From positions 1 to 51,505 of the forward strand of contig JAJFLR010000044.1 of NCBI GenBank assembly GCA_021772565.1: a DNA stretch of 51,505 nucleotides, in the 5' to 3' direction. The DNA is from Opitutales bacterium (GTDB taxonomy: Bacteria; Verrucomicrobiota; Verrucomicrobiia; Opitutales; JAJFLR01). Position numbers and translations under genes: made by a program. Every line of letters begins with the position of its first letter. The stretch's first letter is position 1. The notes beneath the pieces were generated by a model. The model ran no database searches and was not told the origin of the DNA. It worked only from the letters and a program-made list of their open reading frames with translations. Positions 1-51,505 of this stretch are shown piece after piece.

Positions 1-32
1 AGAATAGCGATAAAATGAGAGGAGTTTCAGTC

Positions 33-133
33 CGAACTTTAGCATGCTTAAGCATGCGGTCTTTTAGTCGCCTTTAGGCGAAATTGTGACTTTCAGTCAC
101 CTTACAACCCACCTCCTTTAGGAGGTCGGTTGT
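33..133. other. Run of four stem-loops (candidate IS200/IS605 end or structured RNA)
   Basis: Four hairpins follow one another with almost no spacer. They are GCATGCT/AGCATGC (42-57), TCGCC-TTTA-GGCGA (68-81), GTGAC-TTTCA-GTCAC (86-100) and a long one pairing 104-109 with 128-133 and 111-116 with 121-126 around a TTTA loop. The last has the form usual at the right end of IS200/IS605-family elements that carry tnpB, where the same DNA encodes an omega RNA. That link is inference: no tnpB lies inside the window, so any partner gene would be left of position 1. It could instead be an array of REP-like palindromes. Confidence 0.4.
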
Positions 134-380
134 GTTGAGTCATAGTTATATTTTATGTAGTTTATTTATACGTTAAAAATTAATTTTTCTCTATGCAAGA
201 TGTTGGATTAATTGTGAGCAATAAAGAATATGTTATTTACATTTAGTTCACATGAAAGTTTGATATCATTGTATTGGGTTAGTTTCTAGTAGTGGACTAA
301 GTTGTATAGGCGGTTCCAATGTTTAAACGTGATCATTCGACTTAAGATTTCACGATGATGCAAATTGTGGGTTCAACAAA

Positions 381-407
381 CGGATGCCTAGGGACAGGCA
401 TCCCTAC
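381..407. repeat. GTAGGG-type palindrome, copy a
   Basis: A perfect 8-bp stem pairs 382-389 with 396-403 around a six-base loop, and the unit ends in CCCTAC. The same sequence recurs at 7225-7251. It looks like a REP-type intergenic repeat. Confidence 0.75.
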
Positions 408-433
408 CCAACGATGTGAAAATTGGAAATGTG

Positions 434-461
434 GTAGGGACGGCTGTCCCTAGCCGTCCGT
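434..461. repeat. GTAGGG-type palindrome, copy b
   Basis: The unit begins GTAGGG. A perfect 8-bp stem pairs 438-445 with 452-459 around the loop GTCCCT. It is followed by CGTCTTGCGATTT, which also follows the expanded copy at 7106-7181 with small changes. Confidence 0.75.
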
Positions 462-524
462 CTTGCGATTTTGCAATGATGCAAATATTTGGATTCAAAA
501 AACTGATTAAGATTATGATCAGGA

Positions 525-2264
525 TCAGGATTTCTTACACCAAACTGACCATAACTGGCGATAAACTTTTTCCAAATTATTTGTAAATTTTGCAGCGTTA
601 TTTAGAGTGGATGATTTTACTTTTTGTCGTAGAACTGATCTCAACTCTGACAATTTCTCAGTGCTCATTGACCATTGTTTGGCTATCTGGATATACTCGT
701 CTTCAGATTTTGCGACAAAGTCTTCCAGTCCAATGCATTTTAAGATACTTGAACTCACTCTTGCTCGGTGGTGATCACCTTGCAATGTTATGACCGGTAC
801 GCCCATCCATAGGCTTTCGCAGGTGGTAATCGTTCCATGATACGGATAGGGATCAAGTGAGATATCCATTTGAGCGTATAAGCCTAAATGTTGCATCAAA
901 CTTCTTGTGTGAGACACTAACATTAAGCGCTCATGACTTATACCAAGATTTTCAAATATTTTTAAGCAATTTCGTTTTACAACGGTATCGATGAACGAGA
1001 GATTTTTGATGATTAATTTTGATTTTGGCACTTCTCTAAGAATTTCTGCCCAGAGCCTGAATGTTGTGTCAGTCAATTTACAATAGTTGTTGAATGATCC
1101 AAACGTAATAAAGTCATTCTTTATGCATGGCAGTTGTGAAACTTTTGGTGTCGGTCGTAATGGATCATAGCAGATAAAAATTTCAGGTAATCGTACTAGT
1201 TTCTCGCTAGCTAATGCATTGGCTCTAGCATTATCTGGATCAGTATTAGCATCAACCAGGCGATAATCCATCTCGGGAATGCCGGTAGTATTGGGATATC
1301 CCAACCAGGTTATTTGAACAGGTGCTGATCGGTTAGCAAAAATCTGCAATCTGTTTTTACCGGCGTGTCCATGTAGATCGACCAAAATATCAATTTCATC
1401 TTTTCGGATTTGTTCTTCGATTTTTTCATCGGTCCAAGCAGAAACTTCTGTCCAGTGATGAGTTAACTTTTTATGGTCAGCAGTAATGGCATCGTTATAA
1501 TCATTGTCATTATAGCAGAATATTTCGAAATCTTCTGTGTTGTGATTCTTCAACAACGGAATAGTCGTATACGAGCCGGAATGTAGCATGAAATGTGAGG
1601 ATACATAACCAATTCGAATGCGACGACTTTTATCAACTATATTATTAAAGCTAACATTTTTTATCTGTTTAGTATCCGTTATCGAATTTCCCCAGTCGAC
1701 AGATTCTTTATAAATTTTTTCCGGACCAACATCATCACGATAATTTTGCGCAAGGAAATAATTAGAATAGTAAAAATTTTCGGTATTTAGTTTTAGAGCT
1801 TTATTAAAATATTCTTCTGCTAAAATATGATCTCCGAGTTTGGCCAATGCGGTTGCACAATTAATGTAAGCAATGTCGTTTTGCGAATCGAGTTGGATTG
1901 CTTTTTTGTAGACAGTAATTGAATTGGTTATCAGATTTTGTTTAATCAAAGCTTCCCCTAAAAAATTATGTGCTTTAGAAGATTTTGGTTCTAATTGTGT
2001 CCACTTTTTAAAAGCCAAAATTGCTTGGCCTGATTGACGATCATTTAATAATAGATCACCAATTAATTCGAGTAGTTGAGGATTTTCTTTGTCGATTTTA
2101 TAAGCGTTATTTAACACTTTTAGTGCAGCCTTTACATCACCATGCTCAGCGTAAAATTTCCCGAGGTTAAAGTAAGGTTCAAAATCATTCGGCTGTGATT
2201 TTATAGCATCAATGTAAGATTGCTCAGTTTGCTTGAGGTCAATAATGTTTTTATTGGTATCCAT
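525..2264 (-). CDS. TPR-containing GT41 glycosyltransferase (OGT/SPINDLY-like), paralogue 1
   Basis: 579 aa. Roughly the first 180 residues are tetratricopeptide repeats with recurring LG-x-A-L and A-I-x-L patterns. The rest matches the GT41 catalytic region: VDLHGHAGKNR, then SAPVQITWLGYPNTTG and MDYRLVD, then FGSFNN, and near the C terminus a sugar-nucleotide-binding type segment (PYPYHGTITTCESLWMGVP). This family transfers a sugar, typically GlcNAc, to protein Ser/Thr. The acceptor cannot be read from sequence. There is no signal peptide, so it should be cytoplasmic. It lies downstream of a PEP-CTERM gene on the same strand, an arrangement repeated at 5300-7892. Between the two lie a terminator and a CACAGAT-type repeat 15 bp before the start codon. 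Confidence 0.9.
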   Translation of the reverse strand: MDTNKNIIDLKQTEQSYIDAIKSQPNDFEPYFNLGKFYAEHGDVKAALKVLNNAYKIDKENPQLLELIGDLLLNDRQSGQAILAFKKWTQLEPKSSKAHNFLGEALIKQNLITNSITVYKKAIQLDSQNDIAYINCATALAKLGDHILAEEYFNKALKLNTENFYYSNYFLAQNYRDDVGPEKIYKESVDWGNSITDTKQIKNVSFNNIVDKSRRIRIGYVSSHFMLHSGSYTTIPLLKNHNTEDFEIFCYNDNDYNDAITADHKKLTHHWTEVSAWTDEKIEEQIRKDEIDILVDLHGHAGKNRLQIFANRSAPVQITWLGYPNTTGIPEMDYRLVDANTDPDNARANALASEKLVRLPEIFICYDPLRPTPKVSQLPCIKNDFITFGSFNNYCKLTDTTFRLWAEILREVPKSKLIIKNLSFIDTVVKRNCLKIFENLGISHERLMLVSHTRSLMQHLGLYAQMDISLDPYPYHGTITTCESLWMGVPVITLQGDHHRARVSSSILKCIGLEDFVAKSEDEYIQIAKQWSMSTEKLSELRSVLRQKVKSSTLNNAAKFTNNLEKVYRQLWSVWCKKS

Positions 2265-2277
2265 TTTTTAATTTATA

Positions 2278-2302
2278 TATGGCCACTGATTGAACACAGA
2301 TG
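2278..2302. repeat. CACAGATTGAA-type repeat upstream of GT41 paralogue 1
   Basis: The unit reads ggccactgattgaacacag followed by atga. It sits about 15 bp upstream of the GT41 start codon. A longer version sits at the same distance from the start of the second GT41 gene (7052-7086), so it was probably part of the duplicated unit. Confidence 0.6.
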
Positions 2303-2404
2303 AGAAGAAGAGGCAAATTTGAAATTGGAAATTAGAAATTAGTAAGGAAGCATGAAGCTTCGGCAAAGACTCAGCCGAACGGACATATATCCCTGTCAAT
2401 ATCC

Positions 2405-2437
2405 AAAAAAAAGCCCCGAGGGAAATCTCGAGGCTTT
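2405..2437 (-). terminator. Rho-independent terminator of PEP-CTERM gene 1
   Basis: The stem pairs 2410-2420 with 2427-2437 with one mismatch. Read on the minus strand it is followed by a run of eight T (2405-2412 as A). It lies about 20 bp beyond the stop of the PEP-CTERM gene and before the downstream GT41 gene, so the two genes are probably not simply co-transcribed. Confidence 0.85.
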
Positions 2438-2458
2438 CAAAATAAATATGAAAAAAAT

Positions 2459-3064
2459 TTATGCAGTTTTCTTAATATTTCTTCTCTTGCGCAACGCTAC
2501 TAGTCCTGCTGCACCGGCTGCCATCATTACGACAGATTCTGCTGGTTCCGGGACTACTGTCTGCCCGGCATTAATAGCTTCACCGGCTGTTTGATTCCAG
2601 GCAAATTCAAATAGCGTTTTTACATTACCATTTCTTGAAACACGCGCCCAACCATAGTGGGTTTGACTACTTCTGGTAATTGAAAATCCCAAGTAGTCAG
2701 TTCCGGAATTAGTGATATGAGAATCAGTATTACTAAGTTGTTTAAATGTCAGGCTTCCATCAATCGTTTCACCACTGGCTAATATTTTAGAATCGCTTCC
2801 ACTGAAATAGGCAACTAAATTATCGGAATTATTACCATTTATTGACGTTGAGCCAAATCGTACATCATACGTTGTATCATTTCCTGATTTGTATGCACCT
2901 GTATCAAAATCAAATGATAAGTAGCCATATGGCGTAGTGGCTAATCCAGTTCCACCATTAACGGTTGTGTGGGAAATTGTCGCATCTGCCTGATGAACTA
3001 TTCCACCAATTATTCCAACTGATCCGGCTAATATAGTATAATTTTTTATTTTATTCTTATTCAT
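2459..3064 (-). CDS. PEP-CTERM sorting-tail exported protein 1
   Basis: 201 aa from the ATG at 3064. A longer frame exists up to 3142, but it runs through the IS hairpin and lacks a signal peptide at its start, so the internal Met is preferred. After MNKNKIK come a hydrophobic signal segment and QADA. The C terminus is the PEP-CTERM tripartite tail: VPEPA, a hydrophobic stretch rich in Ala and Gly, then RKRR. Such tails are recognised by exosortases in the inner membrane. The middle is Gly/Ser/Thr/Asn-rich with a YLGFSITR...THYGWARV segment also found in the second copy (7320-7892). Its function is unknown; surface or matrix location is inferred. The gene starts only about 17 bp from an IS200-like hairpin. 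Confidence 0.85.
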   Translation of the reverse strand: MNKNKIKNYTILAGSVGIIGGIVHQADATISHTTVNGGTGLATTPYGYLSFDFDTGAYKSGNDTTYDVRFGSTSINGNNSDNLVAYFSGSDSKILASGETIDGSLTFKQLSNTDSHITNSGTDYLGFSITRSSQTHYGWARVSRNGNVKTLFEFAWNQTAGEAINAGQTVVPEPAESVVMMAAGAAGLVALRKRRNIKKTA

Positions 3065-3081
3065 AGTTTTAACTTGTAATT

Positions 3082-3101
3082 CCCCGTGGCTTGCCACGAG
3101 G
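3082..3101. repeat. Left-end hairpin of the IS200-like element
   Basis: CCCCGTGGC-TT-GCCACGAGG pairs over nine positions with one mismatch (3084/3099). It is nearly identical to the hairpin at 3605-3624. IS200/IS605 elements have subterminal hairpins of this type that are recognised by the Y1 transposase. Confidence 0.8.
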
Positions 3102-3155
3102 AGCTGACTGAAAGGGAAAGTTTGAAAACCGCAGGTTTTCATTTAGGTTCTATGA

Positions 3156-3584
3156 GTGGATATAATCAGATCAAATCATTGTGTATATATTACTCATTAT
3201 CATATCGTATTTCCGGTGAAATATCGTAAGGCATTACTGAAGAAGGAAGTGAGAGATACGATACAAGAGATTGTGATGGAAATAGGCGAACGTTATAAAA
3301 TAGAATTTGAAAGGTTGGGCTGTGACAGGAATCATATACATATATTGTGTTCTTTTCATCCGAATTACAGTATAGGCGAGACGGTTAGGAAATTTGAAAG
3401 TCTTACAGCAAAGGAGTTATTCAAACGTATGCCCAAGTTAAAGAAAGAGCAATGGGGAGGAGAGTCATGGAGTGATGGCTATTATGCTGCGACAGTTGGA
3501 GAAGGTGGGAACTGGAATGTTGTTGAGCAGTATGTGAAAAATCAAGGGGTAGAGCTATCGCAAGTACAGCTTACATTATGGTAG
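3156..3584 (+). CDS. tnpA: IS200/IS605-family Y1 transposase TnpA
   Basis: 142 aa, the normal length for a Y1-type HUH transposase, with no sign of disruption. The N-terminal half carries THYHIVFPVKYR. The HUH metal-binding motif is HIHIL around residues 60-64, and the nucleophilic Tyr is in VEQYVKNQ near the C terminus. These enzymes excise and insert single-stranded DNA, guided by end hairpins, which are present at 3082-3101 and 3605-3624. The Y1_Tnp family also includes REP-associated transposases (RAYTs), but the length and hairpin ends fit IS200 better. Confidence 0.93.
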   Translation: MDIIRSNHCVYITHYHIVFPVKYRKALLKKEVRDTIQEIVMEIGERYKIEFERLGCDRNHIHILCSFHPNYSIGETVRKFESLTAKELFKRMPKLKKEQWGGESWSDGYYAATVGEGGNWNVVEQYVKNQGVELSQVQLTLW

Positions 3585-3604
3585 TGGGAAATTTATCTTT
3601 GATA

Positions 3605-3624
3605 CCCCGTGGCTTGCCACGGGG
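3605..3624. repeat. Right-end hairpin of the IS200-like element
   Basis: CCCCGTGGC-TT-GCCACGGGG is a perfect nine-pair stem, 20 bp past the transposase stop. It differs from the left hairpin at one base. Confidence 0.85.
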
Positions 3625-3691
3625 AGTTTCATTTTTCACTCTAATTTATACATCTCTGTTTTATTGACAAACTCTCGGCTTCGCAAAGACT

Positions 3692-5077
3692 TTGATTGTG
3701 CAGAGTGAAAAAACAGTTAGACTAATAATTGCCGGCGACATTTCGATAACCGTACCGGTATCGATTGAATTTGCTGTCACCTACATTTTAACAGAACAGC
3801 AAGATTGGTTTGAGGATGAAGTAAAATTTATCCGTCACCTTATTAAACCCGGCATGAAAGTCATTGATATAGGTGCTAATTACGGACAGTACACATTACC
3901 TATAGCTAAATCTGTTGGTGTATCGGGAAAAGTTTGGGCGTTTGAGCCGACGTCAACTACGGCTAAATGTCTGAAAGAAAGTATATCAGACAATGATTTT
4001 AGTAATGTCGAGTTGATACAGGCTGGTCTGTCAAATGGACTAGGTACAGCAAAGTTATCTACCAACGTGAACTCTGAGCTCAATAGCATAATGATAAAAA
4101 GTTCAGACAGTCATCAGTTTGAAGAAATTTCTCTAACAACGTTAGATTACTGCGGTGAAAAATACAACTGGAATGAGATAGATTTTATAAAACTGGATGC
4201 TGAAGGTGAAGAGCTGAACATTATTGAAAAGGGGAAAGAATTGCTCTCCTCCACATCTCCATTAATCATGTTTGAGATTAAGCAGGATGAAGATATTAAA
4301 TTGCCACTACAGCTTTTTGAGAAATTTAATAATCTAGGTTTTAAAAATTATCGTTTGATTCCCGGCCTCAATATATTAGTTCCGTTTGATCAAAATGAAC
4401 CGGTGGATAAATCATTATTGAATCTTTTTTGCTGTAAAGATGATAAGGCGGAAATTTTAGAGAGTGATGGCTTCTTAGTCGGTCAATGGGAAGATAAAAA
4501 ATCGGACAGTACTGATTTAACTAAAGAATATATAGGAAATTTACCATATGGAAAAATACTCTTTGAAGATAAACAAAAATCAATGGGAAATGAATCTAGT
4601 CAATATTTAGAGATTCTTAATTTATATATCTTATCTCAATCTGAAAAACTAAACAGTCAAGATCGAGTTAGCTGTTTGATGAGTGCTGTGGTTGGTGCTC
4701 AGTCTATGTTATCTAAAGGTGAGAATAACTTTGAGCGTTTGGTTACATTTTCCAGAATTTTTATAGATGCCGGAAAACGTGCTCTCGGTGTTAAAATTCT
4801 TTATTATATCATTAAGCATTTTGGATCAGTTAGTGCCCATAAATTCAACGAATTATTTTTACCGGCAGAAAAGCGTTATGAGGAAATAATATCTATTGAA
4901 AATATTTACCTATGGGCGTTGTCATCTGTAATTGAACAAGCAATTAAAAAGTGCTGTTATTCGGCATGCTATAATCCCCAGACGATCTTGCCTCTTTTTA
5001 AGCGTCTGGAAAAGCTGGGTTATATGAATGAGGAGATGCACAGACGTTATGAGTTATTGAAGCAGATTGTGGAGTGA
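3692..5077 (+). CDS. FkbM-family methyltransferase with long C-terminal extension
   Basis: 461 aa from a TTG; a GTG two codons on (3698) is equally possible, and no ATG follows the upstream in-frame stop at 3665. Residues about 45-240 are an FkbM-type SAM-dependent methyltransferase: VIDIGANYGQYTLP (SAM motif I), KVWAFEPTSTTAKCL, and DFIKLDAEGEELNII. FkbM enzymes O-methylate sugars and related hydroxyls. About 220 further residues, largely helical in composition, have no function I recognise. It lies between the two GT41 genes, so methylation of a glycan made by them is plausible but inferred. The rare start and the IS end about 70 bp upstream leave open that the original 5' end was lost. Confidence 0.8.
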   Translation: MIVQSEKTVRLIIAGDISITVPVSIEFAVTYILTEQQDWFEDEVKFIRHLIKPGMKVIDIGANYGQYTLPIAKSVGVSGKVWAFEPTSTTAKCLKESISDNDFSNVELIQAGLSNGLGTAKLSTNVNSELNSIMIKSSDSHQFEEISLTTLDYCGEKYNWNEIDFIKLDAEGEELNIIEKGKELLSSTSPLIMFEIKQDEDIKLPLQLFEKFNNLGFKNYRLIPGLNILVPFDQNEPVDKSLLNLFCCKDDKAEILESDGFLVGQWEDKKSDSTDLTKEYIGNLPYGKILFEDKQKSMGNESSQYLEILNLYILSQSEKLNSQDRVSCLMSAVVGAQSMLSKGENNFERLVTFSRIFIDAGKRALGVKILYYIIKHFGSVSAHKFNELFLPAEKRYEEIISIENIYLWALSSVIEQAIKKCCYSACYNPQTILPLFKRLEKLGYMNEEMHRRYELLKQIVE

Positions 5078-5084
5078 TTTTTTT

Positions 5085-5285
5085 TAGCCACGGATTAAAC
5101 GCGGATTAAACACGGATATATTATTAGCAGAGTGAAAATACAAAATCGATATTTTCCAATATAGTTAATCTTCAGTTAATTTTAGTGAATTTAAATTACT
5201 ATTTTGTTCGTCAACTAGTTCTAATATCAAATATTAAAAAATCTGTGTTTAATCTGTGTTCAATCTGTGTTCAATCTGTGGCTAA
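5085..5285. repeat. Inverted array of CACAGATTAAA units between convergent genes
   Basis: On the left (5085-5118) are three units of the form CACGGATTAAA. On the right (5241-5285) are four units in the opposite orientation, of the form CTGTGTTCAAT, and both arms carry TAGCCAC/GTGGCTA at their outer ends. About 120 bp of AT-rich spacer separates them. The arms could fold into a long hairpin and act as a bidirectional terminator for the convergent FkbM and GT41 genes. Related arrays lie at 2278-2302 and 7052-7086 and were not noticed elsewhere in the window. Confidence 0.75.
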
Positions 5286-5299
5286 TAATAATTTTATGA

Positions 5300-7036
5300 T
5301 TAAGAAATTTTACACCAATTCCTCCAAAGCTCGCGATAGACTTTCTCTAAATCTTTGGTAAATTGTGCTACGTTATTCAGCGGAGAATTTTTAACTTGTT
5401 CCCTCATCCCGTTACGCAACTTTGCAAGTTTGTCGATATTATCAGCCCATTGTTTGGCTATTGCGACATACTCTTCTTCATCTTTAGCAACAAATTCTTC
5501 TAGACCTGCAGCAGTAAGAACACTCGAGCAGATTCTGGCAGTATGGTGTTGGCCTTGCAGCGTAATTACGGGAACCCCCATCCATACACTTTCACAAGAT
5601 GTAATGGCTCCCTGATAGGGATAGGGATCAAGTCCGAGATCAACTTGTCCATACAAATTGAGATGCTGCATGAAACTTGCCGTGCTCGATTTTAAAAATA
5701 TGCGCTTTCGATCGATACCAAATTCTTCAAATCTATTTAAGCAAAGTTTTTGAATAACCGGATCGCCAAATGACTGATTCTTAAGTAGGAGTCTAGATTC
5801 TGGAACTGCTTTCAAAACATTCGACCATAGGCGCATTGTTGTATCAGTAATTTTGTTATAATTATTAAACGAACCAAATGTGAAAATTCCATTTTGTATA
5901 GTTGGGAGTTTGGAAACAGAAGGTGTCGGTCTCAACGGATCATAACAAAGCAGACAGTTTGGCATTCTAATTAAAATTTCACTGGCTTGTTTATTAAAAA
6001 AATCGGTATCCGGATCGGTCACATAATCGACAATGCGGTTGTCTATTGTTGGTAATCCTGTGGTAAACAGATGGCCGAGCCAGTTGATTTGAATTGGGGC
6101 TGATCGCATGGCAAAGAGTGACATACGGTTAACTCCACTGTGACCATGTAAATCAATTAAGATATCAATTTCATCCTCTTTAATTTTATCAGATAGTTTT
6201 TTTGCATCCCAACCTTCAGCTTCAATCCAGTTATTAATATATTTTTTATGTTCGACCGTTATGGCATCTGCATAGGAATCATCATTATAACAGAATATTT
6301 CAAAATTATCAATCGAATGATTTTTGAAAAGCGGAAGTGTTGTATAGGCGCCGGAGTGTAATTTGAAATGAGATGAGACGTACCCGACTTTTAGACGTTT
6401 GTTTGGATCTTTTTTATTGGAGAATTGGTAATTGTTATTAACTAATTTGGTAATTGATTTTCCCCAGGCTATGGACTCTTCATATATTTTTATCGGGTTC
6501 AATTTATCCTGATGGATAAGAGTAAAAAATAGATTGGACCAGAATTTATTTTTAGGATTCAGCGCAATTGCCTTTCGCATGTTTATTTCTGCTTCCTTGT
6601 GAAACCCTTGGAAGGACAATGCAATTGCCAGTTGCATATAGGCATCATCTAGTTTGTTGTTGAGCTTAATAGCTTTTTTGAAAACCGGAATCGATTCCGA
6701 GAACTGTTTTATTCGTGTATGGGCATGACCTAAAGTTATATGAGCACTGTCAGATTTAGGATCGAGCTCAGACCATTTTTGTAAATAAGATATCGCTAAT
6801 TTGGAACTATCCTCTTGCATGAGCAGCTGTCCCAATAATTTATTTATTTCTAGATAATCCTTATGGATCTTCGATGCCTTGAATAAGACTTGGATCGCTT
6901 GTTTGTTTTTGTCTTGTTTAAGATAAAGATTACAAAGATTAATAATGGCATCCAAGTTATTGGGATTTGAATTTATCTCTTTGATCAAAGATTGTTCATC
7001 TAGTGAGTGTAGGTCTGATTCTTTATTAGTTTCCAT
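5300..7036 (-). CDS. TPR-containing GT41 glycosyltransferase (OGT/SPINDLY-like), paralogue 2
   Basis: 578 aa, nearly the same length as the GT41 protein at 525-2264 and clearly its paralogue (shared FGSFNN, TDTT-RLW, PYPY-G-IT-CES-WMGVPVITLQG and a matching C-terminal end). The N-terminal part is TPR. The catalytic core has IDLHGHSGVNR and SAPIQINWLGHLFTTG, where copy 1 has the more usual WLGYPNTTG and MDYRLVD; here the latter reads IDNRIVD. These changes near the acceptor/donor site may mean a different specificity. It follows a second PEP-CTERM gene. CACAGAT-type repeats lie about 15 bp outside both its stop and its start, in inverted orientation. Confidence 0.9.
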   Translation of the reverse strand: METNKESDLHSLDEQSLIKEINSNPNNLDAIINLCNLYLKQDKNKQAIQVLFKASKIHKDYLEINKLLGQLLMQEDSSKLAISYLQKWSELDPKSDSAHITLGHAHTRIKQFSESIPVFKKAIKLNNKLDDAYMQLAIALSFQGFHKEAEINMRKAIALNPKNKFWSNLFFTLIHQDKLNPIKIYEESIAWGKSITKLVNNNYQFSNKKDPNKRLKVGYVSSHFKLHSGAYTTLPLFKNHSIDNFEIFCYNDDSYADAITVEHKKYINNWIEAEGWDAKKLSDKIKEDEIDILIDLHGHSGVNRMSLFAMRSAPIQINWLGHLFTTGLPTIDNRIVDYVTDPDTDFFNKQASEILIRMPNCLLCYDPLRPTPSVSKLPTIQNGIFTFGSFNNYNKITDTTMRLWSNVLKAVPESRLLLKNQSFGDPVIQKLCLNRFEEFGIDRKRIFLKSSTASFMQHLNLYGQVDLGLDPYPYQGAITSCESVWMGVPVITLQGQHHTARICSSVLTAAGLEEFVAKDEEEYVAIAKQWADNIDKLAKLRNGMREQVKNSPLNNVAQFTKDLEKVYRELWRNWCKIS

Positions 7037-7051
7037 TTATGTTGTTATTAT

Positions 7052-7086
7052 ATGGCCACAGATGGAACACAGATCAAACACAGATT
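7052..7086. repeat. CACAGAT-type repeat upstream of GT41 paralogue 2
   Basis: Three units (CACAGATGGAA, CACAGATCAAA, CACAGAT) follow TGGC. The array starts 16 bp before the GT41 start codon and is inverted relative to the array at 5241-5285 on the other side of the gene. Confidence 0.7.
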
Positions 7087-7105
7087 TTATAATTAATAAA
7101 TTTGG

Positions 7106-7181
7106 GTAGGGATGGCTGTCCGTTCGGCTGAGACCTCGGCGTGAGCTCTGTCGAACGCTCAGGTCGAAGCCCTAGCCGTCC
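7106..7181. repeat. GTAGGG-type palindrome split by a second repeat
   Basis: This is a diverged copy of the palindrome at 434-461 whose loop is expanded. GTAGGGATGGCTGTCC and CTAGCCGTCC are separated by about 49 bp (7122-7170) that contains its own GTTCG/CGAAC arms and GCTGAGACCTCGGC. A nested insertion of one repeat family into another is the simplest reading. Confidence 0.6.
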
Positions 7182-7224
7182 GTCTTACGATTTCACATAT
7201 ACGCAAATATCCGTGACAAACCCA

Positions 7225-7251
7225 CGGATGCCTAGGGACAGGCATCCCTAC
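7225..7251. repeat. GTAGGG-type palindrome, copy of 381-407
   Basis: The core is identical to 381-407. An 8-bp stem pairs 7226-7233 with 7240-7247, and the unit ends CCCTAC. Confidence 0.75.
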
Positions 7252-7260
7252 CTTATAATC

Positions 7261-7293
7261 AAAAAAAGCCTCGGAGAATAAACCGAGGCTTTT
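7261..7293 (-). terminator. Rho-independent terminator of PEP-CTERM gene 2
   Basis: A perfect 11-bp stem pairs 7264-7274 with 7283-7293, with a loop of eight. Read on the minus strand it is followed by a T run (A at 7261-7267). It lies just past the PEP-CTERM stop, as at the first copy. Confidence 0.88.
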
Positions 7294-7319
7294 AACAAGA
7301 ACTAAATTTAAATTTTCAG

Positions 7320-7892
7320 TTATACGGATTTTTTTGCTTTTCTTCTTTTACGAAGAGCTGTCAGTCCGGCAGCTCCAGCTGCTAAAGCAAATACTGTGTG
7401 CGCAGGCTCTGGTACAGCTGTTGTTTGGCCAGCAGTGAGTGTGGCGCCAGCAGAATTGTCCCATGCAAATTCAAATACTGTGACTATGCCACTTTCACGT
7501 TTTACTCTAACCCAGCCATAATGGGTATTTCCGCTGCGGATGAGTTCGACTCCAAGATAATCATTCCCGGAAGTACCGACAACAGTTGCACCTTGATTGG
7601 ATGTAAAAGTTAAATTTCCATCAACTGTTTGTCCACTAGTTAATGCTGTATTCGACGTCTCATTGACATTAAAATTGCCAAAGAATGATGATCCAAACCG
7701 AAAGTCATAAGAAGTATTATAACTGGAAATTGCATTTCCGGTATCAAAATCAAATGATATAGTTCCATAAAAGGAACTAGAAATATTTGGACTCACATGA
7801 ACAATTATAGCATCTGCTTGTTGTGCGATGCCCCCCATTATGCCGATAGAACCTGCCAATAATCCGTAATTTGATAATTTTTTTGTTTTCAT
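7320..7892 (-). CDS. PEP-CTERM sorting-tail exported protein 2
   Basis: 190 aa, paralogous to the protein at 2459-3064. The N terminus is Lys-rich followed by a hydrophobic segment and QADA, as in copy 1. Shared internal segments are GTISFDFDTG, DYLGVELIRSGNTHYGWVRVKR and FEFAWDNSAG. The C-terminal tail is VPEPA, then an Ala/Gly/Leu hydrophobic stretch, then RKRRKAKK, the PEP-CTERM signal for exosortase processing. Its own function is unknown. No exosortase gene is in the window. A hairpin terminator follows, and then the second GT41 gene. Confidence 0.87.
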   Translation of the reverse strand: MKTKKLSNYGLLAGSIGIMGGIAQQADAIIVHVSPNISSSFYGTISFDFDTGNAISSYNTSYDFRFGSSFFGNFNVNETSNTALTSGQTVDGNLTFTSNQGATVVGTSGNDYLGVELIRSGNTHYGWVRVKRESGIVTVFEFAWDNSAGATLTAGQTTAVPEPAHTVFALAAGAAGLTALRKRRKAKKSV

Positions 7893-8052
7893 ATTTTGAA
7901 TAGTTAGTTTTTTTGTAATAATTTATTAACATAGATTTTTTTGTTATGTTGTCAATCAGATGTTTCTGGATTTTTTTTACCTAGAAGACAATTATTGGAA
8001 TGTGTAATTGCAATGACTTTTAGGCTATAATATATAAAATTCACAGTAGAAA

Positions 8053-8559
8053 TTAATCAATTTCATCAGATTCCTTACTAAATATCATTTTCGCTAACAT
8101 AAAAACACCACCCAATAAAAGGGTCACCATAAATAAAAAATCTACTGAAGACATTAACACCCTGGGCCAAGATGATTTTCTCAGAAGTGCTTCTTCCGGA
8201 TTTTTTGGATTAACCAGGCACATCAATTCAGTGCCGACGTTAAACCCATCGACGTTAACTACGTTGTTAAGAGATTCATGATAATAGATAGTAGAGAGTG
8301 AAATATTTTGCGACGCGTAATCTTTTCCCTGCCAACGGTAGTGAAATTCACCGGCGATAATAGGATAAGCATATTTTTTATCTATCAACCACAAATTATC
8401 AACACGACAGGGAGCTTCGACCCATGATTTTAACTTGATTACATTAATAAGATAACTGCCACTTCGATAAACACCATAACCGCCAAAGAGTATCAGGAAT
8501 ATTGAAGTTACATAGAGAATTAGAATCTCAACATATTTTTTTATCTGTCTACGTTTCAT
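8053..8559 (-). CDS. DUF3592-like membrane protein
   Basis: 168 aa with a transmembrane helix near each end (about residues 12-38 and 136-158). The extracytoplasmic-looking middle has the DUF3592 pattern: a W-x-x-x-x-C segment, a YPIIAGEFHYRWQGKDY strand, a GTELMCLVNPKNPEEALLR segment and then the second helix. The family has no known function. The start overlaps the stop of the upstream gene by 11 bp, so the two are likely translationally coupled. Confidence 0.75.
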   Translation of the reverse strand: MKRRQIKKYVEILILYVTSIFLILFGGYGVYRSGSYLINVIKLKSWVEAPCRVDNLWLIDKKYAYPIIAGEFHYRWQGKDYASQNISLSTIYYHESLNNVVNVDGFNVGTELMCLVNPKNPEEALLRKSSWPRVLMSSVDFLFMVTLLLGGVFMLAKMIFSKESDEID

Positions 8560-8962
8560 TATTTAAGTCTCTTATAATATATTGATCAAATAGAGCTCCA
8601 ACAGTTATACCAATAATATAACAGATTAAATCAGAAAACATAAATCCAAATCCAAATCCAAATATTAGCCCACCTATTTTAGTTTGTCGAATCGAATCAA
8701 TCCATGGCGCATGATAAAATTGTGAAAGCTCAATGAGAAATGAAAATATTAGAGCAATTGAAGTAATCTTCCATGTTTGCAGATTTCTAAATATTATACA
8801 GAGTCCGGCAAAAACAAATAATGCCCACATTGTGTCGCCGGTATAAGCTGAAATAAATTTAGGGAATTCAATGATACTTGTTCTGGAAAGAGGACCTAAA
8901 ACGAGTGTGAGAATTATTACGATAGAGTAAGGGAGAATGGGGCGTTTAATTCTTAACTTCAT
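8549..8962 (-). CDS. DUF2809-like integral membrane protein
   Basis: 137 aa with about four hydrophobic helices. It fits the DUF2809 family: an N-terminal YSIVIILTLVLGPLSR, a Y-x-GD-x-x-WALFVF segment, a helix ending LIELSQFYHAPWIDSIR and a Gly/Phe-rich helix before the end. No function is known for this family. It lies between a small membrane protein and the DUF3592-like protein on the same strand. Confidence 0.75.
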   Translation of the reverse strand: MKLRIKRPILPYSIVIILTLVLGPLSRTSIIEFPKFISAYTGDTMWALFVFAGLCIIFRNLQTWKITSIALIFSFLIELSQFYHAPWIDSIRQTKIGGLIFGFGFGFMFSDLICYIIGITVGALFDQYIIRDLNNET

Positions 8963-8987
8963 TCAATATTAATACTATTTGTTTCTC

Positions 8988-9335
8988 TCAATCAACAGGC
9001 TCGGCTCTTTTCATATCATCATAACGACTACTTTTCTTTGGCTTTTCCTTAAACCGAGCTATAGCTGAAATTATAGTGGCAAGTGGGATGATTTCTGTAA
9101 GCGGCAGCATGCAATATACACCACCTAATATTGAAATTAAGATTCTCATATTTTTGGAAATGTTATAAGTTGAAAGAATCCACCAGCAAACGAACCCGCC
9201 GACAAATAAACCTCCAATACCCAAAGGGCCGAATGAAGCCAGATCCACTAAGTCGAGTATGATTGCCCCAGCCAATGGTCCAAAGGCTTTGTGGATTCGA
9301 TCGATCAATGGTGAGTTGTCCGCTTTGTTTTTCAT
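8988..9335 (-). CDS. Small integral membrane protein of unknown function
   Basis: 115 aa with two or three hydrophobic segments: about 17-35, a Gly-rich GPLGIGGLFVGGFVCWW at about 36-53, and one at about 63-90. The tail is charged (KEKPKKSSRYDD). I do not recognise the family. It precedes the DUF2809-like gene by 25 bp on the same strand and is probably in the same transcription unit. Confidence 0.65.
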   Translation of the reverse strand: MKNKADNSPLIDRIHKAFGPLAGAIILDLVDLASFGPLGIGGLFVGGFVCWWILSTYNISKNMRILISILGGVYCMLPLTEIIPLATIISAIARFKEKPKKSSRYDDMKRAEPVD

Positions 9336-9777
9336 TTATTAATATTAAACCACTAATTTTCACTAATCCACACTAATTTTTAGGAATAATTAGAATAATT
9401 TGGATTTGTATTTTTAGTGTACTAAAAAGGTTAGGGGATTTTATTATTATACTGGCTCTGGAAAATAATTTTGAAAAAGTGATTTGAAAAAGTTATGAAG
9501 GCTCAAGTTACATAGATTACTTCGTCCAGCCGTCGTAGCAATAGGCTACTATGGCGGAGTAGGCTCGCGTTGCTCCTCGCAATGACAACGGTGTATTCAT
9601 TTGTCATTGCGAATTCGACTTTAGTCGAATGTGGCAATCCAGCTGACTTTTTGTGAAATTAATTCCTGGAATCAGTATAGATTACATTTATTTGTGGTAT
9701 TCCAAATTTATCCACTTGACTGATAATATTTAAATTAGTAACAATACTGTTAATAACAACTTTGTTAATAATCTAAT
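9336..9777. other. Gene-free stretch with a dispersed repeat
   Basis: No coding region is supported. 9350-9383 has short direct repeats of the CACTAATTTT type. 9513-9650 is a dispersed-repeat-like block listed separately. 9700-9777 is AT-rich with TTGACT at about 9717, possibly a promoter element for the ATPase gene that starts at 9778, but no convincing -10 box is seen. Confidence 0.55.
9513..9650. repeat. GTCATTGCGA-type dispersed intergenic repeat
   Basis: Two inverted halves carry CGCAATGACA and TGTCATTGCGA, with a perfect 8-bp hairpin at 9613-9630 and GTGGCAATCCAG at the end. This style of repeat (TGTCATTGCGA...GCAATCC) occurs in many unrelated genomes. Only one copy is seen here, so its status as a repeat is judged from resemblance. 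Confidence 0.5.
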
Positions 9778-10869
9778 ATGAATCCTTTTAAATATGGTGA
9801 AGTCGTTCAGGATGATAATTTTTGTCGTCGGCCTGAACTGGAAAAAGATTTGATTTCAAATATTAGGTCGGGACAAAACCTTGTAGTGCAGGGCGATCGA
9901 CGCATTGGAAAAACTTCCTTAATCCATGCTGTAATAACAAATAATTTCAAAACCTATTTGATGATTGATTTGCGAGGAGTTAAAGATGAAGAAGATTTTC
10001 TCAATCGCTTTCAACTGGCAATAAACAGGATTGAGAAAAACCGAATTTTAAAAGCTATTAAAAAAATTGAAATGCTTAAGGGATCGATTTCTGTTGGTCC
10101 CCTAAAATTAGAGTTCAATAATCCATCGGTGTCTGGCAAGCAATCGGTTCAATCTTTTTTTGATCTGACTAAAGCAATGGCTGGAAAACAAAAATGCGTC
10201 GTTTTTTTTGATGAGTTTCAAGACATCATGAATTTGGACAAACATGAAAGTATAATCGGGGCTATGCGTGCTGAAATACAACATATGGGAAAATTTCCCT
10301 TTATTTTTGCAGGTTCTGCCAGAAATGAGATGTATCGAATATTCATGTCTCCATCGAGTGCGTTTTATAAAGGTGCTAAGTTATTTGATATCGGGCCGGT
10401 TGAAAAAGAAAATTTCATACCTTTTTTGAACGAGAAATTTTTGATCAATCGAATCAAACCAACTCGTGAATTTTGGGATGAAGTTTTTCGAATCACGACT
10501 GTAAGTGGTGATATCCAGCAACTCTGTTCGGCCGTTTGGGATGTGACTAAGAAGAAAACTACATTAAAAGCAGAGGATGTTCATAAAGGACTTGAACGTA
10601 TTTATGCATCTGAAGGACGAGCCCATGAATATTTATTCAACAGATTAACAGCTTTACAATTACGTGTTCTGACGACGTTGGCAAGAAATCCTGAACTCTC
10701 TCCAACGACACAAAAATTTATCGAATTATCACAAGCCAATAACGGGCCAAGTATTCTCCGAGTTATAGAATCAGCAACCAAGTTTGATATAATTTTTAAA
10801 TCGGGAAGAGGAAAGTATGAGTTTGTCTCACCGTTTTTTCGTGAGTGGTTGAAAAGTAGGCTAGGGTAA
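9778..10869 (+). CDS. AAA ATPase of the archaeal-type/STAND-like ATPase group
   Basis: 363 aa. It starts MNPFKYGEVV, then CRRPELEKDL, the pattern seen in ATPase_2-type proteins. Walker A is GDRRIGKT at residues 39-46 and Walker B is VVFFDE ending at D145-E146. A sensor-like FIFAGSARNEM segment follows. The C-terminal 110 residues look like winged-helix DNA-binding or effector-control sequence (LTALQLRVLTTLARNPE, FVSPFFREWLK). Members are predicted regulatory or nucleoprotein ATPases; the exact role is unknown. It stands alone, with repeats on both sides. Confidence 0.8.
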   Translation: MNPFKYGEVVQDDNFCRRPELEKDLISNIRSGQNLVVQGDRRIGKTSLIHAVITNNFKTYLMIDLRGVKDEEDFLNRFQLAINRIEKNRILKAIKKIEMLKGSISVGPLKLEFNNPSVSGKQSVQSFFDLTKAMAGKQKCVVFFDEFQDIMNLDKHESIIGAMRAEIQHMGKFPFIFAGSARNEMYRIFMSPSSAFYKGAKLFDIGPVEKENFIPFLNEKFLINRIKPTREFWDEVFRITTVSGDIQQLCSAVWDVTKKKTTLKAEDVHKGLERIYASEGRAHEYLFNRLTALQLRVLTTLARNPELSPTTQKFIELSQANNGPSILRVIESATKFDIIFKSGRGKYEFVSPFFREWLKSRLG

Positions 10870-10930
10870 AATTTATTAGAGTTATCATGCAACTGAGATT
10901 AATAGTTACTATCAGGAATCTTTTTGATAT

Positions 10931-11004
10931 GTAGGACTCGAGTTTGCTCGGTGCTTCGGCATTGATGAAGAGATTAGTGGCACTCCGACAAGCGGAGGCC
11001 CTAC
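10931..11004. repeat. GTAGG...CCCTAC-bounded intergenic repeat
   Basis: It starts GTAGGACTCGAG and ends CTCCGACAAGCGGAGGCCCTAC, with internal CTCCG/CGGAG and GCTTCGGC segments that can form short hairpins. Its ends match the GTAGGG/CCCTAC ends of the palindromes near 400 and 7100-7250. It sits just past the truncated end of the nupC remnant. Confidence 0.5.
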
Positions 11005-11010
11005 TATAAT

Positions 11011-11496
11011 TTAGAAGTAAGCAGCACTCCAATAAACGTAGGCTCGAAAAATTGTTGTGCTAAGTAAAATTGAAGAAATGCCTATTGTTCGCTGTAATAT
11101 GGCTGCAAAAACTTTTACAATTAACGGCAGAATACGCCAATAATATAGGAGTGATGAGAGTGCACTTACTACCAGAACTAGCGGTAGCGACTGAAATGAC
11201 AAAATAAAAGTTGAATTTGGATTAGTAACTTCAAACGGAAACTCACCACCAGCCAGGTAACCAAAGAGAAATTGTGAACCAGCTAACGTTGCGGATTGAA
11301 TTGCTTGTACGAGGTGATTTAAACTTTTCAGAATCGATTGGAATATAGGAATCTTTAATAAAACGATTGCTATGAAGATTTGCAGTGCTAATCCAATACC
11401 GACAACTCGCCAGGAAACAGCACGTTTTTTTTCACTGAATAAAAATGTTAGTGCTATTAAAACAGTGATGCCTATTATTCCTCGTATGATTTCCAT
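11011..11496 (-). pseudogene. N-terminal remnant of a NupC-type nucleoside transporter
   Basis: 161 aa, where NupC/CNT proteins are about 400. The first about 145 residues match the family N terminus: a hydrophobic first helix, FSEKKRAVSWRVVGIGLALQ, FLFGYLAGG, an LPLVLVVSALSSLLYYW helix and a VFAAILQRTIGIS segment. Just after this, where the Na+/nucleoside-binding core should begin, the frame runs into unrelated residues and stops. A GTAGG-type repeat and the ATPase gene occupy the space beyond. A decayed gene is more likely than a functional short form. Confidence 0.8.
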
Positions 11497-11589
11497 ATTA
11501 GTATTTAAAGATTTTTATAGTGAATAGATATGTATATTTTCAACAAACTAATTCAACCACGGAAATTGATAGTGTAAGAGTTTGCAAGT

Positions 11590-11614
11590 CATGTTCAACT
11601 TGAAAGTTGACATG
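11590..11614. promoter_or_regulatory. Inverted repeat upstream of the restriction operon
   Basis: CATG-T-TCAACTT pairs with AAGTTGACATG across a GA loop, giving eleven pairs and one bulged T. It lies about 55 bp before the hsdM start. It could be an operator or an attenuator-like hairpin for the operon, or just another palindromic repeat. No regulator gene of the C-protein type is next to it. Confidence 0.4.
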
Positions 11615-11668
11615 CGTCTACATCATCTTAAACGTTATGTGTCACAGAAACAAAATCATTAAATATAA

Positions 11669-13480
11669 ATGACTCTATTTAAAGATAAGGCTAATTTAAT
11701 TTGGGACGTTGCTGATTTGCTTCGTGGTGATTACAAGCAGTCGGACTATGGCAAAGTAATATTACCCTTAACAGTTTTGCGTCGGCTTGATTGTGTATTG
11801 GCACCGAGCAAAAAAAATGTGTTGGATTATTTGCCTAATGTAGAAAAACTTTCAGATCACGCGAAAGACCTCACTTTAAATAAAATTGCCGGATTTAATT
11901 TTCACAATCGCAGTCAGTTTGATTTTGCAAAATTGATTTCTGACCCTAATCATATTGCCGCTAACTTACGCAATCATATAAACGGATATTCTGCATCAGC
12001 CCGTGAGATTATTGAATATTTTAACTTTGATGATCAGATAGAACGAATGGATGATCCCCAAGCGGATATATTATTTCAAGTGGTCAAGAAATTTGGCGAG
12101 ATTGATCTTGCTGTTATGGATAGTATGGAAATGGGTTATATGTTTGAAGACCTGATTCGTCGTTTTGCAGAGCAATCCAATGAAACGGCAGGTGAGCATT
12201 TCACCCCGAGAGAGGTTATCAAACTTATGGTGAATGTGTTATTTAATGCAGATAGCAAATCCTTGACCCAGTCGGGAATTGTCAAAACTTTGTATGACCC
12301 CGCTTGTGGCACGGGAGGTATGCTCTCAATTGGTGAAATGCACCTCAAGGACTTTAACCCAAATGCAAAGCTTGAAGTATTCGGGCAGGAGATAAATCCT
12401 GAGTCCTACGCAATTTGTAAATCTGATATGCTCATCAAAGGGCAAAATCCCGCTAATATAAAATTTGGCAATACTTTTACTATTGATGGGTTAAGGGATG
12501 AAAAATTTGATTATATGCTCTCTAACCCGCCCTTTGGCGTGGACTGGAAAAAAGCTGTCAAAATTATCAAAGACGAAAATGAAAACCTGGGATTTGCCGG
12601 ACGCTTTGGCGCAGGCTTACCCCGTATTAATGATGGTTCATTGTTGTTCTTGCAGCATATGATTTCCAAAATGAAAGCACCTGAGGATGGTGGCAGTCGT
12701 ATCGGTATTGTTTTTAATGGTTCGCCCTTGTTTACCGGACAAGCTGGAAGTGGTGAAACAAATATTCGCCAATGGATTATCGAAAATGATTGGTTGGAAG
12801 CTATAATTGCTCTGCCGGATCAGCTCTTTTATAATACCGGAATATCTACTTATATATGGATACTTAATAACCATAAAAGCAATCAACGTAAGGGTAAGGT
12901 TCAATTAATCAACGCTACTGGCAGCAAAGATGAAGGATTGATGGGTGAAGGTGAACGAGACTTTAACCGCTTTTGGGAAAAGATGCCTCGTTCTTTGGGA
13001 AATAAACGCAAGCAAATTCCGGAAAATGGTGAGTCAAAGGGTATTGGATTTATTACTAAACTCTATGGTGATTTTGTAGAAAATGAGTTTGTTAAGATCC
13101 TACCCAATGATTTTTTTGGTTATCATCGAATAACGGTAGAACAACCTCTGTTAAAGGATGATGGAAAATGGGATCTTGATAATAAAGGTAAGCCAAAACC
13201 AGATGCCAAACTACGTGATTATGAAAACATTCCATTTTTGCGGAAAGACAAGAAAGGCAAACTGGTTCAGCAAAGCATTACAGAATATTTTAAACGGGAA
13301 GTAAAGCCCCACCTGCCGGACGCATGGATCGATGAAAAGAAAACCAAAACAGGTTATGAAATTAATTTCACCAAGTACTTTTATGAATTTAAACCCTTAC
13401 GATCTTTAGCTGAAATTAAAGCTGATATTTTGGCACTGGAAAAAAGTAGTTTCGAGCTCGAGAAAAAGGTATTGGAGTAA
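11669..13480 (+). CDS. hsdM: Type I restriction-modification system methyltransferase subunit HsdM
   Basis: 603 aa. The N-terminal HsdM_N helical region (LIWDVADLLRGDYK) is followed by an N6-adenine methyltransferase domain. The SAM motif DPACGTGGM begins at residue 210 and the catalytic NPPFG is at 286-290. FTPREVI just before motif I is typical. It methylates adenine within the sequence chosen by HsdS and is needed for restriction too. The stop overlaps the next start by one base (TAATG). This is the first gene of a same-strand run ending with hsdR at 21176. The C-terminal 100 residues are charged and contain the usual EIKADILALEKSS helix. Confidence 0.96.
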   Translation: MTLFKDKANLIWDVADLLRGDYKQSDYGKVILPLTVLRRLDCVLAPSKKNVLDYLPNVEKLSDHAKDLTLNKIAGFNFHNRSQFDFAKLISDPNHIAANLRNHINGYSASAREIIEYFNFDDQIERMDDPQADILFQVVKKFGEIDLAVMDSMEMGYMFEDLIRRFAEQSNETAGEHFTPREVIKLMVNVLFNADSKSLTQSGIVKTLYDPACGTGGMLSIGEMHLKDFNPNAKLEVFGQEINPESYAICKSDMLIKGQNPANIKFGNTFTIDGLRDEKFDYMLSNPPFGVDWKKAVKIIKDENENLGFAGRFGAGLPRINDGSLLFLQHMISKMKAPEDGGSRIGIVFNGSPLFTGQAGSGETNIRQWIIENDWLEAIIALPDQLFYNTGISTYIWILNNHKSNQRKGKVQLINATGSKDEGLMGEGERDFNRFWEKMPRSLGNKRKQIPENGESKGIGFITKLYGDFVENEFVKILPNDFFGYHRITVEQPLLKDDGKWDLDNKGKPKPDAKLRDYENIPFLRKDKKGKLVQQSITEYFKREVKPHLPDAWIDEKKTKTGYEINFTKYFYEFKPLRSLAEIKADILALEKSSFELEKKVLE

Positions 13481-14352
13481 TGAATCAACAAATCGAGCAT
13501 AACGATAAAATCATTCTGTTTCAAAGCCGTCAAATTAGACGAGCATGGCATCAAAATGAGTGGTGGTTTTCGATAGTTGATATTGTCAGTGTGTTGACTG
13601 ATCAGACAGATTCGTTAAAGGCCAGAAAGTATTGGAACAAATTATCTCAGCGATTGCGTGATGAAGGAAGTCAACTGGTGACAAATTGTCACCAGTTGAA
13701 ATTAAAAGCCCCCGATGGTAAAATGCGCAAAACTGACTGTGGCAATACAGAAGGGATATTACGAATTATCCAATCAATACCATCTTCAAAAGCCGAACCT
13801 TTTAAACGCTGGTTGGCAAAAGTGGGCTATGAGCGTATTCAGGAAATTGAAAATCCGGAACTGACACAAGAACGCATGAAAGCCTTGTATGAACAAAAAG
13901 GCTATCCCAAGGATTGGATTGATAAACGTTTGCGTGGCATGGCAGTTCGTCAAAATCTGACTGATGAATGGAAAGAGCGTGGCATCGAAAATCAAAAAGA
14001 TTTCGCCATTTTAACTGCTGAAATATCCAAAGCCACTTTTGGTATGACTCCTGGCGAATACAAAAATTACAAAAATATCCCGACAAAATCTAAAGCCAAT
14101 CTCAGGGATAACATGACCGACCTGGAATTAATTTTCACTATGTTAGGTGAAAAAGTTACCACCGAAATATCAGAGCAAGAAAAACCGAATACGTTTACAG
14201 ATAATAAAAAAGTCGCCAGGCGTGGCGGTACAGTTGCCGGGAATGCCAGACAAGATACAGAAAAAGAGTTGGGTAGAAGTATTGTTTCTGAAAAGAATTA
14301 TTTACCCGATTCATCCTCTGAATTAGGCAAAGATAAATTGGAGGATAAATGA
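13480..14352 (+). CDS. BRO-N / DinD-like protein within the type I R-M operon
   Basis: 290 aa. The N-terminal region (QSRQIRRAWHQNEWWFSIVDIVSVLT) is a BRO/antirepressor-type domain. The middle contains RIIQSIPSSKAEPFKRWLAKVG, a phrase characteristic of this group. The C terminus (RRGGTVAGNARQDTEKELGRSIVS) resembles the tail of DNA-damage-inducible protein D. Proteins of this kind are often found between type I R-M genes, but their role there is not established. It is tightly coupled to its neighbours: 1-bp overlap with hsdM and an ATGA overlap with the next gene. DNA binding and regulation of the operon are inferred only. Confidence 0.8.
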   Translation: MNQQIEHNDKIILFQSRQIRRAWHQNEWWFSIVDIVSVLTDQTDSLKARKYWNKLSQRLRDEGSQLVTNCHQLKLKAPDGKMRKTDCGNTEGILRIIQSIPSSKAEPFKRWLAKVGYERIQEIENPELTQERMKALYEQKGYPKDWIDKRLRGMAVRQNLTDEWKERGIENQKDFAILTAEISKATFGMTPGEYKNYKNIPTKSKANLRDNMTDLELIFTMLGEKVTTEISEQEKPNTFTDNKKVARRGGTVAGNARQDTEKELGRSIVSEKNYLPDSSSELGKDKLEDK

Positions 14353-14852
14353 TGAAACGCTACGATAAATATAAGGATAGTGGGATAATTGATAATGAAA
14401 AATTGAGAATTGAGAATGCCTCTATGACAGCGGATTTTTATCATGAAATTCGTAGTATTGTTCAGTCATCCAAAAGTAAGGTTTATACAGCTGTTAATAC
14501 TGCAATGGTTGAAGCCTATTGGCTCATTGGAAAACGTATTGTCGAAGAAGAGCAGCAAGGAAAAGAGCGTGCGAAATATGGTCAAGAGCTCATTAAGAAA
14601 TTATCTGTTGAATTGAATACGGAATTCGGCAAAGGATTCTCTGTTGCTAACTTAAAGAATTTCAGGCAGTTTTACCTTGCTTTTGCTGGTGACAAGAAAA
14701 GCTACGCGCTGCGTAGCCAATTGAGTTGGACTCACTATCGTGCACTCATTCGAATCAAAGATACTAACGCACGTCTCTGGTATTTGGAAGAAACCATTGC
14801 TCAAAACTGGTCAGCCAGAGCCTTGGATAGGCAAATAAAAATTAAGGAATGA
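14349..14852 (+). CDS. Chimeric frame: hsdS N-terminal tip joined to a truncated DUF1016 (YhcG-like) N-terminal domain
   Basis: 167 aa. The first residues, MMKRYDKYKDSG, are what an HsdS protein in this family would begin with (compare KLKDSGVAWLGEIPEHW inside the HsdS gene that follows). Then comes low-complexity DNA (aattgagaattgagaatg), then from MTADFYHEI a DUF1016 N-terminal domain (YWLIGKRIVEEEQQG, GKGFSVANLKNFRQFY, QLSWTHYRALI, WYLEETIAQNWSARALDRQI). DUF1016 proteins are about 350 aa with a C-terminal PD-(D/E)xK nuclease. This one stops right after the N-terminal domain, inside a 15-bp tandem duplication (14837-14866), so the nuclease is missing. Met27 would be the likely start of the native gene. 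Probably a non-functional remnant, though the N domain could still bind a partner. Confidence 0.75.
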   Translation: MMKRYDKYKDSGIIDNEKLRIENASMTADFYHEIRSIVQSSKSKVYTAVNTAMVEAYWLIGKRIVEEEQQGKERAKYGQELIKKLSVELNTEFGKGFSVANLKNFRQFYLAFAGDKKSYALRSQLSWTHYRALIRIKDTNARLWYLEETIAQNWSARALDRQIKIKE

Positions 14853-14866
14853 AAAATTAAGGAATG
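14837..14866 (+). repeat. Perfect 15-bp tandem duplication
   Basis: The unit AAAAATTAAGGAATG occurs twice in a row (14837-14851 and 14852-14866). The first copy gives the DUF1016 fragment its stop. The second gives the next gene an AAGGA element and its ATG. Similar short AAATTGAGAATG-like repeats lie at 14391-14417 near the start of the DUF1016 frame. Confidence 0.9.
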
Positions 14867-15226
14867 AAACGTGATAATATAATAATCAATAAGTCTTACG
14901 ATTTTGCAAAACGTATTGTGAAATTGTATTTATTTTTATCTAAAGAAAAGAAGGAATATACTTTATCAAAGCAAGTTTTGCGTTCAGGAACTTCAATAGG
15001 TGCAAATATTGAGGAAGCCCAAGGTGGGCAGAGTAAAAGAGATTTTATTGCTAAAACTCAAATATCTTTTAAGGAAGCAAAGGAAACTCATTATTGGCTC
15101 AGACTCCTTAGAGATACTAATATATTGGAAGAAAAACCAGCAAACTCATTAATTAATGATTGTGAAGAAATATTATATATTCTTTCTGCAATTCTGAAAA
15201 GCAGTAAACAGGGAACTGAGAAATGA
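14864..15226 (+). CDS. Four-helix-bundle protein (rRNA intervening-sequence protein family)
   Basis: 120 aa, the usual length. Typical family signatures are SYDFAKRIVKLY near the start, LSKQVLRSGTSIGANIEEAQGGQSKRDFIAKTQISFKEAKETHYWLRLL in the middle, and DCEEILYILSAILKS near the end. This family was first noticed in inserts within 23S rRNA genes and is widespread as a free-standing gene. Its function is unknown. It follows the DUF1016 fragment through a 15-bp tandem repeat and overlaps the hsdS start by four bases (ATGA). Together with the DUF1016 piece it looks like a cassette inserted at the start of hsdS. Confidence 0.9.
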   Translation: MKRDNIIINKSYDFAKRIVKLYLFLSKEKKEYTLSKQVLRSGTSIGANIEEAQGGQSKRDFIAKTQISFKEAKETHYWLRLLRDTNILEEKPANSLINDCEEILYILSAILKSSKQGTEK

Positions 15227-16455
15227 ATAAGGAAGGAAAGAAAAGATTAAAATATATAGTAGATATACAAAAAGGAAAGGTGCCAAGGGAAATGACTCTG
15301 CGTAATATGGGTAAATTCCCAATATATTTAGCAATGGACTACTTACGCAGAGAACATAAACAAATATCATATGTGCCTGATTTTAAAAAATATGTTTTGG
15401 TTGATGAGAATGAAATTCTTTTACTTTGGGACGGTTCGAATGCCGGTGAGTTTATGTGGTCAAGGCCAGGTGTCTTGTCGTCAACAATGGCGGTAATTAA
15501 ACCTAAGTTATCTATTAAAAAGTCATTTTTATTTTATCAATTCAAATTACTTGAACGATATTTGAAAGATATAACTGTAGGAATGGGAATACCACATGTT
15601 AATCCACAAGAATTTCTTAATTTTTCGTTTTTCATTCCTTCATTTCAAAGCCAAACCACCATCTCAAACTACCTTGACTGCAAGACTGCGGAAATTGATC
15701 AACTCATTGCACAGAAAGAAAAATTGTTGAGTTTGTATGAAGAAGAAAAAACCGCAGTTATTAATCAGGCAGTAACCAAGGGCATTAATCCGGATGTAAA
15801 ACTAAAAGATAGCGGCGTTGCTTGGCTGGGGGAAATTCCTGAACATTGGGAAGTTAGGAAGTTGAAGTATGTTGTATCAATTAACGATGAATCATTACCA
15901 GAAACAACCAATGATGATTACGAAATTGAATATGTGGATATTTCAAATGTAAAAAGTGGATTAGGAGTTTTGGCAGCAGAACCATACTCTTTTAGCAAGG
16001 CTCCTTCAAGAGCCAGGCGAATTGTTCAAGATGGCGATATAATTGTTTCTACAGTTCGAACATATTTGAAATCAATAGCAAAGATTAACAATCCACCAAA
16101 TAATCTAATTGTGTCTACTGGATTCGCGGTAGTAAGACCTGTGCAGATAATATCAGGCTTCTTAGGTTTTCTATTTTACTCTGAACTTTTGATTGGAGAA
16201 ATAATTTCACTTTCTAGCGGAGTTAGTTATCCTGCCATAAACGCTTCAGAAATTGGTGATATATTTGTGCCAATTCCGAAATCTGGTGAACAAACCGCCA
16301 TCATCGAGTACATTGAAACTGAAACTGCTCGCATCGAGTCCAAAATCACAAAAACCAAAAAAATCATAGCCTTGCAAAAAGAATATCGTACTGCTCTGAT
16401 TAGCGAGGTGGTTACAGGAAAAATCAAAGTAACAAGGGAGGTTAATCATGAGTAA
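15223..16455 (+). CDS. hsdS: Type I restriction-modification specificity subunit HsdS (5' end displaced)
   Basis: 410 aa. Two target-recognition domains (about residues 1-150 and 205-355) are each followed by a conserved helical spacer (YLDCKTAEIDQLIAQKEKLLSLYEEEKTAVI and YIETETARIESKITKTKKIIALQKEYRTALISEVVTGKI). The second half begins with the family phrase KDSGVAWLGEIPEHWEVRKLKYV. The first half begins only at GKKRLKYIVDIQKGKVP, without the matching KDSG...HWEV. A KYKDSG piece is found about 0.85 kb upstream at the start of the DUF1016 fragment. So the gene now uses a new start and lacks roughly the first 20-25 residues of its first domain. Whether specificity survives is unknown. Confidence 0.92.
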   Translation: MNKEGKKRLKYIVDIQKGKVPREMTLRNMGKFPIYLAMDYLRREHKQISYVPDFKKYVLVDENEILLLWDGSNAGEFMWSRPGVLSSTMAVIKPKLSIKKSFLFYQFKLLERYLKDITVGMGIPHVNPQEFLNFSFFIPSFQSQTTISNYLDCKTAEIDQLIAQKEKLLSLYEEEKTAVINQAVTKGINPDVKLKDSGVAWLGEIPEHWEVRKLKYVVSINDESLPETTNDDYEIEYVDISNVKSGLGVLAAEPYSFSKAPSRARRIVQDGDIIVSTVRTYLKSIAKINNPPNNLIVSTGFAVVRPVQIISGFLGFLFYSELLIGEIISLSSGVSYPAINASEIGDIFVPIPKSGEQTAIIEYIETETARIESKITKTKKIIALQKEYRTALISEVVTGKIKVTREVNHE

Positions 16456-18127
16456 TTTTATGTTAATGGAGCCGACAAATCAGACATTCCAGGAGCTACT
16501 TGGTAATGGTATTAAATACGTTGTTCCAAGATTTCAAAGAGATTATGCATGGGATCAGGAGCAATGGGAAGATTTATGGGCCGATATTGAAACGCTTGAT
16601 AAAGAGCAGTATCATTACATGGGATATATTGTGGTACAAAGAAAAGGGCAATTTGAGTTTGAAATGATAGATGGACAACAACGATTAGTTACGCTATCCT
16701 TGGTTGTCCTGGCAGCGATGAGGCAGGTCAAAGCATTAATTGACAGTAATAAGGAAGCACAAGATAATGAGGAACGATTGAAAGAAATAACAGGGCGATT
16801 TATTGGCTCAAAAGATATTGTTTCTCTGAGGGTTAGTAGCAAGCTAACATTGAATCGAAATAATAATCGATTTTATAGGGATATTTGTTCTTATTTAAAT
16901 TTACCTAACCAGCGAGTTTTGACTGCAACCAATAAGCAATTAAAGCAGGCATTTGAGTTTTTTGATGCAAAAAATATTGGAGCAACTGGTAGTGAAATAG
17001 GCCGGTTTATTGATAAATTCACATCACAAATGATTTTTACAAAAATTGTTGTTCAAGATAGTTTAAATGCCTATAAAGTTTTTGAGACCTTGAATGCCAG
17101 AGGGGTAAAGCTTTCGACGCCTGATTTATTGAAAAACTATATTTTTTCTGTCATTACCCAAAATGATGATGTAACAGATGAAAAACTAGATGAACTAGAT
17201 GAAGATTGGTCTTTTATTATCACTCAATTAGGGGAAAATAATTTTACTGATTTTGTGCGTTATCACTATAATTTTCAGAAAAAATTGGTTACAAAAAAAG
17301 ATCTTTTTAGATCCATTCGACAAGTATACGTTCAACCTAAGGATACTTATTCTTATTTAAGTTCATTAACGGAATATGCTTCTGTCTATGCCGGGTTACA
17401 AAATCCATATGATGAATTCTGGAGTCAGCAAAAGGAATCTTATCAAGAAGCAACTTTTTATCTGGAAGGATTAAAATTGTTTGGTATCAAACAACCATTT
17501 CCCATACTGATGATTGCATTCAAAAAATTCTCTGCTGAAGAATTTATTAAAACTTTAAAATATTTGTATATTCTCTCTATTCGATACAATGTTGTCTGTC
17601 GCTACTCACCGAATGAGCAGGAAAAAAATTATAATCAGATTGCTATTAAAATTTTCAATCAAGAGCATAAGAGAGCCAGTCATATAAAGAATAGTGAAGA
17701 GTTTAAACAACTATATCCTGATGATAACGCGTTTAGGAATGCTTTTGAGTTTTATAAATTGCCAAGCAGGCGATCAGCTAAAAAAATCAGATTTTTATTA
17801 GCAGCTATTGAAAATAGTTTTGGTCGTGAATTAAGTTATCTGGATATTGTTTTAGAACATATCTGCCCTTATAATCCTGAGCAAGATTGGCGAAATCATT
17901 TTGGTGAAGGAATCAATGATATTTCTGACCGTCTTGGCAATATGGTTTTATTGGAAAGAGATGAATTGAAGCACGCTGATTTTATCGAAAAAAAGAAGAC
18001 TTATTTAGACACATCCTTTCGACTTGCAAAAAAAGTAGCAGAATATGATAGCTGGGATTTAACTAATTTAAATCGCTATCAGAAATGGCTTGCTGAGCAG
18101 GCTGTAAAAACTTGGAGGGTGGATTGA
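16448..18127 (+). CDS. DUF262 + DUF1524 protein (GmrSD/BrxU-like)
   Basis: 559 aa. The N-terminal DUF262 domain (ParB-like fold) has VPRFQRDYAWDQEQWEDLW and the nucleotide-binding DGQQR motif at residues 75-79, followed by FETLNARGVKLSTPDLLKNY. The C-terminal DUF1524 region has LEHICP (H471) and GNMVLL, the signature of a His-Me-finger-like nuclease. GmrSD-type enzymes with this layout cleave modified phage DNA. After GNMVLL the usual Asn positions read Arg/His (ERDELKHADF), so activity may be altered. The start overlaps the hsdS stop by 8 bp and hsdR follows after 4 bp, so it belongs to the operon. A second, modification-dependent restriction activity is inferred. Confidence 0.85.
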   Translation: MSNFMLMEPTNQTFQELLGNGIKYVVPRFQRDYAWDQEQWEDLWADIETLDKEQYHYMGYIVVQRKGQFEFEMIDGQQRLVTLSLVVLAAMRQVKALIDSNKEAQDNEERLKEITGRFIGSKDIVSLRVSSKLTLNRNNNRFYRDICSYLNLPNQRVLTATNKQLKQAFEFFDAKNIGATGSEIGRFIDKFTSQMIFTKIVVQDSLNAYKVFETLNARGVKLSTPDLLKNYIFSVITQNDDVTDEKLDELDEDWSFIITQLGENNFTDFVRYHYNFQKKLVTKKDLFRSIRQVYVQPKDTYSYLSSLTEYASVYAGLQNPYDEFWSQQKESYQEATFYLEGLKLFGIKQPFPILMIAFKKFSAEEFIKTLKYLYILSIRYNVVCRYSPNEQEKNYNQIAIKIFNQEHKRASHIKNSEEFKQLYPDDNAFRNAFEFYKLPSRRSAKKIRFLLAAIENSFGRELSYLDIVLEHICPYNPEQDWRNHFGEGINDISDRLGNMVLLERDELKHADFIEKKKTYLDTSFRLAKKVAEYDSWDLTNLNRYQKWLAEQAVKTWRVD

Positions 18128-18131
18128 CTCA

Positions 18132-21100
18132 ATGAGCCAGTTAACATCCGAAAATACTTTTGAAACCGCAATTATTAAATCTTTGATTGAAAATGGCGGT
18201 TATCGTGAGGGTAAAGCAACCGATTACAGCCCTGAACTGGGTATGTTTAAATCGGAAATCCTACATTTTTTAAAAGATACCCAAGCGAAGCAATGGGAAA
18301 AATTGTCAGCCATCCATAGCAGTGATGTTGAAAATCGACTAATCCAGCGTCTGTGTAAAGAAATAGATTTGCGAGGTAGTCTTGATGTGATTCGCAATGG
18401 TTTTGTAGATTATGGAGTGCGTTTCAAAATGGCTTTTTTTAAGCCTGAATCGGCTATGAATCCTGATACTATTGTCTTGTATAATCAGAATCGGCTCAAG
18501 GTAGTTCGTCAGGTTTATTACAGTAAGAAAAACAAAAACTCAGTGGATTTATTATTGTCGCTTAACGGCCTTCCCGTTGCCACTCTTGAGTTAAAGAATC
18601 GTTTTACCGGTCAAAACACGGCTAATGCTAAAAAGCAATATGCCACAACACGGGATAACAAAGAACTGCTCTTTACCTTTAAGAAAAGAGCTCTGGTGCA
18701 TTTTGCTGTCGATGATGAAGAGGTTTATATGACGACTCGCATTGATGGAAATAAAACTCATTGGTTACCATTTAATAGAGGAGATAACCACGGTAAGGGA
18801 AATCCAATTAACCCGGATGGTTATAAGAGCGATTATTTATGGAAATATATTTTAGCAAAGGATAGCTGGCTGGAAATTATTGGGCGTTTTATTCATTTGC
18901 AAAGTGAAACGTTTGAGTTTGAAGGGCATACTCGCAAAAAGGAAAAAATGATTTTCCCACGTTATCATCAATTGGATTCTGTGCGAAAAATCACAGAGCA
19001 TGCTCAATCAAACGGCTCCGGTTGCAACTATTTAATACAGCATTCAGCAGGTTCCGGTAAGAGTAACTCGATTGCCTGGCTTGCCTATCGTTTGTCAGGT
19101 TTGCATAATATCGAGGATCAACGAATCTTTGACAGTGTTATCGTCGTGACGGATCGCAGGGTTTTAGATTCGCAATTACAAAACACGATTTATCAGTTTG
19201 AGCATAAGTCAGGAGTAGTGCAGCGGATCGATAAAGACAGTCAACAATTGGCTGATGCAATAGGTAGTGGAGCCAATATTATTATAACCACTTTGCAGAA
19301 ATTTCCGTTTGTAATTGATAAAGTGGACGATCTGCCGGATCGGAATTATGCGGTTATTGTTGATGAAGCCCATAGCTCTCAAGGGGGTGAAGCCGGCAAG
19401 AAGTTGAAAGAGGTTTTGTCATCAAAAAGTGAACGGCTGAAATCAACAGATTCTCCAACAGTAGAGGAGCCGTACCCAAATTACGGAGATGATGACGGCG
19501 AGGTTGAAAATTCTCAGGAATTGATCAACCGTTACATCGAACGTTCTGCAGCGGCTCGTGGTCAACAAAGTAACTTATCGTTTTTTGCATTTACGGCTAC
19601 ACCCAAATATAAAACTTTGGCGGTATTTGGTTATAAAGACCGAGCTGGTAAACCTCAACCCTTTCATTTGTACTCTATGCGTCAGGCTATTGAAGAGGGC
19701 TTTATTCTGGATGTGCTGCAAAACTACAGTACGTATTCAATTTATTACAAGATATCTAAAGCCATAGAAGAGAATCCTGAAATTAATAAAAAGAAAGCCG
19801 CAAAAGCGATAGGGCGTTTTGTTTCTCTTCACCCGCATAACCTGGCACAAAAAACAGAAGTGATTATTGAGCATTTTCGTCAGATTGTTGCCGGCAAGAT
19901 TGGGGGCAGAGCCAAAGCGATGTTGGTGACAAGTTCCAGGCTGCATGCCAAACGTTATTTTGTAGAGTTTAAACGCTATATTAAAGAGAATGGATATGAG
20001 AGGCAAATTAAGATACTAGTTGCTTTCTCCGGTAAGGTAATCGATGACGATTTTCCTGAAGGTGTTTCAGAACCTCAATTGACAGGTTATAGTGAGAAGG
20101 AATTACCCGGGGTATTTAATCAAGAAGAGTATAAAATTTTAATTGTTGCCGATAAATACCAAACGGGCTTTGACCAGCCCTTACTGCATACTCTATATGT
20201 CGATAAATTACTATCAGGAGTTAAGGCTGTGCAGACACTTTCTCGTTTGAATCGAACAACTACCGGCAAAGAGGATACTTTTATACTGGATTTTGTGAAT
20301 GACCGGGAAACGATATTGAAATCTTTTCAGCCTTATTATGAAATTACTTCGGTCAGTGAAGAACCTGAGCCAAATCATCTTTACGATTTGAAAGAAAAAC
20401 TGGACGAGTGGCAGATTTATTTAACTTCAGAAATAGATGCTTTTGCAAAGTTCTATTTCAGTCCAATGACTCAAATGACGACGAAGGCACAATCAAAACT
20501 CTATGCTTATATTGATCCAGCGGTTGACCGCTATAGGGCAATTGAAACCGAAGATGAAAAGGATGAATTTAAAAAGAGCCTGCGTAGCTGGACAAACTTA
20601 TATTCATTCCTGGCTCAAATTATGCCTTTCAGAGAGATAGAGTTTGAAAAATTCTATGCTTATGCAAAATTGCTGCAAACCAAGTTACCCAAACGTATTT
20701 TATCAGAGAGGTTAAAGTTTGTCGATGAAGTGGCCATGGAGTATTATCGTCTACAAAAAATTAAGGAAGGCTCCATTGATTTAATAACCGGTGAACATGG
20801 TGAGTTAGACGGCATATCAGAAGCGGGAATTAAGCGGACAAAAGAAGAAAAAGTAGCGTTATCTGAAATTGTTGATGTATTGAATGAGCGTTTTGGTACT
20901 GAGTTTGAGGAAGCAGACAGATTGTATTTTGAACAGATTGAAACTGAGTTAATGAATGATACGACATTACAGACTCAGGCAAAGGTCAATAAGATGGATA
21001 CTTTTAAATATGCGTTTGAAGAGATGTTTATTGATAAGTTAATTGAACGGATGGATCAGAATCAGGAAATATTTGAGAAGATATTGGAAAATCAATCATT

Positions 21101-21176
21101 TGGGAATTTAGTAAAGGAATTGATGATGAAAAAAGTATACACAAGGCTGAATGAGAATGGCAAGAAAAGCAATTAA
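18132..21176 (+). CDS. hsdR: Type I restriction endonuclease subunit HsdR
   Basis: 1014 aa, normal length. The N-terminal HSDR_N nuclease domain has the PD-(D/E)xK half-motif in ATLELKN (E153, K155). The SF2 translocase follows: Walker A SAGSGKSN (K310), VIVDEAH (411-414), FAFTATPK, and QTLSRLNR as motif VI. The C-terminal 200 residues are the helical part that docks on the methylase core. It translocates DNA and cuts at a distance when the HsdM/HsdS target is unmethylated. It is the last gene of the operon, and all its visible motifs are intact. Confidence 0.96.
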   Translation: MSQLTSENTFETAIIKSLIENGGYREGKATDYSPELGMFKSEILHFLKDTQAKQWEKLSAIHSSDVENRLIQRLCKEIDLRGSLDVIRNGFVDYGVRFKMAFFKPESAMNPDTIVLYNQNRLKVVRQVYYSKKNKNSVDLLLSLNGLPVATLELKNRFTGQNTANAKKQYATTRDNKELLFTFKKRALVHFAVDDEEVYMTTRIDGNKTHWLPFNRGDNHGKGNPINPDGYKSDYLWKYILAKDSWLEIIGRFIHLQSETFEFEGHTRKKEKMIFPRYHQLDSVRKITEHAQSNGSGCNYLIQHSAGSGKSNSIAWLAYRLSGLHNIEDQRIFDSVIVVTDRRVLDSQLQNTIYQFEHKSGVVQRIDKDSQQLADAIGSGANIIITTLQKFPFVIDKVDDLPDRNYAVIVDEAHSSQGGEAGKKLKEVLSSKSERLKSTDSPTVEEPYPNYGDDDGEVENSQELINRYIERSAAARGQQSNLSFFAFTATPKYKTLAVFGYKDRAGKPQPFHLYSMRQAIEEGFILDVLQNYSTYSIYYKISKAIEENPEINKKKAAKAIGRFVSLHPHNLAQKTEVIIEHFRQIVAGKIGGRAKAMLVTSSRLHAKRYFVEFKRYIKENGYERQIKILVAFSGKVIDDDFPEGVSEPQLTGYSEKELPGVFNQEEYKILIVADKYQTGFDQPLLHTLYVDKLLSGVKAVQTLSRLNRTTTGKEDTFILDFVNDRETILKSFQPYYEITSVSEEPEPNHLYDLKEKLDEWQIYLTSEIDAFAKFYFSPMTQMTTKAQSKLYAYIDPAVDRYRAIETEDEKDEFKKSLRSWTNLYSFLAQIMPFREIEFEKFYAYAKLLQTKLPKRILSERLKFVDEVAMEYYRLQKIKEGSIDLITGEHGELDGISEAGIKRTKEEKVALSEIVDVLNERFGTEFEEADRLYFEQIETELMNDTTLQTQAKVNKMDTFKYAFEEMFIDKLIERMDQNQEIFEKILENQSFGNLVKELMMKKVYTRLNENGKKSN

Positions 21177-21228
21177 CTTGAATATCGGTATTTAGTAATA
21201 ATTGAACAATTAGATACGATGTTCAAAA

Positions 21229-22695
21229 TTAATGCAAAAATTTAAAAATCATCTCGGCTAAATTGGGTCCAATATTTTTAACATCACTAATATCAACAAC
21301 TGATGCTTTTTTCAGTTTGTTCAAGTTACCAAAATGTTGAAGCAATATTTTTCTGCGTACTGAACCAAGTCCCGGTATGTCATCCAGCACAGTCTCTTTA
21401 ATTCTTTTTGATCGAATGTCAGCATTAAAAGTATTGGCAAATCGATGTGCCTCATCACGCATGTGCTGTAATAACTTCAATCCCTCGTTGTAGTACGGTA
21501 AGTTTAGGGGTGGGCGGTTATCAGTAAAAATAATTGTCTCTTGTTTTTTTGCTAAACCAATCAAAGGTGGCGGTTCAATATCATTTGATAAAAATGCACT
21601 TAAGGCAGCACTGACTTGGCCTTTACCGCCATCGATAACTACAAGATCAGGGAAGTTTTTATTCTCAATTTTTAATCGGCAGTAACGTCTTGAGACAACC
21701 TCTTGCATAGCTTTAAAATCATCGTTGCCGATAAAACTTTTTATTTTGTAGCGACGGTATTGCTTATTGTTGGGTGTGCCATTTAAAAATTGTACCATGG
21801 AGGCTACGACAAACGTTCCTGAAATATGGGAAATATCAAAGCACTCAATACATTTTGGAATAGAATCAAACTGCAAAATATTTTGCAGTTCTGTGGATGC
21901 GGTATGAGATTTATTTATATCGTTATTTTCTCGTGTAAATTTCCTGGTTTTTAACAACGTATTTCCTAATGCTTTAACCAGATCGCGAATTTCTGCAGCT
22001 TTTTCATAATTTTGATTCATCGATTCAATCTGCATTTCAGATTTCAAATCACTGAGCCATTCTTTAGATTTACCTTCTAAGAAAATTGATGCGCTATTAA
22101 CTCTCTGACGATATTCGTCAGTTGTGATAATATTAGTATGACCAAAAATTTCAGATCTCACATCATCATATAATTTCCAACGATCATCATCAATTTTTTT
22201 TGGATGTGCATCACTGAGCAAAATCCCATATTTTTGGCGTAAGTGAAATAATGTTTTTCGCAATAATCCTGAATGGGCGAAGGGGCCGAAATAAATAGAT
22301 TTTTCATCTTGCTTTAATCGCGTCAGCCTAAATTTTGGCATTTCATTATTGACGTCAACCCTGATCATCAAAAATCTTTTATCATCGACGAAGTCAGTAT
22401 TGTATTTCGGCTTCCATTTTTTAATTAATTTTCCTTCAAGCAACAATGCTTCTGCTTCGCTTTTAACTTCAATTGTCTCAATATCCCAAATCAGTTCAAT
22501 CATTGAAGCAACTTTGGGCTGTGAGTGATTAAATTTTCTGGAAGTTTGGAAATAAGTAGAAACTCTTTTTTTTAGATTTTTGGCTTTGCCAACATAGATA
22601 ATGCGTCCCAGACGGTCTTTCATTAGGTAGACACCTGGACTCTGAGAAATCTTTCTAACTAATTCTTTCAGTTTACTTTTAACAGATAGTGGCAT
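21229..22695 (-). CDS. uvrC: Excinuclease ABC subunit C (short form)
   Basis: 488 aa, against about 600 for typical UvrC. In order it has a GIY-YIG nuclease (GVYLMKDRLGRIIYVGKAKNLKKRV), the linker region, a UVR motif that contacts UvrB (MNQNYEKAAEIRDLVKALGN), an RNase H-like nuclease (CFDISHISGT, DLVVIDGGKGQ, DEAHRFA) and a helix-hairpin-helix pair at the C terminus (IPGLGSVRRKILLQHFG, NIGPNLAEMI). The segment usually lying between the UVR motif and the RNase H domain is reduced to about 35 residues, which accounts for the short length. All catalytic blocks are present, so it is likely functional in nucleotide excision repair. It is convergent with hsdR. Confidence 0.93.
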   Translation of the reverse strand: MPLSVKSKLKELVRKISQSPGVYLMKDRLGRIIYVGKAKNLKKRVSTYFQTSRKFNHSQPKVASMIELIWDIETIEVKSEAEALLLEGKLIKKWKPKYNTDFVDDKRFLMIRVDVNNEMPKFRLTRLKQDEKSIYFGPFAHSGLLRKTLFHLRQKYGILLSDAHPKKIDDDRWKLYDDVRSEIFGHTNIITTDEYRQRVNSASIFLEGKSKEWLSDLKSEMQIESMNQNYEKAAEIRDLVKALGNTLLKTRKFTRENNDINKSHTASTELQNILQFDSIPKCIECFDISHISGTFVVASMVQFLNGTPNNKQYRRYKIKSFIGNDDFKAMQEVVSRRYCRLKIENKNFPDLVVIDGGKGQVSAALSAFLSNDIEPPPLIGLAKKQETIIFTDNRPPLNLPYYNEGLKLLQHMRDEAHRFANTFNADIRSKRIKETVLDDIPGLGSVRRKILLQHFGNLNKLKKASVVDISDVKNIGPNLAEMIFKFLH

Positions 22696-22786
22696 TTTAA
22701 TAGATTTCTGCTATACTCACAGAGTTCTTGATGTTTATTTTACAATATACTTTATAGTGAAGCAGTTAATTTAATTAAATTTATTT

Positions 22787-24085
22787 ATGGGTCAAAATAG
22801 AATTATCAATCTTATCAGTCTGGGTGATGAACTATTGCTGGGAATTAGAGAAAATTCTCATCTTACTTATATTGGTAAGAAATTAGCTGATAGAGGACTT
22901 AATATAAACAGCAATTTTGTAATACCTGACAAACCTGAAGTGATTAAGGAATGCTTTGAATATTCATGGAAATCGGCAGATATTGTTATCACTACTGGTG
23001 GGTTAGGGCCAACTCAGGATGATCTTACACTGGATACAATAGCTAAATCACTAGGGTTGAAATTAGTTATAGATGTGGATGCTGAAGTTAACATCAGAAA
23101 CATTTTTCAAAAAAAGAATATAGTAGTTACCAACAATGTTCTACGACAGTCCTATAAACCGGAAGGCTCAGAAATATTACCCAATGAGTATGGAACAGCA
23201 CCTGGAATTTGGTATGAAAAGGATAGCAAGATACTAATTATGCTTCCCGGTCCGGAATCTGAATTAAAATCAATGTTCGAGAAATTCGTATTACCAAAAA
23301 TAGAAAAACTAAACTTGGTAGATTTTGAAAAAACATATGTTCAAATTAGAACATGCGGTGTGGGTGAGTCGACTTTAGAAGAAAAACTTAATCCAATACT
23401 GAGTGAATATGAAGATAAATTAAATATTGGTTATTGTGCACACCATGGAATGGTTGATGTTAGATTAAAATCAATTCGCGATAGTCTCACTAGAAAAGAT
23501 GTAGAACGAATTGGCGATAGATGCAGTGATATTGTTGATGAGGATTTTATTTGTTTTGGCGATGAAACTATCGAAAATATTATTGTTCAACATTTAATTT
23601 ATGCTGACAAAAAATTTGCTGTGGCCGAGTCATGCACGGGAGGATTATTATCAAATGTGATTACAGATGTTCCCGGTGCATCTAATGTTTTTAATGGTGG
23701 AATAGTATGTTATACTGATGATTCTAAAGTTCTAATGCTTGATGTTCCAGAGGCTTTAATACAGCAACATGGATCTGTCAGTGCCGAGTGTGCTGTTGCG
23801 ATGGCAACCGGTGTTGCAGAAAAATATTCTGTTGACTATGGATTAAGTGTTACTGGATATGCAGGACCCGGCGTGGGTGATAGTGATAATCCGGTTGGCA
23901 CAGTTTATGTGGGTTATAGCTCAGCTTTGGGTGCCTGGTCACAAAAATTTAATTTTACAGGAACTCGCACAGCCATCAAAAAGCGAGCAGTCATAGCTGC
24001 ATTGGACTGGGCACGTCGTAAGTTCTTAACTTATGACATCGAAGAATTCGATTATTTATTTGCTGATTTGAGCAGGTTATCATAA
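22787..24085 (+). CDS. cinA: CinA family protein (molybdopterin-binding-like domain + nicotinamide-nucleotide amidase domain)
   Basis: 432 aa, full length. The N-terminal MoCF-like domain has SLGDELLLGIRENSH and TTGGLGPTQDDLT. In two-domain CinA proteins this half can hydrolyse ADP-ribose. The C-terminal CinA domain (from about residue 260) has AESCTGGLLSN, VFNGGIVCYTDDSK and SVTGYAGPG...NPVGTVYVGY, and deamidates nicotinamide mononucleotide in NAD salvage. No Shine-Dalgarno is visible before the ATG. The uracil-DNA glycosylase gene follows after 7 bp on the same strand. Confidence 0.93.
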   Translation: MGQNRIINLISLGDELLLGIRENSHLTYIGKKLADRGLNINSNFVIPDKPEVIKECFEYSWKSADIVITTGGLGPTQDDLTLDTIAKSLGLKLVIDVDAEVNIRNIFQKKNIVVTNNVLRQSYKPEGSEILPNEYGTAPGIWYEKDSKILIMLPGPESELKSMFEKFVLPKIEKLNLVDFEKTYVQIRTCGVGESTLEEKLNPILSEYEDKLNIGYCAHHGMVDVRLKSIRDSLTRKDVERIGDRCSDIVDEDFICFGDETIENIIVQHLIYADKKFAVAESCTGGLLSNVITDVPGASNVFNGGIVCYTDDSKVLMLDVPEALIQQHGSVSAECAVAMATGVAEKYSVDYGLSVTGYAGPGVGDSDNPVGTVYVGYSSALGAWSQKFNFTGTRTAIKKRAVIAALDWARRKFLTYDIEEFDYLFADLSRLS

Positions 24086-24092
24086 TAGCAAA

Positions 24093-25046
24093 ATGCGTGC
24101 TCAACTGGAAGCTATTGTAGATGAACTCAAACAATTGAGGGATGAAAATGTAGAAGCTGTCTATCTGGCAGATGAAACACTGGAGAATCTTCGAGCTAAC
24201 ATTAGTGATAATTTACAAACGCAAGTTGGTGAAAATAAAATTGTAAATAATTCACCCCAAAAACTTTCTAATACTGATGTAAATCAACTAGCAGAATTAA
24301 ATGAACTTAATTTAGCCGAGAAAGAAAAATCACAGATTGCTGTAAGTTCAAAGCGAAGAGAAAAGGCGTTAGAAGATGTTGAATTAATTGCCAAACCAGA
24401 ATATTTTGAATTACCTGAGGGTGATAAATTAACTCAATGGAATTGGTTGCGCGATCGAGTTTTGCATTGTTCAGTCTGCAAATCTCATGTCAGGGAAGGG
24501 AAGCAAATTGTTTTTGGTGTCGGTGATGTTAATTCTGATATATTTTTCTGTGGTGAAGCACCCGGTGCTGATGAAGAAAAACAAGGTGAACCTTTTGTCG
24601 GTGCAGCCGGACAATTGCTCAATAGAATTATTTCGGCAATGGGATTGAAAAGAGAGAATGTTTATATCGGAAATATAATGAACTGGAGACCGGAAAAACC
24701 TAACATGGAATTTGGAAACAGACCACCAACTCAAAATGAAATGGATTTTTGCTTACCCTATCTTATCGCTCAGTTAAAAATAGTTTCTCCAAAAATAATT
24801 GTCGCACTTGGGGCAACGGCTGCAAAAGGATTGCTCGGCAAAATAGGGGAGCGATCAATGCGTGATTTGCGAGGAAACTGGTTTGACTTTCACAAAATTC
24901 CATTGATGGTTACTTATCATCCTTCCTACCTGTTACACAACAGTACTTTGAGAGCGAAGAGACAAGTATGGGAAGATATGCTAAAAGTTATGGATAGAGT
25001 AAGTTTAACAATTAGTGAAAAACAACGTGGCTATTTTTTGAAATAA
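24093..25046 (+). CDS. Uracil-DNA glycosylase, family 4-like
   Basis: 317 aa. About 110 N-terminal residues are a charged, helical extension of unknown use. The catalytic domain follows: CSVCKSH (C126, C129), GEAPGADEEKQGEPFVG (from residue 154), and HPSYLLHN (from H276). Family 4 enzymes excise uracil from DNA and hold a [4Fe-4S] cluster with four Cys. Here C126, C129 and C220 (FCLPYL) line up, but the third usual Cys, in a KCRPP-like segment, is Trp (MNWRPEKPN). C153 just before the first catalytic motif might substitute. Co-oriented with cinA (7 bp apart), perhaps one transcript. Confidence 0.88.
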   Translation: MRAQLEAIVDELKQLRDENVEAVYLADETLENLRANISDNLQTQVGENKIVNNSPQKLSNTDVNQLAELNELNLAEKEKSQIAVSSKRREKALEDVELIAKPEYFELPEGDKLTQWNWLRDRVLHCSVCKSHVREGKQIVFGVGDVNSDIFFCGEAPGADEEKQGEPFVGAAGQLLNRIISAMGLKRENVYIGNIMNWRPEKPNMEFGNRPPTQNEMDFCLPYLIAQLKIVSPKIIVALGATAAKGLLGKIGERSMRDLRGNWFDFHKIPLMVTYHPSYLLHNSTLRAKRQVWEDMLKVMDRVSLTISEKQRGYFLK

Positions 25047-25063
25047 TATTTAACTAAAAATCT

Positions 25064-25483
25064 ATGAATACTGAAATATTATTATTTTGTGATGCAGCTA
25101 AAGATATTGGAGGTAGAATGAGCATTCTGGATGCTGTTGATACAGTTATTGGCCCTGAACTACCTGTTATTGTAAAGAGATGTTCGGTAGTTGCTCGTTT
25201 TCGAATCGCTAAAGTTGAAGAAGGCATGCATAACTTTAAGTTAATTATCATTGATATGGATGGCAGTTCAGTCGTAAATATGGAAGGTAATTTTAATATG
25301 AGAATGAGTGAGGGGGCAGACTCTGCGGGGGCAAATTTAATTATTGATATGAATAACCTTAAATTTGAAAATAATGGCGAACACTCAATCAGTGTCGCTA
25401 TTGACGGCCAGGAGATTTCATCTATTCCTCTATATGTTAGGGTTATTAAACCACCAAATGCTATTGATGAAAATTTGATTTGA
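25064..25483 (+). CDS. DUF6941-type conserved hypothetical protein
   Basis: 139 aa, all-beta in appearance, with no signal or membrane segment. The start ILLFCDAAKDIGGRMSILDAVDTVIG fits the DUF6941 family as I remember it, small proteins of unknown function with an alternating hydrophobic strand pattern. It follows the glycosylase by 17 bp on the same strand. No function can be assigned. Confidence 0.65.
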   Translation: MNTEILLFCDAAKDIGGRMSILDAVDTVIGPELPVIVKRCSVVARFRIAKVEEGMHNFKLIIIDMDGSSVVNMEGNFNMRMSEGADSAGANLIIDMNNLKFENNGEHSISVAIDGQEISSIPLYVRVIKPPNAIDENLI

Positions 25484-25638
25484 AATCTTGGTGACCGACA
25501 GGATTTTAATCTAATTTTTTAAATGGCTCATTTTTTCATTGAAGTGCCTTCTGTAAATGGAGTGATTCACTGAATAGTTTTATAAAGAGTGTGGACAATT
25601 CGTATTGAATTTTATTATAAAAATAAAATAAATATTTA

Positions 25639-25713
25639 GCACTCATCGTCCAATGGATAGGACATTGGTCTCCGGAACCGAAGATCCGGGTTCGAGTCCC
25701 GGTGAGTGTACCA
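25639..25713 (+). tRNA. tRNA-Arg (anticodon CCG)
   Basis: A complete cloverleaf. The acceptor GCACTCA pairs with TGAGTGT (one G-T pair), A73 is the discriminator and CCA is encoded. The D-arm contains TCCAATGGATAGGA. The anticodon arm TTGGT-CTCCGGA-ACCGA gives anticodon CCG at positions 34-36, reading codon CGG. The T-arm has CCGGGTTCGAGTCCCGG. There is no variable-arm expansion and no integrase nearby. Confidence 0.95.
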
Positions 25714-25763
25714 ACTATTTAAATACTAATTATTAATTGCGAATTACAAATAATCGAAAAAAT

Positions 25764-25772
25764 AAAGGAGGT
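25764..25772 (+). promoter_or_regulatory. Strong Shine-Dalgarno of pilT
   Basis: AAAGGAGGT lies 5 nt before the ATG at 25778. Almost every other gene in the window has no recognisable Shine-Dalgarno, so this one stands out. Confidence 0.85.
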
Positions 25773-25777
25773 ATAAA

Positions 25778-26860
25778 ATGAGTTATGAGATGAATGAATT
25801 GTTAGATTTAATGGTAGATCAGGGGTCATCTGATTTGCATATTCAAGTTGGACAACCCCCTACACTTAGATTGCATGGCGGTATGGTTCCAGTTGAAGGT
25901 GATCCATTGAAACCAGAAGACACTGAAGCTCTCATGATGTCTATAGCCTCAGAAGTTCATCAGGAACGGGCCAAAACAAAAGGTGGAACAGATTTTGGTT
26001 TTGCGTTTATGGATAAAGCCAGATTTCGCGTGAGTATTATGAAAGCTAAAGGAAACTATGGTATCGTTTTACGTCAAATTCCCAATAAAATGTTTGGCTT
26101 AAGAGAAGTCGGTTTACCGGAAAAAATTAAAGAGCTTCTTTGCCGTCCTCGAGGTCTTATCTTAGTAACGGGTCCAACAGGTTCTGGTAAGTCGACAACA
26201 TTAGCTTCAATGATTAATTGGATTAATGAAAATCGTGATGGACATATCATAACGATTGAAGATCCCATCGAATATTATCATGAACACAAACGTTGCTTGG
26301 TTACTCAACGTGAAGTGGGAAATGATGTCGCATCTTTTGCTGATGCGATTCGAGGTGCATTGCGCCAGGATCCTGATGTCATACTAGTTGGTGAAATGAG
26401 AGACCTTGAAACAATTGAAGCTGCGGTAACTGCAGCTGAGACGGGTCACTTAGTTTTTGGTACTCTTCATACAACCGGTGCCGCAAGGACAGTTGATCGT
26501 ATTGTTGATGCTTTTCCGGCCAGCACTAAAGACCAAATTCGGACACAGTTAGGGTCATCAATTATATCAGTTATTTCTCAGGTTTTGTGTAAGAAAATTG
26601 GAGGCGGTCGTATAGCAAGTTATGAAATCATGGTTGCCACTAGTGCTATCCAGGCATTGATTCGTGAAAATAAATCGTATCGAATTGCATCAGACATTCA
26701 GACTGGCTCTGCCTTGGGTATGATAACATTGGATGCTCATTTAATGAGTTTGGTAAATCGTGGTTTAGTTCATGCAGAAGAAGCATTGGAAAAAGCGGCT
26801 ATGCCAAAGGAAATGCGAGAAAAGATGCTTGCTAGTGGTATTGATGTACCTACTTATTAG
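25778..26860 (+). CDS. pilT: Type IV pilus retraction ATPase PilT
   Basis: 360 aa. Typical Pil[26 protein letters not shown] at the N terminus, Walker A GPTGSGKS (from residue 132), [23 protein letters not shown] with Walker B, and the His box HLVFGTLHT. It powers pilus retraction and twitching on the cytoplasmic face of the inner membrane. The gene has the best ribosome-binding site in the window and lies 65 bp after tRNA-Arg. The pilB-like gene follows after about 35 bp, so extension and retraction motors are adjacent. Confidence 0.94.
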
Positions 26861-26894
26861 TTGTTGATTTGTTGTATTGGATTATAATTTTGTT

Positions 26895-28589
26895 ATGTTT
26901 AAGGAACACAATAGAGAACTTTGTGAAATCCTTAAAAATAGTTGTACTATTAGTAGCGATCAACTAAGTGATTTAAGGGAGAGTCAATTAGTAACTGGTA
27001 AAACAATTGCAACGTTAGCAATAGATTCCGGTTACATTACAAAGGAAAATTTATTGCGTGATATAGCCAATCATTTACAGTGGGAATATTTAGAAAATTT
27101 ACCAACTGAGATACCAGATGATCTATTGAGTGTGATACCTGTTGAAGCTGCTCGTGCGTATGCTATAGTTCCAGTAAAAGCGGATTCAGCTTCAGTGGAT
27201 TTGGTTGCTAAAGATCCTTTCAACAGTCATATTGTGGAGGAATTGACATTCTCATTAAACAAAGAAATCAGATTGATTGTCAGTGCTCCTGATGATGTGG
27301 AAAAATTATTTCTATCATCATATGGAGAGGATAAAATTACTGTAAATGAACTATTAGATAAAATAAATTCAGACTATCAGGAAAAAATTAATGATGATGA
27401 ATTAAGTGATACTGAGCTGAATGCAAAAGCTAATGATGCACCAATAGTTAAATTTGTAAATTTGATTTTAACACAAGCCATAAAAGATGAAGCTTCCGAT
27501 ATACATTTTGAACCTTTCGATAATCAGTTTCAGATCAGATATAGAATTGATGGCGCACTCTATGAGATGACTCCACCTCCAGTAAATTTAGCTATCCCCG
27601 TAATTTCAAGGATAAAAGTTTTAGCTAATCTAAATATTGCAGAACGAAGAATTCCGCAGGATGGAAGAATTAATATAACTATAGCAGGGAGATTAGTCGA
27701 CTTGCGAGTATCAACATTGCCAACTCAGTTTGGCGAAAGTGTTGTGCTTCGAGTACTTGATAAATCAGTGGTTAATCTTGATATTGAACAACTCGGTATG
27801 CCGGAAGAAGTATTAACCTATGTTAAAAAAGTAGCTAACAGGCCCAATGGAATTTTTATTGTTACCGGCCCAACCGGAAGTGGGAAAACTACTACACTTT
27901 ACAGTGCTTTAAAAAATGTTAATCGTGAAGAAATAAAAATACTAACGATTGAAGATCCTGTTGAGTATGAGATAGACGGCATCATGCAAGTTGGAATAAA
28001 CAATCAATCAGGCCTAGATTTTTCGAGAGCTCTAAGAGCCTTTTTGCGCCAAGATCCGGATAAGATTTTAGTAGGAGAAATCCGGGATTTGGAAACAGCA
28101 CGAATTGCAGTTCAAGCTTCATTAACAGGGCATTTGGTTATGAGTACACTTCATACCAATGATGCACCGGGAGCCATTACTCGATTAATTGATATGGGGT
28201 TGGAGCCTTATCTGATATCTGCTTCTCTTGAATCTGTTTTAAGCCAACGTTTGGTAAGAAAGATTTGTCCAAGTTGTAAACAAACTTACAAACCGACTGA
28301 AAAAATTATTGAGCAGTTAGGGATGAGTGCCAAGATAATTGGAGATAAAAACTTTTTATTTGGCAGTGGTTGTACTAAATGTAATAAGACCGGGTATAAA
28401 GGTCGTATTGGATTGTATGAATTATTGAAGATAACTGATTCATTAAGAAATATTATTACTCAGAGTGGAGAGACATTATACCTTAAGCAAAAGGCAGTAG
28501 AAGAGGGCATGGTCAGTTTGCGTAATAATGGTATACAGGCGATTCTAGATGGGGTGACTACATCTGAAGAAGTTCTAAAGTACACTTGA
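26895..28589 (+). CDS. pilB: Type IV pilus assembly / type II secretion ATPase PilB (GspE family)
   Basis: 564 aa from the ATG at 26895; a TTG at 26877 would add six residues and is less likely. The N-terminal MshEN-type domain (about 1-150) is followed by the NTPase. Key features are SDIHFEPFDN, Walker A GPTGSGKT (325-332), the Walker B region DPDKILVGEIRD and the tetra-cysteine zinc site CPSCK...CTKCNKTGY. It drives pilus extension or pseudopilus assembly. Its placement after pilT favours the pilus role, but GspE cannot be excluded. It is convergent with the SCO gene, with only 4 bp between. Confidence 0.9.
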   Translation: MFKEHNRELCEILKNSCTISSDQLSDLRESQLVTGKTIATLAIDSGYITKENLLRDIANHLQWEYLENLPTEIPDDLLSVIPVEAARAYAIVPVKADSASVDLVAKDPFNSHIVEELTFSLNKEIRLIVSAPDDVEKLFLSSYGEDKITVNELLDKINSDYQEKINDDELSDTELNAKANDAPIVKFVNLILTQAIKDEASDIHFEPFDNQFQIRYRIDGALYEMTPPPVNLAIPVISRIKVLANLNIAERRIPQDGRINITIAGRLVDLRVSTLPTQFGESVVLRVLDKSVVNLDIEQLGMPEEVLTYVKKVANRPNGIFIVTGPTGSGKTTTLYSALKNVNREEIKILTIEDPVEYEIDGIMQVGINNQSGLDFSRALRAFLRQDPDKILVGEIRDLETARIAVQASLTGHLVMSTLHTNDAPGAITRLIDMGLEPYLISASLESVLSQRLVRKICPSCKQTYKPTEKIIEQLGMSAKIIGDKNFLFGSGCTKCNKTGYKGRIGLYELLKITDSLRNIITQSGETLYLKQKAVEEGMVSLRNNGIQAILDGVTTSEEVLKYT

Positions 28590-28593
28590 TATG

Positions 28594-29169
28594 TTATGGC
28601 ATTACCAGTTCCATTATTTTTTTGACAGTGTTACTGTTATCTGAATGGAGTCCTTCCTGCTGGTATTGAAGAACACCTTTATCGTCAAAGATACTGATAA
28701 TATTTGAATGGGAAAATTCCAAGGGTGATATCTTTTTATATTTTGTTCCCATTACATTGGCAAATACTCTGATATTTTCTTTGGAACCAGTTAGGAAAAG
28801 CCAATTGTCACTGAGCATGTTATTTTTCTTTGCAAATTCTTTTAAGTGCTCTGGAGTATCCGTATCGGGATCTATACTGACTAATAAATATTTAATTTCC
28901 TTTTTTGTTTTCGATGATACCTGATCATAAATATTTTTCATGTGAGCGACTAACTTAGGACAGGCAGCTTGACAGGAAGTATAGATCATAACAACAACCA
29001 GTACGTTGCCTTGTAAATCTTTCAGTTCCAGTGACTGATTATTCTGGTTTATCCAAACTGATGGAAGTTGGAAAATTGACATCTCATTGATAGGTGTTTT
29101 TTCGGCAATAGAAAATTGATTAATTAAGATCAATATTAGTAATAAAATATATTGTGTAGGTTTGGTCAT
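28594..29169 (-). CDS. SCO1/SenC family copper chaperone-like protein
   Basis: 191 aa from the ATG at 29169. A longer frame to 29196 would overlap the upstream gene. An N-terminal signal or anchor helix (YILLLILILINQFSIA) is followed by a thioredoxin-like domain with the copper-binding CQAACP (CxxxC) and a downstream His in FSHSNII. It also has LVSIDPDTDTPEHLKEFA, a SCO hallmark. SCO proteins deliver copper to the CuA site of cytochrome oxidase. Here the gene follows nirK and nirV by 1 bp and a CuA-containing oxidase is encoded at 40061, so either or both copper enzymes may be its client. Confidence 0.9.
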   Translation of the reverse strand: MTKPTQYILLLILILINQFSIAEKTPINEMSIFQLPSVWINQNNQSLELKDLQGNVLVVVMIYTSCQAACPKLVAHMKNIYDQVSSKTKKEIKYLLVSIDPDTDTPEHLKEFAKKNNMLSDNWLFLTGSKENIRVFANVMGTKYKKISPLEFSHSNIISIFDDKGVLQYQQEGLHSDNSNTVKKIMELVMP

Positions 29170-29170
29170 A

Positions 29171-29953
29171 TTAATTTTTTTCAATATCTTTGGCACATCT
29201 AAATCCCAGGTTTCTGATACAAAAATTTGCTTTTAAGCTTCCTCTGAATGCATATCTCATAAATGCGGCATAATTCATTAAATCAGATGCACCAATGGAA
29301 CCTGCAGCACAAAATAAATTGCGATCTAAATCGTTATTGGATCTGTTTTCCCCAGAAATCATAATTGAGTTAAAATCGAGTGTCCATTCCCAGACTAGTC
29401 CATGCATATCAAAGACACCCCAATAATTTCTATATGTAGAGCCGATATTATGAGTATAAGTCCTGGGTGTTTCATAACTCTTGATAATTCGTTCAGTATA
29501 AAGTCTATCCTTTGTCGCATCAATATCTGTTTCATCAGCCCTGGCGACATATTCCCATTCATCAACAGTTGATAACCTCATATCCTGGCACTCACAATAA
29601 GCTTTTGCAGCATACCATGAAATATCGACGACTGGTGCATCAGGCGATATGTTTTTGGGGATTGTTTCATCATCAATCCACATCGACAAGTAGTTGTCAT
29701 CGGCAAATAATTCTATAACTTTTGATTTTTTCCATTCCGGGTATTTCTTAACAAACTCCAAATATTGCTTATTTGATACTGGATAAATATCTATATAAAA
29801 ATCTTTTACTGTAACATCAGACAATTTTTTTCCATACAATGGAGTATATGTTCCCCCATAAATTTTTGCGATTTTACTATTTTCCTTTGCGTTACAATTT
29901 ATGGAGAATAAAATTAATAATGAACATAAATAATATTTAACTGAACCGATCAT
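29171..29953 (-). CDS. nirV: NirV-like FGE-sulfatase (SUMF1) domain protein
   Basis: 260 aa with an N-terminal signal peptide, so periplasmic. It has the FGE-sulfatase fold signatures: [70 protein letters not shown] and [12 protein letters not shown] protein of this type is encoded directly after nirK in many denitrifiers and is called NirV. Its biochemical role in nitrite reduction is not established. The start overlaps the nirK stop by 4 bp and the SCO start comes next, so the three are one operon. Confidence 0.85.
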
Positions 29954-31410
29954 AATTTCTCCCTAATACGTTTTACCATTTTAGGCGTGACATATGTTTT
30001 GTTATTATCCCAGCTGTTGTAAATATATGTTAATACGTTAGCTATGTCTTCATCTGATAACAACTGTGACGGCATAACACTACTATATTTCTTGCCATTA
30101 ACCGTTATTTCACCAGATTTTCCTTTTAAAATAATTTCAATTGCCCGGGCCACATCTTTGTTTAAATAATCTGAATTTGCCAGTGGGGGAAATACATTAC
30201 TCATGCCACTACCGTTTAGCTGATGGCATGCCAGACAAGTTCTGTTATAAATATGCTTACCAGTTAATATTCTTTCGCTTTTAGTACTTGCTACTTCTGG
30301 CGGAATGTTTTCATCCGGCATAACCTGAATGGTACTTCCTTCTGGGAGATAAATTCCCTCCTGCAATTTTCCTGAATAGATAGCTTTGTTTTCATTACCT
30401 TTCACCTTGAGCATGCCTAACGCTCCTTTGTTAAAGGCTCGAAATATTGAATGATCGACGAGGATAAATGTTCCGGGTACTTCAACTTTAAATTCAATAA
30501 TTGCAGCACCACCAGCGGGAATTAGGGTAGTTTGAACATTCTCATTAATAGCTGTTCCCCCTTCAATATTTACCCTGTCAAAAATTTCTCCGATGACGTG
30601 AAATGAAGAGACCAGATTAGGACCACCATTTCCGACAAATAACCTGATGGTTTCACCTACATTGGCCGTCAGTGCATTGTCGCCGGTTAATGCCCCAACT
30701 TTCCCATTAAACACGACATAGTCAGCCATTTCATTAACCGCCTTTTTCATATCAAAAGGTTGTAGACCTTGCTGGCCATATTCTCCTTTGGTATAAAAAT
30801 CACCCTGCATGACATAATACTCTCGATCAACTTTAGGTATTCCACCAATTGGTTCAACGAATATTAACCCGTACATTCCATTGGCTATATGCATTCCAAC
30901 GGGTGCCGTAGCACAGTGGTATACATATAATCCAGGATTGAGCGTCTTAAATGAAAATACTGTTTTATGACCAGGAGCTACGAATGATGAAGTTGCTCCA
31001 CCCCCCGGGCCGGTAACAGCATGCAAATCAATATTGTGAGGCAATTTATTCTCAGGATGGTTTTTAAGGTGAAATTCTACCTCATCACCCACTCTGGTTC
31101 TTATAAAACTTCCCGGAACTGTACCACCAAAAGTCCAGTAAATATATCTCACACCCTCAGTAAGTTCTCCTTCCAGTTCGATCACTTCCATATCTACAAT
31201 TAATTTAGCAGCTAAACTATTACCTACAGATGGAGGTACATATGGAGGGCGGGTCAAAATTGCTTTAATTTCTCCGGTAGATTTTTTTGTTTTCCAGTCG
31301 TAGGAATTATACTTACCGGTAGTGCTAAATATTGAATTAGTAAATATTAATAAAGTATTTATAAATACTATTAGATAGATAAAAGATTTTTTTAATTCAT
31401 AACATTTCAT
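29950..31410 (-). CDS. nirK: Copper-containing nitrite reductase NirK with fused C-terminal cytochrome c domain
   Basis: 486 aa. A signal/anchor sequence ([16 protein letters not shown]) is followed by two cupredoxin domains. Type 1 copper ligands are visible in [15 protein letters not shown] (Cys, His, Met). [13 protein letters not shown] provides the catalytic Asp and a type 2 copper His, and [15 protein letters not shown] a further His. After about residue 360 a short linker leads to a cytochrome c domain with CLACH at 392-396 and a Met-containing [15 protein letters not shown] region. It reduces nitrite to NO in the periplasm; the fused haem domain likely receives electrons. This C-terminal haem fusion is a known NirK variant. 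It is first in nirK-nirV-sco. Confidence 0.95.
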
Positions 31411-31509
31411 GATATATTTTTTATTAACATTTAGTTGAGACTATAGGTGCCTTCTTAATATTTCTAGGTTTATTGGATATTTCAGTAATCAACGGTATTT
31501 TATTTTAAT

Positions 31510-32055
31510 TTATATAACTAGCATATCACTCTGTATATTATTACAAGTATTTAATTGTTTTTGATTTGTAGCATTATTATTTTCTGACTTCTCATCAGTA
31601 AGTATGCAAAAATTATTTAATGTACATTTTGAACATTGATCTATATCCCTGTTCATTAAAAAATCCATTGCCTTAATAATGTAGTTTTCAACTTCAGCTA
31701 ATTCATCTGAGTTGATAATGTTGTTCTCATATTTGAAGTTCTCAAAAAACCAGTTAAATGCTTTTCTTCCAGCATGGAATATTGAAAGACAAACAGGTCC
31801 ATTTGATACACATTTTATTCCGTATTCGGAACAAGCTACAAGTGGAGTTCGATAATTATTGCTTGAAGGTACTAATGATAGACTTAGTTTAACAAGTATA
31901 ATCAGCTCATCAACTAAACCATAGATATAGCCTGTTGTAAGTTTAATATCTTTTTCTTTTATTATGCCACTACTGGATTCCATATTATTTTTCCATTCAT
32001 CTACCAGTATCATTTTATTATCTTCTATATATTGTATAATATTATTTTTTTTCAT
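31510..32055 (-). CDS. Cys-rich hypothetical protein
   Basis: 181 aa with no signal or membrane segment. The N-terminal about 140 residues are helical (IIQYIEDNKMILVDEWKNNM is the kind of start found in sensor or RsbR-like helical domains, a loose resemblance). It contains C-S-E-Y-G-I-K-C and GPVCLSIFHAGRKAFNWFF, then near the end a CSKCTLNNFC cluster. Six or more Cys in a cytoplasmic protein suggest metal or Fe-S binding, and its place 100 bp upstream of nirK suggests a regulatory role. Both are inference; I do not recognise the family. Confidence 0.7.
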   Translation of the reverse strand: MKKNNIIQYIEDNKMILVDEWKNNMESSSGIIKEKDIKLTTGYIYGLVDELIILVKLSLSLVPSSNNYRTPLVACSEYGIKCVSNGPVCLSIFHAGRKAFNWFFENFKYENNIINSDELAEVENYIIKAMDFLMNRDIDQCSKCTLNNFCILTDEKSENNNATNQKQLNTCNNIQSDMLVI

Positions 32056-32073
32056 AATTAGATTTTTGTATGT

Positions 32074-32838
32074 TTAGTTTGTTATTGAGTCATATACATA
32101 TCTATTTAATTTATCGTTATGATTACATAGTTTAACAACTATCTTTGCCTGAGAATATGGGAGCTGAAAAAATTTTCCACGTAACCCTCGTTTACGAGCA
32201 TTTTTTAAGATTTCATTTGCTTCAATCCTGGTTACGTTATTGCTAACTATTAGTAACCTTGTTCCAAAAACTAAAATAACTACACCCAGTTGTAGTCGAA
32301 TATTTGTAGTAGGATAAAATCTCCAAAGCTGATTTTCTCCTGTTGTATGAAATTTATCATTTTGATATTCTGTAAAAATTTTCAGGAATTCAATAATCTC
32401 CTTATTTAAAATTAGATACTGGCTAAACAATGTAGCTAAAATTGACTGTGATATGTTGAAATCCTTATTATTGATGGAGATCAGAAATTTAACTAATGTT
32501 TTCTTCATTGGCTGAATATTTAGATCAACTAAAAGTTTAAATAAATTAATTGAAGAATTGTTGAGTTCCGGAATGTTTTTATTTTCTAAATTTGCGATTA
32601 TTTTTTTTATTAGATTATTTAGTATTCCGGTAATCCTGCTAAAGAAGTTTTTTGGTGTCTCTGACTGTGGGTCTACTCTGTATAACTTTTCCCATGCATG
32701 AATGCCAAAAAATTCATTAGAATTATATGGATCTATAGATTGCTTCAATTTAGTAGTCCTACTTACGGCATATAGAATAATACACTTTTCTGATTTTTGA
32801 ATTGGGTAGTTACTCCTGAATTTTGTTAAATCTTTCAC
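32074..32838 (-). CDS. Hypothetical protein, unrecognised family
   Basis: 254 aa with no signal peptide or transmembrane helix. It is Asn/Lys/Ile-rich and mostly helical, with a beta-rich segment at about 185-215 (LQLGVVILVFGTRLLIVSNN) followed by RIEANEILKNARKRGLRG. It lies 18 bp upstream of the Cys-rich gene and 23 bp downstream of the starch-binding-like gene on the same strand. The context suggests co-expression with the nitrite reductase or stress genes. No function is assigned. Confidence 0.65.
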   Translation of the reverse strand: MKDLTKFRSNYPIQKSEKCIILYAVSRTTKLKQSIDPYNSNEFFGIHAWEKLYRVDPQSETPKNFFSRITGILNNLIKKIIANLENKNIPELNNSSINLFKLLVDLNIQPMKKTLVKFLISINNKDFNISQSILATLFSQYLILNKEIIEFLKIFTEYQNDKFHTTGENQLWRFYPTTNIRLQLGVVILVFGTRLLIVSNNVTRIEANEILKNARKRGLRGKFFQLPYSQAKIVVKLCNHNDKLNRYVYDSITN

Positions 32839-32861
32839 GTGAGATATTGTATAATATAATT

Positions 32862-33242
32862 TTATTTTTGTTTGTTCTGAAATTTGGGAATATAAATTTG
32901 TATTTCACCCGCCGTAATAGTTACGTTATCTCCAACTTCCCATATTTCATCATTTATCAAAAATTTGCATTCTACATCTTCGCGAATATTGTCTGATGAC
33001 CAAAGCCATTCATCAGAATTTTGATTTGCCATTAATATTCCTTTGTCCCAATTAAGTTCTGAGCCGCTACCTCTAATATAGAGATCATTTCCATAGCCGG
33101 TGTCAAAGATAACTAATACACTGGTTTCATTTTTTGGGTATGAAGTTTTTGATTTTGATTTTGATGCCTTACCATTTTTCTTTACAGAATTAGAAGTACC
33201 TTTATTATTATTTGATTTACTTTTTTTTACTTTAGTTGTCAT
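32862..33242 (-). CDS. Small CBM20-like (starch-binding-type) domain protein with Lys/Ser-rich tail
   Basis: 126 aa. The first about 40 residues are Lys/Ser/Asn low complexity with no signal peptide. The remainder is a single beta-domain: VLVIFDTGYGNDLYIRGSG, ELNWDKGILM, EWLWSSDNI, CKFLINDEIWEVGDNVTI. The order G-x-x-x-W-x-x-G ... W ... KF-x-x-N-D-x-W is that of CBM20-type starch/glycogen-binding modules. A cytoplasmic glycan-binding or glycogen-associated role is inferred. A 22-bp palindrome and a 70-bp element lie just upstream and probably carry its promoter. Confidence 0.65.
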   Translation of the reverse strand: MTTKVKKSKSNNNKGTSNSVKKNGKASKSKSKTSYPKNETSVLVIFDTGYGNDLYIRGSGSELNWDKGILMANQNSDEWLWSSDNIREDVECKFLINDEIWEVGDNVTITAGEIQIYIPKFQNKQK

Positions 33243-33300
33243 ATTGATTTAATTTTTAGTTTCTGATTTTGAATATTTATTATTAATAGAATTATATTTT

Positions 33301-33370
33301 ATAACATAAATTAATTTATGTTAATATCGGGTGCAGCCTGCAATGAATGTAATGTATGCCCTTACGGATG
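33301..33370 (-). promoter_or_regulatory. 70-bp intergenic element, copy A
   Basis: It aligns without gaps to 35179-35248, with about 52 of 70 positions identical by hand count. The best-kept parts are ATAACATAAA, TAATATC, CCTGC and TGTAATGT-TGCC. It begins 59 bp upstream of the start of the minus-strand gene at 33242. It could be a shared promoter/operator or a decayed mobile repeat. Confidence 0.55.
33302..33323. promoter_or_regulatory. Perfect 22-bp palindrome
   Basis: TAACATAAATT is followed directly by AATTTATGTTA, its exact reverse complement. It lies 60-81 bp upstream of the start at 33242, where a dimeric regulator could bind. The second copy of the surrounding element (35180 onward) keeps only the left half. 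Confidence 0.6.
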
Positions 33371-33484
33371 AACCGTCGTAGATTATTGAGCCGGACGCTA
33401 TTAGCCTGGTTAATTATCACTTTTAAAAACACGTTTGGGACAACTCGTTTCATTGTAATCTGAAATTACTTAGGCCTGTTAATT

Positions 33485-34180
33485 TTAAACAACTTGAGAA
33501 ATAAGATTTACTACTTTATTATCACTAAACTTATCAGTATTTATAGTTAGATCGTAGTTTAATGGGTCATTGATATCAGTATCAAAATTTTGCTTAATAT
33601 AATCTGCACGCTTTTTATCTTCCTTTTTAATATGAGATTTGGCATTGTCACGTGACATGTTATAACAACTGACCACTCTATTTATCCGGTCATTAATTGA
33701 TCCGATGAAACGAATATTAATTACATTGTTTATCTTTCTTGTAATTAAATTACCGCCACGGCCAACAATGATGACGTTACCTAGTCGGGCCAAATTCAGA
33801 ATTGATTTATTGGTTTTGTGTTGAAGTTCCCAAAGTGAGGGATGTAGGCCGAGCAGTTCCTCTACTGTATTAACAAACTCGCTTACTTTTTCTTCCGGCA
33901 TGAATTTTTCCAAATCTTCCGGTAAATTATTCTTTTTTAGAACATTTGAAATTAAATCTTTATAAAATACAGTCCACTTGCAATGGGATGGCTTTTTGTT
34001 TTTATTCAAATGATCAGCCAGCATGTAAGCAATTGATCTACCCCGTGCACCTGTTGCTCTCGATATTGTTATTGATGACCGACCGGTATCAAATTTCTTA
34101 TTTAATAAATGATTGCCACTATGTTGATATTGGCTCTTCAGATAGGCGTTACAGCTTTTGCCTGATTGGGTTATATTCAT
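33485..34180 (-). CDS. Cytidylate kinase-like family protein
   Basis: 231 aa. It has the cytidylate-kinase-like pattern: ITISRATGARGRSIAYMLADHL as a P-loop-like region, NVIIVGRGGNLITRKINNVINIRFIG, DRINRVV, then KKEDKKRADYIKQNFDTDINDPLNYDLTINT, the family's closing motif. Members of this group are often encoded beside universal stress proteins, as here; the substrate is unknown and probably not free CMP. The first about 30 residues are an unrecognised extension. It is downstream of uspA (44 bp) and the hibernation factor on the same strand. Confidence 0.8.
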   Translation of the reverse strand: MNITQSGKSCNAYLKSQYQHSGNHLLNKKFDTGRSSITISRATGARGRSIAYMLADHLNKNKKPSHCKWTVFYKDLISNVLKKNNLPEDLEKFMPEEKVSEFVNTVEELLGLHPSLWELQHKTNKSILNLARLGNVIIVGRGGNLITRKINNVINIRFIGSINDRINRVVSCYNMSRDNAKSHIKKEDKKRADYIKQNFDTDINDPLNYDLTINTDKFSDNKVVNLISQVV

Positions 34181-34224
34181 ATTTTGAAATCAGTTACTCA
34201 TTAACATTAATATTATGTTCTGGG

Positions 34225-34689
34225 TTATCCTGGTTGGACAAATTCATGTTCAGGGTGTTTAATAGTTAAGACCGGGCAGGTTGAGTGTTGAACAACTTTT
34301 TCAGCAGTACTGCCAATCAGTAAATGCTTAATTGCTCCATAGCCGTGCGTAGCCATAATTATTAAATCAACGTTGTGTTTTTTACTACTTTCTACTATTG
34401 CTACAAAAGGATTGCCTTGCGAAATTTGAGTTTCAACTTCAAAGTCTTCCTTGCTAAGAGAATCTTTTAGTTTATTCATCTGTTGTATGGAATAATTTTT
34501 GATATCGATATCATATTCATAGTAGGTTGGCCCAAATCCATATCCATTCGCATAATTTGCCATTTCATTCACATGTAGTAATATTACCTTAGCACCATGT
34601 AAATTTGCGAATTCCTTTACATATATTAATGCATGGTTCGCAAATTCAGAAAAATCTGTCGGGAAAAGAATTTTTTTTATCTTAATCAT
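34225..34689 (-). CDS. Universal stress protein (UspA family)
   Basis: 154 aa, single Usp domain. IKKILFPTDFSEFANHALIYVKEFA is the start, and HGYGAIKHLLIGSTAEKVVQHSTCPVLTIK carries the ATP-binding G-2x-G-9x-G(S/T) pattern near the C terminus, so an ATP-binding Usp is likely. Usp proteins support survival in growth arrest, hypoxia or other stress. It is 11 bp downstream of the ribosome hibernation factor and upstream of the cytidylate-kinase-like gene. Confidence 0.92.
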   Translation of the reverse strand: MIKIKKILFPTDFSEFANHALIYVKEFANLHGAKVILLHVNEMANYANGYGFGPTYYEYDIDIKNYSIQQMNKLKDSLSKEDFEVETQISQGNPFVAIVESSKKHNVDLIIMATHGYGAIKHLLIGSTAEKVVQHSTCPVLTIKHPEHEFVQPG

Positions 34690-34700
34690 AATTTAATTTC

Positions 34701-35096
34701 TTAATAAACCATTTGAATTTTTGGAATGTTAGCGTTTAAATCAATTTTATGCGAATGACATCTTTTTTGAATCATTTTATTTGAATGCTTTCGGAGTTTG
34801 CGATCCAGTTTGTCAACTAAATGGTCAATTGAACAAGAGATATCATTAGAGTATTCCGACACGATTATAAATACACCCTCTAATTCCAAATGTCCTTCAA
34901 CGACATATCTGTTTTGATGGGATTTATTAGGTCGATACTCAACTATGATTTTGAGATATGAAATGTCTCTTGCATGATGAAACAATTTTTCAATTTTTAT
35001 ATGAATTATTTTTTTTGTGGCACTAGTGAGCTTGATATTTCGTCCTTTTATAACGACTTTTTGGGGTATATCCTGAATTGTTATTTGGTTATTCAT
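34701..35096 (-). CDS. Ribosome hibernation promoting factor / RaiA family protein
   Basis: 131 aa, short form. It has the HPF fold pattern: VVIKGRNIKLTSATKKIIHIKIEKLFHHARDISYLKIIVEY (beta-alpha-beta), RYVVEGHLELEGVFIIVSEYSNDISCSIDHLVDKLDRKLRKHSNK (beta-alpha). It binds the 30S subunit and silences ribosomes in stasis. It lacks the C-terminal dimerisation domain of long HPF. It leads a three-gene stress unit (hpf-usp-cytidylate-kinase-like) and diverges from the FixL-like kinase, sharing a 206-bp intergenic region with it. Confidence 0.87.
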   Translation of the reverse strand: MNNQITIQDIPQKVVIKGRNIKLTSATKKIIHIKIEKLFHHARDISYLKIIVEYRPNKSHQNRYVVEGHLELEGVFIIVSEYSNDISCSIDHLVDKLDRKLRKHSNKMIQKRCHSHKIDLNANIPKIQMVY

Positions 35097-35178
35097 ATTC
35101 TTTTAATTATTTGATTTTAGACTTACGTTTTGTTCATATATTTATAATCAATTTAATTCATCTACTTCTTAGTAATGT

Positions 35179-35248
35179 ATAACATAAAAAAATTTAAAAT
35201 AATATCAGGCACTCCCTGCTATTAGTGTAATGTTTGCCCCTACAAATT
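35179..35248. promoter_or_regulatory. 70-bp intergenic element, copy B
   Basis: Ungapped match to 33301-33370. It lies 83 bp upstream of the hibernation-factor start (minus strand) and 55 bp upstream of the FixL-like kinase start (plus strand). Downstream of it, GAAGTCAAAACTTC (35261-35274) forms a small hairpin. It could hold divergent promoters. Confidence 0.5.
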
Positions 35249-35302
35249 TCCGCTTGAGCCGAAGTCAAAACTTCGGAATAATTTTTTATTAATTAAATTT
35301 CA

Positions 35303-37123
35303 ATGACTGTAGGTATTAAACAGAATATAGAATTAGAGACATTAGCAGAAGCGATCGCACATCTTGGTGAAGGTATTATAATAACTGATACTGTTTTGCA
35401 ATTGCCTGATGGCCCTAAAATCGTATTCGTTAATAATGCAATATGTGAAATGACAGGATATAAAGCTGTAGAGTTGGTCGGAGAAACACCCCGTATTCTT
35501 CAGGGTGAAAATTCTGATCGCAAGATTTTAAAAAAACTTAGAAATGAACTTGAATCAGGAAATACATTTAAATGCGAGTTGTTGAATTATCGCAAGGATG
35601 GAACTGAATTTTATTCTAATTTAACGGTATCGCCAATAAAAAATTCATTCGGAGATTTAACTCATTATGTTTCAATTCATCATGATATAACTGATCAAAA
35701 GATTGCACAGGATAAATTGTGTGAGAGTCAGGACAGGCTTCAAAGTATTGTTGATACTGCAGTTGATGCGATAATACTGATAGATAAAAACGGCATTATT
35801 CAAAGTTTTAACAAAGCTGCAGTAAAAATGTTCGGTTACAATTCGAATGAAGCTATTGGAAAAAATGTAAATTTACTTATGCCGGAGCCGCTCAAACAAG
35901 AGCATGATAATTATATTCAAAATTATCATAAAACCGGTAAAGCAAAAATTATTGGAATTGGCAGAGAAGTAACTGCAAAACGTAAAGATGGATCTACTTT
36001 TCCGATAGATTTAGCTATCAGTGAGATTAGGCATTTAAATCTTTATACTGGTATTATTCGTGACATATCAGTGAGAAAAAGTGCTGAAGAAGCCTTACTT
36101 AAGGAACGTAATTTCACAAATCTACTTATTGATACCGCGCAAGTAATAATTATTGTTCTGGATCAACAGGGTCGAATAGTAAGGTTCAATAGATATATTG
36201 AAAAAATATCCGGCTATAGTTTTGCTGAAGTTTATGGCAAGAATTGGATTAAAATTTTTATTTCAAAAAATGAACAAAGTCGTCTAGTTGAAATTTTCAA
36301 TCAGGTAATCAACGATAATTCATCTGAAAAAATTATTAATGTCATCTTAACTAAAGATGGTAGAAAAAGAGAAATTGAATGGGTCAATACTGTGCTCTAC
36401 GACATAGATAACAATATTCAGGGTGTGCTTGCCGTTGGCCATGATATAACAGAGCAACGAGAAATTGAACAAGCGTTTGCCAATCACGCAGAACAAGTGC
36501 AACAGAGAATTGGTCAAGAGCTACATGATGGTTTGGGGCAGGAACTAACAGGTATCGGAATGCTGGCAAAATCACTTCAGAAAAAACTTGAAGCGAACTC
36601 TTTGCCTGAAGCACATTCTCTCAATGAAATCATTGATTATATCCAGGAAACTCAGGATAAAGTGAGAACAATAATAAAAGGGGTACGACCGGTAGAGGTA
36701 ACATCTAATGGACTCATGCATGCTATTAAAGAACTCATTCTTAGCGTTAGAAAAAATTATGGTATTAACTGTACTTTTTATTATGATCAGCCTATGCTTA
36801 CCGGTGATAATTTTATCGCATCGCAAATTTATTATATTATCCAGGAAGCCTTAATTAATGCAGTTAAGCATGCTAACGCTAATAAAATATCCGTTATATT
36901 TGAACCCGACAAGGACGAATTTATTCTTAAAATAAATGATGATGGGCAGGGAATATTAAAGTCATCAGATTCTATTAGTGGATACGGATTGCAGATCATT
37001 AAACATCGTGCCAGCTTAATAGGGGCAAGTATATCAGTTGAATCTACAATTGGTAAGGGCGTCACTATAATTTGTAAGTTTAAAACAAGTAGTAAATTTT
37101 TAACGGATCTATTCTGTATTTAA
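35303..37123 (+). CDS. FixL-like haem-PAS sensor histidine kinase (three PAS domains)
   Basis: 606 aa, no membrane helices, so a soluble sensor. PAS1 is about 15-135 and LOV-like in sequence but without the photoactive Cys (GETPRILQG). PAS2, about 145-260, closely follows the FixL haem PAS: MFGYNSNEAIGKNVNLLMPEP, then EHDNYIQNYHKTG with H201 at the proximal haem-His position, and IIGIGREV with R221 at the distal Arg position. PAS3 is about 265-390. The HisKA_3 domain has ELHDGLGQEL with phospho-His H408, then a HATPase_c (INDDGQG, SGYGLQIIKHR). In FixL, oxygen bound to haem shuts off the kinase. It is followed by its LuxR-type regulator after 14 bp. Confidence 0.9.
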   Translation: MTVGIKQNIELETLAEAIAHLGEGIIITDTVLQLPDGPKIVFVNNAICEMTGYKAVELVGETPRILQGENSDRKILKKLRNELESGNTFKCELLNYRKDGTEFYSNLTVSPIKNSFGDLTHYVSIHHDITDQKIAQDKLCESQDRLQSIVDTAVDAIILIDKNGIIQSFNKAAVKMFGYNSNEAIGKNVNLLMPEPLKQEHDNYIQNYHKTGKAKIIGIGREVTAKRKDGSTFPIDLAISEIRHLNLYTGIIRDISVRKSAEEALLKERNFTNLLIDTAQVIIIVLDQQGRIVRFNRYIEKISGYSFAEVYGKNWIKIFISKNEQSRLVEIFNQVINDNSSEKIINVILTKDGRKREIEWVNTVLYDIDNNIQGVLAVGHDITEQREIEQAFANHAEQVQQRIGQELHDGLGQELTGIGMLAKSLQKKLEANSLPEAHSLNEIIDYIQETQDKVRTIIKGVRPVEVTSNGLMHAIKELILSVRKNYGINCTFYYDQPMLTGDNFIASQIYYIIQEALINAVKHANANKISVIFEPDKDEFILKINDDGQGILKSSDSISGYGLQIIKHRASLIGASISVESTIGKGVTIICKFKTSSKFLTDLFCI

Positions 37124-37137
37124 AGGTATGAGCATCC

Positions 37138-37794
37138 ATGAATAATCATATATACAAAATTTTGCTTATTGATGATCATCCATTAGTTCGACACGGTTTG
37201 TCCGAACTTATTTCAAGTGAACCTGATTTGGAAGTTTGTGGTGAAGCATCAACAGTTAAGGAGGCATTTAAATTAATTACATCACTTCACCCTGATATCG
37301 CAATTGTTGATCTTTCACTTAAAGATGGCAGTGGTCTGGAACTTATTAAACAAGCAACAGCGTTATCAACATCGACAAAATTTCTCGTATTTTCAATGTT
37401 TGATGAAGTGCTTTATTCTGAACGTGCGTTGCATGCAGGAGCGATGGGATATATTAATAAGCAAAATGCTATGGAGGAAGTTATTAATGCTATCAGGCGT
37501 GTTCTAATAGGAAAGATTTATTTAAGTGAAACAATGACAGATCGTTTAATCGGTGGATTTGCCAGTCATCAAAAAAAACAATTTGAATTATCAATAAATA
37601 ATCTTTCGGATAGAGAACTTGAAATTTATGAGTTAATAGGAAACGGAGTGAGTACCAAAAATATTGCTGATAAACTGAATATTAGTATTAAAACCGTTGA
37701 ATCGCACTATAACCGAATAAAAATAAAATTAAACGTGGAAAACTACCATGACTTGGTGCGCCAGGCTACTATCTGGGTTACTGAACAAGGGTAA
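37138..37794 (+). CDS. NarL/FixJ-type LuxR-family response regulator
   Basis: 218 aa. The receiver domain has DDHPLVRHGL, the phospho-acceptor D58 (IVDLSLKDGSG) and a K in the INKQNAMEEV segment. The C-terminal LuxR helix-turn-helix has LSDRELEIYELIGNGVSTKNIADKLNISIKTVESHYNRIKIKL. It is paired with the FixL-like kinase upstream, forming an oxygen-responsive two-component system by inference. Likely targets are the neighbouring nitrite reductase, stress or oxidase genes; the binding site is not known. Confidence 0.93.
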   Translation: MNNHIYKILLIDDHPLVRHGLSELISSEPDLEVCGEASTVKEAFKLITSLHPDIAIVDLSLKDGSGLELIKQATALSTSTKFLVFSMFDEVLYSERALHAGAMGYINKQNAMEEVINAIRRVLIGKIYLSETMTDRLIGGFASHQKKQFELSINNLSDRELEIYELIGNGVSTKNIADKLNISIKTVESHYNRIKIKLNVENYHDLVRQATIWVTEQG

Positions 37795-37860
37795 GCGATG
37801 ACGGATTTACAAATAGTAGATATCTGTTATTTGATTTAAAAGTCTAGAAAAGTGCAGGCT

Positions 37861-38676
37861 CTATTTTCCCAATTGATTGATATAACTGATTACGTTATTA
37901 ATCGCTTCATCATCTTGTAAAGTTAACGCCATTGCTCGCATTTGAGCACCAGTTACATCTTTTGGATCAGATCCTCTAATCCCGTTTTTGAAATTTTTAA
38001 GTTGGGTTGCCATATACCAATCATTCAAACCTGTGATTGATGGTGAGTTTAAACTTTTATTTCCTTTGCCATCGGCACCATGACAGGTGATGCATATTGC
38101 ATATGATTGTTCTCCTTTTTTAATGTCTCCTTGAATTGTCGGTTCTGGTTTATTTGCCGTTAGTGTTGTGATGTATGCGACAACTGCATCAATATCATTT
38201 TCATCTTTTAAAACTAAAGCCATTGGTCTCATCATTGCGCCCTGTATATCATTTTTATCGACACCTCTAAGCCCGTCCCTGAATTTTACTAATTGTGCTT
38301 TTAAGTACCAGTCTTGCTGACCACTCAATATGGGTGAGTTGAGTATTTTATTACCTTCGGCGTTTTGTCCATGACATGCAAGACAGGTAGCATATAACGC
38401 TTTACCTTTTGTCAGTAATTCAGATTCCGGATTACCTGATGCATTATGATTGCTTGATACTGGTGTTGTTGTGTCAGAGTGCTCATTTTTTTGTATTATC
38501 GAGGCGGACTGTTTTTCAAGGGATTCTTTAATAGAGCTTATCCCCAAATAATTTGATACAGCATGTGACATCAGAAATATTATCAAGCCGGTAAAGAAAA
38601 TGATGTTAATTAATAATATACTAGCAGAGATATATGAGTAAATACTGACGTTATTATTTTCTGTTGAATTATTCAT
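37861..38676 (-). CDS. Membrane-anchored dihaem cytochrome c (c4-like)
   Basis: 271 aa. One N-terminal transmembrane helix (about 14-38), a Ser/Thr-rich linker, then two homologous cytochrome c domains with CLACHGQNAEGN and CITCHGADGKGN. Each carries a QM(R)-PMAL/RAMAL segment with the likely axial Met. This two-domain layout resembles cytochrome c4. It should sit on the periplasmic face and shuttle electrons to NirK or the oxidase. It is downstream of the Rrf2-type regulator gene (7 bp) on the same strand. A soluble relative is encoded divergently at 39259. Confidence 0.9.
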   Translation of the reverse strand: MNNSTENNNVSIYSYISASILLINIIFFTGLIIFLMSHAVSNYLGISSIKESLEKQSASIIQKNEHSDTTTPVSSNHNASGNPESELLTKGKALYATCLACHGQNAEGNKILNSPILSGQQDWYLKAQLVKFRDGLRGVDKNDIQGAMMRPMALVLKDENDIDAVVAYITTLTANKPEPTIQGDIKKGEQSYAICITCHGADGKGNKSLNSPSITGLNDWYMATQLKNFKNGIRGSDPKDVTGAQMRAMALTLQDDEAINNVISYINQLGK

Positions 38677-38683
38677 GATCTAT

Positions 38684-39097
38684 TTAATTTTTTTGTTTTA
38701 AAAAATCTGATAATTTTGTTCCGTTTAACTGTTTAAGAAATTCTTCTCTGATTGCTTTGATTTGGTTATGTATCGGACATGGCTGTTTATCATTACAATA
38801 CTCCCACCCCATTCCGCATTTGGTAAATTCATTTCCTATGTTATCTATAGAATCTATGAATTCGTAAAGTGTAATTTTTTCAGGATTTATATTGAGTGAA
38901 AACCCACCACCGGGACCCTTATGAGATTTGAGTATTCCGGAATCGACAAGTTGTTTCAGTACTTTTGAAAGAAAAGGCTTTGGTATATCTTCATTTTTCG
39001 CTATCGCACCTACTTGGCATACTTTATCTGGACTCTGTTGAATAATATAAGCCATGCTTTTCAATGCGTATTGGCACGGTTTTGAAAATACTAGCAT
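38684..39097 (-). CDS. Rrf2-family transcriptional regulator (NsrR-like)
   Basis: 137 aa. The winged helix starts CQYALKSMAYI and continues through IAKNEDIPKPFLSKVLKQLVDSGILKSHKGPGGGFSL, the Rrf2 hallmark. The sensor end has three Cys in KCGMGWEYCNDKQPCPIH, fitting an Fe-S cluster as in NsrR and IscR-type members. Such proteins respond to NO, iron or redox state. It lies between two cytochrome c genes and near nirK, so NO sensing is a fair guess, not shown. It probably controls the divergent cytochrome genes and itself. Confidence 0.88.
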   Translation of the reverse strand: MLVFSKPCQYALKSMAYIIQQSPDKVCQVGAIAKNEDIPKPFLSKVLKQLVDSGILKSHKGPGGGFSLNINPEKITLYEFIDSIDNIGNEFTKCGMGWEYCNDKQPCPIHNQIKAIREEFLKQLNGTKLSDFLKQKN

Positions 39098-39258
39098 GAT
39101 TTTTTAATATAAGAGGTTTAGATAAATTGAAATCAATATTTCTCTCATTAATAGATAGATTAATACATTTTTTGTTTGAACATGTAATCAAAAAATGTAA
39201 ATGATCAAATTTATCTTATTAAAATATATATATATTAAATCTGTTTTAAAAAGTAGTT

Positions 39259-39900
39259 ATGAATCAAACCAAATTTCGAAAAATAATAAATCTATACATC
39301 TTTGTAGCAATCAGCGTAATAGCCAGTCTAACAAAATCATATGCTGATAAAGGGAAGGACTTATACGCCTTGTGTATTGCTTGTCATGGTGAAGATGGGC
39401 AAGGGAAGAAGGAACTAAATGCGCCAAACATTTCCGGTTTGAACGATTGGTATATTGAGGCTCAACTTAAAAAATTTAAAGCCGGTATTCGAGGAACTGA
39501 CCCTAAAGATACAGAGGGTCTTCAGATGAGACCGATGGCATTGACATTGACCTCTGATGAAGATCTACTGGCAGTAGTAAAACATGTTGCAAGCCTTGAT
39601 GCAAAGAAACCTGAAAAAACAGTAGAAGGGGATATTGTAAAAGGAAAAACTCATTACCTTACCTGTACGGCATGTCATGGAGATAAGGCTCAAGGTAATC
39701 AGCAGTTGAATGCACCTTCGCTGAAACATTTAGATGACTGGTACATTCTATCTCAACTTAAAAAATTTAAGGAGGGAATTCGCGGAACAAACCCTAAAGA
39801 TATAACCGGTGCTCAAATGCGCCCAATGTCGATGATTCTTGTTAATGAGCAAGCAATGAAAGATGTAACAGCTTTTATTCAAACCTTAAATGCAGAATAA
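39259..39900 (+). CDS. Periplasmic dihaem cytochrome c (c4-like)
   Basis: 213 aa with a cleavable-looking signal peptide (YIFVAISVIASLTKSYA), then two cytochrome c domains with CIACHGEDGQG and CTACHGDKAQG. Each is followed by LNAP(N/S) and an LKKFK-GIRGT-PKD segment and then a QMRPM segment. It is closely related to the second half of the protein at 37861-38676. It is first in the oxidase gene run and likely donates electrons to the aa3 oxidase that follows. Confidence 0.92.
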   Translation: MNQTKFRKIINLYIFVAISVIASLTKSYADKGKDLYALCIACHGEDGQGKKELNAPNISGLNDWYIEAQLKKFKAGIRGTDPKDTEGLQMRPMALTLTSDEDLLAVVKHVASLDAKKPEKTVEGDIVKGKTHYLTCTACHGDKAQGNQQLNAPSLKHLDDWYILSQLKKFKEGIRGTNPKDITGAQMRPMSMILVNEQAMKDVTAFIQTLNAE

Positions 39901-39915
39901 AAATTTTAATTAAAA

Positions 39916-40017
39916 ATGGACGAAGATTTAAGTGATAAAGTTGTGAGGGTAAATTTTAATATTATTTTAATTGCTACAATTTCCTTTGTTTTATCGGTTA
40001 TTATATTTGCGATGTAA
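39916..40017 (+). CDS. Tiny single-helix membrane protein in the oxidase operon
   Basis: 33 aa, too short for usual ORF cut-offs. It has a short charged start (MDEDLSDKVVRV) and then one hydrophobic helix (NIILIATISFVLSVIIFAM). It lies 15 bp after the cytochrome c gene and 43 bp before coxB on the same strand. Small one-helix subunits are common in haem-copper oxidases, so it may be an assembly or accessory subunit. Translation is unproven. Confidence 0.5.
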   Translation: MDEDLSDKVVRVNFNIILIATISFVLSVIIFAM

Positions 40018-40060
40018 TATTCCATGAATATTTATTTAATTAAAGAAAATTTCAAAAACC

Positions 40061-40795
40061 ATGCTGAGTAGTTTTATAGAAAATGCTTCGACTTATGGTG
40101 TGGATATAGACCGTTTGTTTCTTCTGATAACAATTTTAGTCGGGTTTTGGTTTATTATTGCTGAAGCAGCACTCTTTTATTTTGTAATTTTTTATCGTAG
40201 AAAAAAAGGTGTAAAAGCGCAATACATTACCGGTGAAACTAAACGGCAAAAACGATGGATTACAATTCCTCATAATCTTATTATTTTGTGTGATATAGTC
40301 ATCATTGTTGCAGCGATAATGGTTTGGTATAAGGTTAAACAGTCACTTCCTGAACCGGATGAAAAAATTAGAATAATAGCACAACAATGGGCCTGGACAT
40401 TTGTCCACGCCGGACCTGATCAAATACTTGATACGAGTGATGATATTACAACAACGGAAAGTTTGCATATTAAAGTTAATACAACCTATCACTTTGAACT
40501 GGAATCTACAGATGTTGTGCATAGTTTTTCAGTTCCGGCATTTAGATTAAAACAGGATTCAATTCCGGGTAGAGTCATAACGGGATGGTTTAATGCAAAC
40601 AAGACTGGAATTTATGATATTCAGTGTGCTGAAATTTGTGGCTTGGGTCATGGGGTAATGTTTGGAAAAGTTTTTGTTGAATCATCTGACAATCATAAAA
40701 AATGGATTACTCAAAATTTAAATGAGAATAGGGGAGCAGTAGTTGCAGATGTTAATAAAGATAAACCAATAAAAATTTCAAATAATAATGGTTAA
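40061..40795 (+). CDS. coxB: Cytochrome c oxidase subunit II (CuA)
   Basis: 244 aa. Two N-terminal transmembrane helices (about 20-46 and 71-92) precede a periplasmic cupredoxin domain. RIIAQQWAWTF is the aromatic electron-entry segment. The CuA site is visible as STDVVHSF (His) and QCAEICGLGHGVM (two Cys, His and Met). It accepts electrons from cytochrome c, probably one of the two dihaem proteins nearby. No cytochrome c domain is fused, unlike caa3 types. The coxA start lies within its end (8-bp overlap). Confidence 0.96.
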   Translation: MLSSFIENASTYGVDIDRLFLLITILVGFWFIIAEAALFYFVIFYRRKKGVKAQYITGETKRQKRWITIPHNLIILCDIVIIVAAIMVWYKVKQSLPEPDEKIRIIAQQWAWTFVHAGPDQILDTSDDITTTESLHIKVNTTYHFELESTDVVHSFSVPAFRLKQDSIPGRVITGWFNANKTGIYDIQCAEICGLGHGVMFGKVFVESSDNHKKWITQNLNENRGAVVADVNKDKPIKISNNNG

Positions 40796-42503
40796 TAACA
40801 TCTCAGATACCGATTCGTTATCGCATAAAGATCATCATACTGAGGCGAGTTTTTGGAGTAAGTACATTTTCTCTACTGACCATAAAATTATTGGGATGCA
40901 GTACATAATTACCGGTATAGTTATGGCTGTAATCGGCGGTTATATGGCTTATGTATTTCGTATGCAATTAGCTTTTCCTGGAAAAGCTGTTCCCGGATAT
41001 GGACTCGTAAGCCCGTTAGATTATAATATGCTGATTACCAATCATGGGACAATCATGATATTCTGGGTAGCCATGCCCATACTTATCGCTGGGTTGGGCA
41101 ACTATCTCATCCCGTTAATGATTGGTTGTGATGATATGGTTTTTCCTCGTATTAATCGGCTATCGTATCAAATATTTTTTATAAGTACTCTTGTTATACT
41201 GATATCATTTTTTGTTCCTGGTGGTGGATTTGGGGGTGCTTGGACCGCCTATCCCCCTTTGTCTTCCGAAGCTATATATAATCATACTCCCTGGGGAGCA
41301 CCGTTATGGGTTATTGCGGTGGCACTGGAATTTGTTGCTTTTTTAATGGGTGGAATAAATTTCATAACAACGACTATGAATGCCAGATGTAAGGGTATGA
41401 AAATGTATGATATCCCAATTGTGGTTTGGATGATTGTCATTGCCAGCATCATCTTTATGGCATCAGTAGGGCCATTAATTGCAGGGGCTGTTATGTTGTT
41501 GTTTGATCAAACGTTAGGTACATCTTTTTATAATCCGATGAATGGTGGTGATCCTGTACTCTGGCAGCATCTCTTTTGGTTTTTTGGGCATCCCGAAGTT
41601 TATGTTGTATTACTTCCTGCTATGGGAATTGTTGCTGAAGTTATAACGGTATTTTCCAGAAAAAAACTTTTTGGCTACAAGACTATTCTATACACAACTT
41701 TTGCAACTGGTATTTTAAGTTTCTTTGTTTGGGCACATCATCAGTTTATTGCCGGGATTGATCCGAGGATGGCCAATATTTTTACTATCACAACGGTTAT
41801 GATTTCTATTCCTGTGGGTGAAATGTTATTTTGCTACATTGCTACTCTATATGGTGGATCAATTGAATTCAAAACTGCGATGTTGTTTGCAATTGCATTT
41901 TTGGCTGAGTTTTTAATCGGAGGTGTTACTGGAATCTACCTGGGAGCGAGTGGCACAGATATCTATTTTCATGATACTTATTTTGTTTTAGCTCACTTTC
42001 ATTATACATTTTTTCCAATTGCTGTTATCGGATTCTTTACAGCTATCTACTATTGGTTCCCTAAAATGTTTGGGCGAAAACTGAATGAGACTCTTGGTAA
42101 AATTCATTTCTGGGGAACCATTATTCCGTTTAATGGAATATTTATTCCACTTTTTATATTGGGCATGGGCGGACAACACCGACGGATTTATAACTACAAT
42201 CACTTCCCCGATTTATCGACTCCATCGCAGCAAGATCTCAGAGTTTTTGCAACTACTTCCATGGTAATTATGTTAGTTTTTCAGATTCCCTTTTTTATAA
42301 ATTTCATTTCCAGTTTATTTAAAGGTGAAAAAGCAGGCAATAATCCATGGAAAGCTAATACTTTAGAGTGGACAGTTCCATCACCACCTCCACACGGGAA
42401 TTTTGCGGAGATGCCCGAAGTCTATCGTCCACCCTATGAATACAGTGTTCCTGATATGGATAATGATTATTGTCCACAAAATTGCTCGGGTAAAAAAATT
42501 TAG
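40788..42503 (+). CDS. coxA: Cytochrome c oxidase subunit I (aa3-type, A1 group)
   Basis: 571 aa with about 12 transmembrane helices. Diagnostic elements are NHGTIMIFW with a haem a ligand, FGHPEVYVVLLP carrying the CuB His, the cross-linked Tyr and the A1-type Glu, WAHHQF with the two further CuB His, and HDTYFVLAHFHYTFF with haem ligands. It is the proton-pumping catalytic subunit of aerobic respiration. It overlaps coxB and is followed 22 bp later by coxC. Confidence 0.97.
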   Translation: MVNNISDTDSLSHKDHHTEASFWSKYIFSTDHKIIGMQYIITGIVMAVIGGYMAYVFRMQLAFPGKAVPGYGLVSPLDYNMLITNHGTIMIFWVAMPILIAGLGNYLIPLMIGCDDMVFPRINRLSYQIFFISTLVILISFFVPGGGFGGAWTAYPPLSSEAIYNHTPWGAPLWVIAVALEFVAFLMGGINFITTTMNARCKGMKMYDIPIVVWMIVIASIIFMASVGPLIAGAVMLLFDQTLGTSFYNPMNGGDPVLWQHLFWFFGHPEVYVVLLPAMGIVAEVITVFSRKKLFGYKTILYTTFATGILSFFVWAHHQFIAGIDPRMANIFTITTVMISIPVGEMLFCYIATLYGGSIEFKTAMLFAIAFLAEFLIGGVTGIYLGASGTDIYFHDTYFVLAHFHYTFFPIAVIGFFTAIYYWFPKMFGRKLNETLGKIHFWGTIIPFNGIFIPLFILGMGGQHRRIYNYNHFPDLSTPSQQDLRVFATTSMVIMLVFQIPFFINFISSLFKGEKAGNNPWKANTLEWTVPSPPPHGNFAEMPEVYRPPYEYSVPDMDNDYCPQNCSGKKI

Positions 42504-42525
42504 TTAATTACAAATTTTAAAAAAA

Positions 42526-43104
42526 ATGTCATTTCATCCACCGTTAGCAACATCGAGAAGTATGACTGGAATTCCAACCGGAAGACTTGCTGTCTGGTGG
42601 ATAATCGCATCTGAAATCGTAATATTTGGAGGATTAATAGCCAGTTATCTATTGTTTCGTTTGCATTATTCTGAATGGGCAGAATACGCTTCTCATACCA
42701 ACACAGTGGCTGGCGCGGTAAATACGTTTGTTTTACTGACGTCCAGCCTATTTATTGTGTTGGCACATCAAGCTGCTATAGAAAAAAATAAAGAAAAAGC
42801 ATTCAGGTTTATATGGTTTACCATAGGCGGCGGCGGAGTATTTCTTCTGGTCAAAGCATATGAGTACACTACTGAAATAGCTCACGGTTATACTCTATTC
42901 GCAAATAATTTTTGGGGGTTTTACTATCTAGCCACCGGGTTGCATGGATTGCATGTGATTGCCGGTATGATAATTATGGGAATAATATCATTTGATGTTA
43001 AGAAGGGAGTAAAACTTGAGAGAGTAGAATACATTGGGGTGTATTGGCATTTTGTTGATATTGTATGGTTATTTTTATTTCCACTTTTTTACATTGCAAA
43101 ATAA
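42526..43104 (+). CDS. coxC: Cytochrome c oxidase subunit III
   Basis: 192 aa with five transmembrane helices, the short form. Typical segments are RLAVWWIIASEIVIFGGLIASYLLFRLH, AYEYTTEIAHGYTLFANNFWGFYYLATGLHGLHVIAGM and EYIGVYWHFVDIVWLFLFPLFYIAK. It stabilises the oxidase core. It is followed at once by the subunit IV gene (1 bp). Confidence 0.95.
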   Translation: MSFHPPLATSRSMTGIPTGRLAVWWIIASEIVIFGGLIASYLLFRLHYSEWAEYASHTNTVAGAVNTFVLLTSSLFIVLAHQAAIEKNKEKAFRFIWFTIGGGGVFLLVKAYEYTTEIAHGYTLFANNFWGFYYLATGLHGLHVIAGMIIMGIISFDVKKGVKLERVEYIGVYWHFVDIVWLFLFPLFYIAK

Positions 43105-43105
43105 A

Positions 43106-43441
43106 ATGAATAAAGAACAGACACATTCTCATCCAAATTATGTGAAGATATATTTTATTTTATTAGGGTTATTTGTGGTAAGTATCGTTGGACCACTGAT
43201 TGGTATAAAATGGGTGACATTAATAACAGCATTTGGTATTGCTCTTGTGAAAGCTGTTATGGTAGGTGCCTACTTTATGCACCTTAATATTGAAAAGCGT
43301 TTTATCCGTTATATATTGTACACAGCATTGTTGTTTATGATTTTATTATTTGCCGGTTTAGCCCCCGATATTTTGAAAAGCGAAGGTAATAACTGGGTCA
43401 ACGTAAGCACAGTTAACACTGCCACAATAGATCAGCATTGA
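43106..43441 (+). CDS. Cytochrome c oxidase subunit IV-like protein
   Basis: 111 aa from the ATG at 43106. An upstream in-frame ATG at 43034 lies inside coxC and is rejected. Three hydrophobic helices include FGIALVKAVMVGAYFMHLNIEKRF, the signature of the prokaryotic subunit IV family. It is a small structural subunit of aa3/caa3 oxidases. It lies between the two subunit-III-type genes. Confidence 0.88.
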   Translation: MNKEQTHSHPNYVKIYFILLGLFVVSIVGPLIGIKWVTLITAFGIALVKAVMVGAYFMHLNIEKRFIRYILYTALLFMILLFAGLAPDILKSEGNNWVNVSTVNTATIDQH

Positions 43442-43444
43442 TTT

Positions 43445-44041
43445 GTGAGCTATTCTGCAACAACAGTAGAAAACAATAATTCTTATCAAAATAATACGGT
43501 TATATCCAATACTGTATTGGGTATGTTGATATTTATTTTGGTTGAGGTAATGTTTTTTGCTGCATTAATTAGTGCATTTTTAATTGTGAAATCCGGAATG
43601 ACTACATGGCCACCAATTGGACAGCCACGTCTACCTGTATTCAGTACAGCAATAAATAGTTTAATTCTCCTTTTTAGTGGCTGGTTAATGTATTTGTCCA
43701 AAAAGTCTTTTCTTAACAAGAATTCGGTTAATAAGACATTCAAACTATTAAATTGGACAATAGTATTAGGCGCATTTTTTGTTGTCTTTCAGGGTGTTGA
43801 ATGGGTTCGCCTGATTCAATTTGGTCTTACTATGACATCTGATGTTTACGGCAGTTTTTTTTACCTGATTATAGGCTGTCATGCTGTTCATGTTGTATCT
43901 GCCCTTATTCTACTTATTTTTATAAGTTATAAATTAAAGCAAAACTGTTTACTTGAAAGCTGGTTTTCTGCCAGTCAGATTTTCTGGTATTTTGTTGTTG
44001 GTATTTGGCCAGTATTATATGTATTGGTTTATTTAAGTTAA
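43445..44041 (+). CDS. Second haem-copper oxidase subunit III-like protein
   Basis: 198 aa from a GTG at 43445, 3 bp after the preceding stop. Five hydrophobic helices: NTVLGMLIFILVEVMFFAALISAFLIV, AINSLILLFSGWLMYLS, LNWTIVLGAFFVVFQGVEWVRL, SFFYLIIGCHAVHVVSALILLIF and SASQIFWYFVVGIWPVLYVLVYL. The pattern is that of subunit III (EV near the start, YGS-FY-x-x-x-G-x-HA-HV). Two subunit-III genes around subunit IV is an arrangement seen in some caa3-type clusters. Confidence 0.85.
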   Translation: MSYSATTVENNNSYQNNTVISNTVLGMLIFILVEVMFFAALISAFLIVKSGMTTWPPIGQPRLPVFSTAINSLILLFSGWLMYLSKKSFLNKNSVNKTFKLLNWTIVLGAFFVVFQGVEWVRLIQFGLTMTSDVYGSFFYLIIGCHAVHVVSALILLIFISYKLKQNCLLESWFSASQIFWYFVVGIWPVLYVLVYLS

Positions 44042-44059
44042 TTAATAATTAATAATTCT

Positions 44060-44281
44060 ATGAATAGAAGATATATCAGGATAGTATTTTTAATACTTGT
44101 ATCCATACTATTTTGTAATTCAATTTGGGCTTGCTCCGTCTGTTTTTCTGCAAATGAAGGAAATAGAGAAACATATTATATAACAACTGCTTTTCTCACT
44201 GCAATGCCATTAGTATTTGTCGGAAGCTTTATCTATTGGTATCATAAAAGACTTTATCTGATTGTTAATAATCGTAACTAA
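44060..44281 (+). CDS. Small membrane protein with a CxxC at the mature N terminus
   Basis: 73 aa. A signal-like helix ends in WACSVCFSANEGNRE, then comes a second helix (AFLTAMPLVFVGSFIYWY) and a basic tail. The CSVC motif would face the periplasm. A protein of this shape at the end of oxidase operons is familiar from related genomes but has no known function. Copper or thiol chemistry in oxidase assembly is a guess. Confidence 0.65.
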   Translation: MNRRYIRIVFLILVSILFCNSIWACSVCFSANEGNRETYYITTAFLTAMPLVFVGSFIYWYHKRLYLIVNNRN

Positions 44282-44310
44282 TAAAGATTAAATTTAAATA
44301 TACATATTGA

Positions 44311-44730
44311 ATGGCGACACACTTTGAAGAAATATTTAATGATAGCTATGCTAGAATATTGAAATTAGACAAAACAGGGGATAATTTTTTCAAAAGTTTT
44401 TATGAAAATTTCCTTACATCATCTCCCGAAATTCAAGTTAAGTTTAAGAATACAGATATGGCAAAACAGAGAGCCATGTTGAAAGAATCTTTTTATTACA
44501 TGTTAAACTTTTTTGTGACAAAGCAATCTTCCAATTACATGGAAGAAATTGCTCTTTTACACAGTAAGAAAGGCGTAAATATTCCACCTCATATGTACGA
44601 TTTGTGGCTAGACTCTTTAGTTTTGACCGTAGCGGATCAGGATCCTGATTATACTAATACAGTTGGGTTGGCATGGAAAATTATTATGGCGACCGGAATA
44701 ATGTATATGAAGAATATGTATGATTCTTAA
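44311..44730 (+). CDS. Single-domain haem globin
   Basis: 139 aa. The globin pattern is FNDSYARIL, FFKSFYENFLTSSPEIQVKFKNTDM with the distal CD region, and LHSKKGVNIPPHMYDLWLDSLV with the likely proximal His H84. It has no reductase domain, so not a full flavohaemoglobin. Single-domain globins bind oxygen or oxidise NO to nitrate. It is the last gene of the run, 30 bp after the small CxxC protein, near a nitrite reductase that produces NO, so NO handling or oxygen supply is plausible. Confidence 0.85.
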   Translation: MATHFEEIFNDSYARILKLDKTGDNFFKSFYENFLTSSPEIQVKFKNTDMAKQRAMLKESFYYMLNFFVTKQSSNYMEEIALLHSKKGVNIPPHMYDLWLDSLVLTVADQDPDYTNTVGLAWKIIMATGIMYMKNMYDS

Positions 44731-45009
44731 TTGATTAGTGGTGATATTATTTTCAGCATTTTATTCATTATAGGATATTGAATACTTCCAAACTAATGTC
44801 ACTCATACGGAATTAATTATTTTTTGTTCCTTGTAGTAACGTAATCAGTTTCTAATCTTTGGGGATCTGTAATGTAATTGATCTATTCTGATTGAAAATT
44901 TGAGCCTGTAAAATCCCAAAGAGAATTATTGATCACACTTCAATATTAGTACTAATATAAAGAAATTTTAAAATATTTTTTATAAATTAAAGAACATATC
45001 CCTGAGCGT

Positions 45010-47049
45010 ATGACTGATCCAAATCAAAAACAAACTGTTCCACCAATTACTTCTAAAGGAAATCAATTACTCATACCCGGATTAAAATTTGGCGACTATA
45101 AAATAGTAAAACTTCTAGGCCGTAGTTTGATGGGAGAGGTCTATCAGGCTCAGCATATAGAAGAAAATGATTTCTTTGTTATTAAAGTACTATTTGAAGA
45201 AACTACATCTGGCTCAACGAAAGAGAATATTGATTCTTATATCAAGGATTTAGATGTTATCAAATCAGTTAATCACACCAATATAGTCATGATTAGAAGC
45301 TACAGTGATGATCAAGGATCGCTCTGGATAGTTTTAGAAAATTTTAAGGGAGTTAACACTAAAAATGGACCGGCCCTGTCAATGCTTGATTATGTGTTAT
45401 CTCGAGATGGTACATTTCCTGAAGAAAAGATTGTTGAATACCTGATTCAGGTTTTAGAGGGATTATCTTTTTTACATAAAAAAGGTATTGTTCACGGAAA
45501 TTTGAAACCTCAAAATATATTAATGACTCCTGATGGTGTTGTGCTTTCTGATTTTGGTTTAATGAAACTCTATGGGGAAAATAGACTGAAGGCAGAAATT
45601 GAAGAAATGGAAGAGTATCAGAAATCTCTTCTTAACAGACACCCAACGTTGCCGCCAATTCCAATTGAATCTCAGGAAAATTCAAAAGTAAATAAATCTA
45701 AATTGTATCGTGAGGCTATTAGATATTTGAGCCCTGAACAAAAATCTGGCAACTGCGCCACAATCCAAAGTGATATTTACTCTGTCGCATTGATTGGATA
45801 TTTTATGCTAACAAAGCGTTTTCCATCTGACTACAAACCTCCTTCAGAATTGGACATTAAAATTAACGCTGGCTGGGATGAATGGTTTAAAAAAGCATTG
45901 AGTACTGATTCTCAAGGCCGCTATAATTCTGCGGCTGCAATGATTAAAGGAATCCCGTTATTGAAGGAGGTCATTCAAAAAAGGAAAAAAAATGTTGGTA
46001 AAAAAAGTATTGTTCGCGGATCTACTTCATATGCAGCTAGTCGATTAGGTGAAACTCCAATGATTGATCCGGGTGGAGCTGTATTACGTGCTCAGTGGCT
46101 TGAGAATTTGATGGCTTACTTAACCAGGAAAGGAGCAAAAATTGCTATACCTGCTATAGTCGTTCTCGCAATTGCGGTAAGTTATTTTGTTGGAAAAATA
46201 AATACTAATAAAGAACATGTGTACCCGGCAATCGAACAAAACTGGATTGTACCAAGCGTTGGCATGGAAATGATCTGGATACCTGCCGGAACATTTGTCA
46301 TGGGAAGCCCAGATACAGAGGAAGGTCATAAATCTGATGAAAGTCCGCAGGTTGAAGTTAATTTATCGACTGGATTTTGGATGGGAAAATTTGAAGTTAC
46401 ACAATCTCAGTATAAAAAACTTACGCGATCTAGCCCAAGTAATTTTAGCAAAGCTGGTTCAAATGCACCTGTTGAAAATGTAAATTGGTCTGATGCATTG
46501 CAATATTGCTTGAAACTTACCCATCAAGAACGAGAAGAAGGTCGATTGCAAAAAGGTTATCGATACTCACTTCCAACTGAAGCTCAATGGGAGTATGCAT
46601 GTCGAAGTGGTATTCGACTACCGATTTATACTGGCGATTTCACTGTCGATGGAATTTATAGTTCACCTGAGCTAAGCGTAGTTGCCTGGTATGGTGGAAA
46701 CAGTGGTGTTGATTATCCCGGTGGTGAGGATAGTACTAACTGGCCTGAAAAACAAATAAGGCATGAGTCTGCCGGAACTCATAGAGTAGGGGAAAAATTA
46801 CCTAATTCATTTGGGTTATATGACATGTTAGGTAATGTGGCCGAATGGTGTTATGATTGGTATGGTTCGTATGAAGGAAATTCTGTAGTCGACTACAAAG
46901 GACCAAAAAACGGCGAATCAAAAGTTTACAGAGGCGGAAGTTGGAGTAGTACCGCGAGACTTTGTCGATCTGCAACTCGAAAAAACAGTGCACCAGGTGA
47001 AAAGTTAACTAATGTTGGGTTTAGAGTGGTTTTAGTTCCGGCAAAATAA
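45010..47049 (+). CDS. Ser/Thr kinase-like domain (degenerate) fused to an FGE-sulfatase domain
   Basis: 679 aa. Residues about 27-320 are a protein-kinase fold: a glycine loop without its second Gly (LLGRSLMGEVY), VIKVL with K59, and DFGLMK (D181). The catalytic loop reads HGNLKPQN (162-169), so the catalytic Asp of HRD is Asn. A transmembrane helix at about 378-395 (IAIPAIVVLAIAVSYFV) leads to a periplasmic FGE-sulfatase domain (about 415-679): WIPAGTFVMGSPDTEEGH, NVNWSDALQYC, LPTEAQWEYACRSG, YDMLGNVAEWCYDWYG, YRGGSWSSTARLCRSATR. A pseudokinase signalling protein with an external sensor or enzyme domain is the inference. The partner is unknown; rpoD follows. Confidence 0.88.
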   Translation: MTDPNQKQTVPPITSKGNQLLIPGLKFGDYKIVKLLGRSLMGEVYQAQHIEENDFFVIKVLFEETTSGSTKENIDSYIKDLDVIKSVNHTNIVMIRSYSDDQGSLWIVLENFKGVNTKNGPALSMLDYVLSRDGTFPEEKIVEYLIQVLEGLSFLHKKGIVHGNLKPQNILMTPDGVVLSDFGLMKLYGENRLKAEIEEMEEYQKSLLNRHPTLPPIPIESQENSKVNKSKLYREAIRYLSPEQKSGNCATIQSDIYSVALIGYFMLTKRFPSDYKPPSELDIKINAGWDEWFKKALSTDSQGRYNSAAAMIKGIPLLKEVIQKRKKNVGKKSIVRGSTSYAASRLGETPMIDPGGAVLRAQWLENLMAYLTRKGAKIAIPAIVVLAIAVSYFVGKINTNKEHVYPAIEQNWIVPSVGMEMIWIPAGTFVMGSPDTEEGHKSDESPQVEVNLSTGFWMGKFEVTQSQYKKLTRSSPSNFSKAGSNAPVENVNWSDALQYCLKLTHQEREEGRLQKGYRYSLPTEAQWEYACRSGIRLPIYTGDFTVDGIYSSPELSVVAWYGGNSGVDYPGGEDSTNWPEKQIRHESAGTHRVGEKLPNSFGLYDMLGNVAEWCYDWYGSYEGNSVVDYKGPKNGESKVYRGGSWSSTARLCRSATRKNSAPGEKLTNVGFRVVLVPAK

Positions 47050-47167
47050 ATTTTTTCAATATAATAATAAAAGAATTGATTAAATATTTATACTTATTAT
47101 TAGTTTAAGTAAGTTAGCTACAATTTAGCCAATTTTGGATATATCTATCTTTTCTATCCAATACCAT

Positions 47168-48262
47168 ATGGCCAACAGTAAGAAAAAAAACAAAACGGAC
47201 GATTTTGAAGTTGATTTGCCTTCAGCAGATATGCCTGTACCAAAAAGCGAAACCAAATCAAAACCAAAAAATGTTAAAGCTAAAACAACAGCTAAAGATA
47301 TAGAAACTAGTAAGGAACCATCTGACAAAAGTGCAATTCAGCTTTACTTAAAAGAAATTTCCAAAGTTAAACTTCTAACTGTTCAAGAAGAAATCGATCT
47401 TTCGGTATTAATAAAAAATGGTGACGACAAAGCGCGTGAGAAAATGATCACTGCGAATTTAAGATTAGTAGTAAAGATTGCACATGATTATTCTCATTTC
47501 GGATTACCTCTTTTAGACTTAATTAGTGAGGGGAACATTGGGTTAATGAAAGCGGTAGAGAGATTTGATCCAAATAAAGGGGGTAAATTAAGCACTTATG
47601 CTGCTTGGTGGATAAAGCAGGCAATTAAAAGGGCATTGGCAAATCAAAGTAAAACAATTCGACTGCCGGTTCATTTAGTGGATAAAATTGCTAAGATAAG
47701 AAAGATTTCTGCTAAGTTGGCAGATGACTTTGGTAGAGAGCCTACTGATGACGAATTGTCCATGGAAATTGGTATTCCAGTCGGAAAAATTGCTCATCTC
47801 AGAAATGTTAGTATAAGACCTACATCACTTGATGCACCTATTGGTGATGGTGATGGTACTGAATTTGGTGATTTGGTTGGCGATGATAATGCACCTAATC
47901 CATTTGATAAATTACGTAGCAAATCAATGTTGAAAGACCTCAATAAAATGATCAATAAACTTGATGGTCGTGAAGCTGATATAATTAGATTGAGGTTTGG
48001 ACTCAATGGGGAAAAGCCTAAGACTCTTGAGGAAGTTGGCTTGGTTTTTGATATAACTCGTGAAAGAGTTAGGCAGTTGCAAAATAATGCCATTTCTAAA
48101 ATGAGAAAAATTTTAGCTAAAAAAGAAAGACTCCGTACTACTCAGGAAATAAATGAAGAGCAGGCAGAAAGAGAAAAAAGAGCAATCATTCAACAGTACA
48201 TGAAGAACAAAATTGAAGGTAAAACTTATGCTGAAGAGACTAATTTTGAAATAGACGTATAA
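47168..48262 (+). CDS. rpoD: Primary-type RNA polymerase sigma-70 factor (RpoD, short form)
   Basis: 364 aa from the ATG at 47168. An in-frame ATG at 47135 would add 11 residues of hydrophobic sequence and is less likely. A Lys-rich unstructured N terminus replaces region 1.1. Region 1.2 is IQLYLKEISKVKLLTVQEEIDL. Region 2 has RLVVKIAHDYSHFGLPLLDLISEGNIGLMKAVERFD and STYAAWWIKQAIKRAL (-10 recognition). Region 4 has LDGREADIIRLRFGL and DITRERVRQLQNNAISKMR (-35 recognition). Convergent with rpsA at 10 bp. Confidence 0.93.
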   Translation: MANSKKKNKTDDFEVDLPSADMPVPKSETKSKPKNVKAKTTAKDIETSKEPSDKSAIQLYLKEISKVKLLTVQEEIDLSVLIKNGDDKAREKMITANLRLVVKIAHDYSHFGLPLLDLISEGNIGLMKAVERFDPNKGGKLSTYAAWWIKQAIKRALANQSKTIRLPVHLVDKIAKIRKISAKLADDFGREPTDDELSMEIGIPVGKIAHLRNVSIRPTSLDAPIGDGDGTEFGDLVGDDNAPNPFDKLRSKSMLKDLNKMINKLDGREADIIRLRFGLNGEKPKTLEEVGLVFDITRERVRQLQNNAISKMRKILAKKERLRTTQEINEEQAEREKRAIIQQYMKNKIEGKTYAEETNFEIDV

Positions 48263-48272
48263 AAGGATTCAA

Positions 48273-49931
48273 TTATTTTGTCGCCTGATCAATTATATCC
48301 CCCAGGCTCGTTAAATCATCCTGTTGTAATGAATCAAATGAAGCAGTTTCAGCTTTGAGTTGATCATCATCATAATTTGCAGCTTTAATACTTAGTCCAA
48401 TACGTCGTTCATCTCGATCGATTTTTATTACTCGTGCTTTTACCTCTTGCCCAACTTTGACAACATCTTTTATTCGATCTGTTCTATCTTCCTGAATGTG
48501 ACTGATATGAACAAGTCCATCTATCCCTAATTCAAGCTCAACAAATGCCCCATAAGGCGTTATCTTTGATATCTTACCTGAAACAACATCACCAATTTTA
48601 TAGTGTGTTTCCATTTCGTCCCAAGGATCAGGACTCAACTGTTTCATGCCAAGTGAAATTCTTTGAGTCGCAGGATCGATTAATAAAATTATAGCATCCA
48701 CTTCGTCATTTTTATTAATAATTTCGCTAGGATTATTTATTTTTTTCGTCCACGACATATCAGAAATATGAATCATTCCATCAATACCTTCTTCAAGTTC
48801 AATAAACGCACCGTAGGTGGTTAAATTTCTAACTTTGCCACGGACTCTTGCACCAACAGGATAATTATGTTTTACCATTTCCCAAGGATTTGGTTCTATT
48901 TGTCTTACACTAAGTGATATTTTTTGTTCATCTTTTTGTACTCCCATGACCACAGCTTCAATCTCATCGCCTACTTTTAAAATATCACTCGGTTTATTAA
49001 TTCGCTTGGTCCATGAGAGTTCAGTGATATGTACTAGTCCTTCCACTCCTTCTTCAAGCTCAAGAAAAACACCGTAAGGAACTAAATTTACTACTTTACC
49101 TCGAACACGAGCACCTGAAGGATAACGTTTATCTATTTCTTCCCATGGGTTTTTATTCATTTGTTTTAAACCTAGGGATACACGATCACGTTCGCGGTCA
49201 ATTTCAATAATCATTACATTTATCTCTTCGCCAATTTTTAATATTTCAGATGGATGAGATATGCGACCCCAACTCATATCAGTAATATGCAGTAGTCCGT
49301 CTAAACCATCCAGGTCTATAAATGCTCCGTAATCGGTAATATTTTTAACAACACCTCTACAAACACTGCTTGGTTTGATACCATCAAGTAGTTGTTTTCT
49401 TTTTATAATTCTCTGTTCCTCAATTAGCTCTCGTCTTGATATTATAATATTCCGACGGTCTATATTAATTTTCAGGACTTTGAAATCGTATGTTTGTCCA
49501 ACATACTGATCGAAATTTTTTGGGGGTTGAATATCAATTTGTGATGCTGGAAGAAAAGCATCAACACCTATGTTTACAAATAATCCTCCTTTAACTTTGC
49601 TTTTTACTCGTCCTGAAACTATAGAGCCTTCAGCGCATTTGGTCATAATATTTTCCCAGTTTTTCTTCTGCTCAGCTTTATCAAATGATAATACAGGGTT
49701 TCCTTTTTTGTCTTCAATCTTTTCAAGAAAAACTTGAATATCCGATCCAATCTGAAGCTCATCTAAGTCGGGAAATTCATTTGCCGGAATTGCTCCTTCA
49801 GATTTTGCGCCGATATCGACTACAACCTCATTTTCTTTTATTTCAGTTATTTTTCCAGTAACGACTGACTCTTCTTCCAATTTTTGGATAGAGTCCGCAC
49901 TGAATAATTCTTCCATTACAGACGTCATCAT
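48273..49931 (-). CDS. rpsA: 30S ribosomal protein S1
   Basis: 552 aa with six S1 (OB-fold) domains, the full set. Domains 3-6 repeat the phrase GAF(I/V)-L-x-G-x-DGLLHI-DMSW or close versions (for example DYGAFIDLDGLDGLLHITDMSW, PYGVFLELEEGVEGLVHITELSW). It binds mRNA on the 30S subunit and helps start translation on leaders that lack a Shine-Dalgarno, which fits the near absence of such sites in this window. The ATG has a second ATG right after it. Confidence 0.96.
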   Translation of the reverse strand: MMTSVMEELFSADSIQKLEEESVVTGKITEIKENEVVVDIGAKSEGAIPANEFPDLDELQIGSDIQVFLEKIEDKKGNPVLSFDKAEQKKNWENIMTKCAEGSIVSGRVKSKVKGGLFVNIGVDAFLPASQIDIQPPKNFDQYVGQTYDFKVLKINIDRRNIIISRRELIEEQRIIKRKQLLDGIKPSSVCRGVVKNITDYGAFIDLDGLDGLLHITDMSWGRISHPSEILKIGEEINVMIIEIDRERDRVSLGLKQMNKNPWEEIDKRYPSGARVRGKVVNLVPYGVFLELEEGVEGLVHITELSWTKRINKPSDILKVGDEIEAVVMGVQKDEQKISLSVRQIEPNPWEMVKHNYPVGARVRGKVRNLTTYGAFIELEEGIDGMIHISDMSWTKKINNPSEIINKNDEVDAIILLIDPATQRISLGMKQLSPDPWDEMETHYKIGDVVSGKISKITPYGAFVELELGIDGLVHISHIQEDRTDRIKDVVKVGQEVKARVIKIDRDERRIGLSIKAANYDDDQLKAETASFDSLQQDDLTSLGDIIDQATK

Positions 49932-50112
49932 AATGTGTAAGTATTAAATAAACAGATTATTTATTTAATTTGTTAATTGTTAATAAATATTAATTTTGTA
50001 AATGAGCGCAGATAGTTCATAATAGGCTGACTGTAAGCAAGATTAATTTTATCTTCTAATAATCATCATATTGCTGTGCGAAGTTTGCAATTTTACTCTG
50101 AACTAGGACTTG

Positions 50113-51165
50113 TTAAACTTTTGGTTGTTGTTGAGTGATACAGTGGATCGCACCTCCCTCTTGTATCATATTGATACAGTTTATAGGTATAATTTTTCTG
50201 TCCGGGAAACAGTTTCTAATTATTGCTGAAGCCCTGTCGTCATTTTTTTTCTGATTAAATGCAGGAATAATTACTGCATCGTTAACTATTAAAAAATTAG
50301 CATAATTTGCTGGAATTATCTCGAATGGTGATTTTTTGTGGAAGATTGGCTCTGGAAGTGGGAGTTCAATAATTTCGATTTTATTATTTTTAATTTCCTC
50401 GGATTTTTTCAGAATTTCATAGTTATTTTTTATGTGGGTATAGTTAGGATTGTTGGAAGAATTTGTAATAGAAAGTAGTAATCCATCAGTTTTAAAAAAT
50501 CTGGCAATATTATCTATATGTCCATCTGTATCATCACCGATTAATCCATTTTTTAACCAGACAACATTTCTAATGCCAGTGTGCTGCGAAATTATTTTAT
50601 CAATTTCAATTTTGCTGAATTCCGGATTCCTGTTTTTATTTAGTAATACACATTCAGTTGTTAAAATTAAATTTTTTCCATTTGATTCAATTGCTCCTCC
50701 CTCGCAGATTATAGGTGCCTGGAATCTTTGAATTTTTAACTTTTTTTCTATAAAAGCAGGCAAAGAATTATCCAAGTTCCACGGTGAAAATTTATTACCC
50801 CAACTATTGAAATTCCAGTCAACTATTGCTATAGAATTATCCTTCTTATTTTTGAGAAATGTTGGACAGGTATCCCTTGTCCATGAATCATCCATTTTTT
50901 TATAGTAAAAATTTATCACAGAATTATCTGCACTGTGATCATTTAATAATTTAATAATTTTTTTCTTCTGGCTTTTTAAACATATAAGACAAACATTATT
51001 ATATTTCGAAATATGTGAAATGACTTCAGCATAATTATTTTGTATTATTCTCAAATTATCTAGCCAAATAGATTTTTTATAGGGCCATGATATCCATATA
51101 GCCTCTTGTTTTTCCCACTCAGCAGGCATATAAAAATTTTCTACAATATCCTGATTTCTTTCCAT
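50113..51165 (-). CDS. aguA: Agmatine deiminase family protein
   Basis: 350 aa, family length. The pentein fold has MPAEWEKQEAIWISWP at the N terminus, DDSWTRDTCPTFL, CEGGAIESNGKNLILTTECVLL, DDTDGHIDNIARF, and the catalytic Cys in EGGAIHCITQQQP at the very end. It hydrolyses agmatine to N-carbamoylputrescine and ammonia in putrescine synthesis. WTRDTCPTF differs from the usual W-x-RD-x-GP-x-F by a Cys in place of Gly. Peptidyl-arginine deiminase-like members of the family cannot be fully excluded. Minus strand, no close operon partner. Confidence 0.88.
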   Translation of the reverse strand: MERNQDIVENFYMPAEWEKQEAIWISWPYKKSIWLDNLRIIQNNYAEVISHISKYNNVCLICLKSQKKKIIKLLNDHSADNSVINFYYKKMDDSWTRDTCPTFLKNKKDNSIAIVDWNFNSWGNKFSPWNLDNSLPAFIEKKLKIQRFQAPIICEGGAIESNGKNLILTTECVLLNKNRNPEFSKIEIDKIISQHTGIRNVVWLKNGLIGDDTDGHIDNIARFFKTDGLLLSITNSSNNPNYTHIKNNYEILKKSEEIKNNKIEIIELPLPEPIFHKKSPFEIIPANYANFLIVNDAVIIPAFNQKKNDDRASAIIRNCFPDRKIIPINCINMIQEGGAIHCITQQQPKV

Positions 51166-51347
51166 GTCTAATTATTTAGTTAAATGTCGATGCACTTGTG
51201 TCAATAACACAGAGTATAAAAATCTATACTGAAGCGTTATTATTATTAGAATTCATAATATCACAGTATAAAGGAAAGATATTTATTGACAGAAGTTATT
51301 CACAATATATCCGTTAGAATTAAAAAAATAGGAAAGGAAGAAAAGAA

Positions 51348-51505
51348 ATGTCAGAAGGAATAAACGGAGAAGAAATAAAAAAGAGGATAAACAAGGTATT
51401 ATTATGCAGTTGGATATTGATGGTACCTTCATTGATATTATGGGCGGTCAATGTGGAATTTGCTCTGCAGACTGTCATCAGTGGATGGAAGTTCCTGTCG
51501 GTAGT
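51348..51505 (+). CDS. Start of an unknown gene, cut by the window edge
   Basis: Only 52 codons are visible, with no stop. They read MSEGINGEEIKKRINKVLLC followed by a hydrophobic segment (WILMVPSLILWAVNVEFAL), suggesting an N-terminal membrane helix. GGAAAGGAAG lies 8-17 nt before the ATG as a possible ribosome-binding site. The family cannot be named from this part. Confidence 0.55.
   Translation, partial: MSEGINGEEIKKRINKVLLCSWILMVPSLILWAVNVEFALQTVISGWKFLSV

Follow-up and report, generated by a model that had tools for sequence, protein, structure and literature searches.

Organisation of the locus

The window, the whole stretch of 51,505 nucleotides that was analysed, carries between positions 525 and 7892 two genes for PEP-CTERM proteins (PEP1 and PEP2) and two for TPR-GT41 glycosyltransferases (GT41-1 and GT41-2; Table 1). 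The order PEP-CTERM gene, terminator, TPR-GT41 gene occurs twice on the minus strand, and a plus-strand gene for an FkbM-family methyltransferase sits between the two PEP-GT41 units. Every element named in a preliminary description of this DNA is present where that description placed it, and the hairpin terminators proposed to follow each PEP-CTERM gene are convincing, as both fold much better than shuffled sequences. The transposase gene between PEP1 and the FkbM gene had been overlooked. It is flanked by hairpins at 3079–3103 and 3602–3626, the nearer of which stops some 15 bp short of the PEP1 start codon. The element probably inserted next to PEP1, on its upstream side, and lies outside the unit; given the closeness of the hairpin to the start codon it may have changed PEP1 expression.

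Table 1. Features of the PEP-CTERM/GT41 locus, with positions in the window.
Feature	Position	Strand	Properties
TPR-GT41 glycosyltransferase 1 (GT41-1)	525–2264	−	579 aa; PF13844 E 2.6e-55 and TPR matches; SPINDLY-like, signal peptide not seen
CACAGAT-type repeat, decayed	2276–2301	+	repeat search; dispersed in genome, not unit-specific
Intrinsic terminator PEP1/GT41-1	2409–2438	−	fold z −4.1
PEP-CTERM protein 1 (PEP1)	2459–3064	−	201 aa; predicted to be exported and to partner GT41-1; TIGR02595 16.6 bits (20.5 bits in genome-wide search)
IS200/IS605-type transposase TnpA	3156–3584	+	PF01797 E 2.4e-33; NF033573 E 2.6e-35; repeat D17
FkbM-family methyltransferase	3692–5077	+	461 aa; TIGR01444 E 7.3e-26
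TPR-GT41 glycosyltransferase 2 (GT41-2)	5300–7036	−	578 aa; PF13844 E 4.6e-52
CACAGAT-type repeat	7056–7085	+	repeat search; dispersed
Intrinsic terminator PEP2/GT41-2	7264–7293	−	fold z −5.8
PEP-CTERM protein 2 (PEP2)	7320–7892	−	190 aa; predicted to be exported and to partner GT41-2; TIGR02595 14.4 bits (16.2 bits in genome-wide search)

The locus had been described as a duplicated unit of repeated order and spacing. The order is indeed the same in both copies, though the distance between the PEP-CTERM and GT41 genes is 194 bp in one and 283 bp in the other. The trees are compatible with a duplication of the PEP-GT41 pair, although the history is complicated by a third PEP copy that has no GT41 gene. 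The CACAGAT-type repeat, which had been counted as part of the unit, occurs well above chance (seven matches against 0.24 expected) but is dispersed, lying also beyond the 3′ ends of GT41-2 and FkbM and at other places in the genome, and is ruled out as a component of the unit.

The genome encodes two GT41 enzymes, both in the window and each directly downstream of a gene of the PEP1/PEP2 subfamily, together with about 50–60 PEP-CTERM proteins and six matches over the cut-off to the exosortase family (PF09721). Eight of the PEP-CTERM genes form a one-strand array elsewhere (L136, G000:C39, 4893–11864).

The PEP-CTERM proteins form a distinct subfamily

PEP1 and PEP2 are 49–51% identical. Both have a signal-like N-terminus and, at the C-terminus, the PEP motif, hydrophobic stretch and basic tail of PEP-CTERM proteins, with TIGR02595 scores at or near the cut-off of 16 bits. 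Their combined serine and threonine content is high, at the 96th (PEP1) and 89th (PEP2) percentile of the genome's other PEP-CTERM proteins and so inside the range of these. A fold search with the predicted PEP structure, a low-confidence model, returned no match.

A third close paralogue, PEP3, is encoded on contig C48 and is 57% identical to PEP1, closer than PEP2 is. The three proteins stand well apart from the other PEP-CTERM proteins of the genome (E 1e-74, the next being 6e-9). Downstream of PEP3 come a terminator, a degenerate repeat and a TPR enzyme of another kind, a 910-aa phosphodiesterase-TPR-sulfotransferase protein (129–3776 for the whole arrangement; L074, G000:C48), with no GT41 gene at the locus; this enzyme is perhaps a different modifying partner for PEP3.

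The GT41 enzymes resemble SPINDLY

GT41-1 and GT41-2 are 52% identical, and the architecture of N-terminal TPRs followed by a GT41 domain is confirmed by PF13844, the TPR matches and the predicted fold. The predicted structure of GT41-1 (pLDDT 94.9) has Arabidopsis SPINDLY (SPY) as its top PDB matches, with TM scores of 0.88–0.91, and a GT41 profile run against the PDB also places Arabidopsis SPINDLY first (E 1.6e-151), ahead of the Thermobaculum and human OGT (hOGT) enzymes. By sequence and modelled fold the window enzymes thus appear to resemble SPINDLY, an O-fucosyltransferase, more closely than O-GlcNAc transferase. Against the model for HMW1C-like N-glycosyltransferases (NF049992), GT41-1 scored 36.8 bits, the cut-off being 1000, and no match was listed for GT41-2.

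The donor site was compared over the two window enzymes and seven relatives that likewise follow a PEP-CTERM gene, six of which form a single clade, using the residue roles described for SPY and OGT (PMC10027727). The equivalents of His495 and Lys665 are retained in all nine and that of Lys689 in eight, while the uridine-contacting arginine of hOGT (Arg904) has an equivalent in none. The window enzymes and the clade of six retain equivalents of the catalytic histidine, the phosphate-binding lysine and the ribose-binding glutamate. At the donor triad (Lys689/Ala731/Tyr744 in SPY, L/R/C in hOGT) the window enzymes read K-L-Y, the clade of six K-[LTAM]-[CVL] and the enzyme of L130, which has lost several donor-site residues, A-I-F; an intermediate prokaryotic GT41 group with mixed triads has been reported (PMC10027727). 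The retention of Lys689 in most of the enzymes and the absence of the hOGT arginine favour a GDP-sugar over UDP-GlcNAc. One match over the cut-off to GDP-mannose 4,6-dehydratase was found in the genome, which makes GDP-fucose possible, and we infer that GDP-fucose is the leading candidate donor for the window enzymes. However, the equivalent of Tyr744, which contacts the sugar, is a tyrosine only in the window pair and cysteine, valine or leucine in the clade of six, and that of Thr748 is an isoleucine in the window enzymes; together with the losses in L130 this variation suggests that donor and sugar may differ.

The gene pair recurs in other genomes

The preliminary description had proposed a genome-wide test of whether GT41 and PEP-CTERM genes are neighbours more often than expected. 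For a first sample, the two window enzymes were made into a profile, GT41 relatives were collected with it across 286 genomes of the class, and their surroundings were fetched regardless of neighbours. Upstream sequence of 1 kb or more was available for 60 GT41 ORFs, and for three of them (L115, L130, L150) the first 1 kb upstream holds a PEP-CTERM gene on the same strand, where 0.18 would be expected from the mean PEP density in 18 of the class genomes (P 0.0008) and 0.66 from the highest density (P 0.03); counted as two lineages, P is 0.014–0.14. Control stretches contained two PEP-CTERM genes in 702 kb. A second sample, from 372 genomes of the order, gave 3/40 (L243, L244, L245), although this sample was not blind, as these three loci were fetched with their PEP match known; by GT41 match, too, all three rank in the top ten. 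Pooling both samples, a PEP-CTERM gene lies upstream of 6/100 GT41s and downstream of 1/108. A general association is ruled out, 94 of the 100 having no PEP-CTERM gene upstream, and what the test supports is an association of one PEP subfamily with a minority of GT41s.

For a held-out test from the other side, a profile was built from six PEP proteins of four genomes after trimming their PEP-CTERM tails and was applied to the 372 genomes of the order. It gave five new strong matches (G332, G390, G383 and two in G382; E 1e-40 to 1e-16), all five upstream of a GT41 gene; in G390 the pair is divided over two contig ends (L246/L247). At the weaker matches (E 1e-10 to 6e-7) GT41 was absent within the fetched stretch. 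A PEP search of 387 genomes of the phylum yielded no additional pair, the new matches having no GT41 within about 1.5 kb, and the GT41 profile gave only three distant loci in the named genomes. Four further GT41s from the same genomes as the pairs (L114, L149, L257, L261) have no PEP gene upstream.

Outside the source genome, the pair is therefore present in seven genomes from three further families, making nine GT41s in eight genomes and four families with the window, all of one order; the family of the source genome has no second genome. In L115, L150 and L243 the gap between the genes is 0–6 bp, and in L130 a terminator-like hairpin lies between them as in the window, though the partial stretch that was folded gave no significant result. 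The flanking genes vary from locus to locus. A conserved, oriented PEP-to-GT41 gene pair involving one PEP subfamily is thus well supported, and the earlier suggestion of a link between each GT41 and the PEP-CTERM protein encoded beside it gains comparative support from its recurrence among unrelated flanks. PEP proteins of L115, L150, L243, L244 and L247 share a conserved N-terminal extension before the signal-like segment, resembling 'Y[RK][DE]RI' with a basic stretch, which is absent from the window proteins.

No FkbM gene was recognised among the genes flanking the other pairs. It is accordingly ruled out as a conserved third gene, and the methylation that had been proposed to follow glycosylation is left unsupported; with only four FkbM genes in the genome, its position here may be non-random. 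In L244 (8778–9431) and L245 (8130–8879) an opposite-strand ORF lies between PEP and GT41. These two ORFs are 52% identical to one another; searches of Pfam and the PDB gave no match, and a relationship to FkbM could not be detected. By eye they have a methyltransferase-like appearance.

In a separate GT41 clade (L117, L131, L132 and L141; n = 4, SH-aLRT 100) each gene is preceded on the same strand, at 9–82 bp, by one for a Thr/Ser/Ala-rich protein of short 'LTTTQIxAL'-type repeats. These proteins have 2453–2723 aa in three loci, the L131 copy ending at a contig end; that of L117 is 33% Ser+Thr, and the two that were searched gave no NCBIfam match. The donor triad of these enzymes, L-R-Y, differs from those of the PEP-paired enzymes, and this is possibly a second kind of GT41-substrate pair.

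Interpretation of the pair

On balance the arrangement would seem to reflect a dedicated enzyme and substrate, the GT41 acting in the cytoplasm to glycosylate the neighbouring PEP-CTERM protein ahead of its export by Sec, and this is the reading we favour with moderate confidence. The GT41 proteins begin with TPRs and no signal peptide is seen, so they would act in the cytoplasm. A soluble SPINDLY-like enzyme would bind the neighbouring protein and attach single sugars, presumably from a GDP-sugar donor, to its serine and threonine residues before export; an exosortase would then process the PEP-CTERM tail and the glycoprotein would reach the cell surface or matrix. We infer each part of this scheme, the neighbour as substrate, the linkage, the donor and the timing, from the genes and their relatives. 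The most specific version is put forward tentatively: a bacterial SPINDLY-type enzyme would serve a single dedicated PEP-CTERM protein, adding O-fucose, or a different sugar from a GDP-linked donor, while that protein is still in the cytoplasm and has yet to pass Sec and the exosortase. This version is rather doubtful as a whole. The terminator separating the genes in the window is a point against a dedicated pair; it may mean that much PEP protein is made and little enzyme.

It is unlikely, though it deserves weight, that the GT41s act more broadly, on a wide set of exported proteins among which are further PEP-CTERM proteins, so that the neighbour would be one target among several. The genome has just two GT41 genes for all its PEP-CTERM genes, and TPR-GT41s such as SPY act on varied proteins (PMC10027727), but the neighbour always belongs to one subfamily distinct from the genome's other PEP-CTERM proteins, and two diverged GT41s each with their own PEP copy suggest specialisation.

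The trees bear on a second alternative, that PEP and GT41 were inherited or moved jointly within one order with no functional link. GT41-1 and GT41-2 are sisters (SH-aLRT 100), the clade of six contains no unpaired members (SH-aLRT 100) and the L130 enzyme lies on a long branch. A single origin of all nine is not rejected (AU p 0.75), and the tree uniting them has a likelihood above that of the free quick tree, so the nine pairs must not be counted as independent cases. PEP and GT41 distances correlate (r 0.92), which shared descent alone could produce. Such hitch-hiking would also fit the confinement of the pairs to one order and the occurrence of PEP3 without a GT41. It nevertheless seems improbable to us, since the pair has been retained among unrelated flanks at 29–39% GT41 identity between lineages, the genes abut in three genomes and PEP genes lie upstream more often than downstream. 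The argument for pairing, as we read the sequences, rests on this retention over deep divergence in changing surroundings. That the GT41 serves mainly to chaperone or regulate the PEP protein through its TPRs, glycosylation being secondary or absent, is very improbable: a chaperone role has been discussed for HMW1C (PMC3983070) and would suit the donor-site losses of L130, but the window enzymes and the clade of six keep the catalytic, phosphate-binding and ribose-binding residues.

For bacterial TPR-GT41 enzymes, few substrates are known to us. A search of the open literature found no paper connecting GT41 enzymes with particular PEP-CTERM proteins. The conserved pairing points to a candidate substrate for one particular enzyme, and two genes make both questions testable, the substrates of TPR-GT41 enzymes and the glycosylation of PEP-CTERM proteins, the latter suspected since 2006 (PMC1569441).

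Comparison with known systems

The proposed partners carry a PEP-CTERM tail and the genome encodes exosortases, as in the PEP-CTERM/exosortase system. Haft et al. (2006; PMC1569441) took the Ser/Thr/Asn enrichment of PEP-CTERM proteins as suggestive of glycosylation and mentioned OGT in discussing the TPR protein PrsT; their passages on these points, unlike the present locus, link no GT41 gene to an individual PEP-CTERM protein. Arabidopsis SPINDLY shares with the window enzymes the TPR and GT41 architecture, its place as top PDB match by profile and fold, and the guanosine-contacting lysine; however, it is a nucleocytoplasmic regulator with many targets, its Ala731 is replaced by leucine in the window enzymes, and Tyr744 is variable in the other pairs. 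HMW1C of Haemophilus influenzae glycosylates HMW1 in the cytoplasm ahead of Sec export (PMC3983070). HMW1C adds hexoses to asparagine and HMW1 uses two-partner secretion, whereas the window enzyme is of the TPR/SPY type and its partner a PEP-CTERM protein; what the two systems would share, judged here from the genes, is a GT41 enzyme devoted to one exported protein, which it modifies in the cytoplasm before Sec takes over.
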